This document shows positions 1-56,980 of a DNA stretch of 56,980 nt, piece after piece. How positions within the stretch are numbered: the first letter of the stretch is position 1; the number at the start of each line of letters is the position of its first letter. The stretch comes from a virus, in the IMG/VR virus record IMGVR_UViG_3300028024_000012, positions 1 to 56,980 of that record. One strand, written 5' to 3'. The translations under genes and the position numbers were made by a program. Under the pieces are notes generated by a model. That model was not told where the DNA came from, ran no database searches, and saw only the letters and a program-made list of their open reading frames with translations.

Positions 1-3
1 CCA

Positions 4-411
4 TCATGACATGTCTGTCGGACGATCCTGCGGATGAGATGCCGACACGGATTTAATGCGTGGCATCCAGCTCTCGCGCCTCGTCGTCCAGATTTCGTAA
101 GTCGGCTTGAATAAATCGGCCTGATCGAAGGCCCCAATCGGAATCTCAATCTCCGAGTTATCCCTGTCGCTTTCATAGACTGGCGCGCCGCAATCTTTGC
201 AACGATAGCGGCGCCCCTCGGCGGAGGTCGCATGCTCCGAAACGTTGCCACTCACCCTCACCGCATCGCGGGGATAAATCGCAAACATAGCAAAGGGAGA
301 GCCGGTGAATTTTCGGCAGGTGAAACAATGACAAATACCGACGCGATCAGGCGCTCCCATCGCCTCAAACCGGACTTGGCCGCATAAACAACTACCGGAG
401 AAAACGTCCAT
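4..411 (-). CDS. GFA-family (glutathione-dependent formaldehyde-activating-like) zinc protein
   Basis: A 135-residue protein of the GFA/CENP-V fold. It shows the zinc-binding pattern of the family: CLCG near the N-terminus, then CHCFTC, then a CKDCG pair about 65 residues later. Family members bind structural zinc, and a few act on S-hydroxymethylglutathione; the actual substrate here cannot be told. The start at 411 has a good ribosome site (GGGAGA); an upstream in-frame ATG at 447 lacks one. The gene lies outside the left repeat of the prophage, so it is host DNA. Confidence 0.85.
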   Translation of the reverse strand: MDVFSGSCLCGQVRFEAMGAPDRVGICHCFTCRKFTGSPFAMFAIYPRDAVRVSGNVSEHATSAEGRRYRCKDCGAPVYESDRDNSEIEIPIGAFDQADLFKPTYEIWTTRRESWMPRIKSVSASHPQDRPTDMS

Positions 412-637
412 ATCATTCTCCCTTGCTTGGCCGGGTCGGCTCCGCAAGGCCGCCTCTGCCCGCAGATCCTCAATGCCGGAACAATCGTATCAGAGCCTTT
501 TCCCTGCAGACTGTGACCTTGCCTGCCACGCAGCCTAGCGGCTTGCGCCAATGGACCCTGACAACCGGGGTTGGCACGCGGGAAAACCTCGACCTGTTCA
601 GTAAGTATTTAATTTTATGGAGAGAAATGAAAGTTAT

Positions 638-658
638 TGGCGGAGGGAGGGGGATTCG
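638..658. repeat. attL: left copy of the 21-bp attachment repeat
   Basis: Identical over 21 bases to 53683-53703. Read on the minus strand it is a tRNA 3' end: the 3' half of the T arm, the acceptor strand, the discriminator G and CCA. Identity stops sharply on both sides (base 637 differs from 53682, and base 659 from 53704). The rest of the tRNA is missing here, as expected where integration separates the two attachment halves. Confidence 0.9.
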
Positions 659-724
659 CTCAATACCCCCTGATGCAATGGTCCTTCAAATTGCTGCTTT
701 AAGCCGCGAAGGGTGATGGTAGCA

Positions 725-766
725 GCGGAGGGATTTGTTCAGTACCACCCGATTCCCAACTGGTCC
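725..766. repeat. Degenerate second copy of the attachment region
   Basis: The stretch from GCGGAGGGA to TGGTCC resembles 640-687, which holds the attL core plus its phage-side arm. The order is the same (GCGGAGGGA, ATT or TTT, TTCAGTACC against CTCAATACC, then GAT, then TGGTCC), with small gaps. It lies about 85 bp inside attL. It could be a decayed remnant of an earlier insertion or a secondary recombinase-binding site; the sequence does not decide. The rest of 659-845 shows no convincing gene. Confidence 0.45.
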
Positions 767-845
767 ATCCGCATCCGGTGTTGATCTTATGCTGGCACGA
801 ACGCTATATCGAGCGGTTCTTCGCGGATGACTCTACTTGAAGGTG

Positions 846-851
846 TATAAT
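846..851 (+). promoter_or_regulatory. Consensus -10 hexamer TATAAT ahead of the first prophage gene
   Basis: A perfect TATAAT lies 47 bases upstream of the start codon at 899. No good -35 hexamer is present at the right distance, so activity is uncertain. This is the only promoter-like element seen in the 659-898 leader. Confidence 0.35.
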
Positions 852-898
852 AGCGACACCAGATATGCCGGACACCAACTCAACCTGGAGAAACTACC

Positions 899-1150
899 AT
901 GTTTGACGATCCTAACGATCCACGGGTGATGCAGCATCAAATCCGGGAGCTGCATCAGCAGTCTATAAAGAGTGTCGCTAATAATGTAGCCCTGGCCTCG
1001 ATTCTTGCTGCTATCGCCACCAAACTCGATATCAGCATTGACGACGTCACCAAAGAAATGTCACGGGTTTATCCCAGTAGGCCGAACCAACCGATCGTGA
1101 CCGACGACGCCACGAAAATCGTCCAATTAATTTTGAATCGCGGACGTTAA
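899..1150 (+). CDS. Small hypothetical protein, 83 aa
   Basis: Not recognised. A soluble, mostly helical protein with no cysteines and no signal sequence. The start codon follows a clear ribosome site (CTGGAGAAACTACC-ATG). It is the first gene of the prophage left arm and is followed by a hairpin. AT content is higher than in neighbouring structural genes, which suits an accessory cargo gene. Function unknown. Confidence 0.7.
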   Translation: MFDDPNDPRVMQHQIRELHQQSIKSVANNVALASILAAIATKLDISIDDVTKEMSRVYPSRPNQPIVTDDATKIVQLILNRGR

Positions 1151-1170
1151 CGCTGCAACTCTGAGGTTGC

Positions 1171-1194
1171 ATCCCGGCCCCGAAGGGCCGGGAT
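1171..1194. terminator. Hairpin between convergent genes
   Basis: A perfect 10-bp inverted repeat (ATCCCGGCCC, loop CGAA, GGGCCGGGAT). A smaller one just before it has arms TGCAAC and GTTGCA (1154-1159 and 1166-1171). They lie between the end of the gene at 1150 and the end of the opposing gene at 1212. There is no T-run on either side, so termination would be weak or Rho-assisted. Confidence 0.5.
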
Positions 1195-1211
1195 CTAAGT
1201 AGGACCTAATT

Positions 1212-1406
1212 CTATGCGTGCGACTCTACAAGTTGGAACTGCTCAGGGCAGTATCGCAGTTGCGTTAGGTCGCACTGCAGGGTCTGGGGAATGTCGCGGT
1301 ACTGCAAAACGACAAACTCGCCGGAGATTTCGATGATTGTGGCGGGGGTCCACCGCTTCGCGAGCTGCGAATAGACGTTCCAGATTTGGCCTACTTCGAT
1401 CAGCAT
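1212..1406 (-). CDS. Small hypothetical protein, 64 aa
   Basis: Not recognised. Compact and apparently beta-rich: it opens with a VGQIWN stretch and continues with TIIEISGEFVVLQYRD, like a small SH3-like barrel, which is only a guess. The start at 1406 has a good ribosome site (GGAGAAACACC-ATG), very like that of the gene at 899. It is transcribed leftward, convergent with that gene, from a plausible promoter at 1458-1485. Confidence 0.7.
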   Translation of the reverse strand: MLIEVGQIWNVYSQLAKRWTPATIIEISGEFVVLQYRDIPQTLQCDLTQLRYCPEQFQLVESHA

Positions 1407-1457
1407 GGTGTTTCTCCATCGGTTGGGAATGTGCCGTCATCGCGACGGGACGATCTC

Positions 1458-1485
1458 AATATAAACCAGCAACATATTGTGCCAA
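1458..1485 (-). promoter_or_regulatory. Candidate leftward promoter
   Basis: On the minus strand, TTGGCA (1480-1485) and TATATT (1458-1463) are separated by 16 bp. The hexamers match the sigma-70 consensus well and lie upstream of the gene starting at 1406. It sits in the 186-bp divergent region between that gene and the one at 1593. Confidence 0.4.
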
Positions 1486-1592
1486 AGCGGAAACAATGAG
1501 CCCCTATCTTGGGGTGCCATCTTGCATTTGACTCTTATCTAAAAATGAGAACATTTAAGGAACATGCGAGGTAAAGCCGGGAGGCCGACGCC

Positions 1593-2045
1593 ATGGCAAT
1601 CGAGCCGGAATTCTATGAATTTGCCAGTCATGAGATCGCCCGCCGCGGGGACCGCGCCCTGGGATTCGCCCGGGAGCAGCGCGACGCATGGCACCAGGGC
1701 CAGAGCGCCGAGGATCAGGCGCGACAGCTGGCTTTCTGGGACAAGGTTATCGCCGCGATCGAGGATCTGGAGCGCGCGACACCCAGCCCCGCCGTGCCGC
1801 CCTGCCTGCTCTGCGGATTCGTCGCGGAGAAAACGACGAGGCTGCCCGATGGTGGCATCGAGCAGTATTGCGCCGATTGCGGCTTGTTCCGGGTCGCCCA
1901 TCCGCTGGCTGGCGCCTGGGAAGCCGAACCCAAGGCCTGGCGCCTCGAGCCGGAAGTCGAGGCCTATCTCGACCGCTGCGCCGAGCGCGGCGAGATGCCC
2001 GTGCTGAGCGACTTCACCCTGCACCGCCTCAAAAGGAGTAGATAG
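1593..2045 (+). CDS. Zinc-ribbon hypothetical protein, 150 aa
   Basis: Function unknown. The N-terminal half is charged and helical. The middle carries two cysteine pairs (CLLCGF and, about 25 residues on, CADCGL), which should form a zinc ribbon. The C-terminal part is helical. The ribosome site GGGAGG lies 7 bases before the ATG. The next gene starts 3 bases after the stop codon region, so the two are probably co-transcribed. Confidence 0.75.
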   Translation: MAIEPEFYEFASHEIARRGDRALGFAREQRDAWHQGQSAEDQARQLAFWDKVIAAIEDLERATPSPAVPPCLLCGFVAEKTTRLPDGGIEQYCADCGLFRVAHPLAGAWEAEPKAWRLEPEVEAYLDRCAERGEMPVLSDFTLHRLKRSR

Positions 2046-2047
2046 CC

Positions 2048-2386
2048 ATGGATGAGGAAGCGACAGAACCGGTGCGTGACCTGCCCGTCCGGAACAGCCC
2101 CAGAAAGACGATCGAACTTGACCGCCTCACGCGCATCGATCCACAGGTCCTGAAGGACCTTGAATGGGACCTGGCGTTTGAATTGCAGAAGGTGCTGCGG
2201 CCGAGCGTGTTGCGGGAACTCACCAAGCGAGAACCCCAGGCGCCGCTCTGGGAGGAAAAATGGCCGAAGACGATCGCCGCGGCCCTGGTCGAGCGGATTC
2301 GGACGAGCAATTGGTACGTCACTAAGTTGCCACAAAGCCCATGGCACTCTGTTTCGCTCAATACGCGGGTTGATCGCGATGATTAG
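2048..2386 (+). CDS. Hypothetical protein, 112 aa
   Basis: Not recognised. Highly charged and predicted helical, with many Arg, Glu and Trp residues and no cysteines. It follows the zinc-ribbon gene directly (ribosome site AAAGGAG inside the end of that gene), so the pair forms a two-gene operon. Its stop codon overlaps that of the convergent SRAP gene; the two genes share four bases. Confidence 0.7.
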
Positions 2387-3039
2387 ACATCGCCATCCTT
2401 CTTCGCGCCGCGCGCCACGATCTTGAGCGCGCCATCCGGGAGCGGACGTTGCAGTTTCTTTGCTTCTTCCCACGGGGCCGCCATCCAGAGGTCGATTTCC
2501 TCGGGCAGGGTGAGGATGACGGGCATGGCCTTCGAATGGATGGCACCGACTTCCTTGTTCGGAGCGGACATCAAAAAGGCATAGAGGTTATTGGTGGTCT
2601 GGCCTTCCTTGACCTTGCGGACCGAGGTCCAGTTCGTCCAAAGGCCGGCAAAGAAGGCGAGAGGCCGCGTCTCATCCAACGCGAACCAGACCGGCGGCCT
2701 GGTGCTGTCGGGCAGCACCTCATTTTCGGCGAAGCTGGTGAAGGGCACCACGCAACGATGCTCGACCCCAAACCAACGCCGCCAATGTGCCGACTTCAAG
2801 TTGCGGATATTGGTGACACCCTTATCCGCGTTTTTGCCCACCAGGTATTTCGGCGGTGTCGGCATGCCCCAGCGGGCCATCGTCAGCTCGCGCCCGGCCG
2901 GCTGGTTGCGCACGATCGGCGCCGAATAATCGGGGAAGATGCCAGGCAGCGACGGCATATTGCCGGTGCGGTCGCTCATCGCGCGGGCGATGTCCAGGAT
3001 CGCTTTCTGGCCCTTGGTGATCGAATACAGATTGCACAT
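2383..3039 (-). CDS. SRAP/HMCES-type abasic-site processing protein (YedK family)
   Basis: A SOS response-associated peptidase family protein of 218 residues, the usual length. Family members (human HMCES, E. coli YedK) crosslink through Cys2 to abasic sites in single-stranded DNA and so shield them. Key residues are visible: Cys2 directly after the initiator Met (MCNLYS), the Asn in TNIRN, the Glu in SFAE, and the His in [10 protein letters not shown]. The ribosome site is GGGAGGG. It probably protects replicating phage DNA; that role is inferred. Two residues around the usual GFYEW motif are altered (SFAEN). Confidence 0.9.
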
Positions 3040-3071
3040 GGCACCCTCCCCGGACGGTCAGGATAGCCAGC

Positions 3072-3395
3072 ATGCGCGCTCCCGGCAAAGGCCCAATCGG
3101 CGGACGCCTGATCCTACGCCAAAAGGGCAAGATCGTGACGATCGGCCAGGCGGCCAGCCACTATCTCACCGCGATCTGCGGCAATTGCGAGCATTGGAAT
3201 GATGTGTCCCTTGACCGGCTGCGCGAAACCCATGGCGATCATTACCCGCTCACCGAGGTCTTCCGCCGGCTGAGATGCCGCCACTGCCGGCGGCAGGCAT
3301 ATGCTCTTGTGATAGACAGCTCTCGTCGGATGAAACGCTCGCGCGAGCCGCCAGCCGGCAACTTGGCAAAGTTCTGGTGGGAAGAGCGCTTTTGA
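3072..3395 (+). CDS. Zinc-finger hypothetical protein, 107 aa
   Basis: Function unknown. Two cysteine pairs, CGNC near residue 36 and CRHC near residue 70, frame a helical insert, a treble-clef-like or zinc-ribbon arrangement. The C-terminus is basic. It is divergent from the SRAP gene and ends five bases before the convergent nuclease gene. The ribosome site is weak. Similar two-pair proteins are common in phage accessory regions, where most have no assigned role. Confidence 0.65.
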   Translation: MRAPGKGPIGGRLILRQKGKIVTIGQAASHYLTAICGNCEHWNDVSLDRLRETHGDHYPLTEVFRRLRCRHCRRQAYALVIDSSRRMKRSREPPAGNLAKFWWEERF

Positions 3396-3399
3396 CGCG

Positions 3400-3948
3400 T
3401 CAATCCAGCTCGGAAAGGGCACCGCCGCTGCGCTTGACGTGACGATAGGGTTCCGAGACAGCCCGACGACTCTGCCAGTTGGCGAGATACTTTGCCGCCA
3501 GATCCGGGTTGCGGATCACCAGCAGGTTCTCCGCGTTCTTTTCCTGGGCCGCCTTGGTGAAATTGAAGCTGCCGGTGATGACGGTCTGGCCGTCGATCAC
3601 GATCACCTTGTTATGGGCGATCGCCACCTTGCTGTCGATCGTCACCGGCACGCCGGCATGCTGCAAATAGGTGGCACCAGTATATTTGGCGGTGGCCTGG
3701 CTCTTATCCAGGATGACCTGCACGTCGACGCCGCGGCGATAGGCATCGGCCAGGGCCTTGGCGATCGGCGCCGATGTGAAGCTATAGGCCTGCACCCGGA
3801 TCTGGTGCGACGCCCCGGCAATCGATTTCACAACCAGGTCGGTACAGTCACCGCCTGGCGTAAAGCAGACCGTTATGAGTGGCGCCGCTGTTGCCGGGGC
3901 GGCGACGGCCAGGAATAGGATAGCGAGGGTGATTCGGGCAAGACGCAT
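3400..3948 (-). CDS. Exported phospholipase-D-fold (HKD) nuclease, Nuc-like
   Basis: A 182-residue single-HKD protein. A clear Sec signal peptide (residues 1-22, ending ATAA) directs it to the periplasm. The catalytic motif H-x-K-x4-D appears as HNKVIVID, followed by the conserved GSFNFT. The size and single motif match the Nuc endonuclease family of plasmid pKM101 and Salmonella, which dimerise to build the active site and cut DNA without metal. Here it may degrade incoming DNA or scavenge nucleotides; that is inference. It is convergent with the zinc-finger gene. Confidence 0.88.
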   Translation of the reverse strand: MRLARITLAILFLAVAAPATAAPLITVCFTPGGDCTDLVVKSIAGASHQIRVQAYSFTSAPIAKALADAYRRGVDVQVILDKSQATAKYTGATYLQHAGVPVTIDSKVAIAHNKVIVIDGQTVITGSFNFTKAAQEKNAENLLVIRNPDLAAKYLANWQSRRAVSEPYRHVKRSGGALSELD

Positions 3949-4114
3949 GGCCGAGAATAGACCACAACTGAGCCCTGAGGAGGGAGGAGATTATTGCTGC
4001 GATGCGGCAAAAAAATTGATCGATAGCACCATTGTTTTTGATGGATCGTGCGCCCAGTTCCATTCTCGCACCCGCCGAAGAGCGGGTTATTTCTGGGACA
4101 TGGAAATTAGTATT

Positions 4115-4297
4115 ATGCCAGATGATAAGTCGAAAAGGGGCAAAGCTGATCGCGACAGAGTCAGCGCCAATGAGCCTTATGAAATCCGACGGGTCGCAAA
4201 AAGTGCCGACGTGTCGACGGAAAAAGCTCGCGAGGCCACCAAAGCGGCTGGCCCGATGAGGAAAAATATAATGAAGAAACTCGGTAAAAAGAAGTAG
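4115..4297 (+). CDS. DUF3606 family small protein, 60 aa
   Basis: The sequence matches the DUF3606 pattern: an N-terminal DDKSKRG-x-DR segment, a helix after NEPYEIR, and a second helix with a basic tail (KKLGKKK). The family is common in alphaproteobacteria and its function is not established. An in-frame ATG at 4100 would add five residues; 4115 gives the family-typical MPDDKSKRG start. A strong hairpin follows the stop codon. Confidence 0.8.
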   Translation: MPDDKSKRGKADRDRVSANEPYEIRRVAKSADVSTEKAREATKAAGPMRKNIMKKLGKKK

Positions 4298-4306
4298 CCG
4301 CAGTGC

Positions 4307-4334
4307 AGCTCGGCGTTTTGGGGGACGCCGAGCT
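4307..4334. terminator. Bidirectional terminator hairpin
   Basis: Arms AGCTCGGCGT (4307-4316) and ACGCCGAGCT (4325-4334) pair perfectly over 10 bp. The loop contains TTT. It sits between the DUF3606 gene and the end of the long leftward late operon, overlapping the last gene's stop codon. No long T-run is visible on either strand. Confidence 0.6.
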
Positions 4335-4771
4335 TAGATCTGCATCAACAGCGAGATCCCGACCCCAATCAGGCAACCCAGACCGAACAGGCTGCCGGCG
4401 ACGAAAGCCGCCGCCTTATAGGCCCGCTGCTCATCGAGCCGCGCCCATTCCGAACCGACATTCTTCAGCCGGTGATACCAGCCTTCCTCACGCCAGGCGG
4501 CCAGCAGGCGGGACCAGCCCTCATCCGTCACCGGGACGGCACCGGCCGGCGCAGTTCCACCTGTGACCATCGCCACATAGGCCGGATCGGAGACCGTCTC
4601 CGGCCTGGTCAGGAGCAGCCGGCACCAGTGCTGATCCAGGAGCGCGTCGGTCCAGCCCCACCAGTTCTGGCGCCGATCGCGGTCCTGCTGATCCGAGGGA
4701 TGCAGCAGCGTTGTCAGCCAGGACCAGGCGCCGCCGGCGGCGACAACCGGAATCAGCATCTGTCGCTTCAT
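4334..4771 (-). CDS. Membrane protein at the end of the lysis cassette, 145 aa
   Basis: Not recognised as a family. The N-terminus has a short hydrophobic stretch. A Trp-rich central part follows (several WW and W residues), and the C-terminus is a clear transmembrane helix (about residues 121-143, rich in Gly, Leu and Val). It overlaps the start of the Rz1-like gene by 4 bases and is the last gene of the late operon. A role in lysis or exclusion is possible but unproven. Confidence 0.65.
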   Translation of the reverse strand: MKRQMLIPVVAAGGAWSWLTTLLHPSDQQDRDRRQNWWGWTDALLDQHWCRLLLTRPETVSDPAYVAMVTGGTAPAGAVPVTDEGWSRLLAAWREEGWYHRLKNVGSEWARLDEQRAYKAAAFVAGSLFGLGCLIGVGISLLMQI

Positions 4772-5076
4772 GGCAGCGCGTCCTTTTGCGGATGGTTGGC
4801 GGTCGCAGCGTCATCGCGCCACTTCCTGATGCCTTCGATCTTGCTTCGGCAGTCATCCCCAGCCGACCAAAGATCGATCTTGTATTGGGCGTTATCGCCC
4901 TTCGTCGCGTTATCCGCCGGCGGCTCCGGATCGTCCTGGCAATGCAGGAATTCCTCTGGCGGGAACTGATATTGCACTTCCGTTTTGACGACTACGGGCG
5001 GCGGCGCGAAGATCCCGCAGCCGCTGATTGCCGTACAGCTCGACAGGATCAACAGCGTCCTGAGCACCCTTGACAT
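4768..5076 (-). CDS. Rz1-like outer-membrane spanin lipoprotein
   Basis: A 102-residue lipoprotein with a hydrophobic N-terminus and a lipobox (AISGC, Cys about residue 20). It is followed by a proline-rich start (PPPVV) and the typical spanin phrase PPEEFLHC, then PEPP. Its start codon lies inside the Rz-like gene in another frame, the classic Rz/Rz1 layout. The lipoprotein should anchor in the outer membrane and join the inner-membrane Rz protein to fuse the two membranes in the last step of lysis. Confidence 0.8.
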   Translation of the reverse strand: MSRVLRTLLILSSCTAISGCGIFAPPPVVVKTEVQYQFPPEEFLHCQDDPEPPADNATKGDNAQYKIDLWSAGDDCRSKIEGIRKWRDDAATANHPQKDALP

Positions 5077-5419
5077 TTGCGATATCCCTTTTCACCTGAG
5101 ATGCCCTTACGGCCTTTTCCTGTGCATCAGCGATGGCCGCGGCCGTCACCTTGCGGTCGTATTCGGCCTGCCGGACTATGATGCGGATCGATCGCTGGGT
5201 TTCGGCGTTGGCGTCCACAACCACAGCCAGGCTCTTCTCTGCCGTTGCGACGCGCAGCTCGGCTGCCTCGAGGCGCGGGGCGACGATCAGCTTCCACATA
5301 CCGAATCCGGTACCGCCGGCTACTAGCCCGGCAACGATCACACAAGGAACCCAGACGGACGTGCCGCCGGAGAAGACGCCCGTAACAACGCCGAGACCTG
5401 TCTTGATGAAGCCGCTCAT
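4910..5419 (-). CDS. Rz-like inner-membrane spanin
   Basis: A 169-residue protein with an N-terminal transmembrane segment (VWVPCVIVAGLVAGG region) and a long alanine- and glutamate-rich helix that should form a periplasmic coiled coil. The preferred start at 5419 (MSGF) overlaps the preceding gene by 4 bases; an ATG at 5458 would add 13 residues. The downstream Rz1-like gene begins within it in another frame. Together they form a two-component spanin. Confidence 0.78.
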   Translation of the reverse strand: MSGFIKTGLGVVTGVFSGGTSVWVPCVIVAGLVAGGTGFGMWKLIVAPRLEAAELRVATAEKSLAVVVDANAETQRSIRIIVRQAEYDRKVTAAAIADAQEKAVRASQVKRDIANVKGAQDAVDPVELYGNQRLRDLRAAARSRQNGSAISVPARGIPALPGRSGAAGG

Positions 5420-5742
5420 GCCGCCACCCATTCGCCTTTGGTCAAGTAGCCATGCCATTCTCCGTCAGGACCGGTATTCTTGATGCTGGGTGTGATCGTC
5501 GGCGCATAGACATTCCCGTCCCACCGCCACCACTGGCTATCGGCGCTCTTGGTCACAACCAGTGCACCGCGACGGCCGTCCGGATCGTAGAAAGCGATGC
5601 GCAACTTTTCGCCATCGAGCACGGCGGCGGCATCCGCGAGCGGTTGATAGTCAATGTCCTGAAACTGCAAGCAGCCAGGCTGCGCGATATCGTCGATATC
5701 GATGCCGGCCTCGACGTGAATGCAGCGAAGCGTCCCGCTCAT
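5416..5742 (-). CDS. DUF6527-like hypothetical protein, 108 aa
   Basis: The C-terminal part contains the phrase WDGN-x5-PTITPSI, then WHGYLTKGEW, which resembles the DUF6527 type often found beside phage lysis genes. No function is known for it. The start at 5742 overlaps the transglycosylase gene by 4 bases; an upstream in-frame ATG at 5829 would run deep into that gene and is not preferred. It lies between the endolysin and the spanin genes. Confidence 0.65.
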   Translation of the reverse strand: MSGTLRCIHVEAGIDIDDIAQPGCLQFQDIDYQPLADAAAVLDGEKLRIAFYDPDGRRGALVVTKSADSQWWRWDGNVYAPTITPSIKNTGPDGEWHGYLTKGEWVAA

Positions 5743-6323
5743 TGGCTCATCTCCTTCTGGTATCGGGCGATGCGATCGACATAGGTGATCGTTTCGACAG
5801 CGTTGCGGCCCGTCACCTGGGGGAGGCAAGCCTTGACCTGGGACCAGGCCAGGGCGTTGCCGCAGAGACGCGATGCCTTGCGGATATTGCCGGCGCCCGC
5901 ATTGTAGGAACCCTGCGCCAGGCGGTGCTTGTCGGGGTCGACGGCCGTCTTCCAGAACCTGCGCAGGCCCGCCATGTAGGAGGCGCCGACATCGATCGCG
6001 GCCGAGGGGTCGAGGACCGACCGGCCGGCATAACCGGCCTTCGGCGCCTCATCGGCCCAGGTCGGGTCCATGAACTGCGCCAGGCCCTTGGCGCCCGCCG
6101 GCGAGACGGCCAGCGGATCGAGCCTGGATTCCTGGCAGAGCTGCGCCTTCCAGCTGTAGAAGGCATCCCGCGCCGGGATATCCCGCCACCACCGCGCAAC
6201 GGCGGCGGCGATGCGGATATCGTAATCAGGCGAGGAGCAGGATGCCGAGGCCGATGATGCAGATGCCGATCCAGCGCAGGCCCAGATAAAGAGCGACAGC
6301 GCGATTGCCCTTAAGCATTTCAT
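5739..6323 (-). CDS. Endolysin: lytic transglycosylase with signal sequence
   Basis: A soluble lytic transglycosylase (SLT) domain protein of 194 residues. The N-terminus is a signal or signal-arrest-release segment (about residues 6-22), so it can reach the periplasm without a holin pore. The catalytic Glu lies in CQESRLDP, followed by the family motifs GAKGLAQFM and YNAGAGNI. The start at 6323 has an AAGGA site; the ATG at 6389 lacks one. It would cleave MurNAc-GlcNAc bonds at lysis. Confidence 0.88.
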   Translation of the reverse strand: MKCLRAIALSLFIWACAGSASASSASASCSSPDYDIRIAAAVARWWRDIPARDAFYSWKAQLCQESRLDPLAVSPAGAKGLAQFMDPTWADEAPKAGYAGRSVLDPSAAIDVGASYMAGLRRFWKTAVDPDKHRLAQGSYNAGAGNIRKASRLCGNALAWSQVKACLPQVTGRNAVETITYVDRIARYQKEMSQ

Positions 6324-6549
6324 TCCACGAATCCTTGAAATTGATGCCTGCTCGACGGTCCAACCAGCGGGATTTCCAGACCAGGCCATAGACCACGATC
6401 ACCGCCAGCAGAAGCTTGACGATGTCGCGCTGCAGGTTGGCGTCGAGATAGCTGCCCACGTCACGCAGGATGAGGATGATCGCGGCGGCGACCAACAAGA
6501 ACAGCACAGGCGGCAGCGCCTTCAGCGCCGAGACGAGGTGTTTAAGCAT
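6226..6549 (-). CDS. Membrane protein of the lysis cassette (possible second holin or antiholin)
   Basis: A 107-residue protein with three hydrophobic segments (about residues 9-30, 43-60 and 84-106) and a basic central loop. It overlaps the start of the endolysin gene by 98 bases and has a good ribosome site (AAAGGA). Position and topology suggest a holin or antiholin, but there is no family match I can name. Confidence 0.65.
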   Translation of the reverse strand: MLKHLVSALKALPPVLFLLVAAAIILILRDVGSYLDANLQRDIVKLLLAVIVVYGLVWKSRWLDRRAGINFKDSWNEMLKGNRAVALYLGLRWIGICIIGLGILLLA

Positions 6550-6550
6550 G

Positions 6551-6736
6551 TCACGATCCTTTGTCGGGAATCAGGGATTGCGGCGGACCCGGAATGAACC
6601 GCCGGATATCCTCGGTCAGTTGCCAGGCCTGGGCGGCCGGCAGGTTGAAGGTCTCTGGAAAGACGCCGTCATCGAAAGACAAGGCGACCCCCTCACCGGT
6701 CGGCTTCACCGACCAGGGCGCTTGCGTGATTCTCAT
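6551..6736 (-). CDS. Small hypothetical protein, 61 aa
   Basis: A short soluble protein with a beta-like start (RITQAPWSVKP) and a helical C-terminus with Trp and Arg. It fits exactly between two lysis membrane proteins; its stop codon lies two bases before the next start. The ribosome site is weak. Function unknown. Confidence 0.6.
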   Translation of the reverse strand: MRITQAPWSVKPTGEGVALSFDDGVFPETFNLPAAQAWQLTEDIRRFIPGPPQSLIPDKGS

Positions 6737-6753
6737 GTGATTGTCCGGTAAGC

Positions 6754-7074
6754 CTACTTTTCGGCGACGCCGTAACGGTCGACCAGCCGCAGGATAATGG
6801 CCTCGATGCCGGCCGGCCCGAGATACGAGACCATGATGATGACGGCGATCGCGGCCTTGCCGTGCAGCGCGAAATAATCCGCGACGCCATCGGCGATGAA
6901 GCCGATCGCCAGGGCCGTCGGCACCTCCCAAAGCAGATGTGCCGACCAGAAGCTCCGTTGCCGTTTCTGGACCTGACGGATGTGATAGGTCATCCGGCCG
7001 ATCCAGGCCAACAGGAAGGTCAAGATGCCGCTCCAGAGCGCCTGCCGCAGATCAGGCGGCAACAATTGATCCAT
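6754..7074 (-). CDS. LydA-type phage holin
   Basis: A 106-residue membrane protein resembling the LydA holin family. It has an N-terminal transmembrane helix, a basic loop (VQKRQR), a segment WEVPTALAIGFIADGVADYF, then a helix with SYLGPAGIEAI, the phrase I associate with this family. The start at 7074 follows GAGGGGGA; an ATG at 7110 is possible but has no site. It should form the inner-membrane lesion that triggers lysis. Confidence 0.75.
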   Translation of the reverse strand: MDQLLPPDLRQALWSGILTFLLAWIGRMTYHIRQVQKRQRSFWSAHLLWEVPTALAIGFIADGVADYFALHGKAAIAVIIMVSYLGPAGIEAIILRLVDRYGVAEK

Positions 7075-7116
7075 GCCATCGTCCCCCTCGATGCGGTTTT
7101 TGATATCCACGCCACC

Positions 7117-7353
7117 CTATACGTCAGTTCGATCCGCAACAGCTGCGTCAATGACCGCCGCCGCATCGACCTGACCGAGATCAAGTGCACCGCTCTCGCT
7201 GATTTTCGTCGCGGCCCTCTGCGCAGCGATACCAAGCCGCACGAAGAACTCAGCGGCGACTTGCTCTGTAAACGTGACACCCGTCGATTTGCCATTTACC
7301 GTGGGCCGGTCAACCGCAATGCCCGCCCCATCGTTTCGATATTTTATCCGCAT
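7117..7353 (-). CDS. Small hypothetical protein after the tail fibre, 78 aa
   Basis: Not recognised. A short beta-like N-terminus is followed by an alanine-rich helical region. It begins just after the collagen-like fibre gene ends. Upstream in-frame ATGs (up to 7389) would overlap that gene. A fibre chaperone is one idea from position only. Confidence 0.5.
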   Translation of the reverse strand: MRIKYRNDGAGIAVDRPTVNGKSTGVTFTEQVAAEFFVRLGIAAQRAATKISESGALDLGQVDAAAVIDAAVADRTDV

Positions 7354-7367
7354 CGCAGATCCCATCA

Positions 7368-9005
7368 TCAGTTGGTGGTTACGTCCCATCCCTTGGCTAT
7401 CAGGGAAGCCTTTGCAGCCGCGCCGACGGAGCCGGGTGCAGCGCTCGTACCGCCGCTCAGATCACAATAGCCGTTGATCGCGCCAGCGCCGTCAAGACTG
7501 CCCAGAATGGCATCGACGACATTCTCCGGAAGGGCCGCACCGGTGCATTCGCAATAAGTGAGCGTGGGGGTGGGCGGAATCACCAGACCAGTCGTAGATG
7601 TTGCTTCCTGCCAACTGAGCCATGCGAGGCCAGCGAATTGATGCAGGTCGAGATTCAAACCGTTCGTTCTGCTGAGGGTGAACTCAATGTCCGACGCCGT
7701 TGAAACCGCCGGCAAATTGAGCGTTTGCAAACCACCGGCTTGATACAGGCCCAGACCTTGAAGCCCCGATGCTGCGCTGATATCGATAGACTCCAGCATT
7801 TCATCAGCGTCGTCAAACTGGACGTTGAACAGCTGCAACGCCGGCGACGTCGACAGGGCTATCGAGGTGAGACCGTCATTTCCTCCGGCATGGCGAAAGA
7901 ACTCCACCAGACCAACCAAACCGGACAGCTCAACCGATGTCAGATTTGGACAACCGCTGATCTCAAGCGATTGGAGGTCGGATAAGTTGCCGAGCGTCAG
8001 AGTCGACAGCGTCGCTTGATAATTGCCGTCGAACAGGGAAAATTCTGTCAATTGGGTGAGTGCCGACAGATCCAATTCAGGTTGAAAGTAGGACCAGAGG
8101 TAAAGGTATTGGAGCCCTGTGCAATCGGTGAGGTCGAGGCTCGTGACATCGACATTTCCGAGGTCGAGATTGACGATGGCCGTGTCACCACTCACATCAA
8201 GACTGAACGCGCCATTGCCTGAAAATAGATAGATGTTGGTCAGAGACGTGCACCCTGACAGATTGATGGATGCCTCGGCTTGCTGCTGGTCTACCCAGAA
8301 CGAGACCAGGTTGGGACAATCGGACAGATCATATGATGTAAATGCCGCGTTCGACATGCCCCAAAATTGGATACCCGAATCACCGGACCGGCTATAATTG
8401 TGGCCCGCTGTCGCGCCCGTCCCATCAGTGAAATAGAACAGGCTTTCGCCACTGCCCGGCCCACGCACATTCACTGCATCAGCGATATCATCAACGAACC
8501 CTGCGATGCCGACATATTTGCCGGTCGCCGGCTTCACGCCGCCGCCGCCCGCCCAGTCCGCGATCTGCTGCACCCGTCGCTCACCATCAGCGACCAGGGC
8601 GAAGACCGGAGACCAGCCATTGACGCCGTTATCGCCTGCCGCGCCATCGGCGCCCGGATCGCCCTGGTCGCCTTTGTCACCCTTGGCGCCAGGTGCGCCA
8701 GCGGCGCCGGGTGCACCGTCCGCGCCAGGGAGGCCCTGTGCGCCTTGCTCACCCTGATCTCCCCTGTCGCCCTTCTCACCGGTTGCACCATTGGCACCGG
8801 GCTCGCCTTGATCGCCTTTTTCACCACGTTCACCTGGCACACCGGCCGCACCAGGCAGACCCTGTTCGCCGGGATCACCCTTGGCGCCAGGCGCGCCATC
8901 GGCACCGGGAATGCCGGGATCCCCCTTTTCGCCCCGCAAACCGCGCCGCAATTCGACCGTTCGCGAAACCTTCCTTTGAACCACGACGACGATGTTGCCG
9001 CTCAT
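7368..9005 (-). CDS. Tail fibre with collagen-like and leucine-rich repeats
   Basis: A 545-residue fibre with three parts. Residues about 22-130 are 36 uninterrupted Gly-X-Y triplets rich in GEKGDP-type units, which should form a collagen triple helix. A short conserved junction follows (SPVFALVADGERRVQQIADW). Residues about 210-480 are irregular leucine-rich repeats with units such as CTSLTNIYL and CPNLTSVELSGL, likely a beta solenoid. The C-terminal 60 residues may be the tip. It lies in the tail-fibre cluster and presumably binds the host surface. Confidence 0.85.
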   Translation of the reverse strand: MSGNIVVVVQRKVSRTVELRRGLRGEKGDPGIPGADGAPGAKGDPGEQGLPGAAGVPGERGEKGDQGEPGANGATGEKGDRGDQGEQGAQGLPGADGAPGAAGAPGAKGDKGDQGDPGADGAAGDNGVNGWSPVFALVADGERRVQQIADWAGGGGVKPATGKYVGIAGFVDDIADAVNVRGPGSGESLFYFTDGTGATAGHNYSRSGDSGIQFWGMSNAAFTSYDLSDCPNLVSFWVDQQQAEASINLSGCTSLTNIYLFSGNGAFSLDVSGDTAIVNLDLGNVDVTSLDLTDCTGLQYLYLWSYFQPELDLSALTQLTEFSLFDGNYQATLSTLTLGNLSDLQSLEISGCPNLTSVELSGLVGLVEFFRHAGGNDGLTSIALSTSPALQLFNVQFDDADEMLESIDISAASGLQGLGLYQAGGLQTLNLPAVSTASDIEFTLSRTNGLNLDLHQFAGLAWLSWQEATSTTGLVIPPTPTLTYCECTGAALPENVVDAILGSLDGAGAINGYCDLSGGTSAAPGSVGAAAKASLIAKGWDVTTN

Positions 9006-9412
9006 CGCGTGACCTCCGCCGTCACGACGAAGAAGCCCCGCAACAGCGTGATCACCGCGCCGTCCGGGGCTGTCACTTCGAGGTCATAGACATAGTTGGA
9101 AACCACGGGAAAGCCGAAAGCCAGGCATGAGGCCGCGCGATCGATGTCGGATAGCGCAACCAAGCCACGTGTCTCTGCCGCCGACAGCGCCAGGCTGATC
9201 GTGCCCGTCGCGCCGCCCAGCGTGATCTTGCCATTGGCGGTCGACAGTTCCAGCAGGACGTCCGGCGATTGGAGCATGCTGCGGATCTGCATGCGCGCCG
9301 AATAACCGGTGAGGTCGAAGAGCGGCCCAGTTTCGGTGTCCTGATAGAGCAACAGGTCCTGATCGAAGCTGTCGCCCTGCTGGCAGTCCAGATTTTGCAG
9401 CGCCGGTGTCAT
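9002..9412 (-). CDS. Baseplate/fibre-associated beta-sandwich protein, 136 aa
   Basis: Resembles a common phage baseplate protein with the phrases QQGDSFDQDL, LTGYSARMQIR and a C-terminal YVYDLEVTAPDG, similar to the N-terminal domain of BppU-type upper baseplate proteins. It should be a small beta sandwich that attaches fibres. It overlaps the collagen-like fibre gene by 4 bases, so the two are translationally coupled. Confidence 0.65.
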   Translation of the reverse strand: MTPALQNLDCQQGDSFDQDLLLYQDTETGPLFDLTGYSARMQIRSMLQSPDVLLELSTANGKITLGGATGTISLALSAAETRGLVALSDIDRAASCLAFGFPVVSNYVYDLEVTAPDGAVITLLRGFFVVTAEVTR

Positions 9413-9417
9413 ACAGA

Positions 9418-10059
9418 TCAGCCTTCCGCCGGCGGCTGCAGCGCGGCGGCGAAGGCCGCATCGATCGCCGCCGCCGTCGTCAGCTCCCCGCTGCCGATCC
9501 GCGCATCGATCGCTGCTTCGGCGGTGAAGCAGGACTGCACATGCGCGGCAACGGCGGTGAAGATACCGGTGATCTGCTCCTGGCCAAGCTCCACCCAGCC
9601 CTCCCCCGCCTTGAACTTGATGGTGAGGGTCTGGTTTGCGTCGAGATAGGCCTTGGTGCCGTTGATCAGTGCCTTGGACCGGTCATCGGTCGCGATCTGC
9701 ACGCCGCCAACCGTGATGCCGCCGGTCTCGATCTCCCACCGCTTATTGGCGGCATAGGCCAGGAGCTGATCCTGCGGCAGCGTGGGATTCGCAGCGTCGG
9801 CGATCTCCTGCGGCGTCAGCGGCCGGCTGGTCCAATGCCGCCGGACCACGCTGTCCAGCTTCTCATAGGTCTCACCCGTGACCAGGAAGGCCGCCGGGTC
9901 GGGTAACTCATCGCTTTCCATCGACCAGATGCCAAGCGCCAGGCGATCGGCGGTCGGCAGTGCATATGCCGCCAGCGACACCGGGGCACCCCGATCGTTG
10001 ACGAATTCGACGGGTACCAGCGAGGTGATCGCCGCGCCTTGTGCATCGAGATAGTACAT
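9418..10059 (-). CDS. DUF4376-domain tail fibre accessory protein
   Basis: A 213-residue protein. Its middle (about residues 95-180) has the DUF4376 pattern: AANKRWEIETGGITVGG, then DRSKALINGTKAYLD, then FKAGEGWVEL. The domain is found in phage tail proteins near fibres; its exact role is not established. The gene is between two fibre genes in the late operon. Confidence 0.75.
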   Translation of the reverse strand: MYYLDAQGAAITSLVPVEFVNDRGAPVSLAAYALPTADRLALGIWSMESDELPDPAAFLVTGETYEKLDSVVRRHWTSRPLTPQEIADAANPTLPQDQLLAYAANKRWEIETGGITVGGVQIATDDRSKALINGTKAYLDANQTLTIKFKAGEGWVELGQEQITGIFTAVAAHVQSCFTAEAAIDARIGSGELTTAAAIDAAFAAALQPPAEG

Positions 10060-10068
10060 GTCAGTTCC

Positions 10069-11049
10069 TTATCCTTGGATGACCGCGACGGAATACGTGC
10101 TCGATGGAAAGAATGTGGTGACAGAGCCTGCGGCGTTGTTTCCGAAGACCGTAACGTAGTGATAGCCCTCGGACAGGCCAGGAATTGGTGCGCCAACATA
10201 TCCGCCGTTGGTTTGTGCGGCTGACGTGGTGGTACCACCGCTTCGTCCGGTCGATGCACCATCGACATAAAGAAACGTGTTGATCGACGACTGGGCAACC
10301 GGGTTGGCGGCATAACCGATTGCCAGATAGGGAATTGTGTCCGCCCAGAGGATGAATTCCGACCGAAGTTCGGTATGCAGTTCCACTGCCGTCGTACTCG
10401 ACAGTGTTCGATTTGCAGTTGCAACCGCAGAAATACCCTTTGGGCGCCGATTGAACCACGAGAGCACAAAGCATTGTGTCGCGCTATCGACCCAGGCCGG
10501 ACCGGCGCCGGGCCGGGCCATGCCGACCAATGTGCGCGTGGGATCGGCGCTCTTGATCGGAATGCCGGTGCCCGGCTGGATCGTATAGGCCGTGGTCGAG
10601 GCTTCCAGAGTCAGCACGCCAGCCGCCATATAGGCATAGATGTAATAGGTGGTGCCGGGGGTAAGGCCGGCCGGGGGCAGCGTCACGCCGGCAGCGGGGA
10701 TGATGGCATTGGCGCCGTTGATCCGCAGCCGGTTACCGTCATGCGGCGACAGCAGCAGATTCGCACCGGACTTGCTGAGATAGCATTGGCCGATCTCGCT
10801 GGCTGCTGCCGAGGCGATTAGCAGCTGGATCGCCGCGAACATCTGCTTGTCATCGGCCGGATTGAGCGCCATGGCCGCGCCTTCGATGACGCCCGCAATC
10901 TCTTCCTGCACGCGATTGAGGAATTCCGGCGTGCAGATCGTGCCGGCATGGCCGGCATTGGCGTCGCAACCCGTGAAGAAACCGGGCGTGCCGCCGGCCG
11001 GATAGTCCGGCTTGACGACGACGGCGGAGGAATCATCAATGCGATACAT
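10069..11049 (-). CDS. Tail fibre protein, 326 aa
   Basis: The N-terminus (MYRIDDSSAV, then GTPGFFTG and a helix containing LNRVQEEIAGVI) is typical of the baseplate-proximal domain of phage tail fibres. The rest is glycine- and threonine-rich beta structure. No recognisable enzyme domain. It follows the YmfQ-like gene after 3 bases, as the first fibre gene of the tail cluster. Confidence 0.75.
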   Translation of the reverse strand: MYRIDDSSAVVVKPDYPAGGTPGFFTGCDANAGHAGTICTPEFLNRVQEEIAGVIEGAAMALNPADDKQMFAAIQLLIASAAASEIGQCYLSKSGANLLLSPHDGNRLRINGANAIIPAAGVTLPPAGLTPGTTYYIYAYMAAGVLTLEASTTAYTIQPGTGIPIKSADPTRTLVGMARPGAGPAWVDSATQCFVLSWFNRRPKGISAVATANRTLSSTTAVELHTELRSEFILWADTIPYLAIGYAANPVAQSSINTFLYVDGASTGRSGGTTTSAAQTNGGYVGAPIPGLSEGYHYVTVFGNNAAGSVTTFFPSSTYSVAVIQG

Positions 11050-11052
11050 GCA

Positions 11053-11664
11053 TCACTCCAGTTCGAAGGTGACAATGGTATGGGCGGGGGCGGCGCGCAG
11101 GATGACGCAGCGCAGGACATCGAAATTCGGGATGGTGCAAAGCGGGTCGCCGGCGGCGAAGCACCCGGCCCTGGCCGGACTTACCGTCAGGCCCAGCACC
11201 TTGACGGTCCACCAATAGGGACAGGACCCGACCCTCATGCAGCCCGCCCGGGCGATCCCCACCCGGGACGGAAAGTGCTCGATGATCTCGATCTCGAATC
11301 CGGCCTGTTCGGCGATCGCGATGTAATAGGCCTTGGTCTGGCCGCCCCGGGCCGCCAGTTTCAGGCAGACCGCGCGCTGCCGCTCGGCCAAGGATTGGGC
11401 AGGAGGCGTGCATTCATCCGGCAGGCCGAGGACGCGCTCCCAATCGGGCAGCATTTCGATAGCCGTGCAGGGAAAGCTTTCCCGGTTCAGCAGATCGCAG
11501 CCGCGGGCATGCTGCCGCTCCATCTGGTCGCCGACGACCGACCAGTATTTGCTGAGCACCGTGCCGTCCTGGCGCGGCCAGGCCAGGCCCTGGGGCAACA
11601 GGTCGAGCGCCTGCTGCGTGAAGTCTTCCGCCGTCAGGCCGCAGAGCGCCTCGATTACCGCCAC
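11053..11664 (-). CDS. YmfQ/DUF2313-family tail protein (Mu Gp48-like)
   Basis: A 203-residue baseplate protein of the Mu Gp48/YmfQ family. It has the N-terminal LLPQGLAWPR phrase and the central helix DWERVLGLPDEC, and ends with a GCFAAGDPL segment. In Mu this gene follows the J-like gene, as it does here. It probably joins the baseplate wedge to the fibres. Confidence 0.85.
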   Translation of the reverse strand: MAVIEALCGLTAEDFTQQALDLLPQGLAWPRQDGTVLSKYWSVVGDQMERQHARGCDLLNRESFPCTAIEMLPDWERVLGLPDECTPPAQSLAERQRAVCLKLAARGGQTKAYYIAIAEQAGFEIEIIEHFPSRVGIARAGCMRVGSCPYWWTVKVLGLTVSPARAGCFAAGDPLCTIPNFDVLRCVILRAAPAHTIVTFELE

Positions 11665-11676
11665 GATGCCGCCCCG

Positions 11677-12762
11677 TCAGACGAAGGTGACGGTGCCGAG
11701 CACCGGAATCTGCCCGACGCCCATCACGACGTCGGCGGCCGGCGCCTGGATCGTGTGGCTGCGCTCGCCCGAGGCCGTCGAAACCGCCGCCCAGAGCCAG
11801 GACTGGAAGATGGTGCCGCCCGGCACGGCATCGCGCAGGAACTCGTCCTTCAATTCGGCGATGACGGCGGCCTGAACCAATGCCGTGTTGGGTTGCAGAT
11901 TGGCGATCGTGATATCGACGGGCACGGCGACGGGCGCCGCGACATAAAGCTGCGCCGTCACGGGACGCAACGGCTCCAGATGCTGATAGACCGCCAGCAG
12001 GTCATCGCTATAGGCCGGCGCCGGATCGCCCTGGGGGATGCCGTCATGGTCGGCGCGGACGTCGTCCATCATGAAGCGCACCAGCACGGTCCCGCCGCCC
12101 AGTTCGTTGCCGGAGACCCAGACGCGGGTCACGCCAGGGACTTCGAGGGCCCAGCGGAAATAGTCGTCGCGATTGCCGCCATGGGCCGGCTTCTGGATTT
12201 CGAACAGCAGCCGATCCAAGAGTTCCGGATCGCTTTCCTCATCGGCGCCGCCCGCCATCTCGCCCTGCAGCGTCGCCGTCGAGACGACGCCGGGCACCGC
12301 ATTGACGAGATTCACAATCACGCCGCTGAGATTGTTGGCATCGGCGCCGGCATCGACCGCTTCGGCCGCGACGATGGCCTGGCCGCCGGCGATCAACCCG
12401 GCCGCTATGGTCCGATACGATGCCTGCAGATTGCCGCTTTGCACCACCGTGCCGATCGGTACCGGCGCGCCATCGGTGCCGGTGAACCTGATCGACCCCG
12501 TCGCCCGGGTGGCGCCCTTGCGCGTCAGGCCGAAGATGTCGCACCACCGCTCCAGGTATTGCGCCTCGGCCGAATCCGGAATGACCTGCTTCGACACCCA
12601 TTCGATACGGCCATAGGCCATGTGCAGGGCGCCGGAGATAACATCCGCCGAGACCCGGATATTGCTTTGCCGCAGCAGGCTGTCGGCACCCGGCAGACGC
12701 GCGGTGAAATCCTGGCGTGTCGAGTCGCGGAGCGCGCTGAGGGTCGGACGGTCAAACGGCAT
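11677..12762 (-). CDS. Baseplate assembly protein J (Mu Gp47-like)
   Basis: A 361-residue baseplate wedge protein of the Baseplate_J family. The conserved stretch runs from the helical N-terminus through ATGSIRFTGTDG, then GADANNLSGV and ESDPELLDRL, and GVTRVWV. The start at 12762 (MPFDRPTL) is the family-typical one; an ATG at 12822 would overlap the Gp46 gene heavily. It overlaps that gene by 11 bases. Confidence 0.92.
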   Translation of the reverse strand: MPFDRPTLSALRDSTRQDFTARLPGADSLLRQSNIRVSADVISGALHMAYGRIEWVSKQVIPDSAEAQYLERWCDIFGLTRKGATRATGSIRFTGTDGAPVPIGTVVQSGNLQASYRTIAAGLIAGGQAIVAAEAVDAGADANNLSGVIVNLVNAVPGVVSTATLQGEMAGGADEESDPELLDRLLFEIQKPAHGGNRDDYFRWALEVPGVTRVWVSGNELGGGTVLVRFMMDDVRADHDGIPQGDPAPAYSDDLLAVYQHLEPLRPVTAQLYVAAPVAVPVDITIANLQPNTALVQAAVIAELKDEFLRDAVPGGTIFQSWLWAAVSTASGERSHTIQAPAADVVMGVGQIPVLGTVTFV

Positions 12763-13231
12763 TCTGCGCCCCAATCTGCTGCCAGGCCCAGTCGTAGCGC
12801 TGGTCCACCACCCGGCCGTCATTGCGGTAAATCGTGATCACCAAGTCGAGCCGATCCATGGCCTGGATATTCCACTCGGCCGAGACGTCGATGCGCTGGG
12901 CGACGCCGTCAGCGATCAGCCACTGCAAGGCTTCCTCGGCGTAGAATTCCGCCCGCTGCCGCGTGGCCTCGGTCCGCTTCTCCCGCGTGAGCAGCCAGAG
13001 CCGCGAGCCGATCGGCCCGTCGCTGTCGTTATCGGCCCACCAGCCGCGGCGATCCGGCGGCGTCGCACCCGTCGCATCGGGAATCACGTCATCGGCGGCG
13101 GCCAGACGGTCGCTGAACAGCGAAATGATGACGGCCGTCTTCAGATCGGCATCGGATTCCAGCGATGGCGGCGCAAGCATCCAGTCGCCCGACAAGTTGT
13201 CCGGCGACCAGACATGGACGAAATCGGTCAT
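12752..13231 (-). CDS. Mu Gp46-family baseplate protein
   Basis: A 159-residue protein of the phage GP46 family, which holds the wedge position of gp25-like proteins. It shows LKTAVIISLFSDRLA, then DRRGWWAD, and a C-terminal VVDQRYDWAWQQIG. It lies between the spike genes and the J-like gene, as in Mu. Confidence 0.88.
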   Translation of the reverse strand: MTDFVHVWSPDNLSGDWMLAPPSLESDADLKTAVIISLFSDRLAAADDVIPDATGATPPDRRGWWADNDSDGPIGSRLWLLTREKRTEATRQRAEFYAEEALQWLIADGVAQRIDVSAEWNIQAMDRLDLVITIYRNDGRVVDQRYDWAWQQIGAQNAV

Positions 13232-13243
13232 GGGATGCCTTCG

Positions 13244-13522
13244 TTAAGGGCCGATGCGATACCAGGGGCGGCCGGTCGTTGCATGGCCGCAGGCGGCGTG
13301 ATGGCCGGCGTGACAGACCGGGATGCCGCCGACCCGATGCCAGCCCGAGCCCTCGACCATGGGCGGCGGCGGCGAATGTGGCGGCGGGCCGTGAGCCTCG
13401 ACCAGATCGCCGATCACCACGACGGGCTGACCCTCGATTCGGTACCAGGTGTTGACTTCGGTCTGCTGCGCGCCGCCGGCGGAATCAAGCTGATGCACCG
13501 CCACACCGAAAGTATCTGTCAT
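13244..13522 (-). CDS. PAAR-like spike tip protein
   Basis: A 92-residue protein with a PAAR-like layout. The second half reads GIPVCHAGHHAACGHATTG, with His and Cys residues able to hold a metal at the tip of the tail spike. A proline-rich loop (HGPPPHSPPPP) precedes it. It overlaps the gpV-like gene by 4 bases, which supports a cap on that spike. Mu itself lacks a separate gene at this point. Confidence 0.72.
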   Translation of the reverse strand: MTDTFGVAVHQLDSAGGAQQTEVNTWYRIEGQPVVVIGDLVEAHGPPPHSPPPPMVEGSGWHRVGGIPVCHAGHHAACGHATTGRPWYRIGP

Positions 13523-13992
13523 GCCCGTACTGCCTCGTAGTCAGGCGTCACCAACCTGATGCCTTCCGGCGTCATGGTCAGCGTGGATGCACCGGAGCCG
13601 ACATTGATGGTGAACTTCTTGCCGGCATGGACTTCGATCTCCTGCCCGCGCTTGAAGATGATGCGGTGCCCACCTTCCAGCTGGTCCTCATCGGTATAGA
13701 CGGCGACCTCGCCCTGCTCCAAAGCAGTGATCCGGTAACGCCGGTCGTCGATGCAGAGCACCACGCCATGGGAGCGGTTGCCCGACATGAACAGCGCCAC
13801 CGCTTCGGCGCCGGGATGAGGGTGTGCGGTGAAGCCGTAAGCCTGCAGATGCGGAACTTTGTCTTTCGTCTCGTCGCTCATGAGGCGGATCTGCACCGCC
13901 TGGATGCCCGCCCCGTCATTGACGCCGGATAGCACCACGCGGGCGATCATCATCCGGGTGCGCCGGGTCAGGTCCCGTAGCACATCGATCAT
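13519..13992 (-). CDS. Baseplate assembly protein V (Mu Gp45-like spike)
   Basis: A 157-residue spike protein of the Mu Gp45 family. The N-terminus is an OB-fold-like region (VQIRLMSDETKDKVPHLQAYG), and the C-terminus a beta helix (EIEVHAGKKFTINVG). It pierces the outer membrane during injection. It overlaps the hub gene upstream and the PAAR-like gene downstream by 4 bases each. Confidence 0.9.
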   Translation of the reverse strand: MIDVLRDLTRRTRMMIARVVLSGVNDGAGIQAVQIRLMSDETKDKVPHLQAYGFTAHPHPGAEAVALFMSGNRSHGVVLCIDDRRYRITALEQGEVAVYTDEDQLEGGHRIIFKRGQEIEVHAGKKFTINVGSGASTLTMTPEGIRLVTPDYEAVRA

Positions 13993-15092
13993 TGCTTGCC
14001 GCCTGACTTCAGATCCTGGTCGATGATGTTGTAGAGCCCGGACCCGCCCGACCCTAGGGCCTTGTCCGGGTCGATCGGTTCCGGCGTGAAGGCTTCGGGC
14101 GGCGACAGGCGCATGTCGCAGACTGTGCCGCCGCTATCCAGCTTGTAGGTCAGCCCGGCGATCAGCAGGTCGCGATCGACGCCCAGCCAATCCGAGGTCA
14201 CCCGCACCAGGGTATTCTTGCGCCACAGCGCGCCATTGCCCTGGCGCCAGCCCTGCACGCGGAGATTCACCTCGACGCCCTTGGCCGCGCGGGTCATGTG
14301 TTCCCACCTGGCCCGCTCCGCCGAGGTCGCTGTATCGGCCTGGTCTTCGGCAATGATCAGCTTCGGCCGGTAGCGCGTGACGCCCGGATCCTTGTCGGAA
14401 CCGATCACTTCAGTCGCCGATATCCCCGGGATATCGTCTGACGGAGCCTGTTGGGCTTTGACGATGTAGTCGCTGAAGCGGTCGGCGATGCTGAGATTGG
14501 CGCTGCCGCTGAGGATGTTCCTGCCCTGGGCAAGTGTGTCCGCAGCGCGTTGAGTGCCAACCCGGGTAAGGACGAGATTTCCCCCTTCATCGTCGCTGAC
14601 CAGAAGCGCGCGCAGGCGGGACAGCCTTTCGATGAGTTCAAAGATCGTCTCCCCCTGTTGCACCTGGACGTCCGGAAAGGCGGCGCCGATCGCGGCACCG
14701 ATTTTCACCCCGACATTGACTTGACGGCACAGGGCCTGCGCGATCTGCGCCAGGCTGTAGCCGGAGAACTGGCCGCTCGGCACCACGGCCGAGCAATCGA
14801 CTACGTCGCAGGTCTTCGACCGCCCGATGACCCGCACGTCATGGGCGGTCGCGGCCAATGACGGGCTGTAGGTGTCGACATAGCCGGTGATGACCAGATC
14901 GCCGTCCAGCTGCACCGTGCAGACACTGCCCGGCACGATCACCCAGGGCTTGTCCTGCACCCGTCCGTCGCTGCCGGCCCAGCGTTCGGTCAGGGAAATG
15001 TCGAAATTCGACACCGCCTGGTCGACCGCGGTCGAGACGGAAACCCCGGTCCAGCCCTCGTAACGCTGGCCGTTCACGGTCAAGGTCAGCAT
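13989..15092 (-). CDS. Baseplate hub protein (Mu Gp44/P2 gpD-like)
   Basis: A 367-residue late-control/hub protein. The N-terminal LTVNGQRYEGWTGVSV and the repeated TDxYxP-type segments (VITGYVDTYSPS) mark the family. It should form the trimeric hub at the base of the tail tube. Its end is slightly Gly-rich and overlaps the spike gene by 4 bases. Confidence 0.88.
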   Translation of the reverse strand: MLTLTVNGQRYEGWTGVSVSTAVDQAVSNFDISLTERWAGSDGRVQDKPWVIVPGSVCTVQLDGDLVITGYVDTYSPSLAATAHDVRVIGRSKTCDVVDCSAVVPSGQFSGYSLAQIAQALCRQVNVGVKIGAAIGAAFPDVQVQQGETIFELIERLSRLRALLVSDDEGGNLVLTRVGTQRAADTLAQGRNILSGSANLSIADRFSDYIVKAQQAPSDDIPGISATEVIGSDKDPGVTRYRPKLIIAEDQADTATSAERARWEHMTRAAKGVEVNLRVQGWRQGNGALWRKNTLVRVTSDWLGVDRDLLIAGLTYKLDSGGTVCDMRLSPPEAFTPEPIDPDKALGSGGSGLYNIIDQDLKSGGKQ

Positions 15093-15100
15093 CGCCGGGC

Positions 15101-16288
15101 CTATCGGGACAGAGCTTCGATGGTCACCGGCAGCCAGCCGGGATGCGGCGTGCCGTTGCGGGCCGCGATCTCGCCTTCACGACTGGAATCCTGATAGAGG
15201 CGCTGCGCCAGGACCAGGGCATTCATCGGCCGGCCCAAGCCGCGATAGACGATGCGGGCCAGGCTGGCGCCCCGGGCGGTCAGATCCGTCACGATGGCGG
15301 TCTTCATGTTGCCGGTTGCCGCGAAAACCGCATCATCGCCGCGATCGCCGGCCGAGACGATGACGGATTCCAGGTCATCGGTCATCGCATCACGGGCCGC
15401 GACCGCGTCGTCATAGCTGACGAAGTCGCGTGCCAGCAGCGCGCGGGCCTGTTCCGTGACCGCCAGGCCATGCACCAGGTCGTCGATCGCCGACAGATTC
15501 TCCAACTGGCTGGCGCGGTTGGCAGTCGGCACATAGATGCCGGGCCGTGTGGACGCGAAATCGCCCAGGGATCGTAGCCCGTTCTGGGCGGCCAGGGCAT
15601 CGGCGCTCGATTGGCGGAACAGCGACAGCACCTTGGCGATGGTCACCGGGATATCATCCGACCGGGCGAGATCCGGCGCGGCATCATAGAGCCCGTTGAC
15701 GGCATCGGTGAAGTCGCCCGCCAAAGCGCCGGATGCCGCGCGCCGCAGACCGGTCACCGCGGCGGCCACGTCCTGCAAGGCGGTCGCCGCGCTGTCGATG
15801 ATGTAGTCAGGCATGTTCCTGTGCTTGTAGCGGTCCAGGAAAGAGGCCGCGGCGGCATTGTAATTGAGCGCCGAGGTATCCAGTACCAGGGCCGAGGTAT
15901 TGGCCGTGGCCGCGGGAAAGGCATTGTTGCCGGCCTCGATAAACGAGATCTCGAAGGCGCATTTGCCGCCTTCCTCTTTGGTCTCGTTGGACCGCCAGGA
16001 TGGCACCGCGACCTGCATCTCGCCCATATAGGGATGCACCAGCGTGCCCGGGCCTTCTTCGTCCAGGGCGCGGATCAGCGCATCCCGCGCCGTCATGTAG
16101 TCCGGGCCGAGGACATAGGCGGTGAAGCTGGTCTTTTTCGCCGTGCGTCCCAGATCCTCGACATAGGGCAGGTCGCGCTGCGGATATTCGTGCACCGCCA
16201 GGCGCCGGCCGCCCTCAGTGCCGGTGCTATCGGTGAAGAATTCCACATTGCGGAAGCTGCCCTTGCGCAGCTGATCACGCCAGGCCAT
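15101..16288 (-). CDS. DNA circularization/baseplate protein N (Mu Gp43-like)
   Basis: A 395-residue protein with the typical N-terminus of the DNA circularization family (WRDQLRKGSFRNVEFF, then VHEYPQRDLPYVEDLGR). Mu gpN sits in the baseplate; the name comes from a proposed role in circularising injected DNA. It starts on the last base of the tape-measure stop region. Confidence 0.88.
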   Translation of the reverse strand: MAWRDQLRKGSFRNVEFFTDSTGTEGGRRLAVHEYPQRDLPYVEDLGRTAKKTSFTAYVLGPDYMTARDALIRALDEEGPGTLVHPYMGEMQVAVPSWRSNETKEEGGKCAFEISFIEAGNNAFPAATANTSALVLDTSALNYNAAAASFLDRYKHRNMPDYIIDSAATALQDVAAAVTGLRRAASGALAGDFTDAVNGLYDAAPDLARSDDIPVTIAKVLSLFRQSSADALAAQNGLRSLGDFASTRPGIYVPTANRASQLENLSAIDDLVHGLAVTEQARALLARDFVSYDDAVAARDAMTDDLESVIVSAGDRGDDAVFAATGNMKTAIVTDLTARGASLARIVYRGLGRPMNALVLAQRLYQDSSREGEIAARNGTPHPGWLPVTIEALSR

Positions 16289-18012
16289 CAGAGAACCCCC
16301 TGCCGGGACTTGCCGACCTCGACATTGCCGATCGCCGGACCCTGGGTCGCGGTCGTCGCGGTCACGCCCTGGGGCATGTTTCGGAAATCTATCACCACAT
16401 TGACCTGACCGTTTGCCGGCGTGGCGGCATTGGCCGCCGGTGCCGTCATGCCGACGCGCGGCCCCAGGGGACCCCGGCCGCCGGCGAATTGACCGGGCAT
16501 GGTGCCGACCCCGCCGGCCGCGACAGGCTGCGTGCTGCCCAGATTGTCGGTGATCCAGCCGATGGTCGATTTGAAGGTGTCGATCAATCCGCCGAAGATG
16601 CCCTTCCAGAAATCGACGATCCCCTGCCCCAGCGCCTTCAAGCCGTCGAAGACACGGGTGAAATCAAGGGTGAAGACACCGGCCAGGAACTCACCGAAGC
16701 CGACGAAGACCTTCTTCACGTCTTCCCACAGCGCCGCGAACCAGGCCTTGATCGGTTCCCAGTTGCGATAGATGACATAGGCCAGGCCGGCGATCGCCGC
16801 CACCGCTGCTGTAATACCGATCACCAGCAAGCCGACAGGGTTTGCCGCCACCATGAGGTTGAAGGCCTGCATCACGCCGTAGCCCGCCCGCAGCGCGACA
16901 ACGAAGTCGCCCAGCATCGCGACCAAAGGCGCACCGAAAACCAGATAGAACTGCGCACTCATAACGGTCAGCGCCTTGCCGACATTGAGGAAGGCAGAAA
17001 TCATCTCGATATTCATCAGGGCGACCATGGCGCCGATGGCGACCTTCCAGCCAACGGTGTTCTCGATGAAGCCGACAATGGCATCCTTGATCGCAACGAT
17101 CTGCTTGCCGATGGCTGCCCAGTCAATTGCCCGAACTTGGGTGACAATGCTCTTGATGAAGTCACCTACCTTCGTCGCAATCAACTCGCGGTTTGCGATG
17201 ATCCAGTCCGTAAACATATCGATCAGCGGTTGCAAGGCAGGGATGATCGCCGAACCGATTGAATTCTGTAGCCCACTGAACGAACGTACCAGGCGCGTGA
17301 TGGAATCGCCGAACCGCTTTGCGGCGGAAGTCGCCTTTGTGTCGAGAACGAGGCCCAGCTTTTGTGCTTCTTCCGCATTGGCCTTGAGATCTGCGCTGCC
17401 ATTTTCGAGAAATGGGATCAGTTCTTCCCCCGCCTTTCCAAAGGCCATGGTGGCTAAGGTGCTTCTGGCAATTGGGCTATGCAGCTTCTGCATCGCGTCG
17501 GCGATATCCGGCATCAACTGCTCGGTGGTCTTTAGGTGACCATCGGCATCCTTCATTGAGATACCAAGATGCTGAAAGAGAATAGGCAGATCCTTGTTCT
17601 TTCCGCGCGCCACATCCGATAAAGCACGGTTCAGCCGCTTTACTCCAGTCAGAAGAGATTCCTGCGATACATCACTTTGCTCGGCAGCATAACTCCACTC
17701 ATAGAGTGATTTGGCGGCAGCTCCGTATTTCGAAGCCGTATCTGCCATTCCTCCGCCGTACTCGATGAAATGCTTGGCGGATTCGATGATACCGGCCACT
17801 GAAAACGCCGCCGTCAGCGCGCCGAGCGGTTTCGCCACATCGGCGAAGCTCGCGCCCAGCCGCTTGACGGAGTCGCCCACGCCACCGAAAGATTGGCCAA
17901 GACCGGCCAGCGGCTTGGTCAGATTTCGGAAGCGCGCCGCAATGACCGCGACCGGGCCGGCCGTGTCGTCCTTGACGCCGATTTCGGCTTGAACCGGAAT
18001 TTTCTCGGTCAT
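16288..18012 (-). CDS. Tail tape measure protein
   Basis: A 574-residue protein that sets tail length. Both ends are Gly- and Ala-rich helix, and the middle (about residues 330-420) holds a cluster of hydrophobic segments, as usual for tape measures. The gene follows the E/E' chaperone pair directly, the standard position. At about 1.7 kb it predicts a short tail. Its ATG overlaps the stop codon of the frameshifted E' frame (ATGA). Confidence 0.88.
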   Translation of the reverse strand: MTEKIPVQAEIGVKDDTAGPVAVIAARFRNLTKPLAGLGQSFGGVGDSVKRLGASFADVAKPLGALTAAFSVAGIIESAKHFIEYGGGMADTASKYGAAAKSLYEWSYAAEQSDVSQESLLTGVKRLNRALSDVARGKNKDLPILFQHLGISMKDADGHLKTTEQLMPDIADAMQKLHSPIARSTLATMAFGKAGEELIPFLENGSADLKANAEEAQKLGLVLDTKATSAAKRFGDSITRLVRSFSGLQNSIGSAIIPALQPLIDMFTDWIIANRELIATKVGDFIKSIVTQVRAIDWAAIGKQIVAIKDAIVGFIENTVGWKVAIGAMVALMNIEMISAFLNVGKALTVMSAQFYLVFGAPLVAMLGDFVVALRAGYGVMQAFNLMVAANPVGLLVIGITAAVAAIAGLAYVIYRNWEPIKAWFAALWEDVKKVFVGFGEFLAGVFTLDFTRVFDGLKALGQGIVDFWKGIFGGLIDTFKSTIGWITDNLGSTQPVAAGGVGTMPGQFAGGRGPLGPRVGMTAPAANAATPANGQVNVVIDFRNMPQGVTATTATQGPAIGNVEVGKSRQGVL

Positions 18013-18460
18013 CGCTGCACACCCATAAAGGTTGGGGTCGGATAGGCTTCAAGGATGCGATCGGCCTGCTCAAGCCAGAACAGAATTTCGTCCAGCGTCA
18101 TGGCCCAACACTCGGATGGCTGAAAGCGGAAGAAATAGGCGATATCAGCTATGCGTTCGCGCCAGTCCGGCGGCCAAGCTGCAAAAAATCGTCAAGCTCC
18201 ACCGCAATTTTCTCGATGTCCGCGGCGTCGATTTCCCGCACCAGTTTCGGTGTGATCGGCATGTCCGGATCGTCAGGATTGGACGCCAGCCGCTCGATCA
18301 TCTTCAGAACCTTCGCGGCATCGCCCTTGGTGTTGTCGAACGTCTCGACGTCACTGCCTTTGGCGCGGCGAAATTCCAGGCGGCTCACTTCGGTCGATCC
18401 GACTTTCAGAGGAAAATCGAAATCGACGATATGCGTGCGGGCTTTCGGTGCGTCGCTCAT
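18009..18460 (-). CDS. Tail assembly chaperone fusion E-E' made by -1 frameshift
   Basis: If the ribosome slips -1 at TTTTTTG (18182-18188), the E product continues for about 57 residues, giving a 150-residue fusion. The added part reads AAWPPDWRERIADIAYFF and so on. It carries the GpE-family pattern of an aromatic-PSE segment, then W-AM-LDE and LFWLEQA. The fused frame ends in TGA overlapping the tape-measure ATG. Phage P2 makes E+E' in the same way. The E' part has no start of its own, which supports frameshifting over independent translation. Confidence 0.85.
18149..18460 (-). CDS. Tail assembly chaperone E (Mu Gp41-like)
   Basis: A 103-residue protein of the phage tail assembly chaperone type, acidic in its second half. 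It shows the family pattern of a beta start (HIVDFDFPLKVGSTEVSRL) and a helix containing EKIAVELDDFL. It sits between tube and tape-measure genes, as in Mu and P2, and overlaps the tube gene by 4 bases. The unshifted product ends shortly after the slip site. Confidence 0.88.
   Translation of the reverse strand: MSDAPKARTHIVDFDFPLKVGSTEVSRLEFRRAKGSDVETFDNTKGDAAKVLKMIERLASNPDDPDMPITPKLVREIDAADIEKIAVELDDFLQLGRRTGANA
18182..18188 (-). promoter_or_regulatory. Ribosomal -1 slippery heptamer T TTT TTG
   Basis: Read on the minus strand in frame, GAT TTT TTG gives X XXY YYZ with T TTT TTG, the same heptamer known for the E gene of phage P2. The -1 frame after it is open up to the tape-measure gene. 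A short GC-rich stem (CGCC/GGCG) follows within about 20 bases; no strong pseudoknot is obvious. Confidence 0.82.
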
Positions 18461-18822
18461 TTCACTTCCTCACCCTTCATGCCCTCGAACTTCACCGCGA
18501 TCGTGCCTTCTGCGGCATTCAGTTCGTGGGCGTCCGCCGTCCAGGCATTGCGGAGAAGATAGGACTTGCCGTTGGCCAGTTCCGCCATGACGGTTGCATC
18601 CTCGATCGCCCGCAGCTCCGTCAGCGAGAGACCCGCCGAATCCGAGATATCGCCGCTGATGAAGGGCACGCGCTGCGTTTCCGTGAAGCCGTGCACGCCA
18701 TCCTGCCCGGCGACTCCCGCGCGTTCGAACAGATCGATGGAGACGGTGAGATTGCCCCGCAGGGCATATTGGTTGCCGTCGACGCGCAGATAGGCGACGC
18801 CGGCAATGCGATTTCCAGCCAT
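18457..18822 (-). CDS. Tail tube protein (Mu gpM-like)
   Basis: A 121-residue tube protein of the Mu gpM family: RIAGVAYLRVDGNQYALRGN at the start, then a central SGDISDSAGLSL loop. It builds the inner tube through which DNA passes. The gene follows the sheath gene with an intervening hairpin. Confidence 0.92.
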   Translation of the reverse strand: MAGNRIAGVAYLRVDGNQYALRGNLTVSIDLFERAGVAGQDGVHGFTETQRVPFISGDISDSAGLSLTELRAIEDATVMAELANGKSYLLRNAWTADAHELNAAEGTIAVKFEGMKGEEVK

Positions 18823-18850
18823 TGGATTGTCCTTTCAGAGGGGGCACCGA

Positions 18851-18870
18851 GGCGCGGCCTAAACCGCGCC
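18851..18870 (-). other. Stem-loop between sheath and tube genes
   Basis: Arms GGCGCGG and CCGCGCC (7 bp) enclose a 6-base loop. No T-run follows on the minus strand. It lies in the 55-bp gap between two highly expressed tail genes and may stabilise the upstream message end or trim expression. It is the only sizeable gap in the tail operon. Confidence 0.35.
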
Positions 18871-18877
18871 GCCGGCG

Positions 18878-20377
18878 TCAGGCTGCGGTTGCCGGGTATT
18901 GCAGCCGGAACTGCGCCAGCACGGCGAAGGTACGGAGCTGGTTGACCAGATCAGGCGGGTACAGGATGTCCAGCCGGTTGGGATCTCCTTCTGGGCGTTC
19001 CACGATCAAATTAGCCTTGAACGCATCGATGTTCTCGACCAGCCCCTGACTCTCAAGCGCCGAGTATTGCGCGATGAGTTCCGTCCTGACGATCTTCGGC
19101 GTGACGATTGCCTGGCCGGCGCCAAAGCGGGTGCCGTCATCGGCCAGCTTATGACGGCCGAATTTTGTGGTGATCGCCTGTCGCATGTAGCGCAGCACAT
19201 AAGCCAGGGTGAACAGCGTTTCAACGTCGAGATAGGACGGATCGGGCTGACCCCAGACATTCTGCTGATACGAGGTAATCGAGCGCTGAATCCGCACGGT
19301 TCCGTCGGTACCTACATAATGAGTGGCAATACCCGAGAAGAGCAGCGTTTGAGCCTCGGTCACCAGGAACCGAGACGGCAAGGGAGCCGGCAGGATGCCC
19401 ACCAGCGGCAGGCTTTGCAGCGGACGAGCCGGATCAATGCGCAAAGAGGTCGCCGCCTGGGCTGCCCAGGAAGAGGCCCATTGCCAGGTCGGCGACGGCG
19501 AGTCGTTCACCCCGATAAAGGTGGCGTGCTGGTTGTTGTTGCCGACGCCGAAAGTCTGCAGCGCCGCGACGTTCCCGCGCTTGGCCGAGAAGACATGGCC
19601 ATAGAGCTGGCGCAGGTAGGACCAGCGGCCCGTGACGTCGTCCCAGGCCGCGCGGATCGCGCCGAGGGAGGTTGCATCAGTGTAGGGAATGGCCGCGAAA
19701 TCGAATTCCTGATCGGCCAGATTGGCGAAGGCGCTGGCGAGATCGACCGTGCCGACACCGCCAGACATGGCCACGACTGCAACGGCGACGCCGGCCGGCA
19801 GAACCTCGCCCGCCGTCAGGCCGTAATAGTTCAGCCGCACATCGATATCATTGCCGATGATGCCGCCATGCCGCGCGGTCAAGGTGACGACCGCACCCAC
19901 CACCGCCGAGACGACCGGCAGGCCCGCGACGGCATTGACCGCGGCATTAATCGCCGCGGCGATCGTGGCCGCCGTGTCGGTCTGCGTCACGACGACCTCG
20001 ACGAGGCGCCCCGTGATGTAGAGCGAAATCGCGCCGGGTGCTGTCGGGGCACCAGAGACGGTAAGGGTGGCCGTCGCCTTGGTCGCGGCGGCGGGATCTG
20101 CCAGCGGCAGGCACCACACCTCACCGAAGGCATCGCTCTTACGATAGGTCGCCATCATATCGGCCAGCATCGATCCGACGCCGAACTGTGCCTTGGCCTG
20201 ATCGACCGTCGAAACCAGGATCGGGATTCCGGCGATGGCGGTGCCCGCCGCCAGCATCTGGCCGACCAGCAAGGCGCGCTGCTGCTGCACGAAATAGCCG
20301 GCCTGGCTGGCATCCACTTCCGCCCAGAAGAACGGTACGCGGATATTGGCCGGAATATTGTTGAAGGAAACGCTCAT
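18878..20377 (-). CDS. Contractile tail sheath protein (Mu gpL-like)
   Basis: A 499-residue sheath protein of the Mu gpL type. It starts with the family phrase FNNIPANIRVPFFWAEVD and has the central LNYYG segment, then GGVGTVDLASAF. The C-terminal region has the conserved FTLAYVLRYMRQAITTKFGRHKLAD, given here in part only. It shows that this phage is a myovirus. It is longer than a bare sheath because of an inserted beta domain at about residues 95-190. Confidence 0.94.
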   Translation of the reverse strand: MSVSFNNIPANIRVPFFWAEVDASQAGYFVQQQRALLVGQMLAAGTAIAGIPILVSTVDQAKAQFGVGSMLADMMATYRKSDAFGEVWCLPLADPAAATKATATLTVSGAPTAPGAISLYITGRLVEVVVTQTDTAATIAAAINAAVNAVAGLPVVSAVVGAVVTLTARHGGIIGNDIDVRLNYYGLTAGEVLPAGVAVAVVAMSGGVGTVDLASAFANLADQEFDFAAIPYTDATSLGAIRAAWDDVTGRWSYLRQLYGHVFSAKRGNVAALQTFGVGNNNQHATFIGVNDSPSPTWQWASSWAAQAATSLRIDPARPLQSLPLVGILPAPLPSRFLVTEAQTLLFSGIATHYVGTDGTVRIQRSITSYQQNVWGQPDPSYLDVETLFTLAYVLRYMRQAITTKFGRHKLADDGTRFGAGQAIVTPKIVRTELIAQYSALESQGLVENIDAFKANLIVERPEGDPNRLDILYPPDLVNQLRTFAVLAQFRLQYPATAA

Positions 20378-20379
20378 GA

Positions 20380-20595
20380 TCAGGCCTCCGTGGGCATGGC
20401 GGGATCGGCCGTTGCGACGGGATCAGACGGCGCGGCGGGCGGTGTGGCCTCGACGACCCCGCCCTCAGCGAGGCGGCGGCGCCAATAATCGGTGAGTTCG
20501 ACCTCTCGGCCTTCCGCCGGCAGATAGGCCGCCGGGCCTTGGGACAGGCGTGCGGGATCGACCACCTGCATGCCGGGTGCCGGTTTGATGTACAT
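20380..20595 (-). CDS. DUF2635 protein (Mu Gp38-like)
   Basis: A 71-residue protein with the DUF2635 pattern: a hydrophobic start, VVDPARL, then LPAEGREVELTDYWRRRL. It precedes the sheath gene, as in Mu. The Pro- and Ala-rich C-terminus varies in length in the family. Its function in tail assembly is not known. Confidence 0.85.
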   Translation of the reverse strand: MYIKPAPGMQVVDPARLSQGPAAYLPAEGREVELTDYWRRRLAEGGVVEATPPAAPSDPVATADPAMPTEA

Positions 20596-20626
20596 GAAGT
20601 GCTCCTATGGTCAGGGAGGCGGCCGG

Positions 20627-21202
20627 TCAGTCTTCCGGCGACAGGTTCTCGATACGCAGTTCGGCTTCGATGCGGCCATCCGGACCCGGATAGTGCAGGT
20701 TCGGATCGGCGATCGGGTCGATGACATCGACCTTGATCCGCACCGATTTCAGATCGTCAGGGACGCGCGGCTGATAGATCGCCCGCACCGTCACATCCAT
20801 CTTGATCGTGCCGATCGCGGTCCGCTTGTCGGTGAGGGCATTGGTCTGGATGGTGGTGACGACCGACTTGATGCCCTGGATCGGCCGCAACCAGGCGGAA
20901 TCCGAGAGCAGCCACTCCTTGACGGCATCGCATTTGTCGTCGAGGTCGCTAATCAGCTGCCCGTCCGACTTGCCGTCCATCGCCACTTCGATCGTCAGGT
21001 CAACCGAGGCGGTGAAATCGAGGTCCGTCATGAACGGATCCTGCCCTTCTTCGCTCGATGTCAGCGTCGAGACGGCGATCGCCGGCAGTTCGTTCCGCTC
21101 CAGCGGGGTCTCCAGTGTGTCGAAGAAATGCTTTTCCGGCACGAATTGCCCCGCCTTCAAGGCCGCGATCGTGCTCAGACGAAGGTCCCGGCGGGCGCCC
21201 AT
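20627..21202 (-). CDS. Tail terminator-like protein (Mu Gp37 position)
   Basis: A 191-residue protein upstream of DUF2635, in the slot of Mu Gp37. It has a helical start (STIAALKAGQFV) and a long beta-rich body with a terminator-like strand-helix-strand layout. Sequence recognition is partial, so the call relies on synteny. It overlaps the FII-like gene by one base. Confidence 0.65.
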   Translation of the reverse strand: MGARRDLRLSTIAALKAGQFVPEKHFFDTLETPLERNELPAIAVSTLTSSEEGQDPFMTDLDFTASVDLTIEVAMDGKSDGQLISDLDDKCDAVKEWLLSDSAWLRPIQGIKSVVTTIQTNALTDKRTAIGTIKMDVTVRAIYQPRVPDDLKSVRIKVDVIDPIADPNLHYPGPDGRIEAELRIENLSPED

Positions 21203-21522
21203 TACGCCACCACCAGGTGAACCTGAACATCACCCTCCGAATCCGGTTCGGCGGCGGTCACCTCGTAAGTGACGCATTTGACCACGACGGTATCGCCGCG
21301 GCTGGGGCGGGCCAGCCCCATCGCCGCCAGATCCGTCTGACGGAAGCCGAGAACCGGCGCCCTGCCCTGCACCACCATTTCACCGCCGCTATCCACGGCG
21401 GCGAAATCCGATTTGAAGATGGCCTTCATCGGATAGGACGGGCCATCCTTCGGCGTGAAGACGATCGGCACGGCGAAGGTTTCCTGGCATGGCCGCAGCA
21501 CAAGGGCGTCGAAATCGATCAT
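21202..21522 (-). CDS. Head-tail joining protein (lambda FII-like)
   Basis: A 106-residue beta-rich protein with the phrase GRAPVLGFRQTDL and a C-terminal VTAAEPDSEGDV, like lambda gpFII and similar head-tail joining proteins. These attach to the connector after DNA packaging. The position between capsid and tail genes fits. Confidence 0.72.
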   Translation of the reverse strand: MIDFDALVLRPCQETFAVPIVFTPKDGPSYPMKAIFKSDFAAVDSGGEMVVQGRAPVLGFRQTDLAAMGLARPSRGDTVVVKCVTYEVTAAEPDSEGDVQVHLVVA

Positions 21523-22112
21523 GCTGCCGCCTTTTCAAATCGTTTGGCCGCCTGGCCTGACAGACTGACCTTGCCGGAGAGGACTCGGAGGCGGCGCTGC
21601 AACTGGCGGGCGACGTTGACCGGCAGCTTCTGCCGGATGAATGCTTCGATCTGCGATCGCGTCGGCTCGCGGCCGAAGGCGTGGCCGATGCTGGGTTCGA
21701 ACAGTTCCTTGATCGGCAAACGGGTGGCACCCACGCGCTTGAAGACGCCGACATGGCCGCCCGGCATCATCGCAATGAAGGTACCGCGATAGAGCTTCCG
21801 CTTGCCCCATGCCGTCGCGCTGACACCGCGCTTCGTCTGCCGGGCCTTGTACGCATAGAGAGGTATCGCCCGGCCAGATGGCCGGATGATCGCCAGCAGG
21901 TTTGATTTGGTGGCGCGGATCACCGTCATCTTGGCCCGCACATCACCAACCTTCAGGCCGAGATCCTTAGCCACCAGCCGGGTGGCGAAACTGGTCGTCT
22001 GTCGCGCCGTCTCATTCACGGCCACGACAGACGCTGCCCGCGCTTGCGCGGGCTTCAGCGCGTCGAGCGCCGCCATGAAGCGCGACGCATCAACCCTGAT
22101 GGTCGGCCTCAT
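21519..22112 (-). CDS. Minor tail protein Z-like
   Basis: A 197-residue basic protein matching the phage minor tail protein Z family: a helical start (ALDALKPAQARAASVVAVNETA), then the HVGVFKRVGATRLPIKELFEPS segment, shown here in part. In lambda, gpZ activates the completed tail for joining. It lies between the major capsid and FII-like genes, a lambda-type order. Confidence 0.88.
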   Translation of the reverse strand: MRPTIRVDASRFMAALDALKPAQARAASVVAVNETARQTTSFATRLVAKDLGLKVGDVRAKMTVIRATKSNLLAIIRPSGRAIPLYAYKARQTKRGVSATAWGKRKLYRGTFIAMMPGGHVGVFKRVGATRLPIKELFEPSIGHAFGREPTRSQIEAFIRQKLPVNVARQLQRRLRVLSGKVSLSGQAAKRFEKAAA

Positions 22113-22140
22113 GCCGTGCCCTCGCCTGACTCTGGACTGA

Positions 22141-23190
22141 TCAGCTCTTGGTCAGCCGGCGCAGCGAGCGCGGGCGGACACAGAGCGTCAGCGGGTTCGA
22201 TTGCGCCTCCACCACCGCGCGGCGGATCGTCTGACGTTCCGGCGGCATGATGGCGTGAACCGGCAAGCCCTTGGAATTGGTCTGCCCCATGATATCCGGG
22301 GGGCCAAACAGCATCTGGAAGAGACCGGGCACGCCCATGGCAAAGAGGCGCGCTTCGTCGGCACCAATGCCGACTTTGCCGTCCTTTGTGCCACGGTAGT
22401 TGACCCAGTTGATTCCGCCATATTCGAAGGATTTGAACGCCTTGTTTTCGCTGAAGACATCCGAATCCCGGCCGGTATCACGGGTCTTGCGGGCGGCCTT
22501 GACTTCCTTGTTGGAATATACTTGGTCAAAATAATTGTCGCCGCACAGGGTTACCGGCACCAGCGAGGTCACCGGCAAACCCTCCAATTCCCTCACCATA
22601 TCGCGCACGATCGCGGTGCATTCCACTTCAAAGGCCGCGCCGTCCGCGGTCAGCGCGCCGAAATTGGTATTGTGGTCCGCCAGCGCATTGATCCCGAAAA
22701 AGTCGAACCAGTTGTAGAGCACCGTGTCATCGGCATCGAGCACGATGCCTTGGATGCCGCCAAGTCGATGATACTCGTGCGTCAGTTCCAACTGAGCCCG
22801 CAGACCGAAGGGGCCATTCAGGCGGTCTTCGATCAACCCCTGTGCGGTCGCAAGCTGAGCCGTGCCATTGACCATGCCGTCGGCAAAGGCGTTCTGGACT
22901 TCGTCGGCGTTGACGTAGGCTTCCTTGACAATATGCGCCACGGTCGCCTTGCGGATATCCCGCTTTGGAATGTCGCTTTGCTGCGGCGGCGAGCCGCGTT
23001 CGCTGGTCTGGATGATCTCCAAGGCACCGTTGCGCTGCATGACGGCGATATCCGTGGTGCGAACACCGTCTACCGCATAGAGGCCAATCGACCCCAGAAG
23101 CTGCGGGCTATACGGTACATTGTTGATCTGGGTCGTGAGAGTGATCGCCGAGAAGGCATCACCTGTAAACACGTTGGGAATTTCCCACAT
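22141..23190 (-). CDS. Major capsid protein (lambda gpE family)
   Basis: A 349-residue capsid protein of the lambda gpE type. Landmarks are the N-terminal MWEIPNVFTGDAFS, the central E-loop and helix region, and the C-terminal PPERQTIRRAVVEAQSNPLT. The length equals that of lambda gpE within a few residues. It assembles the shell together with the decoration protein encoded just upstream. Confidence 0.93.
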   Translation of the reverse strand: MWEIPNVFTGDAFSAITLTTQINNVPYSPQLLGSIGLYAVDGVRTTDIAVMQRNGALEIIQTSERGSPPQQSDIPKRDIRKATVAHIVKEAYVNADEVQNAFADGMVNGTAQLATAQGLIEDRLNGPFGLRAQLELTHEYHRLGGIQGIVLDADDTVLYNWFDFFGINALADHNTNFGALTADGAAFEVECTAIVRDMVRELEGLPVTSLVPVTLCGDNYFDQVYSNKEVKAARKTRDTGRDSDVFSENKAFKSFEYGGINWVNYRGTKDGKVGIGADEARLFAMGVPGLFQMLFGPPDIMGQTNSKGLPVHAIMPPERQTIRRAVVEAQSNPLTLCVRPRSLRRLTKS

Positions 23191-23246
23191 ATCTGAAATC
23201 TCCTAGATGAGGGAGGTGGTGCCGAGGCGGTGACGCCGGGCGGGAC

Positions 23247-23897
23247 TTATCGAACGATGATGCTGCGCTTGGCCAGATGCACTGCGGCAGCCGCCTTGTC
23301 AGCCGGAGCCGCACCGGCAAAATATTCCAGCACGAAGTTGTTCACTTCGGCCTCGCGGGCAATGATAACAGCCGGATGATCGGCGGCACTGGCGTCCACG
23401 TTGGCGTACAGAATCGCCGTGGCGACCTGCGAACCATCGTTATTAGCGGGGTTCCATTGTTTATACTTGGCGATGCCTCCGCTCACCTTGATCGAGAAGG
23501 TGTCACCGACCGCGAAGTCAGTAGCGCCGTCCGCCAGTGTGAAGGCCAAGCCACCGCCCGCGAAGGCGACCGCAACCTTGCCGGCCCCGATCTCGACACC
23601 GTCGGGACCTTCCAACACGAAGTTGCCACCATTCGCTGCCGCAGCGACAATGGTCAGCATATAAGTCCCGTTCTTCGCAGGTCCGGTGACCGCAATCGCG
23701 CCCATCGCGCCATTACCGACGTTGCCAGCCGCAGCAACGGCAGCAGCGACACCGCCCACCAACGTCTGACCCAGAACAGATCCGGCTTTCAGATTTTGCC
23801 CGGACAGCAAGGTCACTTGCTCGCGGCTCAGCGAACCGTTGGCTTCAGATGCAAGGAATTCGGCCGTGCGACGGCCTTCGGTGATAACAGTCGGCAT
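23247..23897 (-). CDS. Head decoration protein (lambda gpD-like) with inserted beta domain
   Basis: A 216-residue protein. The two ends look like a gpD-type decoration protein: VITEGRRTAEFLASEANGSL and AILYANVDAS with ADHPAVIIAREAEVN. The middle (about residues 55-140) is an extra Gly- and Ala-rich domain (AAANGGNFVLEGPDG) known from other phage head proteins. It caps the threefold sites of the shell. It lies directly before the capsid gene. Confidence 0.86.
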   Translation of the reverse strand: MPTVITEGRRTAEFLASEANGSLSREQVTLLSGQNLKAGSVLGQTLVGGVAAAVAAAGNVGNGAMGAIAVTGPAKNGTYMLTIVAAAANGGNFVLEGPDGVEIGAGKVAVAFAGGGLAFTLADGATDFAVGDTFSIKVSGGIAKYKQWNPANNDGSQVATAILYANVDASAADHPAVIIAREAEVNNFVLEYFAGAAPADKAAAAVHLAKRSIIVR

Positions 23898-23956
23898 GGC
23901 TTAGCTCCTCTTTGATGCCGGGCGAGGCGATCAGTGACCGCTTCAGTTTCTGGCGG

Positions 23957-24490
23957 TTACTTACCGCGCGGGTTATTCATGCGCTCATAGATGGCGCGAG
24001 CATCGGGCCGAACCTGCCCGGTCTTTTTGCTGCCATCGGCGCCGACGGCTGGGCTGCCGAATTTCGCCATGGCGGCAGCAAGGCCACTGCCGGTTGCTGC
24101 AGCACCGCTCGGCGCCTTCTTCATGATCGCAACAGCAGACTTGACGCTGAGATTGCTGTTGAACGCCAGCTGGCAGGCAAGGCCAATGCGACCCTCGGCA
24201 GCGGGTGAGGCAAAGATACCGGCGCAGCGTTGACGCTCTTTCTTGCGAGCCGCTTTGGCGCTGGCCTCTTCCTCGCCGTCTTCCTCATCGTCGTCGTCAC
24301 CTTCGCCATCGTTGGCCTCGGTGTCGTCGCCACCTTCATCGTCGGATTCGGCGGAACCCTCGCCGCCCTCATCTTCCTCTTCGTCTTCCTGCTCGGCCGC
24401 CGCAAGCCGCTGGCTTGCATCCTGCGCAGCAAGTTCTACCGGTGCCGGCACAAGGCCGATCAAATGGCGAAAGCTGAATTTCTTCATCAT
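23957..24490 (-). CDS. Acidic scaffold-like capsid assembly protein
   Basis: A 177-residue protein with a strongly acidic centre (runs of Glu and Asp at about residues 35-85), followed by a basic KAARKKER segment and a helical C-terminus. It sits between the protease and decoration genes, where lambda has the Nu3 scaffold inside gene C. Here it is a separate gene. Start 24490 follows GGAG; tandem ATGs make 24487 equally possible. Confidence 0.6.
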   Translation of the reverse strand: MMKKFSFRHLIGLVPAPVELAAQDASQRLAAAEQEDEEEDEGGEGSAESDDEGGDDTEANDGEGDDDDEEDGEEEASAKAARKKERQRCAGIFASPAAEGRIGLACQLAFNSNLSVKSAVAIMKKAPSGAAATGSGLAAAMAKFGSPAVGADGSKKTGQVRPDARAIYERMNNPRGK

Positions 24491-24541
24491 CGTTCTCCGT
24501 TGCATGGATGGGCAGCAGCCCAGCTTATCGACCGTCGACCG

Positions 24542-25408
24542 TCAGGCCGCGTCGCTTGATACGGCCTGCACCAGCTGAGCGAAGGCCTCGGACGGTGCCA
24601 ACATGGCATCCGCCAACCCCAATGTGATTGCCTGGGCAACGCCGGCGGGGCCGCTGTAGACGCGCGCCTCGGTTGCCAGCAGGTCTTTTGCGGTGATCTT
24701 GGTGCCGGCAGCCTGGCGGCCACGGGCGACCGTGTCGCAAAACAACTTGCGAATATCCTCGCACTCGGCTTGCCATGTGTCGCGGACGTCATCCGGCAAC
24801 GGTGTCACTGGATTTCCGTCGACCTTGTGCGCGCCCGCGTGGATATAGGTCAGCGTGATGCCGAAATCCTCGTACATCTTCGAGAAATCGGCATGCAACA
24901 TCACGACACCGACCGAGCCGATATAGCCGGTGCGCGGAACCGAAATGCTGTCCGCGACCGAGGCAATCGCATAAGCGGCGCTGCAGGCGCTTTCACTGAG
25001 GATGGCGACCACCGGTTTCTTGGCAGCCGACTTCGCTGAAGCAATCCAGTCGACCAGGTCGAAGCAACCGGAGACGGCGCCGCCGCCGCTATCGATGTCG
25101 AGCACGATCGCTTTGACGTCGGGGTCCGCAAAGGCCTGCGCGAACTGACACTGCAATGCGTCATAGCCGGTCGCAAAGCTCCAGCCCACATAGCAGAACT
25201 TGGGCAGCAATACGCCGGAAACCGCGATGATGGCGATGCCAGCATGAACGGGATACAGGCGCCGTGTGCCATCGCCGTCCGATATGGACATGGCCGCCTT
25301 AGGTACTTGTCGGCCGCCGCCACCGAGTGCCATGGCACTGGCGTAATCTGCAAGCGCCACGCGCGCCGGGGCGATCAGTGCCAATTCCATCTTCGGAGAT
25401 ATCGTCAT
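24542..25408 (-). CDS. S49-family prohead protease (lambda gpC-like)
   Basis: A 288-residue SppA/S49 peptidase. Visible features are the DIDSGGGAVSG turn, the catalytic Ser in SESACSAAYA, and the catalytic Lys in HKVDGNP. Lambda gpC has the same fold and cleaves scaffold and portal during head maturation. It overlaps the portal gene by 4 bases. Confidence 0.92.
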   Translation of the reverse strand: MTISPKMELALIAPARVALADYASAMALGGGGRQVPKAAMSISDGDGTRRLYPVHAGIAIIAVSGVLLPKFCYVGWSFATGYDALQCQFAQAFADPDVKAIVLDIDSGGGAVSGCFDLVDWIASAKSAAKKPVVAILSESACSAAYAIASVADSISVPRTGYIGSVGVVMLHADFSKMYEDFGITLTYIHAGAHKVDGNPVTPLPDDVRDTWQAECEDIRKLFCDTVARGRQAAGTKITAKDLLATEARVYSGPAGVAQAITLGLADAMLAPSEAFAQLVQAVSSDAA

Positions 25409-27018
25409 TGGCCCACGTCCTCACCGCGGCGCTCGGCATCGTTATTGCCGCCCATCGCCGCATGGAGCTGTTGATAGTCGCGCTGAGCCGGGTGCAACAC
25501 ACCCATGCCATTCATCTCTTGAATCTCGCGGCGCAGCTGGGCAAGAACCTCTTGATAGTCCTTGCCCTGCTCGGCGCATTCAGATTCAAGGTCCGACATG
25601 GCACCATTGATCCCGATCAGTGCACCTTGCTTCTCTTTCACCGGATCGACCCAACCACGACCAGGCCCGATCCATCTGCATTGCGTGTAAGCCGGACGGG
25701 CATCGAGGAAGCTGGGCGCACCGTCCGGAATGGTCAACGCGCCGGCATCGATCGCCTCCTCGAGGAAAGCCATATAGATCGGCGTGCAGAAATTCCGGGC
25801 GAAGGAGTCGCGACGGGTGAGCAGTGTTTTCCAGGTTTCCAAAAGGGAGGCCCGAGCCGAGGAATAGTTGGACTGGGACCAATCCTTGCTCAGTTGCTCG
25901 TAGCTCATGCCGGTGCCGGCAGCGATGTTGCGCAATGTGGCCCGCTCAAAATCCGCGAATGCGGTGTTGGGCCGCGCTGCCGTTTGAAAACCGATCTTCT
26001 CGCCAGGGAACAGAGAGGGAATGCGGACACCACCAAGACGCACATCGCGCCTTTCGTGGAACTCCGCCCGCGCATCCTGATAACCACCCAGCTTGTCGCC
26101 GTTACCGCCTTCGATAATCTCCTGCAGCAGGTTGTGATCGAAAGGGCTTTCGATGAAGGCAGCCAGGATGGCATTCAACACCGCAGCCTGGAGCTCGACC
26201 TTGTCGTATTTGCTGAGCATCTTCAGCTTTTCAAGAACCGGCGTCAGGCGCCCGACGCCGCGGGACAGGCCGTCGCGGTCCTTGTCGTAGTGATGAATCA
26301 GAACGGGACGCCCCCAGGGCGTTTCGCGAGGGATCCGCTCCCAGGTGAAGGCGTCGGTGATGACGGCGCCAACATCGGCCGGATGACGCTTGCGGATATG
26401 ATAGGCGGTCGCCGCCGTGTTCTCGTCGAGCTCTACACCTCCGCGCAGGCGGTCCGTGTCCATCATGTTGTCGGGGTTCGACATCCGATCCGGATCGATG
26501 ACCCGTACTGCAGTTGCCCAACGACTGCCGCGATTCGGAAGCCACATCACCGCACCGAGGGCATCGCCATCGATGATGTAGTGCCGATAGGCAAGGCCAA
26601 ACACGCCGCCCATCGTAGAATTTCGGGTGGCATCGCTATACTTGCCGGGATCATTGGCAAATTCGCGCCACAACGCCTCAGCCAGCGTACCCCATTCATG
26701 GGCCCATTCGGGCTTCTGGCCCAGCCTGCGCCAGTCAGGTTTCGACGACAGTCGCAACCCACTGCCGATAACGTTGTCAATCTCTCGGCTGACAATACCG
26801 GCAGCCCAACCGTCATTCTTGACCAGGTCGCGAATCCGCGCCGTGATCTGATCACGCTCATAGAGCAGGTCTGCATCAGCCGAGGCCAGGCGCGGATGCC
26901 AGCCACCGAGGTCCTGGCTAATGGGATCGGCGGCCTGATAGGCGGTCTGATGATGCCAATGCGATTTCTTCGCCGGCACCATCGGCGTGCCATCGGCGTT
27001 GAGCAGGCGATTGGACAT
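25405..27018 (-). CDS. Portal protein (lambda gpB family)
   Basis: A 537-residue lambda-type portal. Family landmarks are the N-terminal RDLVKNDGWAAGIVSREIDNV region, the DRDGLSRGVGRLTPVL stretch, and the AAGTGMSYEQLSKDWSQSNYSS segment, shown in part. It forms the dodecameric vertex through which DNA enters. Start at 27018 has a GGAG site. Confidence 0.93.
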   Translation of the reverse strand: MSNRLLNADGTPMVPAKKSHWHHQTAYQAADPISQDLGGWHPRLASADADLLYERDQITARIRDLVKNDGWAAGIVSREIDNVIGSGLRLSSKPDWRRLGQKPEWAHEWGTLAEALWREFANDPGKYSDATRNSTMGGVFGLAYRHYIIDGDALGAVMWLPNRGSRWATAVRVIDPDRMSNPDNMMDTDRLRGGVELDENTAATAYHIRKRHPADVGAVITDAFTWERIPRETPWGRPVLIHHYDKDRDGLSRGVGRLTPVLEKLKMLSKYDKVELQAAVLNAILAAFIESPFDHNLLQEIIEGGNGDKLGGYQDARAEFHERRDVRLGGVRIPSLFPGEKIGFQTAARPNTAFADFERATLRNIAAGTGMSYEQLSKDWSQSNYSSARASLLETWKTLLTRRDSFARNFCTPIYMAFLEEAIDAGALTIPDGAPSFLDARPAYTQCRWIGPGRGWVDPVKEKQGALIGINGAMSDLESECAEQGKDYQEVLAQLRREIQEMNGMGVLHPAQRDYQQLHAAMGGNNDAERRGEDVGQ

Positions 27019-27035
27019 GGTGATCTCCGAGCGCC

Positions 27036-27263
27036 TTACCGATGACCGAAAGAGACGCCGATCGCGCGGCGACGAGAGAGACCGAGCTGACCTTGAATTT
27101 CCATGATCCGCATCTGGATCTTCGTCTCGTCGCCCGGCTTGTAGTCGACCTTGCGATTGTCATACTGGACCGAGACGATCGCTTTGCCGATCAGCAACTG
27201 ATGCCGCGCAGCCTGCAGCTCGGCCAGCTGCCGTTCCAGCGAGGCACGTTCGGTTGCATCCAT
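27036..27263 (-). CDS. gpW-like head completion protein
   Basis: A 75-residue protein of the lambda gpW family: helix ERASLERQLAELQAARHQLL, then a beta segment with VQYDNRKVDYKPGD, then a helix. gpW stabilises packaged DNA and prepares the connector for FII. It lies between the large terminase and portal genes, as in lambda. Confidence 0.88.
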   Translation of the reverse strand: MDATERASLERQLAELQAARHQLLIGKAIVSVQYDNRKVDYKPGDETKIQMRIMEIQGQLGLSRRRAIGVSFGHR

Positions 27264-27265
27264 GA

Positions 27266-29191
27266 TCAGGCCAATCTGCGGCTAAGGCTTGTGGGTTTCT
27301 TCGGTTCGCTCGGTGAAGCAGCTGCCGCCGCGGGCCCCGCAAACAGGTCTTCCATGTCGGTCTGACCGCTCACGCTTTGCACTTCAAGTTCAGCTTCCAG
27401 ACGGTCCCAGGCATCGTCACTCATGCTGCGCCAGCCGAGACGAACAGCGGCTGCCTCGGCGTAGAGCGAGGTATCGAGCACTTCGTTTCGCTGCGCCGGA
27501 TCCTTGGTCCACTGATACTCGACGAAGCCATCCTTGCGCTTCTTCGGCATCCGGCGCTCGGCGCAGAGCTGTTGGTAGTAGTCATCATCAAAGCCGACGG
27601 GGAAACCGCAATAGCCGCGAGCCAGCGGGTCGGTCTTCTGCAGGTTCTTGTACAGCGCCATCTTCATGCCGGAGACGCCGACGTTGAAGAAACGGCCGGC
27701 ATATTTGAGCGACTTGCCTTCCTTGTTCTTCTCGCGTTTCACCTTGACCAATGCCGGCGCCATGTCGGATTTCGCACCGCGTACCATCATCACCTTGCTA
27801 GAAGGATGGCGCTTCGCCCAATCGAACACATCCTCGGTCCAGGCATTGCCGTCGATCGCCACCATGTCGAGTTTGCGGCGATTGCCGAAAGTATCCGGCC
27901 AAGTTTGCGCAATCAGCGCATCTAACTTCTTCCGCGTCTCAGTGTCCGAGATATGGCCCTCGATCACCCCGTACTGAACGGGCCAGCGTCGCAGGTCGCG
28001 GCCGAAGGCGGTCAGGTTCCACTCGACGCGGTCGCCCTGGCAGTCGAGACCCATCGTCAGTCGGAGACCGCCAACGGGCACGACACCGATCTTCATTTCA
28101 CTTTGCGCGGCACGGTCCCGGATCGATTCCCAGGGTGGGCTCTCGCCGGCCGCCTTGTATGCCCGGCCCACCGTGTCATTCAAGAAGGCCTGCTCCTTGG
28201 CGGGATCTCCCTTCGCCGCAAACCATGCATCACGGATGCTGGAAAAGCTTTCGAGAGGCGAATAGGCCGACCAGAGATAGAAGCCGATGTTCCTGGCATT
28301 CGTGTTGTAGGCCACCCAGTCACCGCGGCGATTGAACTCGTTGCGGTGATGCTGCTCGATCAAGCCACCGCAGGCCGGGCAGACGAAGCAAGGATCGTCT
28401 TCCGGATGGGTCTCGATGAAGGACTGCAGGTTCTCCCATTCCAGCGCATGGAAGTGATCGCAATGCGGACAGGGTACATGGTAGTGCTCCTGTGTCGACT
28501 GCTTGAAAACCCTGGTGATCCGGCAATTGTCCTCGATCAGTGGCGTGCCGATCTTCAGGATCTTCGCCCAGGCAAAGGCTTTACTACGGCTGTCGGCCTG
28601 TGTCTCCGGGTCGCCGGCGTTGTTCAACTCCCATTTCGACAGATCGTCCTGGACCTGCTTCTTGGCGCTGAGCATTGACAGGCTGGCTTCGGAATTCGCT
28701 CCGCTGATCTGCAGGAAGCCGCGCCCATCCTTCCGCTCTTGATAGAGCATGCTGTTCGATGCATCGCGCGACTTGGCATCTGCAAAGAGGTTCGACAGCG
28801 CCGTGGATTGCCGCAACATCGGCTTCCACTTCGTCTTCGACCAGCGGATCGCATTGCCGTCAGTCGGATGCGCGTACATGAAACCGCACGGGTCCATGTC
28901 CATCGACCCGCCGAGGAAGATTTGCGCCAAGACAGTGCCGCCCAGCTGTGCCGATTTCTTGAACACGACGACACGGGCCGGGTGCTCAGGTCCCAGGACC
29001 TCCAGGGGACGCTTGAAAAATGGAAACAGATCGGCGTTGTACGGCCCTGGGAAAGGGCTTTCTGAACCGAACCGGACGTTGTCACGCGCCCAAAGGTTCA
29101 GATCCAGCGGCGGTGGCGGTGTGATGACCTCAGCGACGATGCTCGCCGCCAAATGTGCGGGGTTGGCGAGGAAGGCGCCGCCATCAGGCAT
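27266..29191 (-). CDS. Terminase large subunit (lambda GpA family)
   Basis: A 641-residue packaging motor of the GpA type. The N-terminal ATPase has a Walker-A-like KKSAQLGGT; a CPHC/CPAC zinc-like cluster follows at about residues 240-290. The C-terminal nuclease region contains MGLDCQGD. The start at 29191 has a GAGGAAA site and overlaps the small subunit by 8 bases; the ATG at 29236 would add 15 residues and has no clear site. GpA-type enzymes cut at cos. Confidence 0.92.
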   Translation of the reverse strand: MPDGGAFLANPAHLAASIVAEVITPPPPLDLNLWARDNVRFGSESPFPGPYNADLFPFFKRPLEVLGPEHPARVVVFKKSAQLGGTVLAQIFLGGSMDMDPCGFMYAHPTDGNAIRWSKTKWKPMLRQSTALSNLFADAKSRDASNSMLYQERKDGRGFLQISGANSEASLSMLSAKKQVQDDLSKWELNNAGDPETQADSRSKAFAWAKILKIGTPLIEDNCRITRVFKQSTQEHYHVPCPHCDHFHALEWENLQSFIETHPEDDPCFVCPACGGLIEQHHRNEFNRRGDWVAYNTNARNIGFYLWSAYSPLESFSSIRDAWFAAKGDPAKEQAFLNDTVGRAYKAAGESPPWESIRDRAAQSEMKIGVVPVGGLRLTMGLDCQGDRVEWNLTAFGRDLRRWPVQYGVIEGHISDTETRKKLDALIAQTWPDTFGNRRKLDMVAIDGNAWTEDVFDWAKRHPSSKVMMVRGAKSDMAPALVKVKREKNKEGKSLKYAGRFFNVGVSGMKMALYKNLQKTDPLARGYCGFPVGFDDDYYQQLCAERRMPKKRKDGFVEYQWTKDPAQRNEVLDTSLYAEAAAVRLGWRSMSDDAWDRLEAELEVQSVSGQTDMEDLFAGPAAAAASPSEPKKPTSLSRRLA

Positions 29192-29849
29192 CGCCGGTTT
29201 CCTCTTCGTCAACCAGCTTGGGCTCCCTGTCGGCAATCTGCCGGGCAGCGGTCGATTGTCGTTCGCGCCAGGCGCGCAGCTGGCGGCGCAAAATTACGGT
29301 TGCAGCCTTGCCATCAATTTTCAATTCGGCCGCCAGGGCGTCGCCCAGCGTCGGCATTAACTCTTCGATGCTCGACATTACCTCTGTCAGCACCTTGCTG
29401 AACTCCCGACGCGCATCCTCGGTGCGGATATAGACGCCTTGCTGGGCTTCCTCTTCCCGCCGGGCCTGGCGGGCATTGATCTCGGCCTGCTCTGCACGAG
29501 CGAGCAGCGTGCGTTGCTGCGCATCGTTGAAGGCCGGCGGTGTTGGTAGCTCTGCACCCGCGGGACGAGCCGGCTGCGGTATCGGCCTCGCCTGGGCTGA
29601 AAGCTGGATGGCATCCAACGTGACGCCCAGTTGCTGGCAGGCCAGGTCGACATCGATCAGTGCAGTCCGGCCCTCGCCGACAATGGCATCGCCGCTGATC
29701 TGTCCGGCGGCGATCCATTGCGAGACGCGGCCCGGTGTGACGCCGCGCAGTTGAGCGAAATCGCCCTTGCGCACCAGGTTGCGATGCGGCGGCGAGCCGC
29801 CGTCAAGCAGCGGCGCCGGCGCGGCCATCTCGCCTTGCACCGTCTGCAT
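29184..29849 (-). CDS. Terminase small subunit (Nu1-like)
   Basis: A 221-residue protein with an N-terminal winged-helix DNA-binding part (LRGVTPGRVSQWIAAGQIS) and a helical dimerisation region. It recognises the packaging site and loads the large subunit. It is longer than lambda Nu1 because of a charged C-terminal helix. It is the first gene of the late operon. Confidence 0.83.
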   Translation of the reverse strand: MQTVQGEMAAPAPLLDGGSPPHRNLVRKGDFAQLRGVTPGRVSQWIAAGQISGDAIVGEGRTALIDVDLACQQLGVTLDAIQLSAQARPIPQPARPAGAELPTPPAFNDAQQRTLLARAEQAEINARQARREEEAQQGVYIRTEDARREFSKVLTEVMSSIEELMPTLGDALAAELKIDGKAATVILRRQLRAWRERQSTAARQIADREPKLVDEEETGDA

Positions 29850-29877
29850 AGCTCAACTCATTCAATTGCGGCTAAAG

Positions 29878-29891
29878 GCCTAAATTTAGGC
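29878..29891. promoter_or_regulatory. Perfect 14-bp palindrome upstream of the terminase genes
   Basis: GCCTAAATTTAGGC is fully self-complementary and lies 29 bp upstream of the small terminase start. It is the only AT-rich palindrome in this GC-rich stretch. It may be a binding site for a late regulator or part of the packaging site; the sequence alone does not say. Confidence 0.5.
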
Positions 29892-29969
29892 TCTCAATTT
29901 ACCGTCACACTGGCGGATTCCCGCGGCTGCGTTGCCCGTGTCGGGGGTGGGGTCGTGGAAGGACCCGCG

Positions 29970-29990
29970 ATGGTGGGGGTGCCCCCCCTG
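29970..29990. other. GC-rich symmetrical stretch, cos candidate
   Basis: GGGGG-TG-CCCCC sits in an untranslated region between the late operon and the DUF6456-like gene. Lambda-type terminases cut at a short GC-rich symmetrical site next to the small terminase gene, so this is a reasonable place for cosN. No cohesive end can be proven from the prophage. Apart from this, the palindrome and the terminator, nothing else is seen in 29850-30120. Confidence 0.25.
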
Positions 29991-30042
29991 CCTCAGGGTT
30001 ACATGGCAGCCTCCCTGTGCAGGGATGAGCCTGGAAACGAAA

Positions 30043-30073
30043 GCGCCCGCCGAATCGGATGATCGGCGGGCGC
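30043..30073 (-). terminator. Intrinsic terminator after the DUF6456-like gene
   Basis: An 11-bp perfect stem (GCGCCCGCCGA with TCGGCGGGCGC, 9-base loop) is followed on the minus strand by TTTCGTTTCC. It lies between the DUF6456-like gene and the terminase genes. Late transcription from upstream would have to pass it. Confidence 0.78.
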
Positions 30074-30120
30074 ACTTCTCGAAACTAAGGAGGGACGCTA
30101 TATCGAGCGCATGGTCGAAG

Positions 30121-30750
30121 TCAATAGCCATAGTGGTGGGCCAAGGTCTCGATCGCTGCCTTGAACAGGGTCATCGAAACGATCTCGGCTTGGCGTCCCC
30201 GCTTACGTGACCATTCGCTGATGGGCTTATCATCGCAAACAACATGTTGCAGGATGGGCGCCAGCAATGGACCGACAGCGGCAAGGGCCGAGGCCATGCG
30301 TTGCCGAGCGGCAATTGCCCGGTCACTCATCTCGCCTTTGCCCCCAGGCAGATCATTGAGGGTCGAGATCACACGGGGTTCCATGCCGGCGAGATAGAAG
30401 TCCGCCCGCAGCCGATCGCCCGCATTCCACAGGCGCTCATGGTCACCGTCTTTTTCGAAGGCGAGGTTTTTGCGATTGCGCATGGTATCGAGTAGGGTCG
30501 CGGTCGTCACACGCGCATGCGGCTTTGTCTTGTCGCCTTCCAACTCGACCCGATCATGGGCGCGACGCTCTTTCGTGCCGAAATCATCATTCGACGGTGC
30601 GATGACCAGACCCGTCTTGCGGTCGCGCAGGAGATGGGATGGATCGGTTTTGAACTGCGACGGCTTTTTGGCATAGCCGTTGATCTGCTCACGGATCGAC
30701 TTCCGTCGTGCCGGGTCGATGTTCCGCCGCTTGGCCCTCAGCTTACTCAT
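30121..30750 (-). CDS. DUF6456-like protein, candidate late regulator
   Basis: A 209-residue basic protein. The C-terminal half has the DUF6456 style: an RLRADFYLAG segment near the middle, a long helix, and a C-terminal helix ending ETLAHHYGY. The N-terminus is very basic. The domain is frequent in alphaproteobacterial phages; its function is not established. Position just upstream of a terminator and the packaging genes resembles lambda Q, so an antiterminator or late activator role is plausible by inference. Confidence 0.72.
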   Translation of the reverse strand: MSKLRAKRRNIDPARRKSIREQINGYAKKPSQFKTDPSHLLRDRKTGLVIAPSNDDFGTKERRAHDRVELEGDKTKPHARVTTATLLDTMRNRKNLAFEKDGDHERLWNAGDRLRADFYLAGMEPRVISTLNDLPGGKGEMSDRAIAARQRMASALAAVGPLLAPILQHVVCDDKPISEWSRKRGRQAEIVSMTLFKAAIETLAHHYGY

Positions 30751-30763
30751 GTCAGTTCCCTCA

Positions 30764-31029
30764 TTTGGATACTTGGAGGGTTTGGATAGTTTGGAGAGTC
30801 ATTTCTATATATAAACGCACATGCAAAGCGCATACGTGGTGCGGGGAAACCCTCCAACCTTCCAAACCCTCCATGGCTTCAATCAAATCAAACGCTTAGT
30901 GCCGGACAGTTGCCGGATGGTTGGAGGGTTTAAGGCCCATTTTCAGCGCTCATCGGGCAATCCTCCGCCGTCCGGCGCGCCGTCAGCGCCCGAACCACCC
31001 TTCGAACTCTCCAACCCTCCAAACTCTTC
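30764..31029. repeat. Iteron-like 8-9 bp repeats around the helicase 3' end (candidate origin)
   Basis: Units related to TGGAGGGTT occur in clusters. Four lie in tandem at 30766-30800 (TGGATACT, TGGAGGGTT, TGGATAGTT, TGGAGAGTC). Three are inverted at 30848-30873 (AACCCTCCA, ACCTTCCA, AACCCTCCA). One is at 30922-30930, and two or three inverted units at 31005-31029 lie inside the helicase coding end. Between them the DNA is AT-rich (30801-30813). Placement beside a D5-type helicase suggests a replication origin. Confidence 0.6.
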
Positions 31030-32535
31030 CTGGGTGATCGCGATGCCGGTGTAGTACATCACGCCCATCTTTTCCTTGTGGTAGCCGAGGTCGGAGAGGC
31101 GCCGACCGAAGGACGTGCCGCTGACCGGGCTAATGCCGTTCGCGCCCGCCCATTTGGTGTATATCTGGTAGAGCCGCGTCGCCTGGACGCTGCCGCCGGT
31201 CTCGCGCACTGTCGCCGTGCGCATGAATTCGCCGACCGGGTCGCTCTCGGTCCGGTATTCCTCGGTCGCGCGTTTCACGCTCTCCGGCAGCACCAGGCCG
31301 CGCTCCCGCCAGAGGCGATAGCCGTCCAAAAGCCAGTTCAGGATGCCGGATGCCTCAGCCTTCAATTTTTCCGCCAAGCGCTTGTCGCGCTCCTCAGGGG
31401 GAATGTACTGGTCGAACGGCACCAGCAGGATGCGGCGCCAGATGCCTTCATCCTGGCCCCGGATGTTGGGCTTGATGTTGACCGAGAGCACCAGCTTGAA
31501 ACTCGGCATGAACTCGAAAAAGCTTTCATGCAGGTTTCGCGCCGTCATCTTCTCCCCGCCCGTGATCTGCTTCACCACCGATTCCGAGAGGCGCTGCCCG
31601 ACCTCCGGTTCGCTCGCGGTGACGAGCCTGCCGCCAGGCAGCCGTGCGAGATCCGGCGTGGCGTCGCCGCCGCGCCGTCGCTCATCGAACATGAAAGTCT
31701 GGATGGGCAGCGTCAGGCCGTAATCGCCCATGATGTACTGGATCGTATCCATCATGGTGGATTTGCCGTTGGCGCCCTTGCCGTGCGCGATCAGCATCTG
31801 CTGTTCGCCGGTATCGCCGGTCAGCACATAGCCGAACCAGGTCTGCAGGAAGAGCTGCGTGGGGTGGTCCGGGATGATGCGGGCGATGAAGGCATTCCAC
31901 AGGGGGCATGTGGCTTCGGCGTCATACACGACTTCGGCACAGCGCGTCTTCAGGTCGCTATGGAGATGCGGCCGCAACGTGATATCGCCATCGATCAGCG
32001 AACGCGTGCCGTTGTCATTGGCGGCGACCTTGGTCGGCAATTCCAGCGTGCCGTTCAGCACGTTCAGCAGGAACGGCCTGTCGTCCAATTCGCGCGGCGG
32101 GCGCCTCAGATAAGGCATGGCGCTGCGCAGCATCGCGTCGACCTTGGCCGAATTGCCGCTTGCGGCCTGCCACTTGAAATGGTTCTCGACCCTCTTTTGC
32201 CATTCCGCCGCATCGAAACCCGGCGGCGGATCTTTCATCAAGCGGTCGAATTCCACTTCCAGGGCCTTGACCTCGCCCGAGATCGCCTCTGCCGTGCGAT
32301 GCGCACATTTCATGGCCTCGGCATCGCCGGCTTCGCCCTGCCAGCGCCGGCCGTCCCAGACATACCAGCGAGCGCCATCGACCCACATCAGGTTGTTGCC
32401 ATAGCGCGCGATCAAACGGCGCGCATTGCCGAGATCGTTGCGCGGCTCCCGCGCAAGATGCAGATCATCGGCCGGCTGCTCCGCCTCATCGACAGCCGCA
32501 AAGATCGACTTCATGGCCTCTTGTTCATTACTCAT
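30943..32535 (-). CDS. D5/P4-type superfamily 3 helicase
   Basis: A 530-residue phage helicase. A D5_N-like N-terminal domain leads to the SF3 core: Walker A in HGKGANGKST, the Walker-B region around RLPGGRLVTASE, and motif C with LVLSVNIKP followed by the Arg-rich RRILLVPF. It should unwind the phage origin as a hexamer, with the primase encoded just upstream. The coding end contains iteron-like repeats that translate as GGLESSKGG, probably outside the fold. Confidence 0.92.
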   Translation of the reverse strand: MSNEQEAMKSIFAAVDEAEQPADDLHLAREPRNDLGNARRLIARYGNNLMWVDGARWYVWDGRRWQGEAGDAEAMKCAHRTAEAISGEVKALEVEFDRLMKDPPPGFDAAEWQKRVENHFKWQAASGNSAKVDAMLRSAMPYLRRPPRELDDRPFLLNVLNGTLELPTKVAANDNGTRSLIDGDITLRPHLHSDLKTRCAEVVYDAEATCPLWNAFIARIIPDHPTQLFLQTWFGYVLTGDTGEQQMLIAHGKGANGKSTMMDTIQYIMGDYGLTLPIQTFMFDERRRGGDATPDLARLPGGRLVTASEPEVGQRLSESVVKQITGGEKMTARNLHESFFEFMPSFKLVLSVNIKPNIRGQDEGIWRRILLVPFDQYIPPEERDKRLAEKLKAEASGILNWLLDGYRLWRERGLVLPESVKRATEEYRTESDPVGEFMRTATVRETGGSVQATRLYQIYTKWAGANGISPVSGTSFGRRLSDLGYHKEKMGVMYYTGIAITQEEFGGLESSKGGSGADGAPDGGGLPDER

Positions 32536-33653
32536 CCTTCGGCCGCACCCTTCAGCATGTCATTGAAGTCCTTCCCCGGCGCCGCCCATGCAACGCGTAC
32601 CGTCAAACCCATATGTTGAAATCGACGCCGGGCGCAGTCGACCAGCGCCCGCGTGATGAACGGATCGCTATCGCCATCCCCCAGGATGATCAGCTCCCGC
32701 GCTTGCGCCGGCGGCACGAAGCCCGGCCGCGACAGATCCGGCCAAGGTGGCGGGATCATGACGCCAGGTCTGGTCGGGTGCTCCCGCTCCGCCTTGCAGC
32801 GGCACCGATGCGTATCACCGGTACCGGCGATATTGCCGAGGCTGAGTGCGGCCCAAACCGGCGTCATGTCGCCATTGAGGCGCAGGGCCTGCATCACCGA
32901 CAGGCAGGTCTCAATGCCCTCGCCGATGACCAGCCTTTCCCCGGCGGCGGCGAAGCGTGCGCAGCCGCCCCAGCATTGTCCCAGCATCTTCTTGGCCTGC
33001 TTGCCGATCGGCGCCTTGGCCTCGCCCGTGCGATCGAGAAAGGTGCGGTGGATGCCGCGTACCTTGCCGTCGACATCCTGTACGCCGGCCACCATGGCGG
33101 GGAATGATGGGCTGCCAGGCTCGGAATCGCTCGGCAGGTTGGGATGAAAGCGCAGGCTGGGCGGCATGCCGCCGATCATCGCGACATCGATGCCGCGCTT
33201 GGCAAGATAGCTCTCGACCAATGTGCCGGCCGCCGGCTTGGACTCCCGCCAGATGCCGATCGCCCACTCTTGGATGAAAGCTTTGCGCGCCGCATCGCGG
33301 GCCTCGGAAAAGCTGGCCTTGATCGGCGCTGCGAAGACCTGCCGCGGTTCCACCTTGCTCGCTTCCTCACTGGGCAGCAGCCCCGCGCGCGCGGCCAATT
33401 CTCGGATGGCGGTCTTGTCGTCGACCCCATGGATATCGCGATAGAAGCGGATCACGTCGCCAGCGGCGCCGCAGCCATAGCATCGATAGAGGTTCTTGCC
33501 GGCATGGACATAGAAGCTCGGCGACTTCTCCCGGTGAAAGGGACAGAGGCCGACCAGTTCCCGCCCCGCCCGTTTCAGCGCGACCTTTTCCGCCACGACC
33601 TCATACAGGGTTATGGCGCGTTTCAGGTCGGTGATGGAGATCCGGCCGGTCAT
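32532..33653 (-). CDS. DnaG-type primase: CHC2 zinc finger plus Toprim
   Basis: A 373-residue primase. The zinc finger is CPFH then CYGCG (residues about 37-62). The Toprim part shows the catalytic Glu in VIGEGIETC and the DxD in LGDGDSD. It lacks the long central domain of cellular DnaG, as usual in phages. It overlaps the helicase gene by 4 bases; the two form the replication unit. It is divergent from hicA. Confidence 0.92.
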   Translation of the reverse strand: MTGRISITDLKRAITLYEVVAEKVALKRAGRELVGLCPFHREKSPSFYVHAGKNLYRCYGCGAAGDVIRFYRDIHGVDDKTAIRELAARAGLLPSEEASKVEPRQVFAAPIKASFSEARDAARKAFIQEWAIGIWRESKPAAGTLVESYLAKRGIDVAMIGGMPPSLRFHPNLPSDSEPGSPSFPAMVAGVQDVDGKVRGIHRTFLDRTGEAKAPIGKQAKKMLGQCWGGCARFAAAGERLVIGEGIETCLSVMQALRLNGDMTPVWAALSLGNIAGTGDTHRCRCKAEREHPTRPGVMIPPPWPDLSRPGFVPPAQARELIILGDGDSDPFITRALVDCARRRFQHMGLTVRVAWAAPGKDFNDMLKGAAEG

Positions 33654-33695
33654 ACCACCACCCGGGGCACTAGGGCATTTTTGTCCCTTCCGCCC

Positions 33696-33723
33696 TTGAC
33701 GTAGGACAATTTTGTCCTATATC
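33696..33723 (+). promoter_or_regulatory. hicAB promoter with operator in the spacer
   Basis: TTGACG (33696-33701) and TATATC (33718-33723) are 16 bp apart. The spacer is almost filled by an inverted repeat, TAGGACAA-TT-TTGTCCTA (33702-33719). A half-site like TTTTGTCC lies upstream at about 33679. A repressor bound here would block RNA polymerase. HicB-type antitoxins with an HTH domain usually autoregulate this way. Confidence 0.72.
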
Positions 33724-33748
33724 TTCTTTCGTAACGACGGGGGAAGCG

Positions 33749-33967
33749 ATGAAGGGGAAGGAACTGCTGAAGCTGCTGAAGCGCTATGCCGGCCAGAAGG
33801 ACATCCCGTTCAACTATGACGGCGGCCACGGCAAGGGCGGACATGGCCGGGTCTATGTGGGGGACAAATTCACCACCATCCCCAGCCTGCACCAGGAACT
33901 GAAAACCGGCCTGACGCTCGCGATCATCAAGCAGCTCGGCATCGACAAACGGGACCTCGGCCTCTAA
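33749..33967 (+). CDS. hicA: HicA-like mRNA interferase toxin
   Basis: A 72-residue HicA/YcfA family protein, a double-stranded-RNA-binding-like fold. It shows the N-terminal helix KELLKLLKRY, a glycine-rich strand region with His27 and His32 (one is probably catalytic), and the C-terminal TIPSLHQELKTGLTLAIIKQ pattern. HicA toxins cut mRNA. The antitoxin gene follows after 42 bases. Confidence 0.87.
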   Translation: MKGKELLKLLKRYAGQKDIPFNYDGGHGKGGHGRVYVGDKFTTIPSLHQELKTGLTLAIIKQLGIDKRDLGL

Positions 33968-34009
33968 GGCCGGGGTCGCCGAACCGACGGTAAGAAAGGA
34001 ATGCAAGTC

Positions 34010-34498
34010 ATGGAAACCATCTCTCTCGCCTATCCGGCCAAGCTGACCCCCGATGACGGCGGCTTTATCGTCACCTTCCGCGATGTGCCGGAGGCGCTGA
34101 CCCAGGGCGATGACGAGGCGGAGGCCCTGGCCCAAGCGGCGGATGCGTTGAGCGTGGCCCTGGCGGGTTATGTCAAGGCCGGCCGCGATCTGCCGGCGCC
34201 GACCGAAGCGAAGCGCGGCGAGACGATCGTGCATGCCGACCCGACGCTGGCGGCCAAGGTGGCGCTGCGGCGCATGATGTTCGACATGGCGATCAACACA
34301 TCCCAACTCGCCCGACGCCTCGATGTCGATGTGAAGGAAGCCCGCCGCCTGCTCGACCCCGACCATCCCAGCAAGCTGAACGGCCTCGACCAGGCCTTGC
34401 GCGCGTTGGGGCATCGCGCGGTGCTGCATGTCATGCCGCTGCAGCGCGATCTGCCGGTGCGCAACGCTAAGCCGGCGCCGAAGAAGAAGGTAGGCTAG
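34010..34498 (+). CDS. hicB: HicB-like antitoxin with HTH domain
   Basis: About 162 residues. The N-terminal half is the partial RNase-H-like fold of HicB (DGGFIVTFRDVPEALTQGD), which binds the toxin. The C-terminal half is a helix-turn-helix (INTSQLARRLDVDVKEARRLL), which should bind the operator in the promoter. Start at 34010 has an AAGGA site at good spacing; the ATG at 34001 is too close to it. Confidence 0.87.
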   Translation: METISLAYPAKLTPDDGGFIVTFRDVPEALTQGDDEAEALAQAADALSVALAGYVKAGRDLPAPTEAKRGETIVHADPTLAAKVALRRMMFDMAINTSQLARRLDVDVKEARRLLDPDHPSKLNGLDQALRALGHRAVLHVMPLQRDLPVRNAKPAPKKKVG

Positions 34499-34501
34499 AG
34501 C

Positions 34502-35239
34502 ATGATCGACCTGCAGATCGGCGGACCTCACTTTGGCGCATGGCAATGGGCTTACGACTTTCAAACACTGATCACGGGCCTTTTTGCCCTCGTAGCCGGA
34601 ATTTCGGCCTTCGTCTCGTCGCTCATCATGGCGAAAGCCGCGGAGACAGCGGCCAATAAACAAGCCGCTGCGGTACTTACTCAGGTGGAAGTAGATCGCA
34701 TCGCGCGGGATGCAGATATCGAACGAACAGACGTAGAGAAGCGTAACAGGGATACGGCACGCGTGGCCGCTGCGTCGTTGCTGTTGGAGATACCAACGCG
34801 AGCAAGCGCAGGGGCAGTTTGGTATGTTATCGAATCCTACGAGTTGCTGATTGACGCCTCCGCTACTGGAGAGGTGGCAGACAGCAAAGCACTCGTAACC
34901 TCGCAGGTGCGCGACATGGATCAGAGTATTGTCGCTTTGGACGAGGCGCTTGCCTGGGCACGAGCAATTCTGGTTGACCTCCCACCTCAGCATCAACGTG
35001 GTCTCGCAACGCAGATGTGGCACATTCATAGGATATGTGGAGATGTCAAACTCAATCGAAACGCTATCTGTGACAGCCTCGCCAATCATGCGCTTATTGA
35101 CGCAGCCAACATCTCGCTGATGAAAGCTCGCCATCAGCGATTGGTAACCTGTGCCGATATTCTGCTCGCCGCTTCCGTTGATGGGTCTTTTGACAACGCG
35201 GCGGCCCGTTTCCATTTCGGGGTACAATTGCTCCAATAG
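34502..35239 (+). CDS. Membrane-anchored coiled-coil protein, 245 aa
   Basis: Not recognised. One N-terminal transmembrane helix (about residues 22-46) is followed by a charged helix likely to form a coiled coil, then a helical cytoplasmic domain. Its GC content is visibly lower than its neighbours, and it is the only gene other than hicAB on the plus strand between the leftward modules, so it is probably recent cargo. It starts 3 bases after hicB. Exclusion of other phages is a possible role, by position only. Confidence 0.72.
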   Translation: MIDLQIGGPHFGAWQWAYDFQTLITGLFALVAGISAFVSSLIMAKAAETAANKQAAAVLTQVEVDRIARDADIERTDVEKRNRDTARVAAASLLLEIPTRASAGAVWYVIESYELLIDASATGEVADSKALVTSQVRDMDQSIVALDEALAWARAILVDLPPQHQRGLATQMWHIHRICGDVKLNRNAICDSLANHALIDAANISLMKARHQRLVTCADILLAASVDGSFDNAAARFHFGVQLLQ

Positions 35240-35253
35240 CGACGGCCTAGCCA

Positions 35254-36621
35254 TTACGCTACCTCGAGAGAGTTGAAGCCCGACAGCAACGAGCCCTGAC
35301 GCAATGCTGGCTCGATCCGGTTGCGTGCGATATTGACGGAATCCGGATTGAGTTCGATCAACACAGCGCTGCGGTTAAGTTCCGCAGCGACTAGGCCCGT
35401 GGTTCCAGCGCCACCGAACGGATCGAGCACGATTGCAGGCACAGGCGATTGCCTCGAGCAGGAACAGCTAGGTTCCCACGCCACCGTCTGATGCGAGACC
35501 GAGCCGCGTTGCGAGCCTTTCCAACGGCAGGTCTCATCATGCTGATCTTCACGCCGGACGGCGGACTCAATCGAGACACCCGGCTGCGGGGTGAACGACT
35601 TCGTGGTGACGCGTCGCCACTGTGCGCCGCAATTCGGGCAGCACCCCTTTTCCGACGTGCCCGCCATGATGCAGGGCCGTACTAATCCTGGAGGGAAGGT
35701 CGCGAAATGGGCTTCCTTGAATGGCTTCGTTGCGATGGTCCAGACATTGCGCAGATTGGCACCGCCGGCCATCTGTTCTTCGACCGGCATCTGATCCCAG
35801 AGGTCATTAAACCCCGCATGACGCCGACCATGGCCGCGCTGCTTCTCCGTCTTGGCGCCTTTCTCCCGCCCGTTCGGATGGAATGAACCGTGCGCGCCAG
35901 GCTCGGTGTTCCAGCCATCGGGCATCTTATAGGCGCCTCGTCCCTTGGCGTCTGTGCGCACCGCTACCGCGTCATAGAAATAGCGCTCGCTCTTCGTGAA
36001 GAGGAACATCTTTTCATGCGACGTTGCGGGCCGATCACTGATGGATTCCGGCATCGGGTTTGGCTTATGCCAGATTACCTCCGATCTGACCCACCAACCG
36101 AAGTCCTGCATCGCGATCGCGAAGCGGTTCGGCACCATGCAGAGGTCTTTCGGCTTCAGCGTGCCGCCGGCGACGACACGTCCTCCATGGGCGCCTGCGA
36201 GATTGCCGCCATTACCACTGGTGCCGACGCGCGAGGTCTTTTCATAGTCGGGCACGTAGATCGGCCCCACCGTCGAAAACGGCTTATCTCGGAACGTGCG
36301 GTCATCGGTCTTCAGGCGCTTGACCTCATCGGCCCGGCGGCCATTGGGCGAGGTCGCATAGCAATCGCCGTAGTTCACCCAACAGGTGCCATCCGGCCGC
36401 AGAACACGCCAGACCTCGGCAAAGACCTCATTGACCATGACGTCGAGATGTTCGCCCAGGGTCGGCTCACAGCCGATTTCCTTGGCCTTGTCCGGGTGAC
36501 CGTCAGGCAGGTAAGAGCGCAGGCCCCAATAGGGCGGTGAGGTCACCGCGCAATGTACCGAATTGTCCGGCAACTCGCGGAGCTTCTCGCGGACCTCGCC
36601 GAGGAGGATGCGGATCGTCAT
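35254..36621 (-). CDS. Beta-class DNA methyltransferase (N6-adenine or N4-cytosine)
   Basis: A 455-residue methyltransferase. The catalytic motif TSPPYW is near the N-terminus (residues about 26-31) and the SAM-binding DPFGGAGTTG near the C-terminus, the beta-class order. A Cys cluster (CCPNCG) lies in between. TSPPY fits N4-cytosine or N6-adenine transfer; specificity cannot be read. Start 36621 (MTIRILLGEV) is family-like; the frame upstream of it is open but does not look coding. No restriction enzyme is seen beside it. Confidence 0.9.
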   Translation of the reverse strand: MTIRILLGEVREKLRELPDNSVHCAVTSPPYWGLRSYLPDGHPDKAKEIGCEPTLGEHLDVMVNEVFAEVWRVLRPDGTCWVNYGDCYATSPNGRRADEVKRLKTDDRTFRDKPFSTVGPIYVPDYEKTSRVGTSGNGGNLAGAHGGRVVAGGTLKPKDLCMVPNRFAIAMQDFGWWVRSEVIWHKPNPMPESISDRPATSHEKMFLFTKSERYFYDAVAVRTDAKGRGAYKMPDGWNTEPGAHGSFHPNGREKGAKTEKQRGHGRRHAGFNDLWDQMPVEEQMAGGANLRNVWTIATKPFKEAHFATFPPGLVRPCIMAGTSEKGCCPNCGAQWRRVTTKSFTPQPGVSIESAVRREDQHDETCRWKGSQRGSVSHQTVAWEPSCSCSRQSPVPAIVLDPFGGAGTTGLVAAELNRSAVLIELNPDSVNIARNRIEPALRQGSLLSGFNSLEVA

Positions 36622-36794
36622 CGCGCACCCGCGCCAGGCGCCAGCAACGCCTTCACTTCGGCCTCGGTCAGACACATGGCAGTTGCGACTTCGGCGATAG
36701 ACGATCCGCGTCGCTTCAGCGACCGTGCCATCTTCATCCTGATCGGCATCAGGATGTCGTCTGGTTTCGGCATGTCGCCTAGCTTGCCGCGCAT
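36618..36794 (-). CDS. Small hypothetical protein, 58 aa
   Basis: A basic helical protein with an HTH-like end (SSIAEVATAMCLTEAEVKALL). The start at 36794 overlaps the preceding stop (TGATG), with an AGGGGAG site. It is coupled to the methyltransferase gene by a 4-base overlap. A small DNA-binding role is possible. Confidence 0.62.
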   Translation of the reverse strand: MRGKLGDMPKPDDILMPIRMKMARSLKRRGSSIAEVATAMCLTEAEVKALLAPGAGAR

Positions 36795-36985
36795 CACAGC
36801 AGACTCCCCTGTCGCGCCGTCTTCGCTGCATCCGAGGAGGCCAGCCGCTCCTCCCGTGCCTTCTGCACCTCGGCACGGTGCTCCGAGCAGGCCCAGATCA
36901 CCGGCCCCGGCGGCAGGCCGAAGCCGTAACAGGCGAGCCCGGTGCATGCTTCGCGGACGCATTGATGGACCTCAGGATCGCTCAT
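36794..36985 (-). CDS. Cys-rich small protein, 63 aa
   Basis: A short protein with cysteines and histidines near the start (HQCVREACTGLACYG and ACSEHR), likely metal-binding, followed by a charged helix. It overlaps its neighbours at both ends, so it belongs to a tightly coupled leftward operon. Function unknown. Confidence 0.65.
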   Translation of the reverse strand: MSDPEVHQCVREACTGLACYGFGLPPGPVIWACSEHRAEVQKAREERLASSDAAKTARQGSLL

Positions 36986-37227
36986 GCCGCTTGATCCGTC
37001 CGTCTTGACCTCGCGGGCGCGTGATCCTGGACCTTGACGCCAAGGCGATGCAGCTTCAGCCGCACAGCGCTATGCGTGCGCACCAGCTTGTCGGCAATCC
37101 ACTTCGTCTGATAACCCGCCCTGCGCAGCCGGATCAGTTCGGCTATTTCCACCTCGGTCCAATCGACACCGCAGCCGCGCGCATGGGTCGGTGCCGTCAC
37201 GGTTTCACGGGAAACTGTTTCACTCAT
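36982..37227 (-). CDS. Small homeodomain-like HTH protein, 81 aa
   Basis: The central region WTEVEIAELIRLRRAGYQTKWIADKL, quoted only in part elsewhere, has the GcrA/SANT-like helix-turn-helix pattern, with a second helix THSAVRLKLHRLG. This resembles small phage DNA-binding regulators in alphaproteobacteria. It may regulate the leftward operon; its target is unknown. Confidence 0.72.
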   Translation of the reverse strand: MSETVSRETVTAPTHARGCGVDWTEVEIAELIRLRRAGYQTKWIADKLVRTHSAVRLKLHRLGVKVQDHAPARSRRTDQAA

Positions 37228-37493
37228 CCCCGGCTCCCTGCCCTGGGTTTCTCGACCAGGCCGCGCCGGTCGTCATTGGTGATGCTGCGCGCCACGGCCT
37301 GAGACAGGTCGCTCAACAGCTCCAGCGCGCGGCGATTGGTGATCGGCACCACGACGGACTTCCCCTCCGCCATCGAGACGATCTCGATCGGTGCGCCCGG
37401 TTCCTCATGACGGATACAGGCGCCGCGTGGCATCTGCATCGATGCCGGCGCCGCGTTGCGGTGCCGAGGCGGGCCATCCGATTTGCGCTGCAT
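37224..37493 (-). CDS. Hypothetical protein, 89 aa
   Basis: Not recognised. The C-terminal half is helical (ITNRRALELLSDLSQAVA). Start 37493 has a GGGGGA site at good spacing. It is the first gene of the coupled leftward block that ends with the DNA methyltransferase. Confidence 0.65.
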   Translation of the reverse strand: MQRKSDGPPRHRNAAPASMQMPRGACIRHEEPGAPIEIVSMAEGKSVVVPITNRRALELLSDLSQAVARSITNDDRRGLVEKPRAGSRG

Positions 37494-37961
37494 TGATATC
37501 CCCCATGCGAAACGGCCGATGGCCGGATTAAGTCAGAGCGGGCCGGGCTTGATACCGGCTGGGGTGCTCGTGCTCTTAACAACCGAGCTTCCCGATCTCA
37601 TGGAGATTGACGGTTAGCGTGTCCTTCCACGCCGCCGCTCTGGTGGATGACCTCACGCTGCCGGATGGCGTCTGGCAGCCGATGGAGATGAGGTCATCCG
37701 CCGGAAAGGCGGGCGTTGGGCGGCGGTCTTCAGGGCGGCGCACTGATCCGCCCTTACTAGTTCCGCCGCCCACCAATCCCGATCGATTGGCTGCTCCGAT
37801 TCCGGGAAAACCGGCTTCACTGCTCGGAACACACAGCGGACGCATCACCGCGGATGGTCACGCCAGGGTCGCAGCTCCGTCGCTATCTTCACCGGGCCAA
37901 TGTTGCCGCGCCCGGTTGCCTTCACGACATCAGCGCCGCTTCCCCGCTCAGGGTTCGCTAT
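37494..37961. other. Gene-poor stretch upstream of the methyltransferase operon
   Basis: No convincing gene is seen in these 468 bases. A minus-strand frame at 37576-37848 is open for 90 codons but has no good ribosome site and an unusual composition. Two small inverted repeats, around 37511 (CGGCC-GAT-GGCCG) and 37544 (GCCGG with CCGGC), lie in the leader of the gene at 37493. The promoter of that gene is not evident. Confidence 0.4.
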
Positions 37962-38450
37962 TCACTTCGTCTCCTCGCGCATCATGGTGCGACACACGGC
38001 GATGACATGGCCGAGCGCGCCGATGACCGGCATCGCTTTTCCGTGGATGCGCGCCGCTTCGCGCGGCTGGATGCCGCCGTCTTCCATCGCCTTGGCGAAT
38101 TGCTCGAACAGCTTGGCGGCGGCGGCGCCCACCTTGGCCATATGGATCGGCAGCGACTTGCCGTTGGTGGCGTGCATCGGCACCAGGGCAAAGCCCGATT
38201 CCGCCGCCAGGAACTCGGTGACGATCGGCTGGCCGCAGGCCATTTCCAGCGTGCGGATCTGCGACGGGCGCATTTCCGTGTCGGACATCGGGTCGGTGTA
38301 ACGCTGCGCCTGGGACTGGCTGAGGCCGAGCAGGTCAGCGACGCGGGTCGTGCCGCCGCAGGCATAGACCAGCCGCGCGATTGCCTCTTTCAGCGTCCCT
38401 TCCGGACGCGGCTTGTTCAGTTTCTGACGCGGTCTGCCGGGGAGTGTCAT
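37962..38450 (-). CDS. CII-like phage regulatory protein
   Basis: A 162-residue DNA-binding protein. A helix-turn-helix lies at GGTTRVADLLGLSQSQAQRYTD, shown here in part, followed by a helical core and a C-terminal helical region, the arrangement of phage CII-family activators. Start 38450 has a GAGGTGA site; the ATG at 38504 has none. It lies just downstream of the Cro-like gene, as cII does after cro in lambda. Its targets are not visible. Confidence 0.68.
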   Translation of the reverse strand: MTLPGRPRQKLNKPRPEGTLKEAIARLVYACGGTTRVADLLGLSQSQAQRYTDPMSDTEMRPSQIRTLEMACGQPIVTEFLAAESGFALVPMHATNGKSLPIHMAKVGAAAAKLFEQFAKAMEDGGIQPREAARIHGKAMPVIGALGHVIAVCRTMMREETK

Positions 38451-38514
38451 GCCGTCACCTCTTTTGTGACGGCACTGACAAGCGATGCAATGCGGGAGCG
38501 ACAACGGGTAACCA

Positions 38515-38859
38515 CTAGTCAGTTACCCCTCGAAAAGCGCGGATCTCTGGCGCAAGTAAGGTGTTGTTAACTTTCACGGATGCCGCGCTGTGAGCATCGT
38601 TGTCATTCACCGCGACGAGGTCGGCAGCATCGAAGAAGTCGGCCGGCTCAAGCGGAACACCAACAGCGCGAGCGTTGCGCATGATGATGCCCTGATACTG
38701 CGTCGGCACGCGGCCACCCGTGCCGCGGCGATCCACAGGGTAGGTCCAGCGGTAAACCGTCGCCGGGCGCAGGTTGCACCACGAGCAGATAGCCAGGAGA
38801 CCCGCTCGAAAGCCCCCATCGGCGCCACACTTGGAGATGACATGTTCGGCAACGTTCAT
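38515..38859 (-). CDS. Cro-like HTH repressor
   Basis: A 114-residue protein divergent from the cI-type repressor. An HTH is visible around LLAICSWCNLRPATVYRW. The start lies 9 bases downstream of the leftward promoter's -10 region, so its message may be nearly leaderless. By position it is the Cro of this phage, competing with cI for the operators. The C-terminal 40 residues look unstructured. Confidence 0.7.
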   Translation of the reverse strand: MNVAEHVISKCGADGGFRAGLLAICSWCNLRPATVYRWTYPVDRRGTGGRVPTQYQGIIMRNARAVGVPLEPADFFDAADLVAVNDNDAHSAASVKVNNTLLAPEIRAFRGVTD

Positions 38860-38867
38860 AACGCCAA

Positions 38868-38896
38868 CTATTACGACAATCGTAACATCGTCGCAA
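38868..38896 (-). promoter_or_regulatory. Leftward early promoter with operator in the spacer
   Basis: On the minus strand TTGCGA (38891-38896) and TAATAG (38868-38873) are 17 bp apart. Operator O1 (38871-38885) lies across the spacer and the -10. Repressor bound there would block the promoter of the Cro-like gene. Confidence 0.65.
38871..38885. promoter_or_regulatory. Operator O1 (TTACGA-CAA-TCGTAA)
   Basis: A perfect inverted repeat with 6-bp arms and a 3-base centre. It is one of five related sites in the immunity region and lies over the leftward promoter. Confidence 0.75.
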
Positions 38897-38905
38897 GGCA
38901 GAATA

Positions 38906-38920
38906 TTACGAAAGTCGTAG
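38906..38920. promoter_or_regulatory. Operator O2 (TTACGA-AAG-TCGTAG)
   Basis: Same repeat with one mismatch in the last base. Centre is 35 bp from O1. It lies between the leftward promoter and the cI start. Confidence 0.7.
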
Positions 38921-38948
38921 ATGTGCGGCCGCGATCTTCAGACCATAA

Positions 38949-38963
38949 TTACGAGATGCGTAA
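38949..38963. promoter_or_regulatory. Operator O3 over the cI start codon (TTACGA-GAT-GCGTAA)
   Basis: Same repeat with one mismatch. It covers the ATG of the repressor gene (38956-38958), so the repressor should limit its own synthesis. A -10-like CATAAT at 38944-38949 lies 6 bases before the ATG and no ribosome site is seen, which points to a leaderless message. Confidence 0.68.
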
Positions 38964-39666
38964 TAAGTGGCTGAAAGATCGACTAAAAGAACTCAGGAAA
39001 ACTCAATCCGCGCTGGCGACGCAGATGGGTTTGCCCACGCCGCGCATTTCCGAGATCATTGCCGGCGATCGGCGCATCGCGTCACACGAGGTGCCGGTTA
39101 TCGCCGCCTTCCTGGAATGGCCGGAATCGCTGGTGCTGCAGAACATCACGGAAGTGGCCGGGGGTGCCTTCACGCCAAATGCGGAAGCTACCGACATGCA
39201 GATGCTGGCCGTCACGGTCGTCGGCGAAGTCGCAGCGGGTGTTTTCCGCGAATCGCTTGAATTGCCGCCGGAGGACCAGTTCCAGATTTATGCGTTGCTC
39301 GACCCCAGGTTTCGAGGCATGCCCCATTTCGGTTTGCGGGTGAGAGGCCCGTCCATGAATCAGCTGTATCCCGAGGGCAGTTTCGTCGTCTGCGTGCCGC
39401 TGATCCACCTTGGTGAGGGTTTCATGCCGAAAAGCGGCAACCGGGTGGTTGTCGAGCGGCGCAACAAGCTCGGCGAAGTGGAAGCCACCATCAAGGAGAT
39501 GGTCTACGACAAGGACGGCCAGCCCTGGCTATGGCCGCGATCGGATCACCCCGAGTTCCAGACGCCCTGGCCGCTGCCCACCGGCAATAACGGGCACGGC
39601 CTGGATGATCACGAAGATATCCGGATCTCCGCTTTGGTCGTCTTCAGCGTCCGCCCGGAGGTCTGA
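38956..39666 (+). CDS. cI-type repressor, HTH plus LexA/S24 self-cleaving domain
   Basis: A 236-residue repressor. The N-terminal HTH covers about residues 5-45 (QSALATQMGLPTPRISEIIAG, part). The C-terminal S24 domain shows the cleavage pair Ala94-Gly95 in GEVAAGVF, the catalytic Ser133 in GPSMNQLYPEG and a likely Lys180 in EATIKEM. RecA-stimulated cleavage should inactivate it on DNA damage. Upstream in-frame ATGs exist (to 38590), but those residues would be antisense to the Cro-like gene. Its start codon lies in operator O3. Confidence 0.9.
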   Translation: MRNKWLKDRLKELRKTQSALATQMGLPTPRISEIIAGDRRIASHEVPVIAAFLEWPESLVLQNITEVAGGAFTPNAEATDMQMLAVTVVGEVAAGVFRESLELPPEDQFQIYALLDPRFRGMPHFGLRVRGPSMNQLYPEGSFVVCVPLIHLGEGFMPKSGNRVVVERRNKLGEVEATIKEMVYDKDGQPWLWPRSDHPEFQTPWPLPTGNNGHGLDDHEDIRISALVVFSVRPEV

Positions 39667-39693
39667 GGCCGAGATCCCCGGCCGGTTCCGGCG

Positions 39694-40440
39694 TTAGCTG
39701 CCGGAGGGCCTCAGCTTGGAAAACCGCAGGATATAAGCCGGTTCCGTCATCGAACCGTCCAGCGTCACGCTGGATTCATAGGCGCAATCAGCCTCGCTCC
39801 TGAAGAGATTGCCCGAGAAGACGACCGTATCGCCTTCCTTCATTTGCACCGCGCGCTGATAGACTTCCGAGGCCGGATCGATCAGCGTTTTGTATTCCGC
39901 GTCTGAAAATTCGTTGTTCAGCGTCGAGATCGACGCATGCTCGGCAATGGAAATTACCAGCACGCCTTTGCCGTCCGTATTCGACGAGAGCTTGGCGATC
40001 TGACCGACCCAGTCTTTGACGACGCCCTTGCCTGACTTCAAGGCCGCGCAGACGGCGCCCTTGCGCCCTACCCTCGCCGCACCCTTCGCCATGTCATTTG
40101 CCGCGCCGCCATATACTGCCCTGGCATCGTTGATGGCAGCGATGAAGGCCGCCTCATCCGCCGGCAGCGGCGGCAATGCCACTGCCGCGGTCGCCGACTG
40201 GATGGCTTGCGGCGCCTGGCTGGCAGATCCGGCCGCCAGATGCGCCTTGTCGCCCTTCGGGGCAGTGATGCCGACAGCGATGCCGACGGCGACGAAGACC
40301 AGCAAATAGAACCCGAAGGCTTTGGCGCGGCTGGGCGACTTCATCCAGGAGGCCACCCAACGGGGCTGGATCAGCGCCAGGATCATTGCGACCAGCGCGA
40401 AAAGCGAGACGAAGCCCAAAACCGTCGCAAGAGCCTGCAT
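39694..40440 (-). CDS. Membrane-anchored protein next to the repressor, 248 aa
   Basis: Not recognised. Two N-terminal hydrophobic helices (about residues 3-25 and 45-62) anchor a soluble domain of about 150 residues with a beta-rich end. It is transcribed leftward, convergent with cI, from the immunity region, the slot often used for superinfection-exclusion genes expressed in lysogens. That role is inference. Start 40440 follows GGGGGT. Confidence 0.68.
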   Translation of the reverse strand: MQALATVLGFVSLFALVAMILALIQPRWVASWMKSPSRAKAFGFYLLVFVAVGIAVGITAPKGDKAHLAAGSASQAPQAIQSATAAVALPPLPADEAAFIAAINDARAVYGGAANDMAKGAARVGRKGAVCAALKSGKGVVKDWVGQIAKLSSNTDGKGVLVISIAEHASISTLNNEFSDAEYKTLIDPASEVYQRAVQMKEGDTVVFSGNLFRSEADCAYESSVTLDGSMTEPAYILRFSKLRPSGS

Positions 40441-40472
40441 AGCTACCCCCATAGATTGCAGATTAAGCCCCG

Positions 40473-40501
40473 AATCTATCGGAATGGCACCCAGACGGCA
40501 A
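40473..40501 (-). promoter_or_regulatory. Candidate lysogenic promoter for the membrane gene
   Basis: On the minus strand TTGCCG (40496-40501) and TAGATT (40473-40478) are 17 bp apart. No operator overlaps it, so it could work in the lysogen. The gene starts 33 bases further on. Confidence 0.4.
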
Positions 40502-40562
40502 TGTCAGGTTGTCGAAATTTTCATCAGGATTTCAATCCGATCCGTAATTTTGTGCCGAATAA

Positions 40563-40577
40563 TTACGAAAGTCGTAA
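40563..40577. promoter_or_regulatory. Operator O4 (TTACGA-AAG-TCGTAA)
   Basis: A perfect copy of the operator repeat, upstream of the rightward early operon. Centre is 35 bp from O5, the same spacing as between O1 and O2. Confidence 0.75.
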
Positions 40578-40585
40578 CTTTTCGT

Positions 40586-40615
40586 TTGACGCTGAAGTTA
40601 CGATTATCGTATCAA
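40586..40615 (+). promoter_or_regulatory. Rightward early promoter
   Basis: TTGACG (40586-40591) and TATCAA (40610-40615) are 18 bp apart. Operator O5 lies between and over them. It faces the long rightward operon that begins at 40787. Repression by cI here would complete the lambda-like switch. Confidence 0.6.
40598..40612. promoter_or_regulatory. Operator O5 (TTACGA-TTA-TCGTAT)
   Basis: Copy of the operator repeat with one mismatch in the last base, overlapping the -10 of the rightward promoter. Confidence 0.7.
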
Positions 40616-40702
40616 TTGCTCATCCCGGACGGTTAAGCCCCTGACACGCCGGCCGGGATCGCCTTCTCAGTCATGAGGCGTTTCCTCCCAGGAAGCACTT
40701 TA

Positions 40703-40749
40703 CCGGGCGGGGTTCGGTATCAACCCAAGGGACAGCGATCCCCGCCCGG
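40703..40749 (+). other. Leader stem-loop of the rightward operon
   Basis: Perfect 10-bp arms CCGGGCGGGG (40703-40712) and CCCCGCCCGG (40740-40749) enclose a 27-base loop; CTTTCT follows. It lies in the leader between the early promoter and the first gene. It may be an attenuator or an antitermination structure. Confidence 0.5.
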
Positions 40750-40786
40750 CCTTTCTGGGACCCGTTGCAACCGAGCGGAGCCAGAT

Positions 40787-41092
40787 ATGTCGCGCAGCAA
40801 CCTGACCTCGAATTTCCCCAAACCCTCGCCGCCGCTTTACGCCACACCCATCGACCGCAAGCGGGCCATCGCGCCGCAAATGGCCAAAGCCATCGTCGCG
40901 ATCGCCATGGAGCGCGGCAGCTGCAGCACCCGGCAATTGATCGGCCTGGGCTTCACCCCCTTCGAAGTCGCCCGCTGGGGCGGCACGGCCCGCACGCAGG
41001 CGGTCGCGTTGCGCCCCGACCTCGCCCATGACGGCGATCGCGCGCATGCCGCCAACGACCACACGGCCAAGTCGGCCGGGTGCGTGGCGTGA
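40787..41092 (+). CDS. First gene of the rightward operon, 101 aa
   Basis: Not recognised. A basic, helical protein with a short C-terminal HTH-like part (STRQLIGLGFTPFEVARWG). Start 40787 has a GGAG site. As the first early gene it may be regulatory; no more can be said. Confidence 0.7.
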   Translation: MSRSNLTSNFPKPSPPLYATPIDRKRAIAPQMAKAIVAIAMERGSCSTRQLIGLGFTPFEVARWGGTARTQAVALRPDLAHDGDRAHAANDHTAKSAGCVA

Positions 41093-41250
41093 TGGATACC
41101 TGCGCCGGCTGCGGCTGTGACATGGCCCATCAAATCGGCAGACCGCTCATGCGCGGCCGCACGCCTATCGTGACCTCTTCGCTCCCTACAATCGCGGCGG
41201 AGCTGGCGCCAAGGATTATCACCACCGCCTCACCGGCAGCCGTCCCATGA
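41092..41250 (+). CDS. Tiny Cys-containing protein, 52 aa
   Basis: Starts on the stop of the previous gene (TGATG) and ends on the start of the next (ATGA). The N-terminus holds CAGCGC, a possible metal or redox site. No family known. Both junctions support translation by coupling rather than by an own ribosome site. Confidence 0.45.
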   Translation: MDTCAGCGCDMAHQIGRPLMRGRTPIVTSSLPTIAAELAPRIITTASPAAVP

Positions 41251-41360
41251 GCCGTTCCAGCTATCCCAAGCCGCGCGACGCCGCCGGCCGGAAGGATTGG
41301 CATGCCGACAACCGCCAGGAACGCAAGCAGCGGTGGTCCGCCATGATGCGCGCCGCCTAG
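41247..41360 (+). CDS. Tiny basic protein, 37 aa
   Basis: A very basic peptide (KPRDAAGRKDWHADNRQERKQ) with Trp residues, coupled by ATGA to the gene before it. It might bind nucleic acid. Function unknown. Confidence 0.5.
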   Translation: MSRSSYPKPRDAAGRKDWHADNRQERKQRWSAMMRAA

Positions 41361-41403
41361 CGCCGCCTCACCCGTTTCCCAACCGCCACAGAAAGGATCT
41401 GAC

Positions 41404-41673
41404 ATGGCGACCAAGACCAGGCTTAAAGCGTTGAACAGCCGTTCGGCGCGCAAGGCCACAAAGCCGAGGGCACAACAGCCGGAACCCCGGATCATCGTGC
41501 CGCAGCCCACCGATGCGTCCCTCGCCAGCGACCTGCACCGCTGGACCGATGGCTACAACACCGCGCTGCGGGCATGCCTCGACGCCGGATTGCGCGTCAC
41601 CGCCCGGTCGGACGGTGCGGATGCGACGCCCGGTGAAGTCGAGCTGATCAACATCTCGCGCGAATACCTTTGA
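41404..41673 (+). CDS. Hypothetical protein, 89 aa
   Basis: Not recognised. A basic N-terminus (KTRLKALNSRSARKATKPR) precedes a helical region. Good ribosome site (AAAGGA). Co-transcribed with its neighbours in the rightward operon. Confidence 0.65.
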   Translation: MATKTRLKALNSRSARKATKPRAQQPEPRIIVPQPTDASLASDLHRWTDGYNTALRACLDAGLRVTARSDGADATPGEVELINISREYL

Positions 41674-41770
41674 GCATTGTCGAGCATATCGGCTTTGGCG
41701 CGGCCCTCTCGGGGCCGCGCTGATGCTGATCTGCCTGCTGCCGCGCATCCTGGAGGTCATTCATGGCTGA
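41670..41770 (+). pseudogene. Possible broken or frameshifted small membrane protein
   Basis: A TTG overlapping the stop at 41671-41673 opens a short frame (SIVEHIGFGAALSG, then PR and stop at 41719-41721). One base further, another frame reads MLICLLPRILEVIHG and ends in the next gene's start. If one G were added to the GGGG run at 41711-41714 they would join into a 33-residue single-helix membrane protein. The join lies in a 9-bp hairpin (41698-41720). It may be a decayed gene. Confidence 0.3.
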
Positions 41771-42107
41771 TTTGTCGACGCGCACCGAACTGCTGCTGGC
41801 CGCATTTTACTATGTGCATGGACGGCCGGACTCGGCCCCCCGCGACAAGGCCCGCTTACAGGCCGCCGTGGATGGTGTCGACGTCGCCGATCTCTCGGGC
41901 CGCTTCGATCTCCAGCTGCTCACCGCCTGCCATCGCGGGCTCATCTGCCTGCCGGTCCAGATCGGCGCGTCGAAAACCGGCATCAACGAAGTGCTGACCC
42001 TGGCCTGCGCCGATCGCGGCGCCGCCGGCAGTGACGATGCCGTGTTGCGCCTGGCCGTCTACCGGCAGCCGGATCTCAGCTGGCAGCAACGCGCGGATCT
42101 GAGGTGA
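41763..42107 (+). CDS. Hypothetical protein, 114 aa
   Basis: Not recognised. A soluble mixed-fold protein (LLLAAFYYVHGRPDSAP start). Ribosome site CTGGAGG. It lies in the early operon with small gaps on both sides. Confidence 0.68.
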   Translation: MADLSTRTELLLAAFYYVHGRPDSAPRDKARLQAAVDGVDVADLSGRFDLQLLTACHRGLICLPVQIGASKTGINEVLTLACADRGAAGSDDAVLRLAVYRQPDLSWQQRADLR

Positions 42108-42108
42108 C

Positions 42109-42447
42109 ATGATGAGCGCCGCCGTCATCACCCTGCCCGCTTCCTTCTTCGACCGCCCGGAGCGCTATAACCGCCCGCCTCAGCCGGCGCCGATCATCGA
42201 CCTGCTGGCGACCGGAGACGGCATCCGAGCCGCCCGCGCGACCGGCCAGGACGTGACGCCGCTGATCCCGGCGCAGATCACCGTGCGCATCGGCGATTGG
42301 GTCTATGACGACCGCAGCAAGTTCAGCGGCTTCCTCTGCCGGTACCTCCACCGGGACGGTCATACCAAGGCCGTCATCAATGTCATGGGGCTGGCGATCG
42401 TCGCCCAGCTGCCTGACCTCCGCACCGTTCTTACACCCCATCATTAA
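42109..42447 (+). CDS. Hypothetical protein, 112 aa
   Basis: Not recognised. The C-terminal half looks like a small beta barrel (ITVRIGDWVYDDRSKFSGFL). Tandem ATGs at 42109 and 42112 follow a GAGGTGA site. Directly after the previous stop codon. Confidence 0.66.
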   Translation: MMSAAVITLPASFFDRPERYNRPPQPAPIIDLLATGDGIRAARATGQDVTPLIPAQITVRIGDWVYDDRSKFSGFLCRYLHRDGHTKAVINVMGLAIVAQLPDLRTVLTPHH

Positions 42448-42456
42448 GAGGCGTCC

Positions 42457-42840
42457 ATGTCCGACCAACCAAGCCATCCGAGTGCCCGCACCTTCGTCGA
42501 TTTCGTCCGCATGCTGGAGCATGGCGAACTGGACCAGAAGCTCAGTGACGAGCTGCGCAATATCGAGGCCCATCTGAGCAACCACGCCCACGAATTCGGC
42601 GGCGGCAAGGCCAAGGGCAAGCTGACGCTGACGGTCGATTTCGAATTGAAGGGCGGCGTTTATGAACTGCAGGCCGACTTCAAGGTCAAGCTGCCGGAAC
42701 TGAAGCGCCCGCGCACCATCGCCTGGGCTACGCCCAACAACAACTTCACTCCCCAGGACCCCAAGCAGCTCACCATGTTCGGTGGTCCGCGCAAGGTCCA
42801 GGACGGCTATGGCGGCGACATCAAAGTGATGGACGCCTAA
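42457..42840 (+). CDS. Conserved phage protein upstream of DUF2303, 127 aa
   Basis: A helical N-terminus (FVDFVRMLEHGELDQKLSDEL) is followed by a beta region (KGKLTLTVDFELKGGVY). Proteins of this shape often precede DUF2303 genes in phage recombination or early regions. Function not known. Confidence 0.72.
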   Translation: MSDQPSHPSARTFVDFVRMLEHGELDQKLSDELRNIEAHLSNHAHEFGGGKAKGKLTLTVDFELKGGVYELQADFKVKLPELKRPRTIAWATPNNNFTPQDPKQLTMFGGPRKVQDGYGGDIKVMDA

Positions 42841-42880
42841 GCAGCCGCGTTTCCCTCAACCTCCAAAAGGACTTTGGAAC

Positions 42881-43882
42881 ATGGATACCTTGGAACAAGT
42901 CGCCGGCAAAAACATCGCTGACTCGCTTAGTGATATTTTGAAGGACAATCACACGCCAAAGCTAATCACCGTCGGCAAGACACCGAAGGGCGACGACATC
43001 AAGGCGCTGCAGGCGCCGAAGAATGTCGAGCTGAAGAGCGTCAAATCCCTGGTCGACGAATATGCGATCCAACCGGTGCGCCGGCGGGGCACCCATATCG
43101 TGACCTCTCTCGACAGTTTCATTGACCTGACGAACCGTTTCAAGGATGCCGATTCGGTGATCTTCGCTGATAGCAACATCCAGAATCCCGGACTGACGGC
43201 GGTGCTGAATTTCCACATCCATGGCGGCGATCTCGACAGCCCCGAAGATAACCTGGCCCGCTATGGCGATCATAAGGTGGACTACAAGCTTGCCCTGTCC
43301 AAGGAATGGCAGGCCTGGAAGGCGAAGGACGCACAGGTCATGAGCCAGGGCGACTTCGCCGCCTTCATCGAGGATCGCATCAGCGATGTATTGATGCCGG
43401 ATCCCGGCATGGTCGGCGATATCAGCGATGCCGCGACCGGCGGCGATTTCGGCGACCGGTCACCGGTCGAGCAGTTGGCCTATCTGGCGAAACTGCTGGG
43501 CGGCAGCTTCGCCACGCCTTCCAAGCTGCTGGAACTGTCGCGCGGCCTGGCGGTGCGGGACAACCTAGCCGTCAAAGAGGCCGCCAACCTGCAGACCGGT
43601 GAAGGCAAGATCCAGTGGCAGAGCCAGCACACCGATGAAGACGGCGTGCCGCTGATCATCCCGAACCTGTTCCTGATCGCCATCCCGATCTTCGAGAATA
43701 CGGGCGTCAATTGGCGGATGGCCGTGCGCCTCCGGTACCGCCTAGTCTCCGGTAAGATCATCTGGTTCTACCAGATCTATCGCGCCGAGTTGATCTTCGA
43801 CGCCGCCATCAAAGGCGCCAGCGAAAAGGCTCAGGTCGCGACGGAACTGCCGCTCTTCCTCGGCAAGCCCGCCAGCGCGTAA
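42881..43882 (+). CDS. DUF2303 (YfdQ-like) protein
   Basis: A 333-residue protein of the DUF2303 family, represented by E. coli YfdQ. Recognised by the N-terminal SLVDEYAIQPVRRRG, the central VLNFHIHGG and the YKLALSKEWQAW segment. The family is widespread in phage early operons; no role is established, but DNA replication or recombination is usually assumed. Ribosome site AAGGAC. Confidence 0.88.
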   Translation: MDTLEQVAGKNIADSLSDILKDNHTPKLITVGKTPKGDDIKALQAPKNVELKSVKSLVDEYAIQPVRRRGTHIVTSLDSFIDLTNRFKDADSVIFADSNIQNPGLTAVLNFHIHGGDLDSPEDNLARYGDHKVDYKLALSKEWQAWKAKDAQVMSQGDFAAFIEDRISDVLMPDPGMVGDISDAATGGDFGDRSPVEQLAYLAKLLGGSFATPSKLLELSRGLAVRDNLAVKEAANLQTGEGKIQWQSQHTDEDGVPLIIPNLFLIAIPIFENTGVNWRMAVRLRYRLVSGKIIWFYQIYRAELIFDAAIKGASEKAQVATELPLFLGKPASA

Positions 43883-43941
43883 CCGCAGCCATGCCTGCCG
43901 GCAATCTGTCGGCAGGCATCGACGGAGCGATGGAGAATTTG

Positions 43942-44139
43942 ATGAGCGTCAACCATAACCCAGCGCAGATCACGCCGAAACGGCTGAATTGGCTGCGTAA
44001 GAACACGCCCCATTTCGCCGACACCTTTGACGGCGTCCGCGTGCCGATCGAGCAGGCCAATGCCGAAGCGGTCCGCATCTGGGAAGCGACGCCGCCGGAG
44101 ATGCGCTGCGGCGAGGCACCAATCGGAGCCAAATCATGA
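43942..44139 (+). CDS. Small hypothetical protein, 65 aa
   Basis: A helical protein (ITPKRLNWLRKNTPHFADTFDG) with no known family. Start 43942 has a GGAG site at good spacing; an ATG at 43930 is too close to its own. It is coupled to the cupin-like gene by ATGA. Confidence 0.62.
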   Translation: MSVNHNPAQITPKRLNWLRKNTPHFADTFDGVRVPIEQANAEAVRIWEATPPEMRCGEAPIGAKS

Positions 44140-44639
44140 GCCAGCCATTGCTTGCCCCCCCGCCCCTGATCACTCTGCCGACCGACGCTATTCTGGCATC
44201 GGCCCGCAACCGGGCACCCGATTTCGTCGTCAAACGGTCGGACGGCGAATATCTGCGGCGGTGGTGGATCGTGCCGCGCAATGACCAGTTCAATATCTAC
44301 CTGCATCAGTTCGTCCAGGATGACGACGATCGTGCCCTGCACGACCACCCATGGCATAGCGCGTCAATCGGGCAGATCGGCGGCTATGACGAGCTGCTGC
44401 CCAACGACATGACCGTAACGCGCCTGCCCGGCGACTTGATCTATCGCGAGCCGGAACATGCTCACCGCGTTCGATTGTTCCGCGATGCGCAGGGTCAGCC
44501 GATCGAGGCGTGGACGCTATTCATCACCGGCCCTCGTGTCCGCCAGTGGGGTTTCCACTGTCCGAAAGGCTGGGTGCATTGGGAACAGTTCACCGCCGCC
44601 AACGATCCCGGCGCCGTCGGCAAGGGGTGTGGGGAATGA
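44136..44639 (+). CDS. Cupin-like phage protein, 167 aa
   Basis: A single-domain beta-barrel protein with the metal-ligand motif HDHPWH and the later HAHRVRLF, like small cupins. The C-terminal GFHCPKGWVHW phrase is common to a phage-borne family. It may bind a metal; substrate unknown. It is coupled at both ends by overlapping stop and start codons. Confidence 0.78.
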   Translation: MSQPLLAPPPLITLPTDAILASARNRAPDFVVKRSDGEYLRRWWIVPRNDQFNIYLHQFVQDDDDRALHDHPWHSASIGQIGGYDELLPNDMTVTRLPGDLIYREPEHAHRVRLFRDAQGQPIEAWTLFITGPRVRQWGFHCPKGWVHWEQFTAANDPGAVGKGCGE

Positions 44640-44839
44640 GTGCCCGATTGGCAAAAAGTTACGAAAAGCAGTTTCACGAGCTGCGGCAGGCTAGGCATGA
44701 CTTGGAAGCGACTGAGCGCAAGCTGCGCCAGATTCACCAGATCGCAATCACACGCCATACCTTCACCTCGCCTGCAGATCACGCTGAAAAGCTGACTCTG
44801 ACTCTGGGGCAGATCGCCAAGCTCTCGGAGGAACCATGA
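44636..44839 (+). CDS. Small coiled-coil protein, 67 aa
   Basis: A charged helix (SYEKQFHELRQARHDLEATERKL, part) that should coil. No family. It starts on the previous stop (ATGA) and ends on the next start. Confidence 0.6.
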   Translation: MSARLAKSYEKQFHELRQARHDLEATERKLRQIHQIAITRHTFTSPADHAEKLTLTLGQIAKLSEEP

Positions 44840-45354
44840 GCGGTGCACGCGAATATTGGCCGGAGGCCTATTGCGACGAGATGATGCCTGCGAGCCGGCC
44901 GAATCCTGACGCCTGGATCGAGCGGCTGCCGAACGGCGACTTCCAATTGGCGGACTACAACGAAGATGAGGACGGCCAACCGGTGCGGCACGGCGATGGC
45001 ATCGTCATTCAGAACGGCCAGGTGATCGAGTTTTGCTGGTGCCAGCCGACGCCGGATATCGAGATCACCGTCAATCCGGATGGCAGCTTCGAACAACACA
45101 GTAAGGTCGATCCGAACAGCACGCATTTCTGGCTGTCCGGCGATCCGGACACGCTCGATTATTCGCTGGCTGAGTTCGCGCGCCATTATGCGCAGAACGA
45201 CGTCTTTCCCGCATCGCTCCCGGAACAGATGACCGTCCGCACTGCCTGTTGGGGTGATGAATGCTACCGTTTCGTCGTCCTGGACACGACGGCGCGCTTC
45301 GAGCTTGCGACACCGGACGCCGCGACCGCTGAACCGGTGAAGCATGAGCGATAA
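44836..45354 (+). CDS. Hypothetical protein, 172 aa
   Basis: Not recognised. An acidic beta-rich protein with many Asp, Trp and Cys residues. Coupled by ATGA to the previous gene and overlapping the DUF5131 gene by 11 bases. Confidence 0.62.
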   Translation: MSGAREYWPEAYCDEMMPASRPNPDAWIERLPNGDFQLADYNEDEDGQPVRHGDGIVIQNGQVIEFCWCQPTPDIEITVNPDGSFEQHSKVDPNSTHFWLSGDPDTLDYSLAEFARHYAQNDVFPASLPEQMTVRTACWGDECYRFVVLDTTARFELATPDAATAEPVKHER

Positions 45355-46447
45355 ATCCAACATCGAATGGACGGACGCGACCTGGAATCCGATCCGGGGG
45401 TGCTCGCGTGTCTCAGAAGGGTGCCGAGGCTGCTATGCAGAGCGCGTCGCGGCCCGCTTCGCGGATGACGAGCAGGCATATGCCGGGCTAGCGCATTATG
45501 TGAAGCGACAGGATGGCACGCGCGAGGCGCGATGGACTGGTGAACTGACCTTTGGCCACAACCTCGATCAGCCGCTGACATGGCGACGACCCAGGCACAT
45601 CTTCGTCAACTCGATGTCTGACCTGTTCCATGAGAAACTATCGATAGACGAGATCGCCACGGTGTTTGCGATCTGTGTCGCGGCTCACCATCTCAACGGC
45701 CACATTCTTCAGATCCTCACCAAGCGGTCGGTGCGGCTGTTCGGAATCCTGCATAAGCCGGAATTCTGGGAGCAGGTGAATATCGAAGCCGGACTGCACG
45801 TCATGGAAGGCACAGATCCACTTGCCCGCCGCAGCGACGATGCACGCGCTACGCTAGAGGAGTATGGCCCGGACAATCCGCCGCCCGGGATTTGGCTCGG
45901 CGTTTCCGTCGAGAACCAAGAGGCTGCGGATGACCGAATTCCGGACCTGCTTGGCACGCCGGCGGCGAAGCGTTTCATCAGCGCCGAGCCATTGCTGGGG
46001 ACGATCGATTTGGATTCGTCACTCGGTGGTACGCAGTGGATTGGTGGGCAGCGCGGCTGCGAGGGCACACACTGCGGGGCCGGCACGCCGGATTGTCCGA
46101 AGGAGCCGCACCACCACCACGATGAACGCTGCAATCGAGGACTGGATTGGGTGATCGTCGGAGGCGAGAGCGGCCCCAAGGCCCGACCGATGCATCCCGA
46201 CTGGGCACGGACTTTGCGCGACCAGTGCCAGGCGGCCGGTGTGCCGTTCTTTTTCAAGCAGTGGGGCGAGTGGGCACGACTCACCAGCGACATCATCGGT
46301 CCGAATGGTTCGGTGAAAACGTCGCCGCGTGGCAGCGTTAACTGGCGAGCATACCAGCCGGACTCGATTGGTGGAATGTTCCGCGTTGGCAAGAAAGCTG
46401 CCGGCCGGCTGCTGGATGGCCGTACATGGGATGAGGTGCCGGCATGA
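45344..46447 (+). CDS. DUF5131/Gp37-Gp68 three-Cys-motif protein
   Basis: A 367-residue protein with Cys20, Cys27 and Cys30 in NPIRGCSRVSEGCRGCYA, the motif that gives the three-Cys family its name. It also carries an internal CEGTHC/CPKEPHHHHDERC cluster of the metal-binding kind. The family often travels with a partner named TcmP; none is seen here. Chemistry is not established; a radical-SAM-like cluster has been suggested from the Cys pattern. C-terminal GGESGPKARPM and FFKQWGEW are family landmarks. Confidence 0.88.
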   Translation: MSDKSNIEWTDATWNPIRGCSRVSEGCRGCYAERVAARFADDEQAYAGLAHYVKRQDGTREARWTGELTFGHNLDQPLTWRRPRHIFVNSMSDLFHEKLSIDEIATVFAICVAAHHLNGHILQILTKRSVRLFGILHKPEFWEQVNIEAGLHVMEGTDPLARRSDDARATLEEYGPDNPPPGIWLGVSVENQEAADDRIPDLLGTPAAKRFISAEPLLGTIDLDSSLGGTQWIGGQRGCEGTHCGAGTPDCPKEPHHHHDERCNRGLDWVIVGGESGPKARPMHPDWARTLRDQCQAAGVPFFFKQWGEWARLTSDIIGPNGSVKTSPRGSVNWRAYQPDSIGGMFRVGKKAAGRLLDGRTWDEVPA

Positions 46448-46485
46448 CCGCAGTCACACCGGCACCTCATTTGGCAGAGACTGGG

Positions 46486-46719
46486 TTACCCCGCCAAATC
46501 GATGCTATCGCGCAGCGGAGCGATGACCTTGCGCTCCAGATCAGCGGCCATTTCGGCGGGCAGACTGGGTTCGATCGCTTCGATCTCCCAGTTGCATCCG
46601 TGACGCGGTTCGGAGAGTCGCCGGACCCTTACATTGTGAATGAGTCCAGGGGCTTGATCGCCAATTTTAATGAGCAGGTACCGCTCAAGCGGCTCGCGGA
46701 ACATGGAGGCCTTTGCCAT
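46486..46719 (-). CDS. Antisense-strand small protein, 77 aa
   Basis: A protein-like sequence (FREPLERYLLIKIGDQ, WEIEAIEPSLPAEMAADL) with a good ribosome site (GGAGGG). It is transcribed against the surrounding operon. Not recognised. A long open plus-strand frame lies opposite it. Confidence 0.55.
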   Translation of the reverse strand: MAKASMFREPLERYLLIKIGDQAPGLIHNVRVRRLSEPRHGCNWEIEAIEPSLPAEMAADLERKVIAPLRDSIDLAG

Positions 46720-46845
46720 TCGACTACCCTCCAGCCCAAAGGACTGATGAACAGTCATCATCCCTGTAGTTGCGAACAAGTGTCAATCCGCTCCTTTGTA
46801 AAAGTTTATTCATCTTTCCGCGGGGCGGTACCGGCAGCGATCACC

Positions 46846-47178
46846 TCACAGCCCGGCCAGATCAGCCTCGTTAAAGAACACGATGCCCCCAGACTTGGCG
46901 CGGGCCGTATCTCGGATCGCGGCATTAATGCGGTCTTCAACAGCAGACCGGCGCGTATCGATGGCCGCGATGCACTGCGAAACCGTCGCAAAGGGCAAAT
47001 CGAGGGTGATCTGAACCGCGATTTTCGTCATGCCGACGGCTGCGAGGCCATTGTCGCCACCTTCGATTTTGAAAATGAACAGCCCATTCGAATCATTCCA
47101 GCAGCCATTGGAAATGATCTTCAGACGGTTAGCGATGCGCTTTGCTGCACTGGCGGGGACTTCCTGGCGTTCCATCAT
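46846..47178 (-). CDS. Antisense-strand hypothetical protein, 110 aa
   Basis: Two ATGs (47178 and 47175) follow a GGGAGG site. The sequence is protein-like: AAKRIANRLKIISNGCW, then TKIAVQITLDLPFATVSQ. Not recognised. Like its neighbour it opposes the rightward operon. Confidence 0.55.
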   Translation of the reverse strand: MMERQEVPASAAKRIANRLKIISNGCWNDSNGLFIFKIEGGDNGLAAVGMTKIAVQITLDLPFATVSQCIAAIDTRRSAVEDRINAAIRDTARAKSGGIVFFNEADLAGL

Positions 47179-47435
47179 GCCTCCCAAAAAGGGACGCGAG
47201 ATACCGGTCAAGCCTTGGGGGTTCCTGAACCGGCACCTCGCGCGGCTGGTCATCGACGAATGACGTCTCCCAGCGACGTCGTTCTGCCGGCCGCCAACGG
47301 GGGTTGCGGATACCGTGCGAAACGCCGCCTTAGCCTTAGGATAAGTCGCTTCGCGGGTAACATCCTCATCCAAATAGAGGAGAGCAAGGCGCCACACAGA
47401 AACGTGACATCGCCGTCGTCGAAGGTGGTGGCGGC

Positions 47436-49286
47436 ATGATCCGCCCTGACGAGCTAATCATCGACAACTTCGCCGGCGGCGGCGGTGCCAGCACGGGGAT
47501 CGAGATGGCGCTTGGCCGGCCGGTGGACGTAGCCATCAATCACGACCCCGAAGCCGTGGCGATGCACCAGGCGAACCACCCGCACACGCTGCACTATTGC
47601 CAATCGGTCTGGAAGGCTGATCCCCGCGACGTCGTGATGGCGGCATCCCGCCGGCGTGGCAGCGATGCGCCGCTGCCGGTGGGACTGGCCTGGTTCTCCC
47701 CGGACTGCAAGCACTTCAGCAAGGCCAAGGGCGGCAGGCCGGTGGAAAACCACATCCGGGATCTGGCCTGGGTCGTGGTGCATTGGGCAAAGCTTGTGAA
47801 GCCGCGCGTCATCATGCTGGAGAACGTCGAGGAGTTCCGGACCTGGGCACCTCTGCGGGTGCGCAAATGGCCCAATGGAACAGATATGTTCGACCTGCAT
47901 GGAAACGCGGTGCTGGAGCCGGACCCTGCTCGGGCCGGCCAGACGTTCTGGCGCTGGATCCGGCAGCTGCGCAGCCATGGGTATACGGACATTCAATGGC
48001 GCGAAGTGCGCGCGATGACCAGCGACGCCCCGACGATCCGCAAACGACTAATTATTAAAGCTGTCCGGGCTGGCGAGAAGGTCCGCTGGGCGAAGCCGAC
48101 ACATGGTCCCGCAAAGGGACTGAAGCCCTACCGGACGGCGGCCGAATGCATCGATTGGTCGCTGCCCTGTCCATCGATCTTCCTCACCAAGGAAGAAGCG
48201 CGAAAGGTCGGTGCAAAACGCCCGCTGGTCGAGAATACCGAACGCCGCATCGCCGCCGGCACCCGCAGATTCGTTCTCCAGGCCGCGAAGCCATTCATCA
48301 TCCCGATCACCCATGCCGGCGACAGCCGCACGCACGATATCGACGAGCCGATGCGGACGCAGACTACGGCCAATCGGGGCGAGCATGCCTTGATTGTGCC
48401 GACCTTCGTCGGTTGCGGGGGGCGCGCAGGCCAATCAAGGCCTCGTAGCGGCGATGAACCATTCGCCACCGCCACTGCGAAGCCGGATACCTGCGTCGTT
48501 GCGGCCCACATTACCAAGTTCCGCAGCAATGCCATCGGCAGCGACATGACTGAGCCGATGCCGACCGTCACCGCCAACAGCTTTATCAAGCGGCCCGGCG
48601 GCAGTGCACCTGTGGGCCTGGTGACCGCCTATTTGGCCCAGCACAATACGGGCGTCATCGGCCGCGCCGCGAACGAGCCGCTTTCGACCGTTACGAAGGC
48701 TGGCGCGCAGCAGCAGATCGTCACAAGCCACTTGGTCAAGCTGCGCAATAACCAAGATGGTCAAAGTGTCGAGACACCGATGCCGACTCTGACGAGCGGC
48801 GGCGGTCATGTGGGCGAGATACGTTGCTTCCTCGTCAAATATTACGGCTCCGGCGGACAGGACCAGGCGGTCACAGAGCCGATGCACACCCTCACGGCCA
48901 AGCCCAGAATGGGCCTGGTACAGGCCGAGCTGGTCGAGGTGCAGACCGACCTGCCGGATGATCTCCGCTATGCGGCATGGTGGGTTGCGCGTTTCCTGGA
49001 AAAGTACGATCCGGAACCTAAACCTCTGATCGTGGGGCCGAGGGCCTCTGCTGTTGGCACTGGCGGGTACGTGCTGACCGATATCGGCATGCGGATGCTG
49101 ACCCCACGCGAACGGTTCCGAGCGCAGGGTTTCCCGGACAGCTACATCATCGACCCGATCTACAACGGTAAACCGCTCAGCGAAACCGCCCAGGGCCGCA
49201 TGTGTGGGAACTCGGTCTGCCCCGACATGGCGGCGGCAGAGGTGGCGGCACAGTTCGGACCGATCGAGTTGGCGGAGGTCGCATGA
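47436..49286 (+). CDS. C5-cytosine DNA methyltransferase with repeated recognition domain
   Basis: A 616-residue Dcm-type enzyme. Motif I is FAGGGGASTGIE (residues 12-23), the catalytic Cys91 lies in SPDCKHFS, and the ENV motif at 129-131. Between about residue 300 and 490 a unit with the core EP-x-x-T-x-T occurs six times (Glu304, 341, 373, 414, 446 and 481). Such repeats are in the target-recognition region. The C-terminal end carries LTPRERFRAQGFP. Probably a phage self-protection enzyme; target unknown. Confidence 0.92.
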   Translation: MIRPDELIIDNFAGGGGASTGIEMALGRPVDVAINHDPEAVAMHQANHPHTLHYCQSVWKADPRDVVMAASRRRGSDAPLPVGLAWFSPDCKHFSKAKGGRPVENHIRDLAWVVVHWAKLVKPRVIMLENVEEFRTWAPLRVRKWPNGTDMFDLHGNAVLEPDPARAGQTFWRWIRQLRSHGYTDIQWREVRAMTSDAPTIRKRLIIKAVRAGEKVRWAKPTHGPAKGLKPYRTAAECIDWSLPCPSIFLTKEEARKVGAKRPLVENTERRIAAGTRRFVLQAAKPFIIPITHAGDSRTHDIDEPMRTQTTANRGEHALIVPTFVGCGGRAGQSRPRSGDEPFATATAKPDTCVVAAHITKFRSNAIGSDMTEPMPTVTANSFIKRPGGSAPVGLVTAYLAQHNTGVIGRAANEPLSTVTKAGAQQQIVTSHLVKLRNNQDGQSVETPMPTLTSGGGHVGEIRCFLVKYYGSGGQDQAVTEPMHTLTAKPRMGLVQAELVEVQTDLPDDLRYAAWWVARFLEKYDPEPKPLIVGPRASAVGTGGYVLTDIGMRMLTPRERFRAQGFPDSYIIDPIYNGKPLSETAQGRMCGNSVCPDMAAAEVAAQFGPIELAEVA

Positions 49287-49387
49287 CGTTCCAATCGGCA
49301 ATCCAGTTCCTGCTTTGGTGGCCGTTGGCTTCGATCATAACCCTTGCAGCCTATGTGATTGCGGCAACGCGCTGGAGGCGGGGCTGA
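49283..49387 (+). CDS. Single-helix small membrane protein, 34 aa
   Basis: One transmembrane helix (FLLWWPLASIITLAAYVI), then a short basic tail. It starts on the methyltransferase stop (ATGA) and ends on the next start (TGATG). Function unknown. Confidence 0.5.
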   Translation: MTFQSAIQFLLWWPLASIITLAAYVIAATRWRRG

Positions 49388-49617
49388 TGACGCATCATTG
49401 CCACGCGAAGGGCTGCCAGGCAGCGGTCCCACCCAAGATGTTCATGTGCAAGAAACACTGGTACGCGCTGCCGAAGCCGATGCGCGATGCCATCTGGGCG
49501 GTCTATCGGCCCGGCCAGGAGCAAGACAAGAATCCGTCGCGCGCCTATATCGAGACCGCCAATGAGGCGATCGCATGGTTGGCAGCGAAGGAAAACCGGC
49601 AAGGAGCACTGCTATGA
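49387..49617 (+). CDS. Cys/His-rich small protein, 76 aa
   Basis: The N-terminal HHCHAKGC and CKKHW form a likely zinc site. The remainder is helical. Similar proteins occur in alphaproteobacterial phages. Coupled to both neighbours by start-stop overlap. Confidence 0.68.
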   Translation: MTHHCHAKGCQAAVPPKMFMCKKHWYALPKPMRDAIWAVYRPGQEQDKNPSRAYIETANEAIAWLAAKENRQGALL

Positions 49618-49805
49618 CGTCGCCCGGCGGAGAACCCATGTTCAAGCGGCACATCAATGCTGCCTTCAAGCGCGGCAAAAAGGTCGGCACGCTGAAAGGG
49701 CGGGACGGCATGAAGGCCGATATCCTCGCGCTGATCCAGCGCGTGGATGGCTTGCCTCAGAAGTGTGAAGAAATGCTGGTGCAGCAGATCTCGGACCTGA
49801 AGTAG
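49614..49805 (+). CDS. Hypothetical protein, 63 aa
   Basis: A basic helical protein. Two starts are possible: ATG at 49614 overlapping the previous stop, or ATG at 49638, which has the better ribosome site (GGAG). Function unknown. Confidence 0.58.
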   Translation: MTSPGGEPMFKRHINAAFKRGKKVGTLKGRDGMKADILALIQRVDGLPQKCEEMLVQQISDLK

Positions 49806-49820
49806 CGGAGAGAGCGGGAC

Positions 49821-50276
49821 ATGAAAGCCCTTACCATCTGGCAGCCATGGGCGAGTCTGATCATGATCGGCGCCAAGGCCTTCGAATTCCGTTGTTGGCC
49901 CGCACCGAAATTCGTCCGGGGTCAGCGCATCGTCATCCATGCCGGCGCGCGCAAGGTCAAGCGCGGCGAGATTGCCGAGCTGCTGAACGATCCGAGCCGG
50001 TTGCGCGGCAGCACTGGCGGCGACGATCGGCAGATGTCGCTTGCACTCGATCTGCTGGAGAAGACCATGACGAGCCCCGGCCGTCTGCCGCTGGCCATGG
50101 GCCTTGGAACCGTCCTGCTCGGCGAACCGAAGCGAGCGACCGAGCTATTCGCCGCCACCATGGACCCGGAAGAGATCAATCCGGATATGTGGGGCTGGCC
50201 GGTCAGCGAGGTACAGAGCTTCGAGATGCCCGTGCCGGCGAAGGGGATGCAGGGCTTATGGGACTGGAAGGACTGA
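49821..50276 (+). CDS. ASCH-domain protein, 151 aa
   Basis: A beta-barrel domain of the ASCH type: ALTIWQPWASLIMIGAKAFEFR at the start (quoted here in part) and RGQRIVIHAG in the centre. ASCH proteins bind RNA or nucleoside-type ligands. The first strand LTIWQPWA is the family signature. Its role in this phage is not known. Confidence 0.86.
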   Translation: MKALTIWQPWASLIMIGAKAFEFRCWPAPKFVRGQRIVIHAGARKVKRGEIAELLNDPSRLRGSTGGDDRQMSLALDLLEKTMTSPGRLPLAMGLGTVLLGEPKRATELFAATMDPEEINPDMWGWPVSEVQSFEMPVPAKGMQGLWDWKD

Positions 50277-50280
50277 CAGC

Positions 50281-50457
50281 ATGAAGACCTTCCGTCACTT
50301 CCTCCGCGGCATCAACAGCATGCAGCGCGGGCCGATCGACAGCAGCGAGCACTGGAAGGTCCGCGAAGAGATTGCGAAGGCCGGCCGGGAGCGGGCCAAG
50401 CTGAAGGAGGACCGGGCAACTCAACGGTACAACGAGGCACGGAAGGTGAAGCTATGA
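50281..50457 (+). CDS. Small basic protein, 58 aa
   Basis: A charged helical protein (SSEHWKVREEIAKAGRERAK). The start follows the ASCH gene after 4 bases and the end overlaps the next start by ATGA. Function unknown. Confidence 0.6.
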   Translation: MKTFRHFLRGINSMQRGPIDSSEHWKVREEIAKAGRERAKLKEDRATQRYNEARKVKL

Positions 50458-50882
50458 GCGAGACGAAGATATTGACCGATGCGCAACGCGATGAATTGGC
50501 CGAGAAGCTGAAAATGATCGACGCAGCCATCGCGCCATTGCGCGCCGCCGTGAAGCCGTTCGAGGACGCCTTGGCATCGCTCAATGAGTTCCGCGAGACG
50601 GTGCTAGAGGAGTATGGCGCCGAGATCCTCGACACCTGCATCGGCTGCGAGAAGCTCATACTGGTGGGCGATCTCGGCCACTATTGCGCCGATGGCCCGC
50701 ATTGCTGCGTCGAGTGCGCACCGACCTGGGGCCAAACGAAAGAGCAATATGAGGAAATCGCCGCCGATGGGTGCGAGGGGTCGGAACTGGAGCCAGAGGA
50801 CATCGAGGCCGGCTTGAAGGCGGTACAGGCGCATCTCGACGCCGGCGGCAGTCTCGACGACAAGCACGTGTGGAAACTGTGA
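50454..50882 (+). CDS. Cys-rich hypothetical protein, 142 aa
   Basis: An N-terminal coiled-coil helix is followed by a Cys cluster (CIGC, then HYC, then CCVEC) that should bind zinc. The C-terminus is acidic and helical. Phage proteins with this layout are known but unassigned. Confidence 0.68.
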   Translation: MSETKILTDAQRDELAEKLKMIDAAIAPLRAAVKPFEDALASLNEFRETVLEEYGAEILDTCIGCEKLILVGDLGHYCADGPHCCVECAPTWGQTKEQYEEIAADGCEGSELEPEDIEAGLKAVQAHLDAGGSLDDKHVWKL

Positions 50883-50889
50883 GGGTGTG

Positions 50890-51612
50890 ATGGCGGACGA
50901 ACAGAAGACGGCCGAGATGTGGGCCGCGTTGATAGAGCGCTTGCAGGATAGCCAGGCGCGCATCGCCAGGATGTGCTCAGAGGCCCGGCCTCCGAAGATG
51001 TCTATTCCGGCAGACCCCGTGCGCGATGATGACCTCGTGATTTGCGCCGCTATCCGTGACGCCATCGCAGCCCTCCGACAGCCGCCAGCGTCGGAAGCAA
51101 GACCGGTTGATATGCTGCTGTTCTGCCCCAAGTGCGGCACACAGCACGTGGATGCGCCGGACGGCAAGGGTTGGGACAACCCGCCGCACCGCTCGCATCT
51201 CTGCCACGCCTGCGGCTGTGTCTGGCGGCCGGCAGACGTGCCGACCAATGGCGTCGCGGAGATCAAGACCAAGGGTTCCGTCGATAACCATCCAGCCAAG
51301 CCGAGCACGCCCACGGCCGGCGATCGGCCGACCGTCATCGTGAACGTCTTCAAAGGCGAATGGATCAACTGCATGTTCACCGATGAGGTAAGAGTTCTGA
51401 TGATCGACGAAAGCAGCCCGCGCGATCGCGTCTATGAGCTGACGATCACTAGCACACCGGAGGAGATCGCCAAGGCAATCGGCGACAGCCCGGTCGGCAA
51501 TGATCGCGACGGTATGCTGACCGAGAGCCAGCGGCGCGGCATCATCGCCGCCGAGGCCCGCGAGCGTGGCGAGACACTGGTCCTCGTCAAAGCGGAGGAT
51601 TCGGACCAATGA
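50890..51612 (+). CDS. Zinc-ribbon hypothetical protein, 240 aa
   Basis: A central zinc ribbon (CPKCG and, about 30 residues later, CHACGCVW) joins a helical N-terminus to an alpha-beta C-terminus. The segment FCPKCGTQHVDAPDGKGWDNPPH, present in part, recurs in many phage proteins. Function unknown. The ATG is preceded by GAGGGT; an in-frame GTG lies at 50887. Confidence 0.72.
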   Translation: MADEQKTAEMWAALIERLQDSQARIARMCSEARPPKMSIPADPVRDDDLVICAAIRDAIAALRQPPASEARPVDMLLFCPKCGTQHVDAPDGKGWDNPPHRSHLCHACGCVWRPADVPTNGVAEIKTKGSVDNHPAKPSTPTAGDRPTVIVNVFKGEWINCMFTDEVRVLMIDESSPRDRVYELTITSTPEEIAKAIGDSPVGNDRDGMLTESQRRGIIAAEARERGETLVLVKAEDSDQ

Positions 51613-51953
51613 CCAAGCCCGTCCGTATCCAGCCGCAGCGCACCAAGGGCTGGCGGATGCCACCCAACACGGTGAAGGTTGATCGCTCAACACGATGGGG
51701 TAACCCCTGCAAGATCGGCCAATTCGAGGGTTACAGCGCGGACGAAGCCGTCCGCGATTTCCGTCTCTGGATTGAGCGAGACCCAACCGTACGCAGCTTC
51801 GAGAATGCCCATGGCAAACCGCCAAGCATCGCAGAGATCCACCAGCAGCTTGCCGGCCAGAATCTGGCCTGCTGGTGCAAACCCGGCGCGCCGTGTCATG
51901 CCGACGTGCTGCTGGAGATGGCGAATCGAGAGGATGTCCCATGCAGAAACTGA
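51609..51953 (+). CDS. DUF4326 protein, 114 aa
   Basis: A DUF4326 family protein. It shows the R-T-K-GW-RMP start, DRSTRWGNPC, and the end LACWCKPGAPCHADVLLE. The three Cys in ACWCKPGAPC are conserved. The family is common in phages and has no known role. It is coupled to both neighbours. Confidence 0.85.
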   Translation: MTKPVRIQPQRTKGWRMPPNTVKVDRSTRWGNPCKIGQFEGYSADEAVRDFRLWIERDPTVRSFENAHGKPPSIAEIHQQLAGQNLACWCKPGAPCHADVLLEMANREDVPCRN

Positions 51954-52111
51954 AGGCTCAAACCCCACCGCCGGCACAGCCGTCACACCCGACAGTGATC
52001 GCCCTGGCGCAGCTGCTTGCCCGGGTCGCCCTCGCGGCGCACAATGGCGCCGCACCGGAAGAGACACCGACCAATGACAATGATCCGCGCCGCCATCTAC
52101 GCCAGGTATAG
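51941..52111 (+). CDS. Small protein ahead of the recombinase, 56 aa
   Basis: A short helical protein (VIALAQLLARVALAAHNG) overlapping the previous gene by 13 bases and the recombinase start by 38. Short genes with an LLARVA stretch next to phage recombinases are familiar to me, but no function is known. It may be translated in coupling with the recombinase. Confidence 0.55.
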   Translation: MQKLKAQTPPPAQPSHPTVIALAQLLARVALAAHNGAAPEETPTNDNDPRRHLRQV

Positions 52112-53723
52112 CTCCGACCTGCAATCCGCGAATTCGATCGAGGACCAGCTGAGCCTCTGCCGCGACAGGGTCGCGCAGCTCGGCGCCGAGACGGTCGAGA
52201 TCTATACCGACGCGGCAATCAGCGGCGCCCAGATCATGACGCGGGCGGCGGTGCGGAAGCTGCTGGCCGATGCTCGCGCCGGCCGGTTCGATATCCTGCT
52301 GACCGAAGCGCTCGACCGGCTGTCCCGCAGCCAGGCCGATATCGCCACCATCTTCGAGCGCCTGAGCCATGCCGGCATCCGGATCATCACTTTGTCCGAG
52401 GGCGAGGTCAGCGAACTGCATATCGGCCTGAAAGGCACGATGAACGCCCTGTTCCTGAAGGACCTGGCCGCCAAGGTGCGCCGGGGCCAGCGCGGCATGG
52501 TCGATCGCGGCAAGGCCTCCGGCGGCCTCGCCTATGGCTATCGCGTGGTGCGGCGCATCGGGCCGGACGGCGAGGTCGAGACCGGCCTGCGCGAGATCCA
52601 TCCGGACCAGGCCGAGGTCATCCGGCGCATCTTCCGGGAGTTCATCGACGGCCGGTCCAGCCTGAAGATCGCCAGCGGCCTCAACAGCGACGGCATCCCT
52701 GCGCCGCGCGGCGGGCTGTGGAACCGCAGCAGCATCAGCGGCAATCGCGGCCGGGCGGGCGGCATCCTGCACAACCGCCTCTATATCGGCCGGATCACCT
52801 ATGGGCGCCTGACCTTCCGCAAGGACCCGGATACCGGCAGGAAGCGCGGCACCGCCATGCCCGAAAGCGGCTGGACAACCCAGACCAACGAAGCGATGCG
52901 CATCATCGACGACGAGACGTGGCACCAGGCGCAGAAGGCCCTCAGCGCCTATGACGGCCTCGCCACCGCCAAATGCCGCCGGCCGAAGCGGCTGCTCTCT
53001 GGCCTGGTCACCTGCGGCTGCTGCGGGGCGGCCTATATCGTCATCGACAAGGAGCGCATGGGCTGCTCGTCCAACAAAGAGGGGCGCGGCTGCACCAATG
53101 GAAGGCGGGTGCATTCCGACATGCTCGAACGGCGGACCTTGGACGGGCTGCGCAACCAGATGCTCGCACCGGATGCCATCTCAGCCTTTGTCCGGGAATA
53201 CCACGCCATCTGGAAGCAGCAGCGGGCCGATTCCCTGGGCGACCGTAGCCGGATCGAGCGCAGCCTGAAAGAGGTCGAGGGGAAGATCGGCCGGATCGTC
53301 ACTGCGATCGCCGAGGGCACCGACGTGCCGGCGATGCGGACAACCCTGAAGGATCTGGAGGGGCAGCGCGCGGGGCTGGCACGGCGCCTGGCCGATATGC
53401 TGGACCCGACCGTCATCCCCATGCAGCCGAACCTGACAGAGACGTACCAGCGCCTGGTGGACGATCTGGCCGCCACGCTGAACGCCGCCACCGAGGACCG
53501 CACCCGGGCTTTCGGCCTGCTGCGCGGGCTGATCGACCGGATCGTGCTGCATCCGACCGAGAAGCGGGCCGGATTCGAAATGGAGATTTTCGGGCAATTG
53601 GCAGGGATTCTGCGGCTTGCAAGCGGTCAAGAGGTGGAATGTTCTCCGACCGTTCTCAATGCGAGCAATCAGGGGTTAGTGATGGCGGAGGGAGGGGGAT
53701 TCGAACCCCCGATAGGGATTTAA
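52074..53723 (+). CDS. Large serine recombinase (integrase)
   Basis: A 549-residue large serine recombinase. The resolvase domain (residues 4-150) has the nucleophile Ser13 in YARYSSD. A recombinase domain follows (about 165-270), then a zinc ribbon (CGCC and CSSNKEGRGC), a coiled coil and a C-terminal extension. Start 52074 (MTMIRAAIYAR) fits the family; the in-frame ATG at 52017 does not. The last 13 codons lie in the tRNA gene across attR, so the C-terminus depends on integration. It is the only integrase in the prophage. Confidence 0.93.
   Translation: MTMIRAAIYARYSSDLQSANSIEDQLSLCRDRVAQLGAETVEIYTDAAISGAQIMTRAAVRKLLADARAGRFDILLTEALDRLSRSQADIATIFERLSHAGIRIITLSEGEVSELHIGLKGTMNALFLKDLAAKVRRGQRGMVDRGKASGGLAYGYRVVRRIGPDGEVETGLREIHPDQAEVIRRIFREFIDGRSSLKIASGLNSDGIPAPRGGLWNRSSISGNRGRAGGILHNRLYIGRITYGRLTFRKDPDTGRKRGTAMPESGWTTQTNEAMRIIDDETWHQAQKALSAYDGLATAKCRRPKRLLSGLVTCGCCGAAYIVIDKERMGCSSNKEGRGCTNGRRVHSDMLERRTLDGLRNQMLAPDAISAFVREYHAIWKQQRADSLGDRSRIERSLKEVEGKIGRIVTAIAEGTDVPAMRTTLKDLEGQRAGLARRLADMLDPTVIPMQPNLTETYQRLVDDLAATLNAATEDRTRAFGLLRGLIDRIVLHPTEKRAGFEMEIFGQLAGILRLASGQEVECSPTVLNASNQGLVMAEGGGFEPPIGI
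53683..53703. repeat. attR: right copy of the 21-bp attachment repeat
   Basis: Identical to 638-658. It is the 3' end of the tRNA-Ser gene, including CCA. The phage copy restores the tRNA, so the host keeps a working gene after integration. Confidence 0.9.
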
Positions 53724-53776
53724 GTCCCTATAACGGTTTAGCAAACCGCCGCCTTCAGCCGCTCGGCCACCCCTCC
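53683..53776 (-). tRNA. tRNA-Ser (anticodon GCT)
   Basis: A class II tRNA. The acceptor stem GGAGGGG pairs with TCCCTCC, the discriminator is G, and CCA is encoded. The anticodon loop TTGCTAA is closed by ACGGT-type pairs, so the anticodon is GCT (codons AGC and AGU). The long variable arm TAGGGACTTAAATCCCTA is typical of serine tRNAs. The T arm is GGGGG-TTCGAAT-CCCCC. The gene is intact at the prophage boundary. Confidence 0.95.
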
Positions 53777-53814
53777 GCACGTGAGCAGCTTGCCACACGG
53801 CGTATGTGGGGCCT

Positions 53815-53843
53815 TTCCTAACGGCGGCAGGAGCAAAAGTCAA
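53815..53843 (-). promoter_or_regulatory. Candidate tRNA-Ser promoter
   Basis: On the minus strand TTGACT (53838-53843) and TAGGAA (53815-53820) are 17 bp apart, about 38 bp before the tRNA 5' end. It is host DNA, so it is unaffected by the prophage. Confidence 0.45.
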
Positions 53844-53916
53844 ATGCCGGGTCGGGCTTTGGGCCGGTCTTTTAAACTTTTCCCGGAGATCCCCGCCTCG
53901 GCAAAAAGCCCGGGGA

Positions 53917-54624
53917 TCAGCGACGCTTATATTGCTCGTCGCCGAACAGGATACGGCGCTGTTCGGCACTGAAGGACTGGGTGCTGGTATATTGTTCCAG
54001 CACCTTAAGTCCGCGCTGCACCGCCGGGCGCCCGTCAATCTCCTGGAACCAGCGCTTCACATTCGTCAAGGCATTGAGATCGACACCCTGACGCTCCCAG
54101 TATCGGATCCAGGGCCAGGTCGCCATGTCGGCGATGCTGTATTCCTCGCCGGCCAGGAAACGCGCTTCACCGAGACGCTTATCCATCACGCCATAGAGCC
54201 GCTTGGCCTCATTGGTATAGCGATCGATCGCATAGGGAATTTTCTCTGGCGCATAGAGACGGAAGTGATGCGCCTGCCCCAGCATGGGGCCGATGCTGCT
54301 CATCTGAAACATCAGCCATTGCAAGACGGCGTAACGTTGCGCCCCTGTCGCCGGCAGGAACTGCTTGGTCTTTTCCGCAAGATAAATCAGCATGGCGCCG
54401 GATTCGAACAAGGCAATCGGCTTGCCCCCCGGGCCGTCGGGATCGACCATCGCCGGCACCTTGTTATTGGGGCTGATTTTCAGAAAAGCCGGATCGAACT
54501 GCGCGCCCGCACCGATGTCTACACCATGCGCAATGTAAGGCAGTCCCATTTCTTCCAGGGCGATATGTATTTTATGGCCGTTCGGCGTCGGCCAGGAATA
54601 CATATCAATGGTCTTCTCCGTCAT
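53917..54624 (-). CDS. Glutathione S-transferase (YfcG/Nu-like), copy 1
   Basis: A 235-residue GST. The N-terminal thioredoxin fold shows SWPTPNGHKIHIALEE, the NNKVPAMVDPDGP turn, and the GSH-binding ESGAMLIYLAEK. The helical domain follows. It resembles the Nu-class disulfide-bond oxidoreductases of E. coli (YfcG and YghU). A near neighbour (54681-55298) is clearly a paralogue. Host gene beyond the tRNA. Confidence 0.88.
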   Translation of the reverse strand: MTEKTIDMYSWPTPNGHKIHIALEEMGLPYIAHGVDIGAGAQFDPAFLKISPNNKVPAMVDPDGPGGKPIALFESGAMLIYLAEKTKQFLPATGAQRYAVLQWLMFQMSSIGPMLGQAHHFRLYAPEKIPYAIDRYTNEAKRLYGVMDKRLGEARFLAGEEYSIADMATWPWIRYWERQGVDLNALTNVKRWFQEIDGRPAVQRGLKVLEQYTSTQSFSAEQRRILFGDEQYKRR

Positions 54625-54646
54625 CGCTGTCTCCAGCTCGCAATCT

Positions 54647-54691
54647 CGTTCTAGTCCGGCTCGTTCTTATCCGGCTCGTCCTAATCCAGCA
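54647..54691. repeat. Three tandem 15-bp units between the GST genes
   Basis: CGTTCTAGTCCGGCT, then CGTTCTTATCCGGCT, then a third, partial unit CGTCCTAATCCAG. The third reaches the stop codon of the upstream GST gene. It may reflect slippage and has no known role. Confidence 0.6.
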
Positions 54692-55298
54692 GCTTCAGCG
54701 CGCGCTGGACGGCCGGCCGCGAACCAATGGCTTTTTTCCAGCGATAGATCGCCGGGAAATCGGCGAAGTCGTAACCGAAATTGCCGAGGCCCTTGACCCA
54801 GGGCCAACAGGCGATATCCGCGATCGAATAGTCGCCTGCAAGATACGGCACCTCCGCGAGACGCTTCTCCATGACCCCGGCCAATCGGCCAACTTCATTG
54901 GTATAGCGATCGATCGCATAGGGAATGCGTTCCGGCGCGGCGCTGCGAAAGTGATAGCATTGTCCGAACATCGGGCCTATGCCGCCCATCTGGAACATCA
55001 GCCATTGCAAGGTGATGTTTCTGTCATGCGGATCTTGCGACAGAAATTTGCCTGTCTTTTCTGCCAAATAGATCAGAATGGCACCGGATTCGAAGATCGA
55101 GATCGGCTTGCCATCCGGTCCGTCGGAATCGACGATGGCCGGGATCTTGTTGTTCGGACTGATCCGCAGGAAGGCAGGGTCAAATTGCTGACCGGCGCCG
55201 ATATCCACCTTATGCAAGCGGATGGGGAGGCCGGTTTCCTCGACCATGATATGGATCTTGTGGCCGTTCGGTGTGCCCCAGGTATAAAGATCGATCAT
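54681..55298 (-). CDS. Glutathione S-transferase (YfcG/Nu-like), copy 2
   Basis: A 205-residue GST with the same motifs as its neighbour: TPNGHKIHIMVEE, NNKIPAIVDSDGP, ESGAILIYLAEK, then the helical domain. It lacks the extra 20-residue C-terminal tail of copy 1. The two genes are in the same direction with a 56-bp gap and look like a tandem duplication. Confidence 0.88.
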   Translation of the reverse strand: MIDLYTWGTPNGHKIHIMVEETGLPIRLHKVDIGAGQQFDPAFLRISPNNKIPAIVDSDGPDGKPISIFESGAILIYLAEKTGKFLSQDPHDRNITLQWLMFQMGGIGPMFGQCYHFRSAAPERIPYAIDRYTNEVGRLAGVMEKRLAEVPYLAGDYSIADIACWPWVKGLGNFGYDFADFPAIYRWKKAIGSRPAVQRALKLLD

Positions 55299-55429
55299 TA
55301 TATCCCTTCAAAATCTGCGGGATTAGCCTACGACGGAAGCCGCAGTCTTGGCGATTTCGCTTGTGCTGGCAAGAACGACCTAACATCATCCCCACCGTTA
55401 TATACGGCCAGGGACGGAAACCTGCGAAA

Positions 55430-55864
55430 ATGCTTTCGCCAGATCTCGAAGAGAATAGCCTCAGCGGATACAGCAAACTAATCCAATATCGCCTTCACCG
55501 GGCCGATCGGGGCTATGCGGAAGTGATCTTGTCGGTCGGCCCCGAGCATCTGAACCGCTTGGGTGTGGTGCATGGCGGCGTCCTCGCAACCCTGCTGGAT
55601 TCAGCGACCGGCTATGCCGTCGCCTTTGCGTCTTCTGCTACAAAAATGCAACCTGCCGTCACGTTGTCACTCAATACGCATTTTCTGGGACAAGCCCGAG
55701 GCGGCGACCGTCTGATCGCCGTGGGTCGGCATATCGGTGGGGGCAAGACCATCGCTTATGCGGCGGCCGAAGTGAAAACCGATGACGGGCGGCTCATCGC
55801 GCGCGGTGATGCGGTCTACCGCTTCCTCGACGAACGCAAAGTCGGCAATGGCGGCGGCCCCTGA
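55430..55864 (+). CDS. PaaI-type hotdog thioesterase, 144 aa
   Basis: A single hotdog domain. It shows the family signature LGVVHGGVLATLLDSATGYAV, quoted in part, and the later THFLGQARGGDRLIAVG. Hotdog thioesterases of this type hydrolyse aryl- or acyl-CoA. The start at 55430 has a GGACGGA site. Its neighbour on the right is an enoyl-CoA hydratase, which fits acyl-CoA metabolism. Confidence 0.85.
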   Translation: MLSPDLEENSLSGYSKLIQYRLHRADRGYAEVILSVGPEHLNRLGVVHGGVLATLLDSATGYAVAFASSATKMQPAVTLSLNTHFLGQARGGDRLIAVGRHIGGGKTIAYAAAEVKTDDGRLIARGDAVYRFLDERKVGNGGGP

Positions 55865-55868
55865 TCGT

Positions 55869-56255
55869 TCATAACATATTCGGCTTGGCCATCGCCCTGG
55901 TTGGCCCCATCGCCTGCTCAAGACCGACCCGGATGAATTCGCGCCTCAATCTGCCTGTCGAGGCCAGCCAGCACATTTTGACATCGGCCATCGCTCCATA
56001 AAACGGATTGACCCCAATCAGCGGCTTGTTGTGTTCGATGACCCAATGGGAGCCGATCGCCAGGCAGTAGGCCCCGGCGATACCACCGACGGCAAACAGT
56101 ATTTCACCAACGATCGCTGCGACAATGCTGGAACCCATCCCCAGCACCGTTGCCGCATAATGACAAGCCCGCGTGCCAGGGCGCTGATGCGCCCGAAGAT
56201 AATGCGGCCAGAATTCACTGAACGACATCTGGAATCCGCCACGAAGTGTCGTCAT
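55869..56255 (-). CDS. Mpo1-like (DUF962) membrane protein
   Basis: A 128-residue membrane protein with the Mpo1/YGL010w-like pattern: an N-terminal FSEFWPHYLRAH helix, then hydrophobic helices with HYAATVLG, then SHWVIEHNKP. In yeast, Mpo1 is a dioxygenase of 2-hydroxy fatty acids. The bacterial role is not shown. Start 56255 has an AGGGGA site; the second in-frame ATG is at 56228. Confidence 0.78.
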   Translation of the reverse strand: MTTLRGGFQMSFSEFWPHYLRAHQRPGTRACHYAATVLGMGSSIVAAIVGEILFAVGGIAGAYCLAIGSHWVIEHNKPLIGVNPFYGAMADVKMCWLASTGRLRREFIRVGLEQAMGPTRAMAKPNML

Positions 56256-56391
56256 GGACTGGTCCCCTTCTCCTCGCGTCCGGGGCTGCCGAACGCTCCT
56301 CACCCGTTTGACCCGGACAGGGTCCGGTAAACTTTTAAATAGCAGGCACCTGTTGTTCCGATCTGTCAACAGATCATCGCGGTAAAGCTGT

Positions 56392-56980
56392 TCAAGTGCC
56401 GGTAAAGTTCGGCTTTCGCTTGTCCAGAAAAGCCGAGATGCCCTCGCGATAATCGGCGGTTTCGCAGGCGGCATAGGCTTCGCGTATCTCCTCCGCGGGG
56501 ATCGGCGCAGGAAGCTGGCAACGCCGAGTCATCTTCTTGTGATTTCGGTGACTGACCGGCGAGCCGGCAGCAATGCGCCGGGCCAGCGCCGCGACAGCGG
56601 GTTCCAATTCCGCCGGTTTGCAAAGCCGTGTCACCAGCCCCTTCGCCAAGGCCCAATCCGCGTCATAGATGCTGCCCTCCAGCAGCATTTCCAGCACCGT
56701 TGCACGACCCAGCAGGGTCACGAGATCGGCAATTTCCGGATAGGGCATGGTGACGCCGATCTTCTGAATAGGAACGCCGAACTTGGCGGATTGCGCGGCC
56801 ACACGCAGATCGCACATGGCGGCGACTTCGAGTCCCGCGCCGACGCAATTCCCCTCGATGGCGGCAATGGTCGGATGACGGCAATCGCGCAACGCATGCA
56901 ATGTTTCCACCATCATGCGGCCATAGGCCGTGGCCTGGTCCGTGGTCCATCGTTGCTCGCGAAACTCGGCCAGATCGGCG
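56392..56980 (-). CDS. Enoyl-CoA hydratase/isomerase family protein (partial)
   Basis: The C-terminal 196 residues of a crotonase-fold protein; the start lies beyond the window's right edge. The active-site region IEGNCVGAGLEVAAMCD (oxyanion hole) and the KFGVPIQKIGV segment, with a C-terminal AFLDKRKPNFTG, are typical. The reading frame continues without a stop to 56980. Substrate cannot be told. Confidence 0.87.
   Translation of the reverse strand, partial: ADLAEFREQRWTTDQATAYGRMMVETLHALRDCRHPTIAAIEGNCVGAGLEVAAMCDLRVAAQSAKFGVPIQKIGVTMPYPEIADLVTLLGRATVLEMLLEGSIYDADWALAKGLVTRLCKPAELEPAVAALARRIAAGSPVSHRNHKKMTRRCQLPAPIPAEEIREAYAACETADYREGISAFLDKRKPNFTGT

Follow-up and report, generated by a model that had tools for sequence, protein, structure and literature searches.

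An iteron array at the 3' end of a D5-type helicase gene as the probable replication origin of a tailed phage

The segment 30764-31029 of the viral DNA analysed here is very probably a phage replication origin, bound by the product of the neighbouring helicase gene. The window, as we call the entire 56,980-nucleotide stretch, is an IMG/VR virus record of 62% G+C that encodes a terminase, a major head protein, a tail sheath, a tape measure and a baseplate, and thus it does not represent a small helper-dependent satellite, the feature by which PICIs are recognized. A layout described before in a small number of phages, satellites and islands is present here in a full tailed phage. A sequence-only reading of the window had seen in this segment an origin recognized by the phage's own D5-type helicase, and this proposal is now supported by the repeats and their geometry, by the domains of the helicase and the winged helix predicted in its structural model, by the conservation of such repeats beside the D5-type helicases of relatives, and by the match to annotated phage origins. 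By analogy with the parallel systems considered below, the winged helix at the C-terminus of the helicase would contact the 9-bp units, two facing helicase rings would load as a double hexamer on two opposed clusters of units (A and B, Table 1), the core between these clusters would melt, with the rings unwinding outward, and the adjacent primase would prime the exposed strands.

The array (30765-31022) consists of ten or eleven TTGGA(G/T)(A/G)GT units in four clusters, in both orientations and mostly 8-9 bp apart, and it begins within the 3' part of the helicase gene and stops shortly ahead of the downstream gene (30121-30750). By direct reading, ten clear units related to TTGGAGGGT are present, or eleven with the outermost one, plus two degenerate ones, with start-to-start spacings of 8, 9 and 9 bp in cluster A, 8 and 9 bp in cluster B, and 9 and 8 bp in cluster D. 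The earlier description, of at least ten related units in four clusters in both orientations, spaced by 8-9 bp, is thus borne out, both by this reading and by shuffling: the strict pattern TTGGA[GT][AG]GT occurs in 7 copies within 266 bp, versus 0-1 copies in 40 dinucleotide shuffles of the window. The hexamer CTCCAA at 30773-31022 also forms the top over-represented 6-mer cluster of the 57 kb (score 8.3, versus a maximum of 7.6 in 60 shuffles). As the next-ranked clusters score close to it (GACCTC at 36142-36429, for example), the 6-mer scan by itself is modest evidence, and the case for the array rests instead on the distances between units, on the number of strict family matches and on the relatives. 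Clusters A and B are opposed across a 49-bp core, and clusters C and D, nearer to the helicase gene, face each other as well; this second pair may provide extra loading or copy-control sites. The AT-rich core around which all the units had been thought to lie is a property of the first pair, since TATATATA (30806-30813) sits between A and B, and not between C and D. No DnaA box was found in the region, which contains a single IHF-like match, and the GC skew, which shows no turn at the site of the array, is uninformative. A match at the DNA level between the segment and a Corynebacterium phage was set aside, as it reflects repeated codons at the beginning of a long gene without an assigned function.

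Table 1. Features of the predicted origin and of the adjoining replication genes (positions in the window)
Feature	Position	Strand	Remarks
Cluster A, four units	30765..30799	+	Flanks the core opposite cluster B; direct reading
Cluster A units	30765 TTGGATACT, 30773 TTGGAGGGT, 30782 TTGGATAGT, 30791 TTGGAGAGT	+	
Core spacer, candidate unwinding region	30800..30848	.	Alternating purine-pyrimidine runs
Alternating runs in the core	30806-30813 TATATATA, 30815-30825 ACGCACATGCA, 30828-30838 GCGCATACGTG		
Cluster B, three units	30849..30874	-	Flanks the core; direct reading
Cluster B units	30849 TTGGAGGGT, 30857 TTGGAAGGT, 30866 ATGGAGGGT	-	
Cluster C	30901..30929	+	One perfect unit, 30921 TTGGAGGGT, after two degenerate CCGGA units (about 30901-30919)
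Cluster D, three units	30997..31022	-	Inside the helicase 3' end, codons about 505-513 of 530
Cluster D units	30997 TCGAAGGGT, 31006 TTGGAGAGT, 31014 TTGGAGGGT	-	
D5-type initiator helicase, 530 aa	30943..32535	-	D5_N, SF3-like ATPase, C-terminal Pox_D5/winged helix
Segment encoding the winged helix predicted to bind DNA (residues about 430-500)	31036..31248	-	Pfam Pox_D5 430-483 and AlphaFold2
DnaG-type primase	32532..33653	-	Zn-ribbon, DUF7146, Toprim_3 (Pfam); ORF overlaps the helicase start by 4 bp

As to the helicase, sequence and Foldseek searches match it to hexameric or dodecameric D5-like primase-helicases, and the AlphaFold2 model (mean pLDDT 89) contains a confident C-terminal winged helix, with helices at residues 433-441, 452-465 and 473-482 and strands at 486-490 and 492-500, followed by a low-confidence, disordered tail (511-530). 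The two or three units reported earlier within the helicase 3' end are in fact three, those of cluster D, and, as the winged helix ends before the tail, they overlap codons just past the predicted binding domain. The expectation that this overlap constrains the last residues of the helicase thus stands for the tail, and not for the winged helix itself. In possessing a helicase with D5_N, SF3-like ATPase and winged-helix domains, and iterons directly 3' of its gene, the window shares features of the origins of the SaPI/PICI/P4 type, which work with a self-loading initiator helicase.

Multiple examples of such origins have been described. The D5_N-family helicase Cch2 of SCCmec binds direct repeats downstream of its own gene in vitro, via its C-terminal domain, and the SaPI Rep likewise binds downstream repeats (PMC7581432). 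In the E. coli PICIs, rep along with the downstream iterons, always in two sets flanking an AT-rich region, drives plasmid replication (PMC6092414). The P4 alpha protein binds origin repeats by a winged helix (PMC4234260). Among phages, the annotated origins of Sfi21 and A2, which carry relatives or counterparts of the window helicase, begin, like the P4 crr, where the helicase gene ends or right beside that point, and each holds a group of short repeats of its own word. Compared to the SaPI/PICI rep-ori, the window represents a full tailed phage, with its own word, with a second opposed pair that enters the helicase gene, and with a core rich in alternating purine-pyrimidine runs. SCCmec shares a D5_N-family helicase and repeats just 3' of its gene, and these are three AAGTG units, versus ten or eleven 9-bp units in the window. 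In P4, crr lies just 3' of alpha and consists of 8-bp units in both orientations, matching the position of the window array, while the unit is GGTGAACA rather than TTGGAGGGT, the primase is fused to the helicase rather than encoded by a separate gene, and a distant ori is also present. In Sfi21 (S. thermophilus) and A2 (Lactobacillus), the annotated origin extends into the 3' part of the primase/helicase gene, and its short repeats surround a core rich in AT, as in the window, while the hosts are of low G+C and the words are different (AGTAAC, ACGGGAG).

One more system to consider is pRN1, for which a stem-loop has been proposed as the site used by the replication protein, which likewise combines helicase and winged-helix domains (PMC4234260). 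By this precedent, the functional unit in the window would be an RNA or DNA hairpin formed by the inverted arms, and the segment 30764-31029 does fold better than its shuffles (z -3.6). However, inverted units make the arms pair automatically, and such folding is expected; neither the tandem 9-bp units in each arm nor their unequal numbers would be needed for a hairpin; an Rfam scan of the segment returned a sub-threshold match and no family at threshold; and the window has iterons, while the pRN1-type origin has a large stem-loop without them. We thus hold a hairpin to be very improbable, and an iteron-based origin remains the preferred explanation.

To sample related loci, helicase homologues were drawn from named phages and plasmids, from genomes and from viral contigs, the first set being mostly alphaproteobacterial and the second being the same mixed with Bacillus phages. 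As these loci were found by helicase similarity, the survey says that such helicases have iterons, not that iterons need such helicases. In 70 of the 95 non-redundant loci the segment from -150 to +450 around the helicase stop is the strongest repeat cluster, versus 7.1 expected from tiles of the same loci, and in the second set, 48 loci collected afterwards from different queries, it ranks first in 32 (4.0 expected). With one fixed pipeline, an iteron family is recognized around the stop codon in 57 of 95 origin tiles, versus 15 of 1132 control tiles, and opposed multi-unit clusters in 53 versus 6, respectively. Neighbouring units are mostly 9 bp apart (227 of 325 intervals). Approximately a quarter to a third of the surveyed loci possess no detectable cluster at the stop codon, and in some of these a cluster is displaced by 0.5-3 kb downstream. 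Very dense arrays of a single 6-mer were also noted further downstream of the helicase stop, of CTGAGC (12 copies, about +1421 to +1700, loci L118-L120) and of GCGGCA (25 copies, about +1393, locus L138).

Each relative carries a word of its own at the helicase stop or close to it: the word changes and the layout is kept. Examples are GTAACAAAA in phi105, AGCGGCTTG in a terminase-encoding plasmid of Tritonibacter, CTTCCA in Sphingomonas and relatives, and CTGTCC in Rhizobium phage RR1-A and others; a search of viral contigs for an exact long iteron pattern found nothing. In the nearest relative, L060 (66% helicase identity), all four clusters are maintained, with the unit shifted toward TTGGAC(N)GT, and the first units of cluster D, translated by eye, encode FGGLESS in the window and IGQLESS in L060, indicating that the word changes inside the coding overlap as well. 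About ten relatives possess two or more units inside the helicase gene, while in others the gene ends first. The sequence-only reading had named the absence of repeats from close relatives as a point against an origin; instead, relatives maintain repeats at the helicase 3' end. Overall, these sequences indicate that about a hundred related phages follow this helicase-adjacent iteron layout as a rule, each with a word of its own.

The same survey bears on two other potential roles of the repeats. They could be operators through which the helicase or another regulator controls the helicase gene or the downstream gene, and a part of the array is indeed found just upstream of the next gene, encoded on the same strand (ORF 30121-30750). 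However, the array is at the end of the helicase gene, not at its start, operators are not usually laid out as opposed clusters around a core, and the downstream neighbour belongs to many unrelated families (the largest group comprises 33 of 94) while the repeats persist. A purely regulatory function is thus unlikely, even if regulation by the iteron sites could occur in addition to the origin role. As a small terminase is encoded about 0.9 kb away from the array (ORF 29184-29849), the segment could also be a packaging site (pac/cos) read by this protein. This we consider the least probable of the alternatives, as in the relatives the repeats follow the helicase, as plasmid-borne relatives also keep them, and as the same position is annotated as the origin in Sfi21 and A2. 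If the segment is an origin, as we favor, it should be possible to locate, from sequence alone, the origins of very many phages and plasmids, by finding a D5-type helicase and inspecting its stop codon, and an organization described as peculiar to the PICIs would widen to tailed phages in general.

As to which part of the protein reads the word, word similarity rises with the identity of the winged helix after correction for the helicase core (partial r 0.23, 0 of 500 permutations), while core identity shows an equal partial correlation, 0.23, given the C-terminal domain. A column-by-column test mildly favors the C-terminal domain (p 0.019), and the top single columns linked to the word fall elsewhere in the helicase, as shared ancestry would give. 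Since related helicases share everything, the correlation with the winged helix is support and not proof, and we infer from the parallel systems that the iterons are bound via this domain. The surveyed loci offer many natural initiator-iteron pairs for learning how a winged helix picks its word.

The core flanked by clusters A and B (30800-30848) is distinctive in composition. Its first part (30800-30819) is 75% AT in a 38% AT genome, and the core represents the strongest alternating 51-nt stretch in the whole 57-kb window: when alternation is measured as the percentage of bases in purine-pyrimidine runs of eight or more, such runs make up 59% of the core, versus 1.7% of the window. Across 44 survey cores the value is 24%. 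It is 2.4% in the remainder of the loci, 0.6% immediately past cluster A, 3.0% in windows matched for AT content, 3.1% when the cores are shuffled and 6.8% when they are shuffled by dinucleotides, and the excess holds with the loci thinned to 50% identity (n 18). The first run begins a median of 16 bp away from cluster B. As the idea arose from the loci of the first set, it was re-tested on the later set, whose 26 cores have 17.5% of bases in such runs, while dinucleotide shuffling gives 4.6% and the rest of the loci 1.9% (p 1.4e-4); seven of the 26 cores possess none. GCGC-type words are over-represented in the cores beyond alternation, which suits Z-prone or easily twisted DNA. The tract is not universal, as alternating runs are absent from the P4 crr spacers, and a narrow search of the literature found no description of it. 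We see about even chances that an alternating tract, starting some 16 bp inward of cluster B, is conserved as a functional part of the core, an unwinding or Z-prone element, and that full phages of this kind share one origin geometry with exchangeable initiator-iteron words. This structural tract presents a testable pointer.

A few other features of the window were noted. Adjoining the primase gene, HicA-like (33749-33967) and HicB-like (34001-34498) genes on the plus strand form a probable toxin-antitoxin pair. Three TTACG...CGTAA palindromes at 38868-38965, near a gene for a CII-like regulator (37962-38504), look like the operator region of a lysogeny switch. Two DNA methyltransferases are encoded (35254-36876 and 47436-49286). 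A gene for tRNA-Ser(GCT) (53683-53776, minus strand) is found near two adjacent phrog_9684 paralogues (53917-54624 and 54681-55298), suggesting a possible integration site or host flank.
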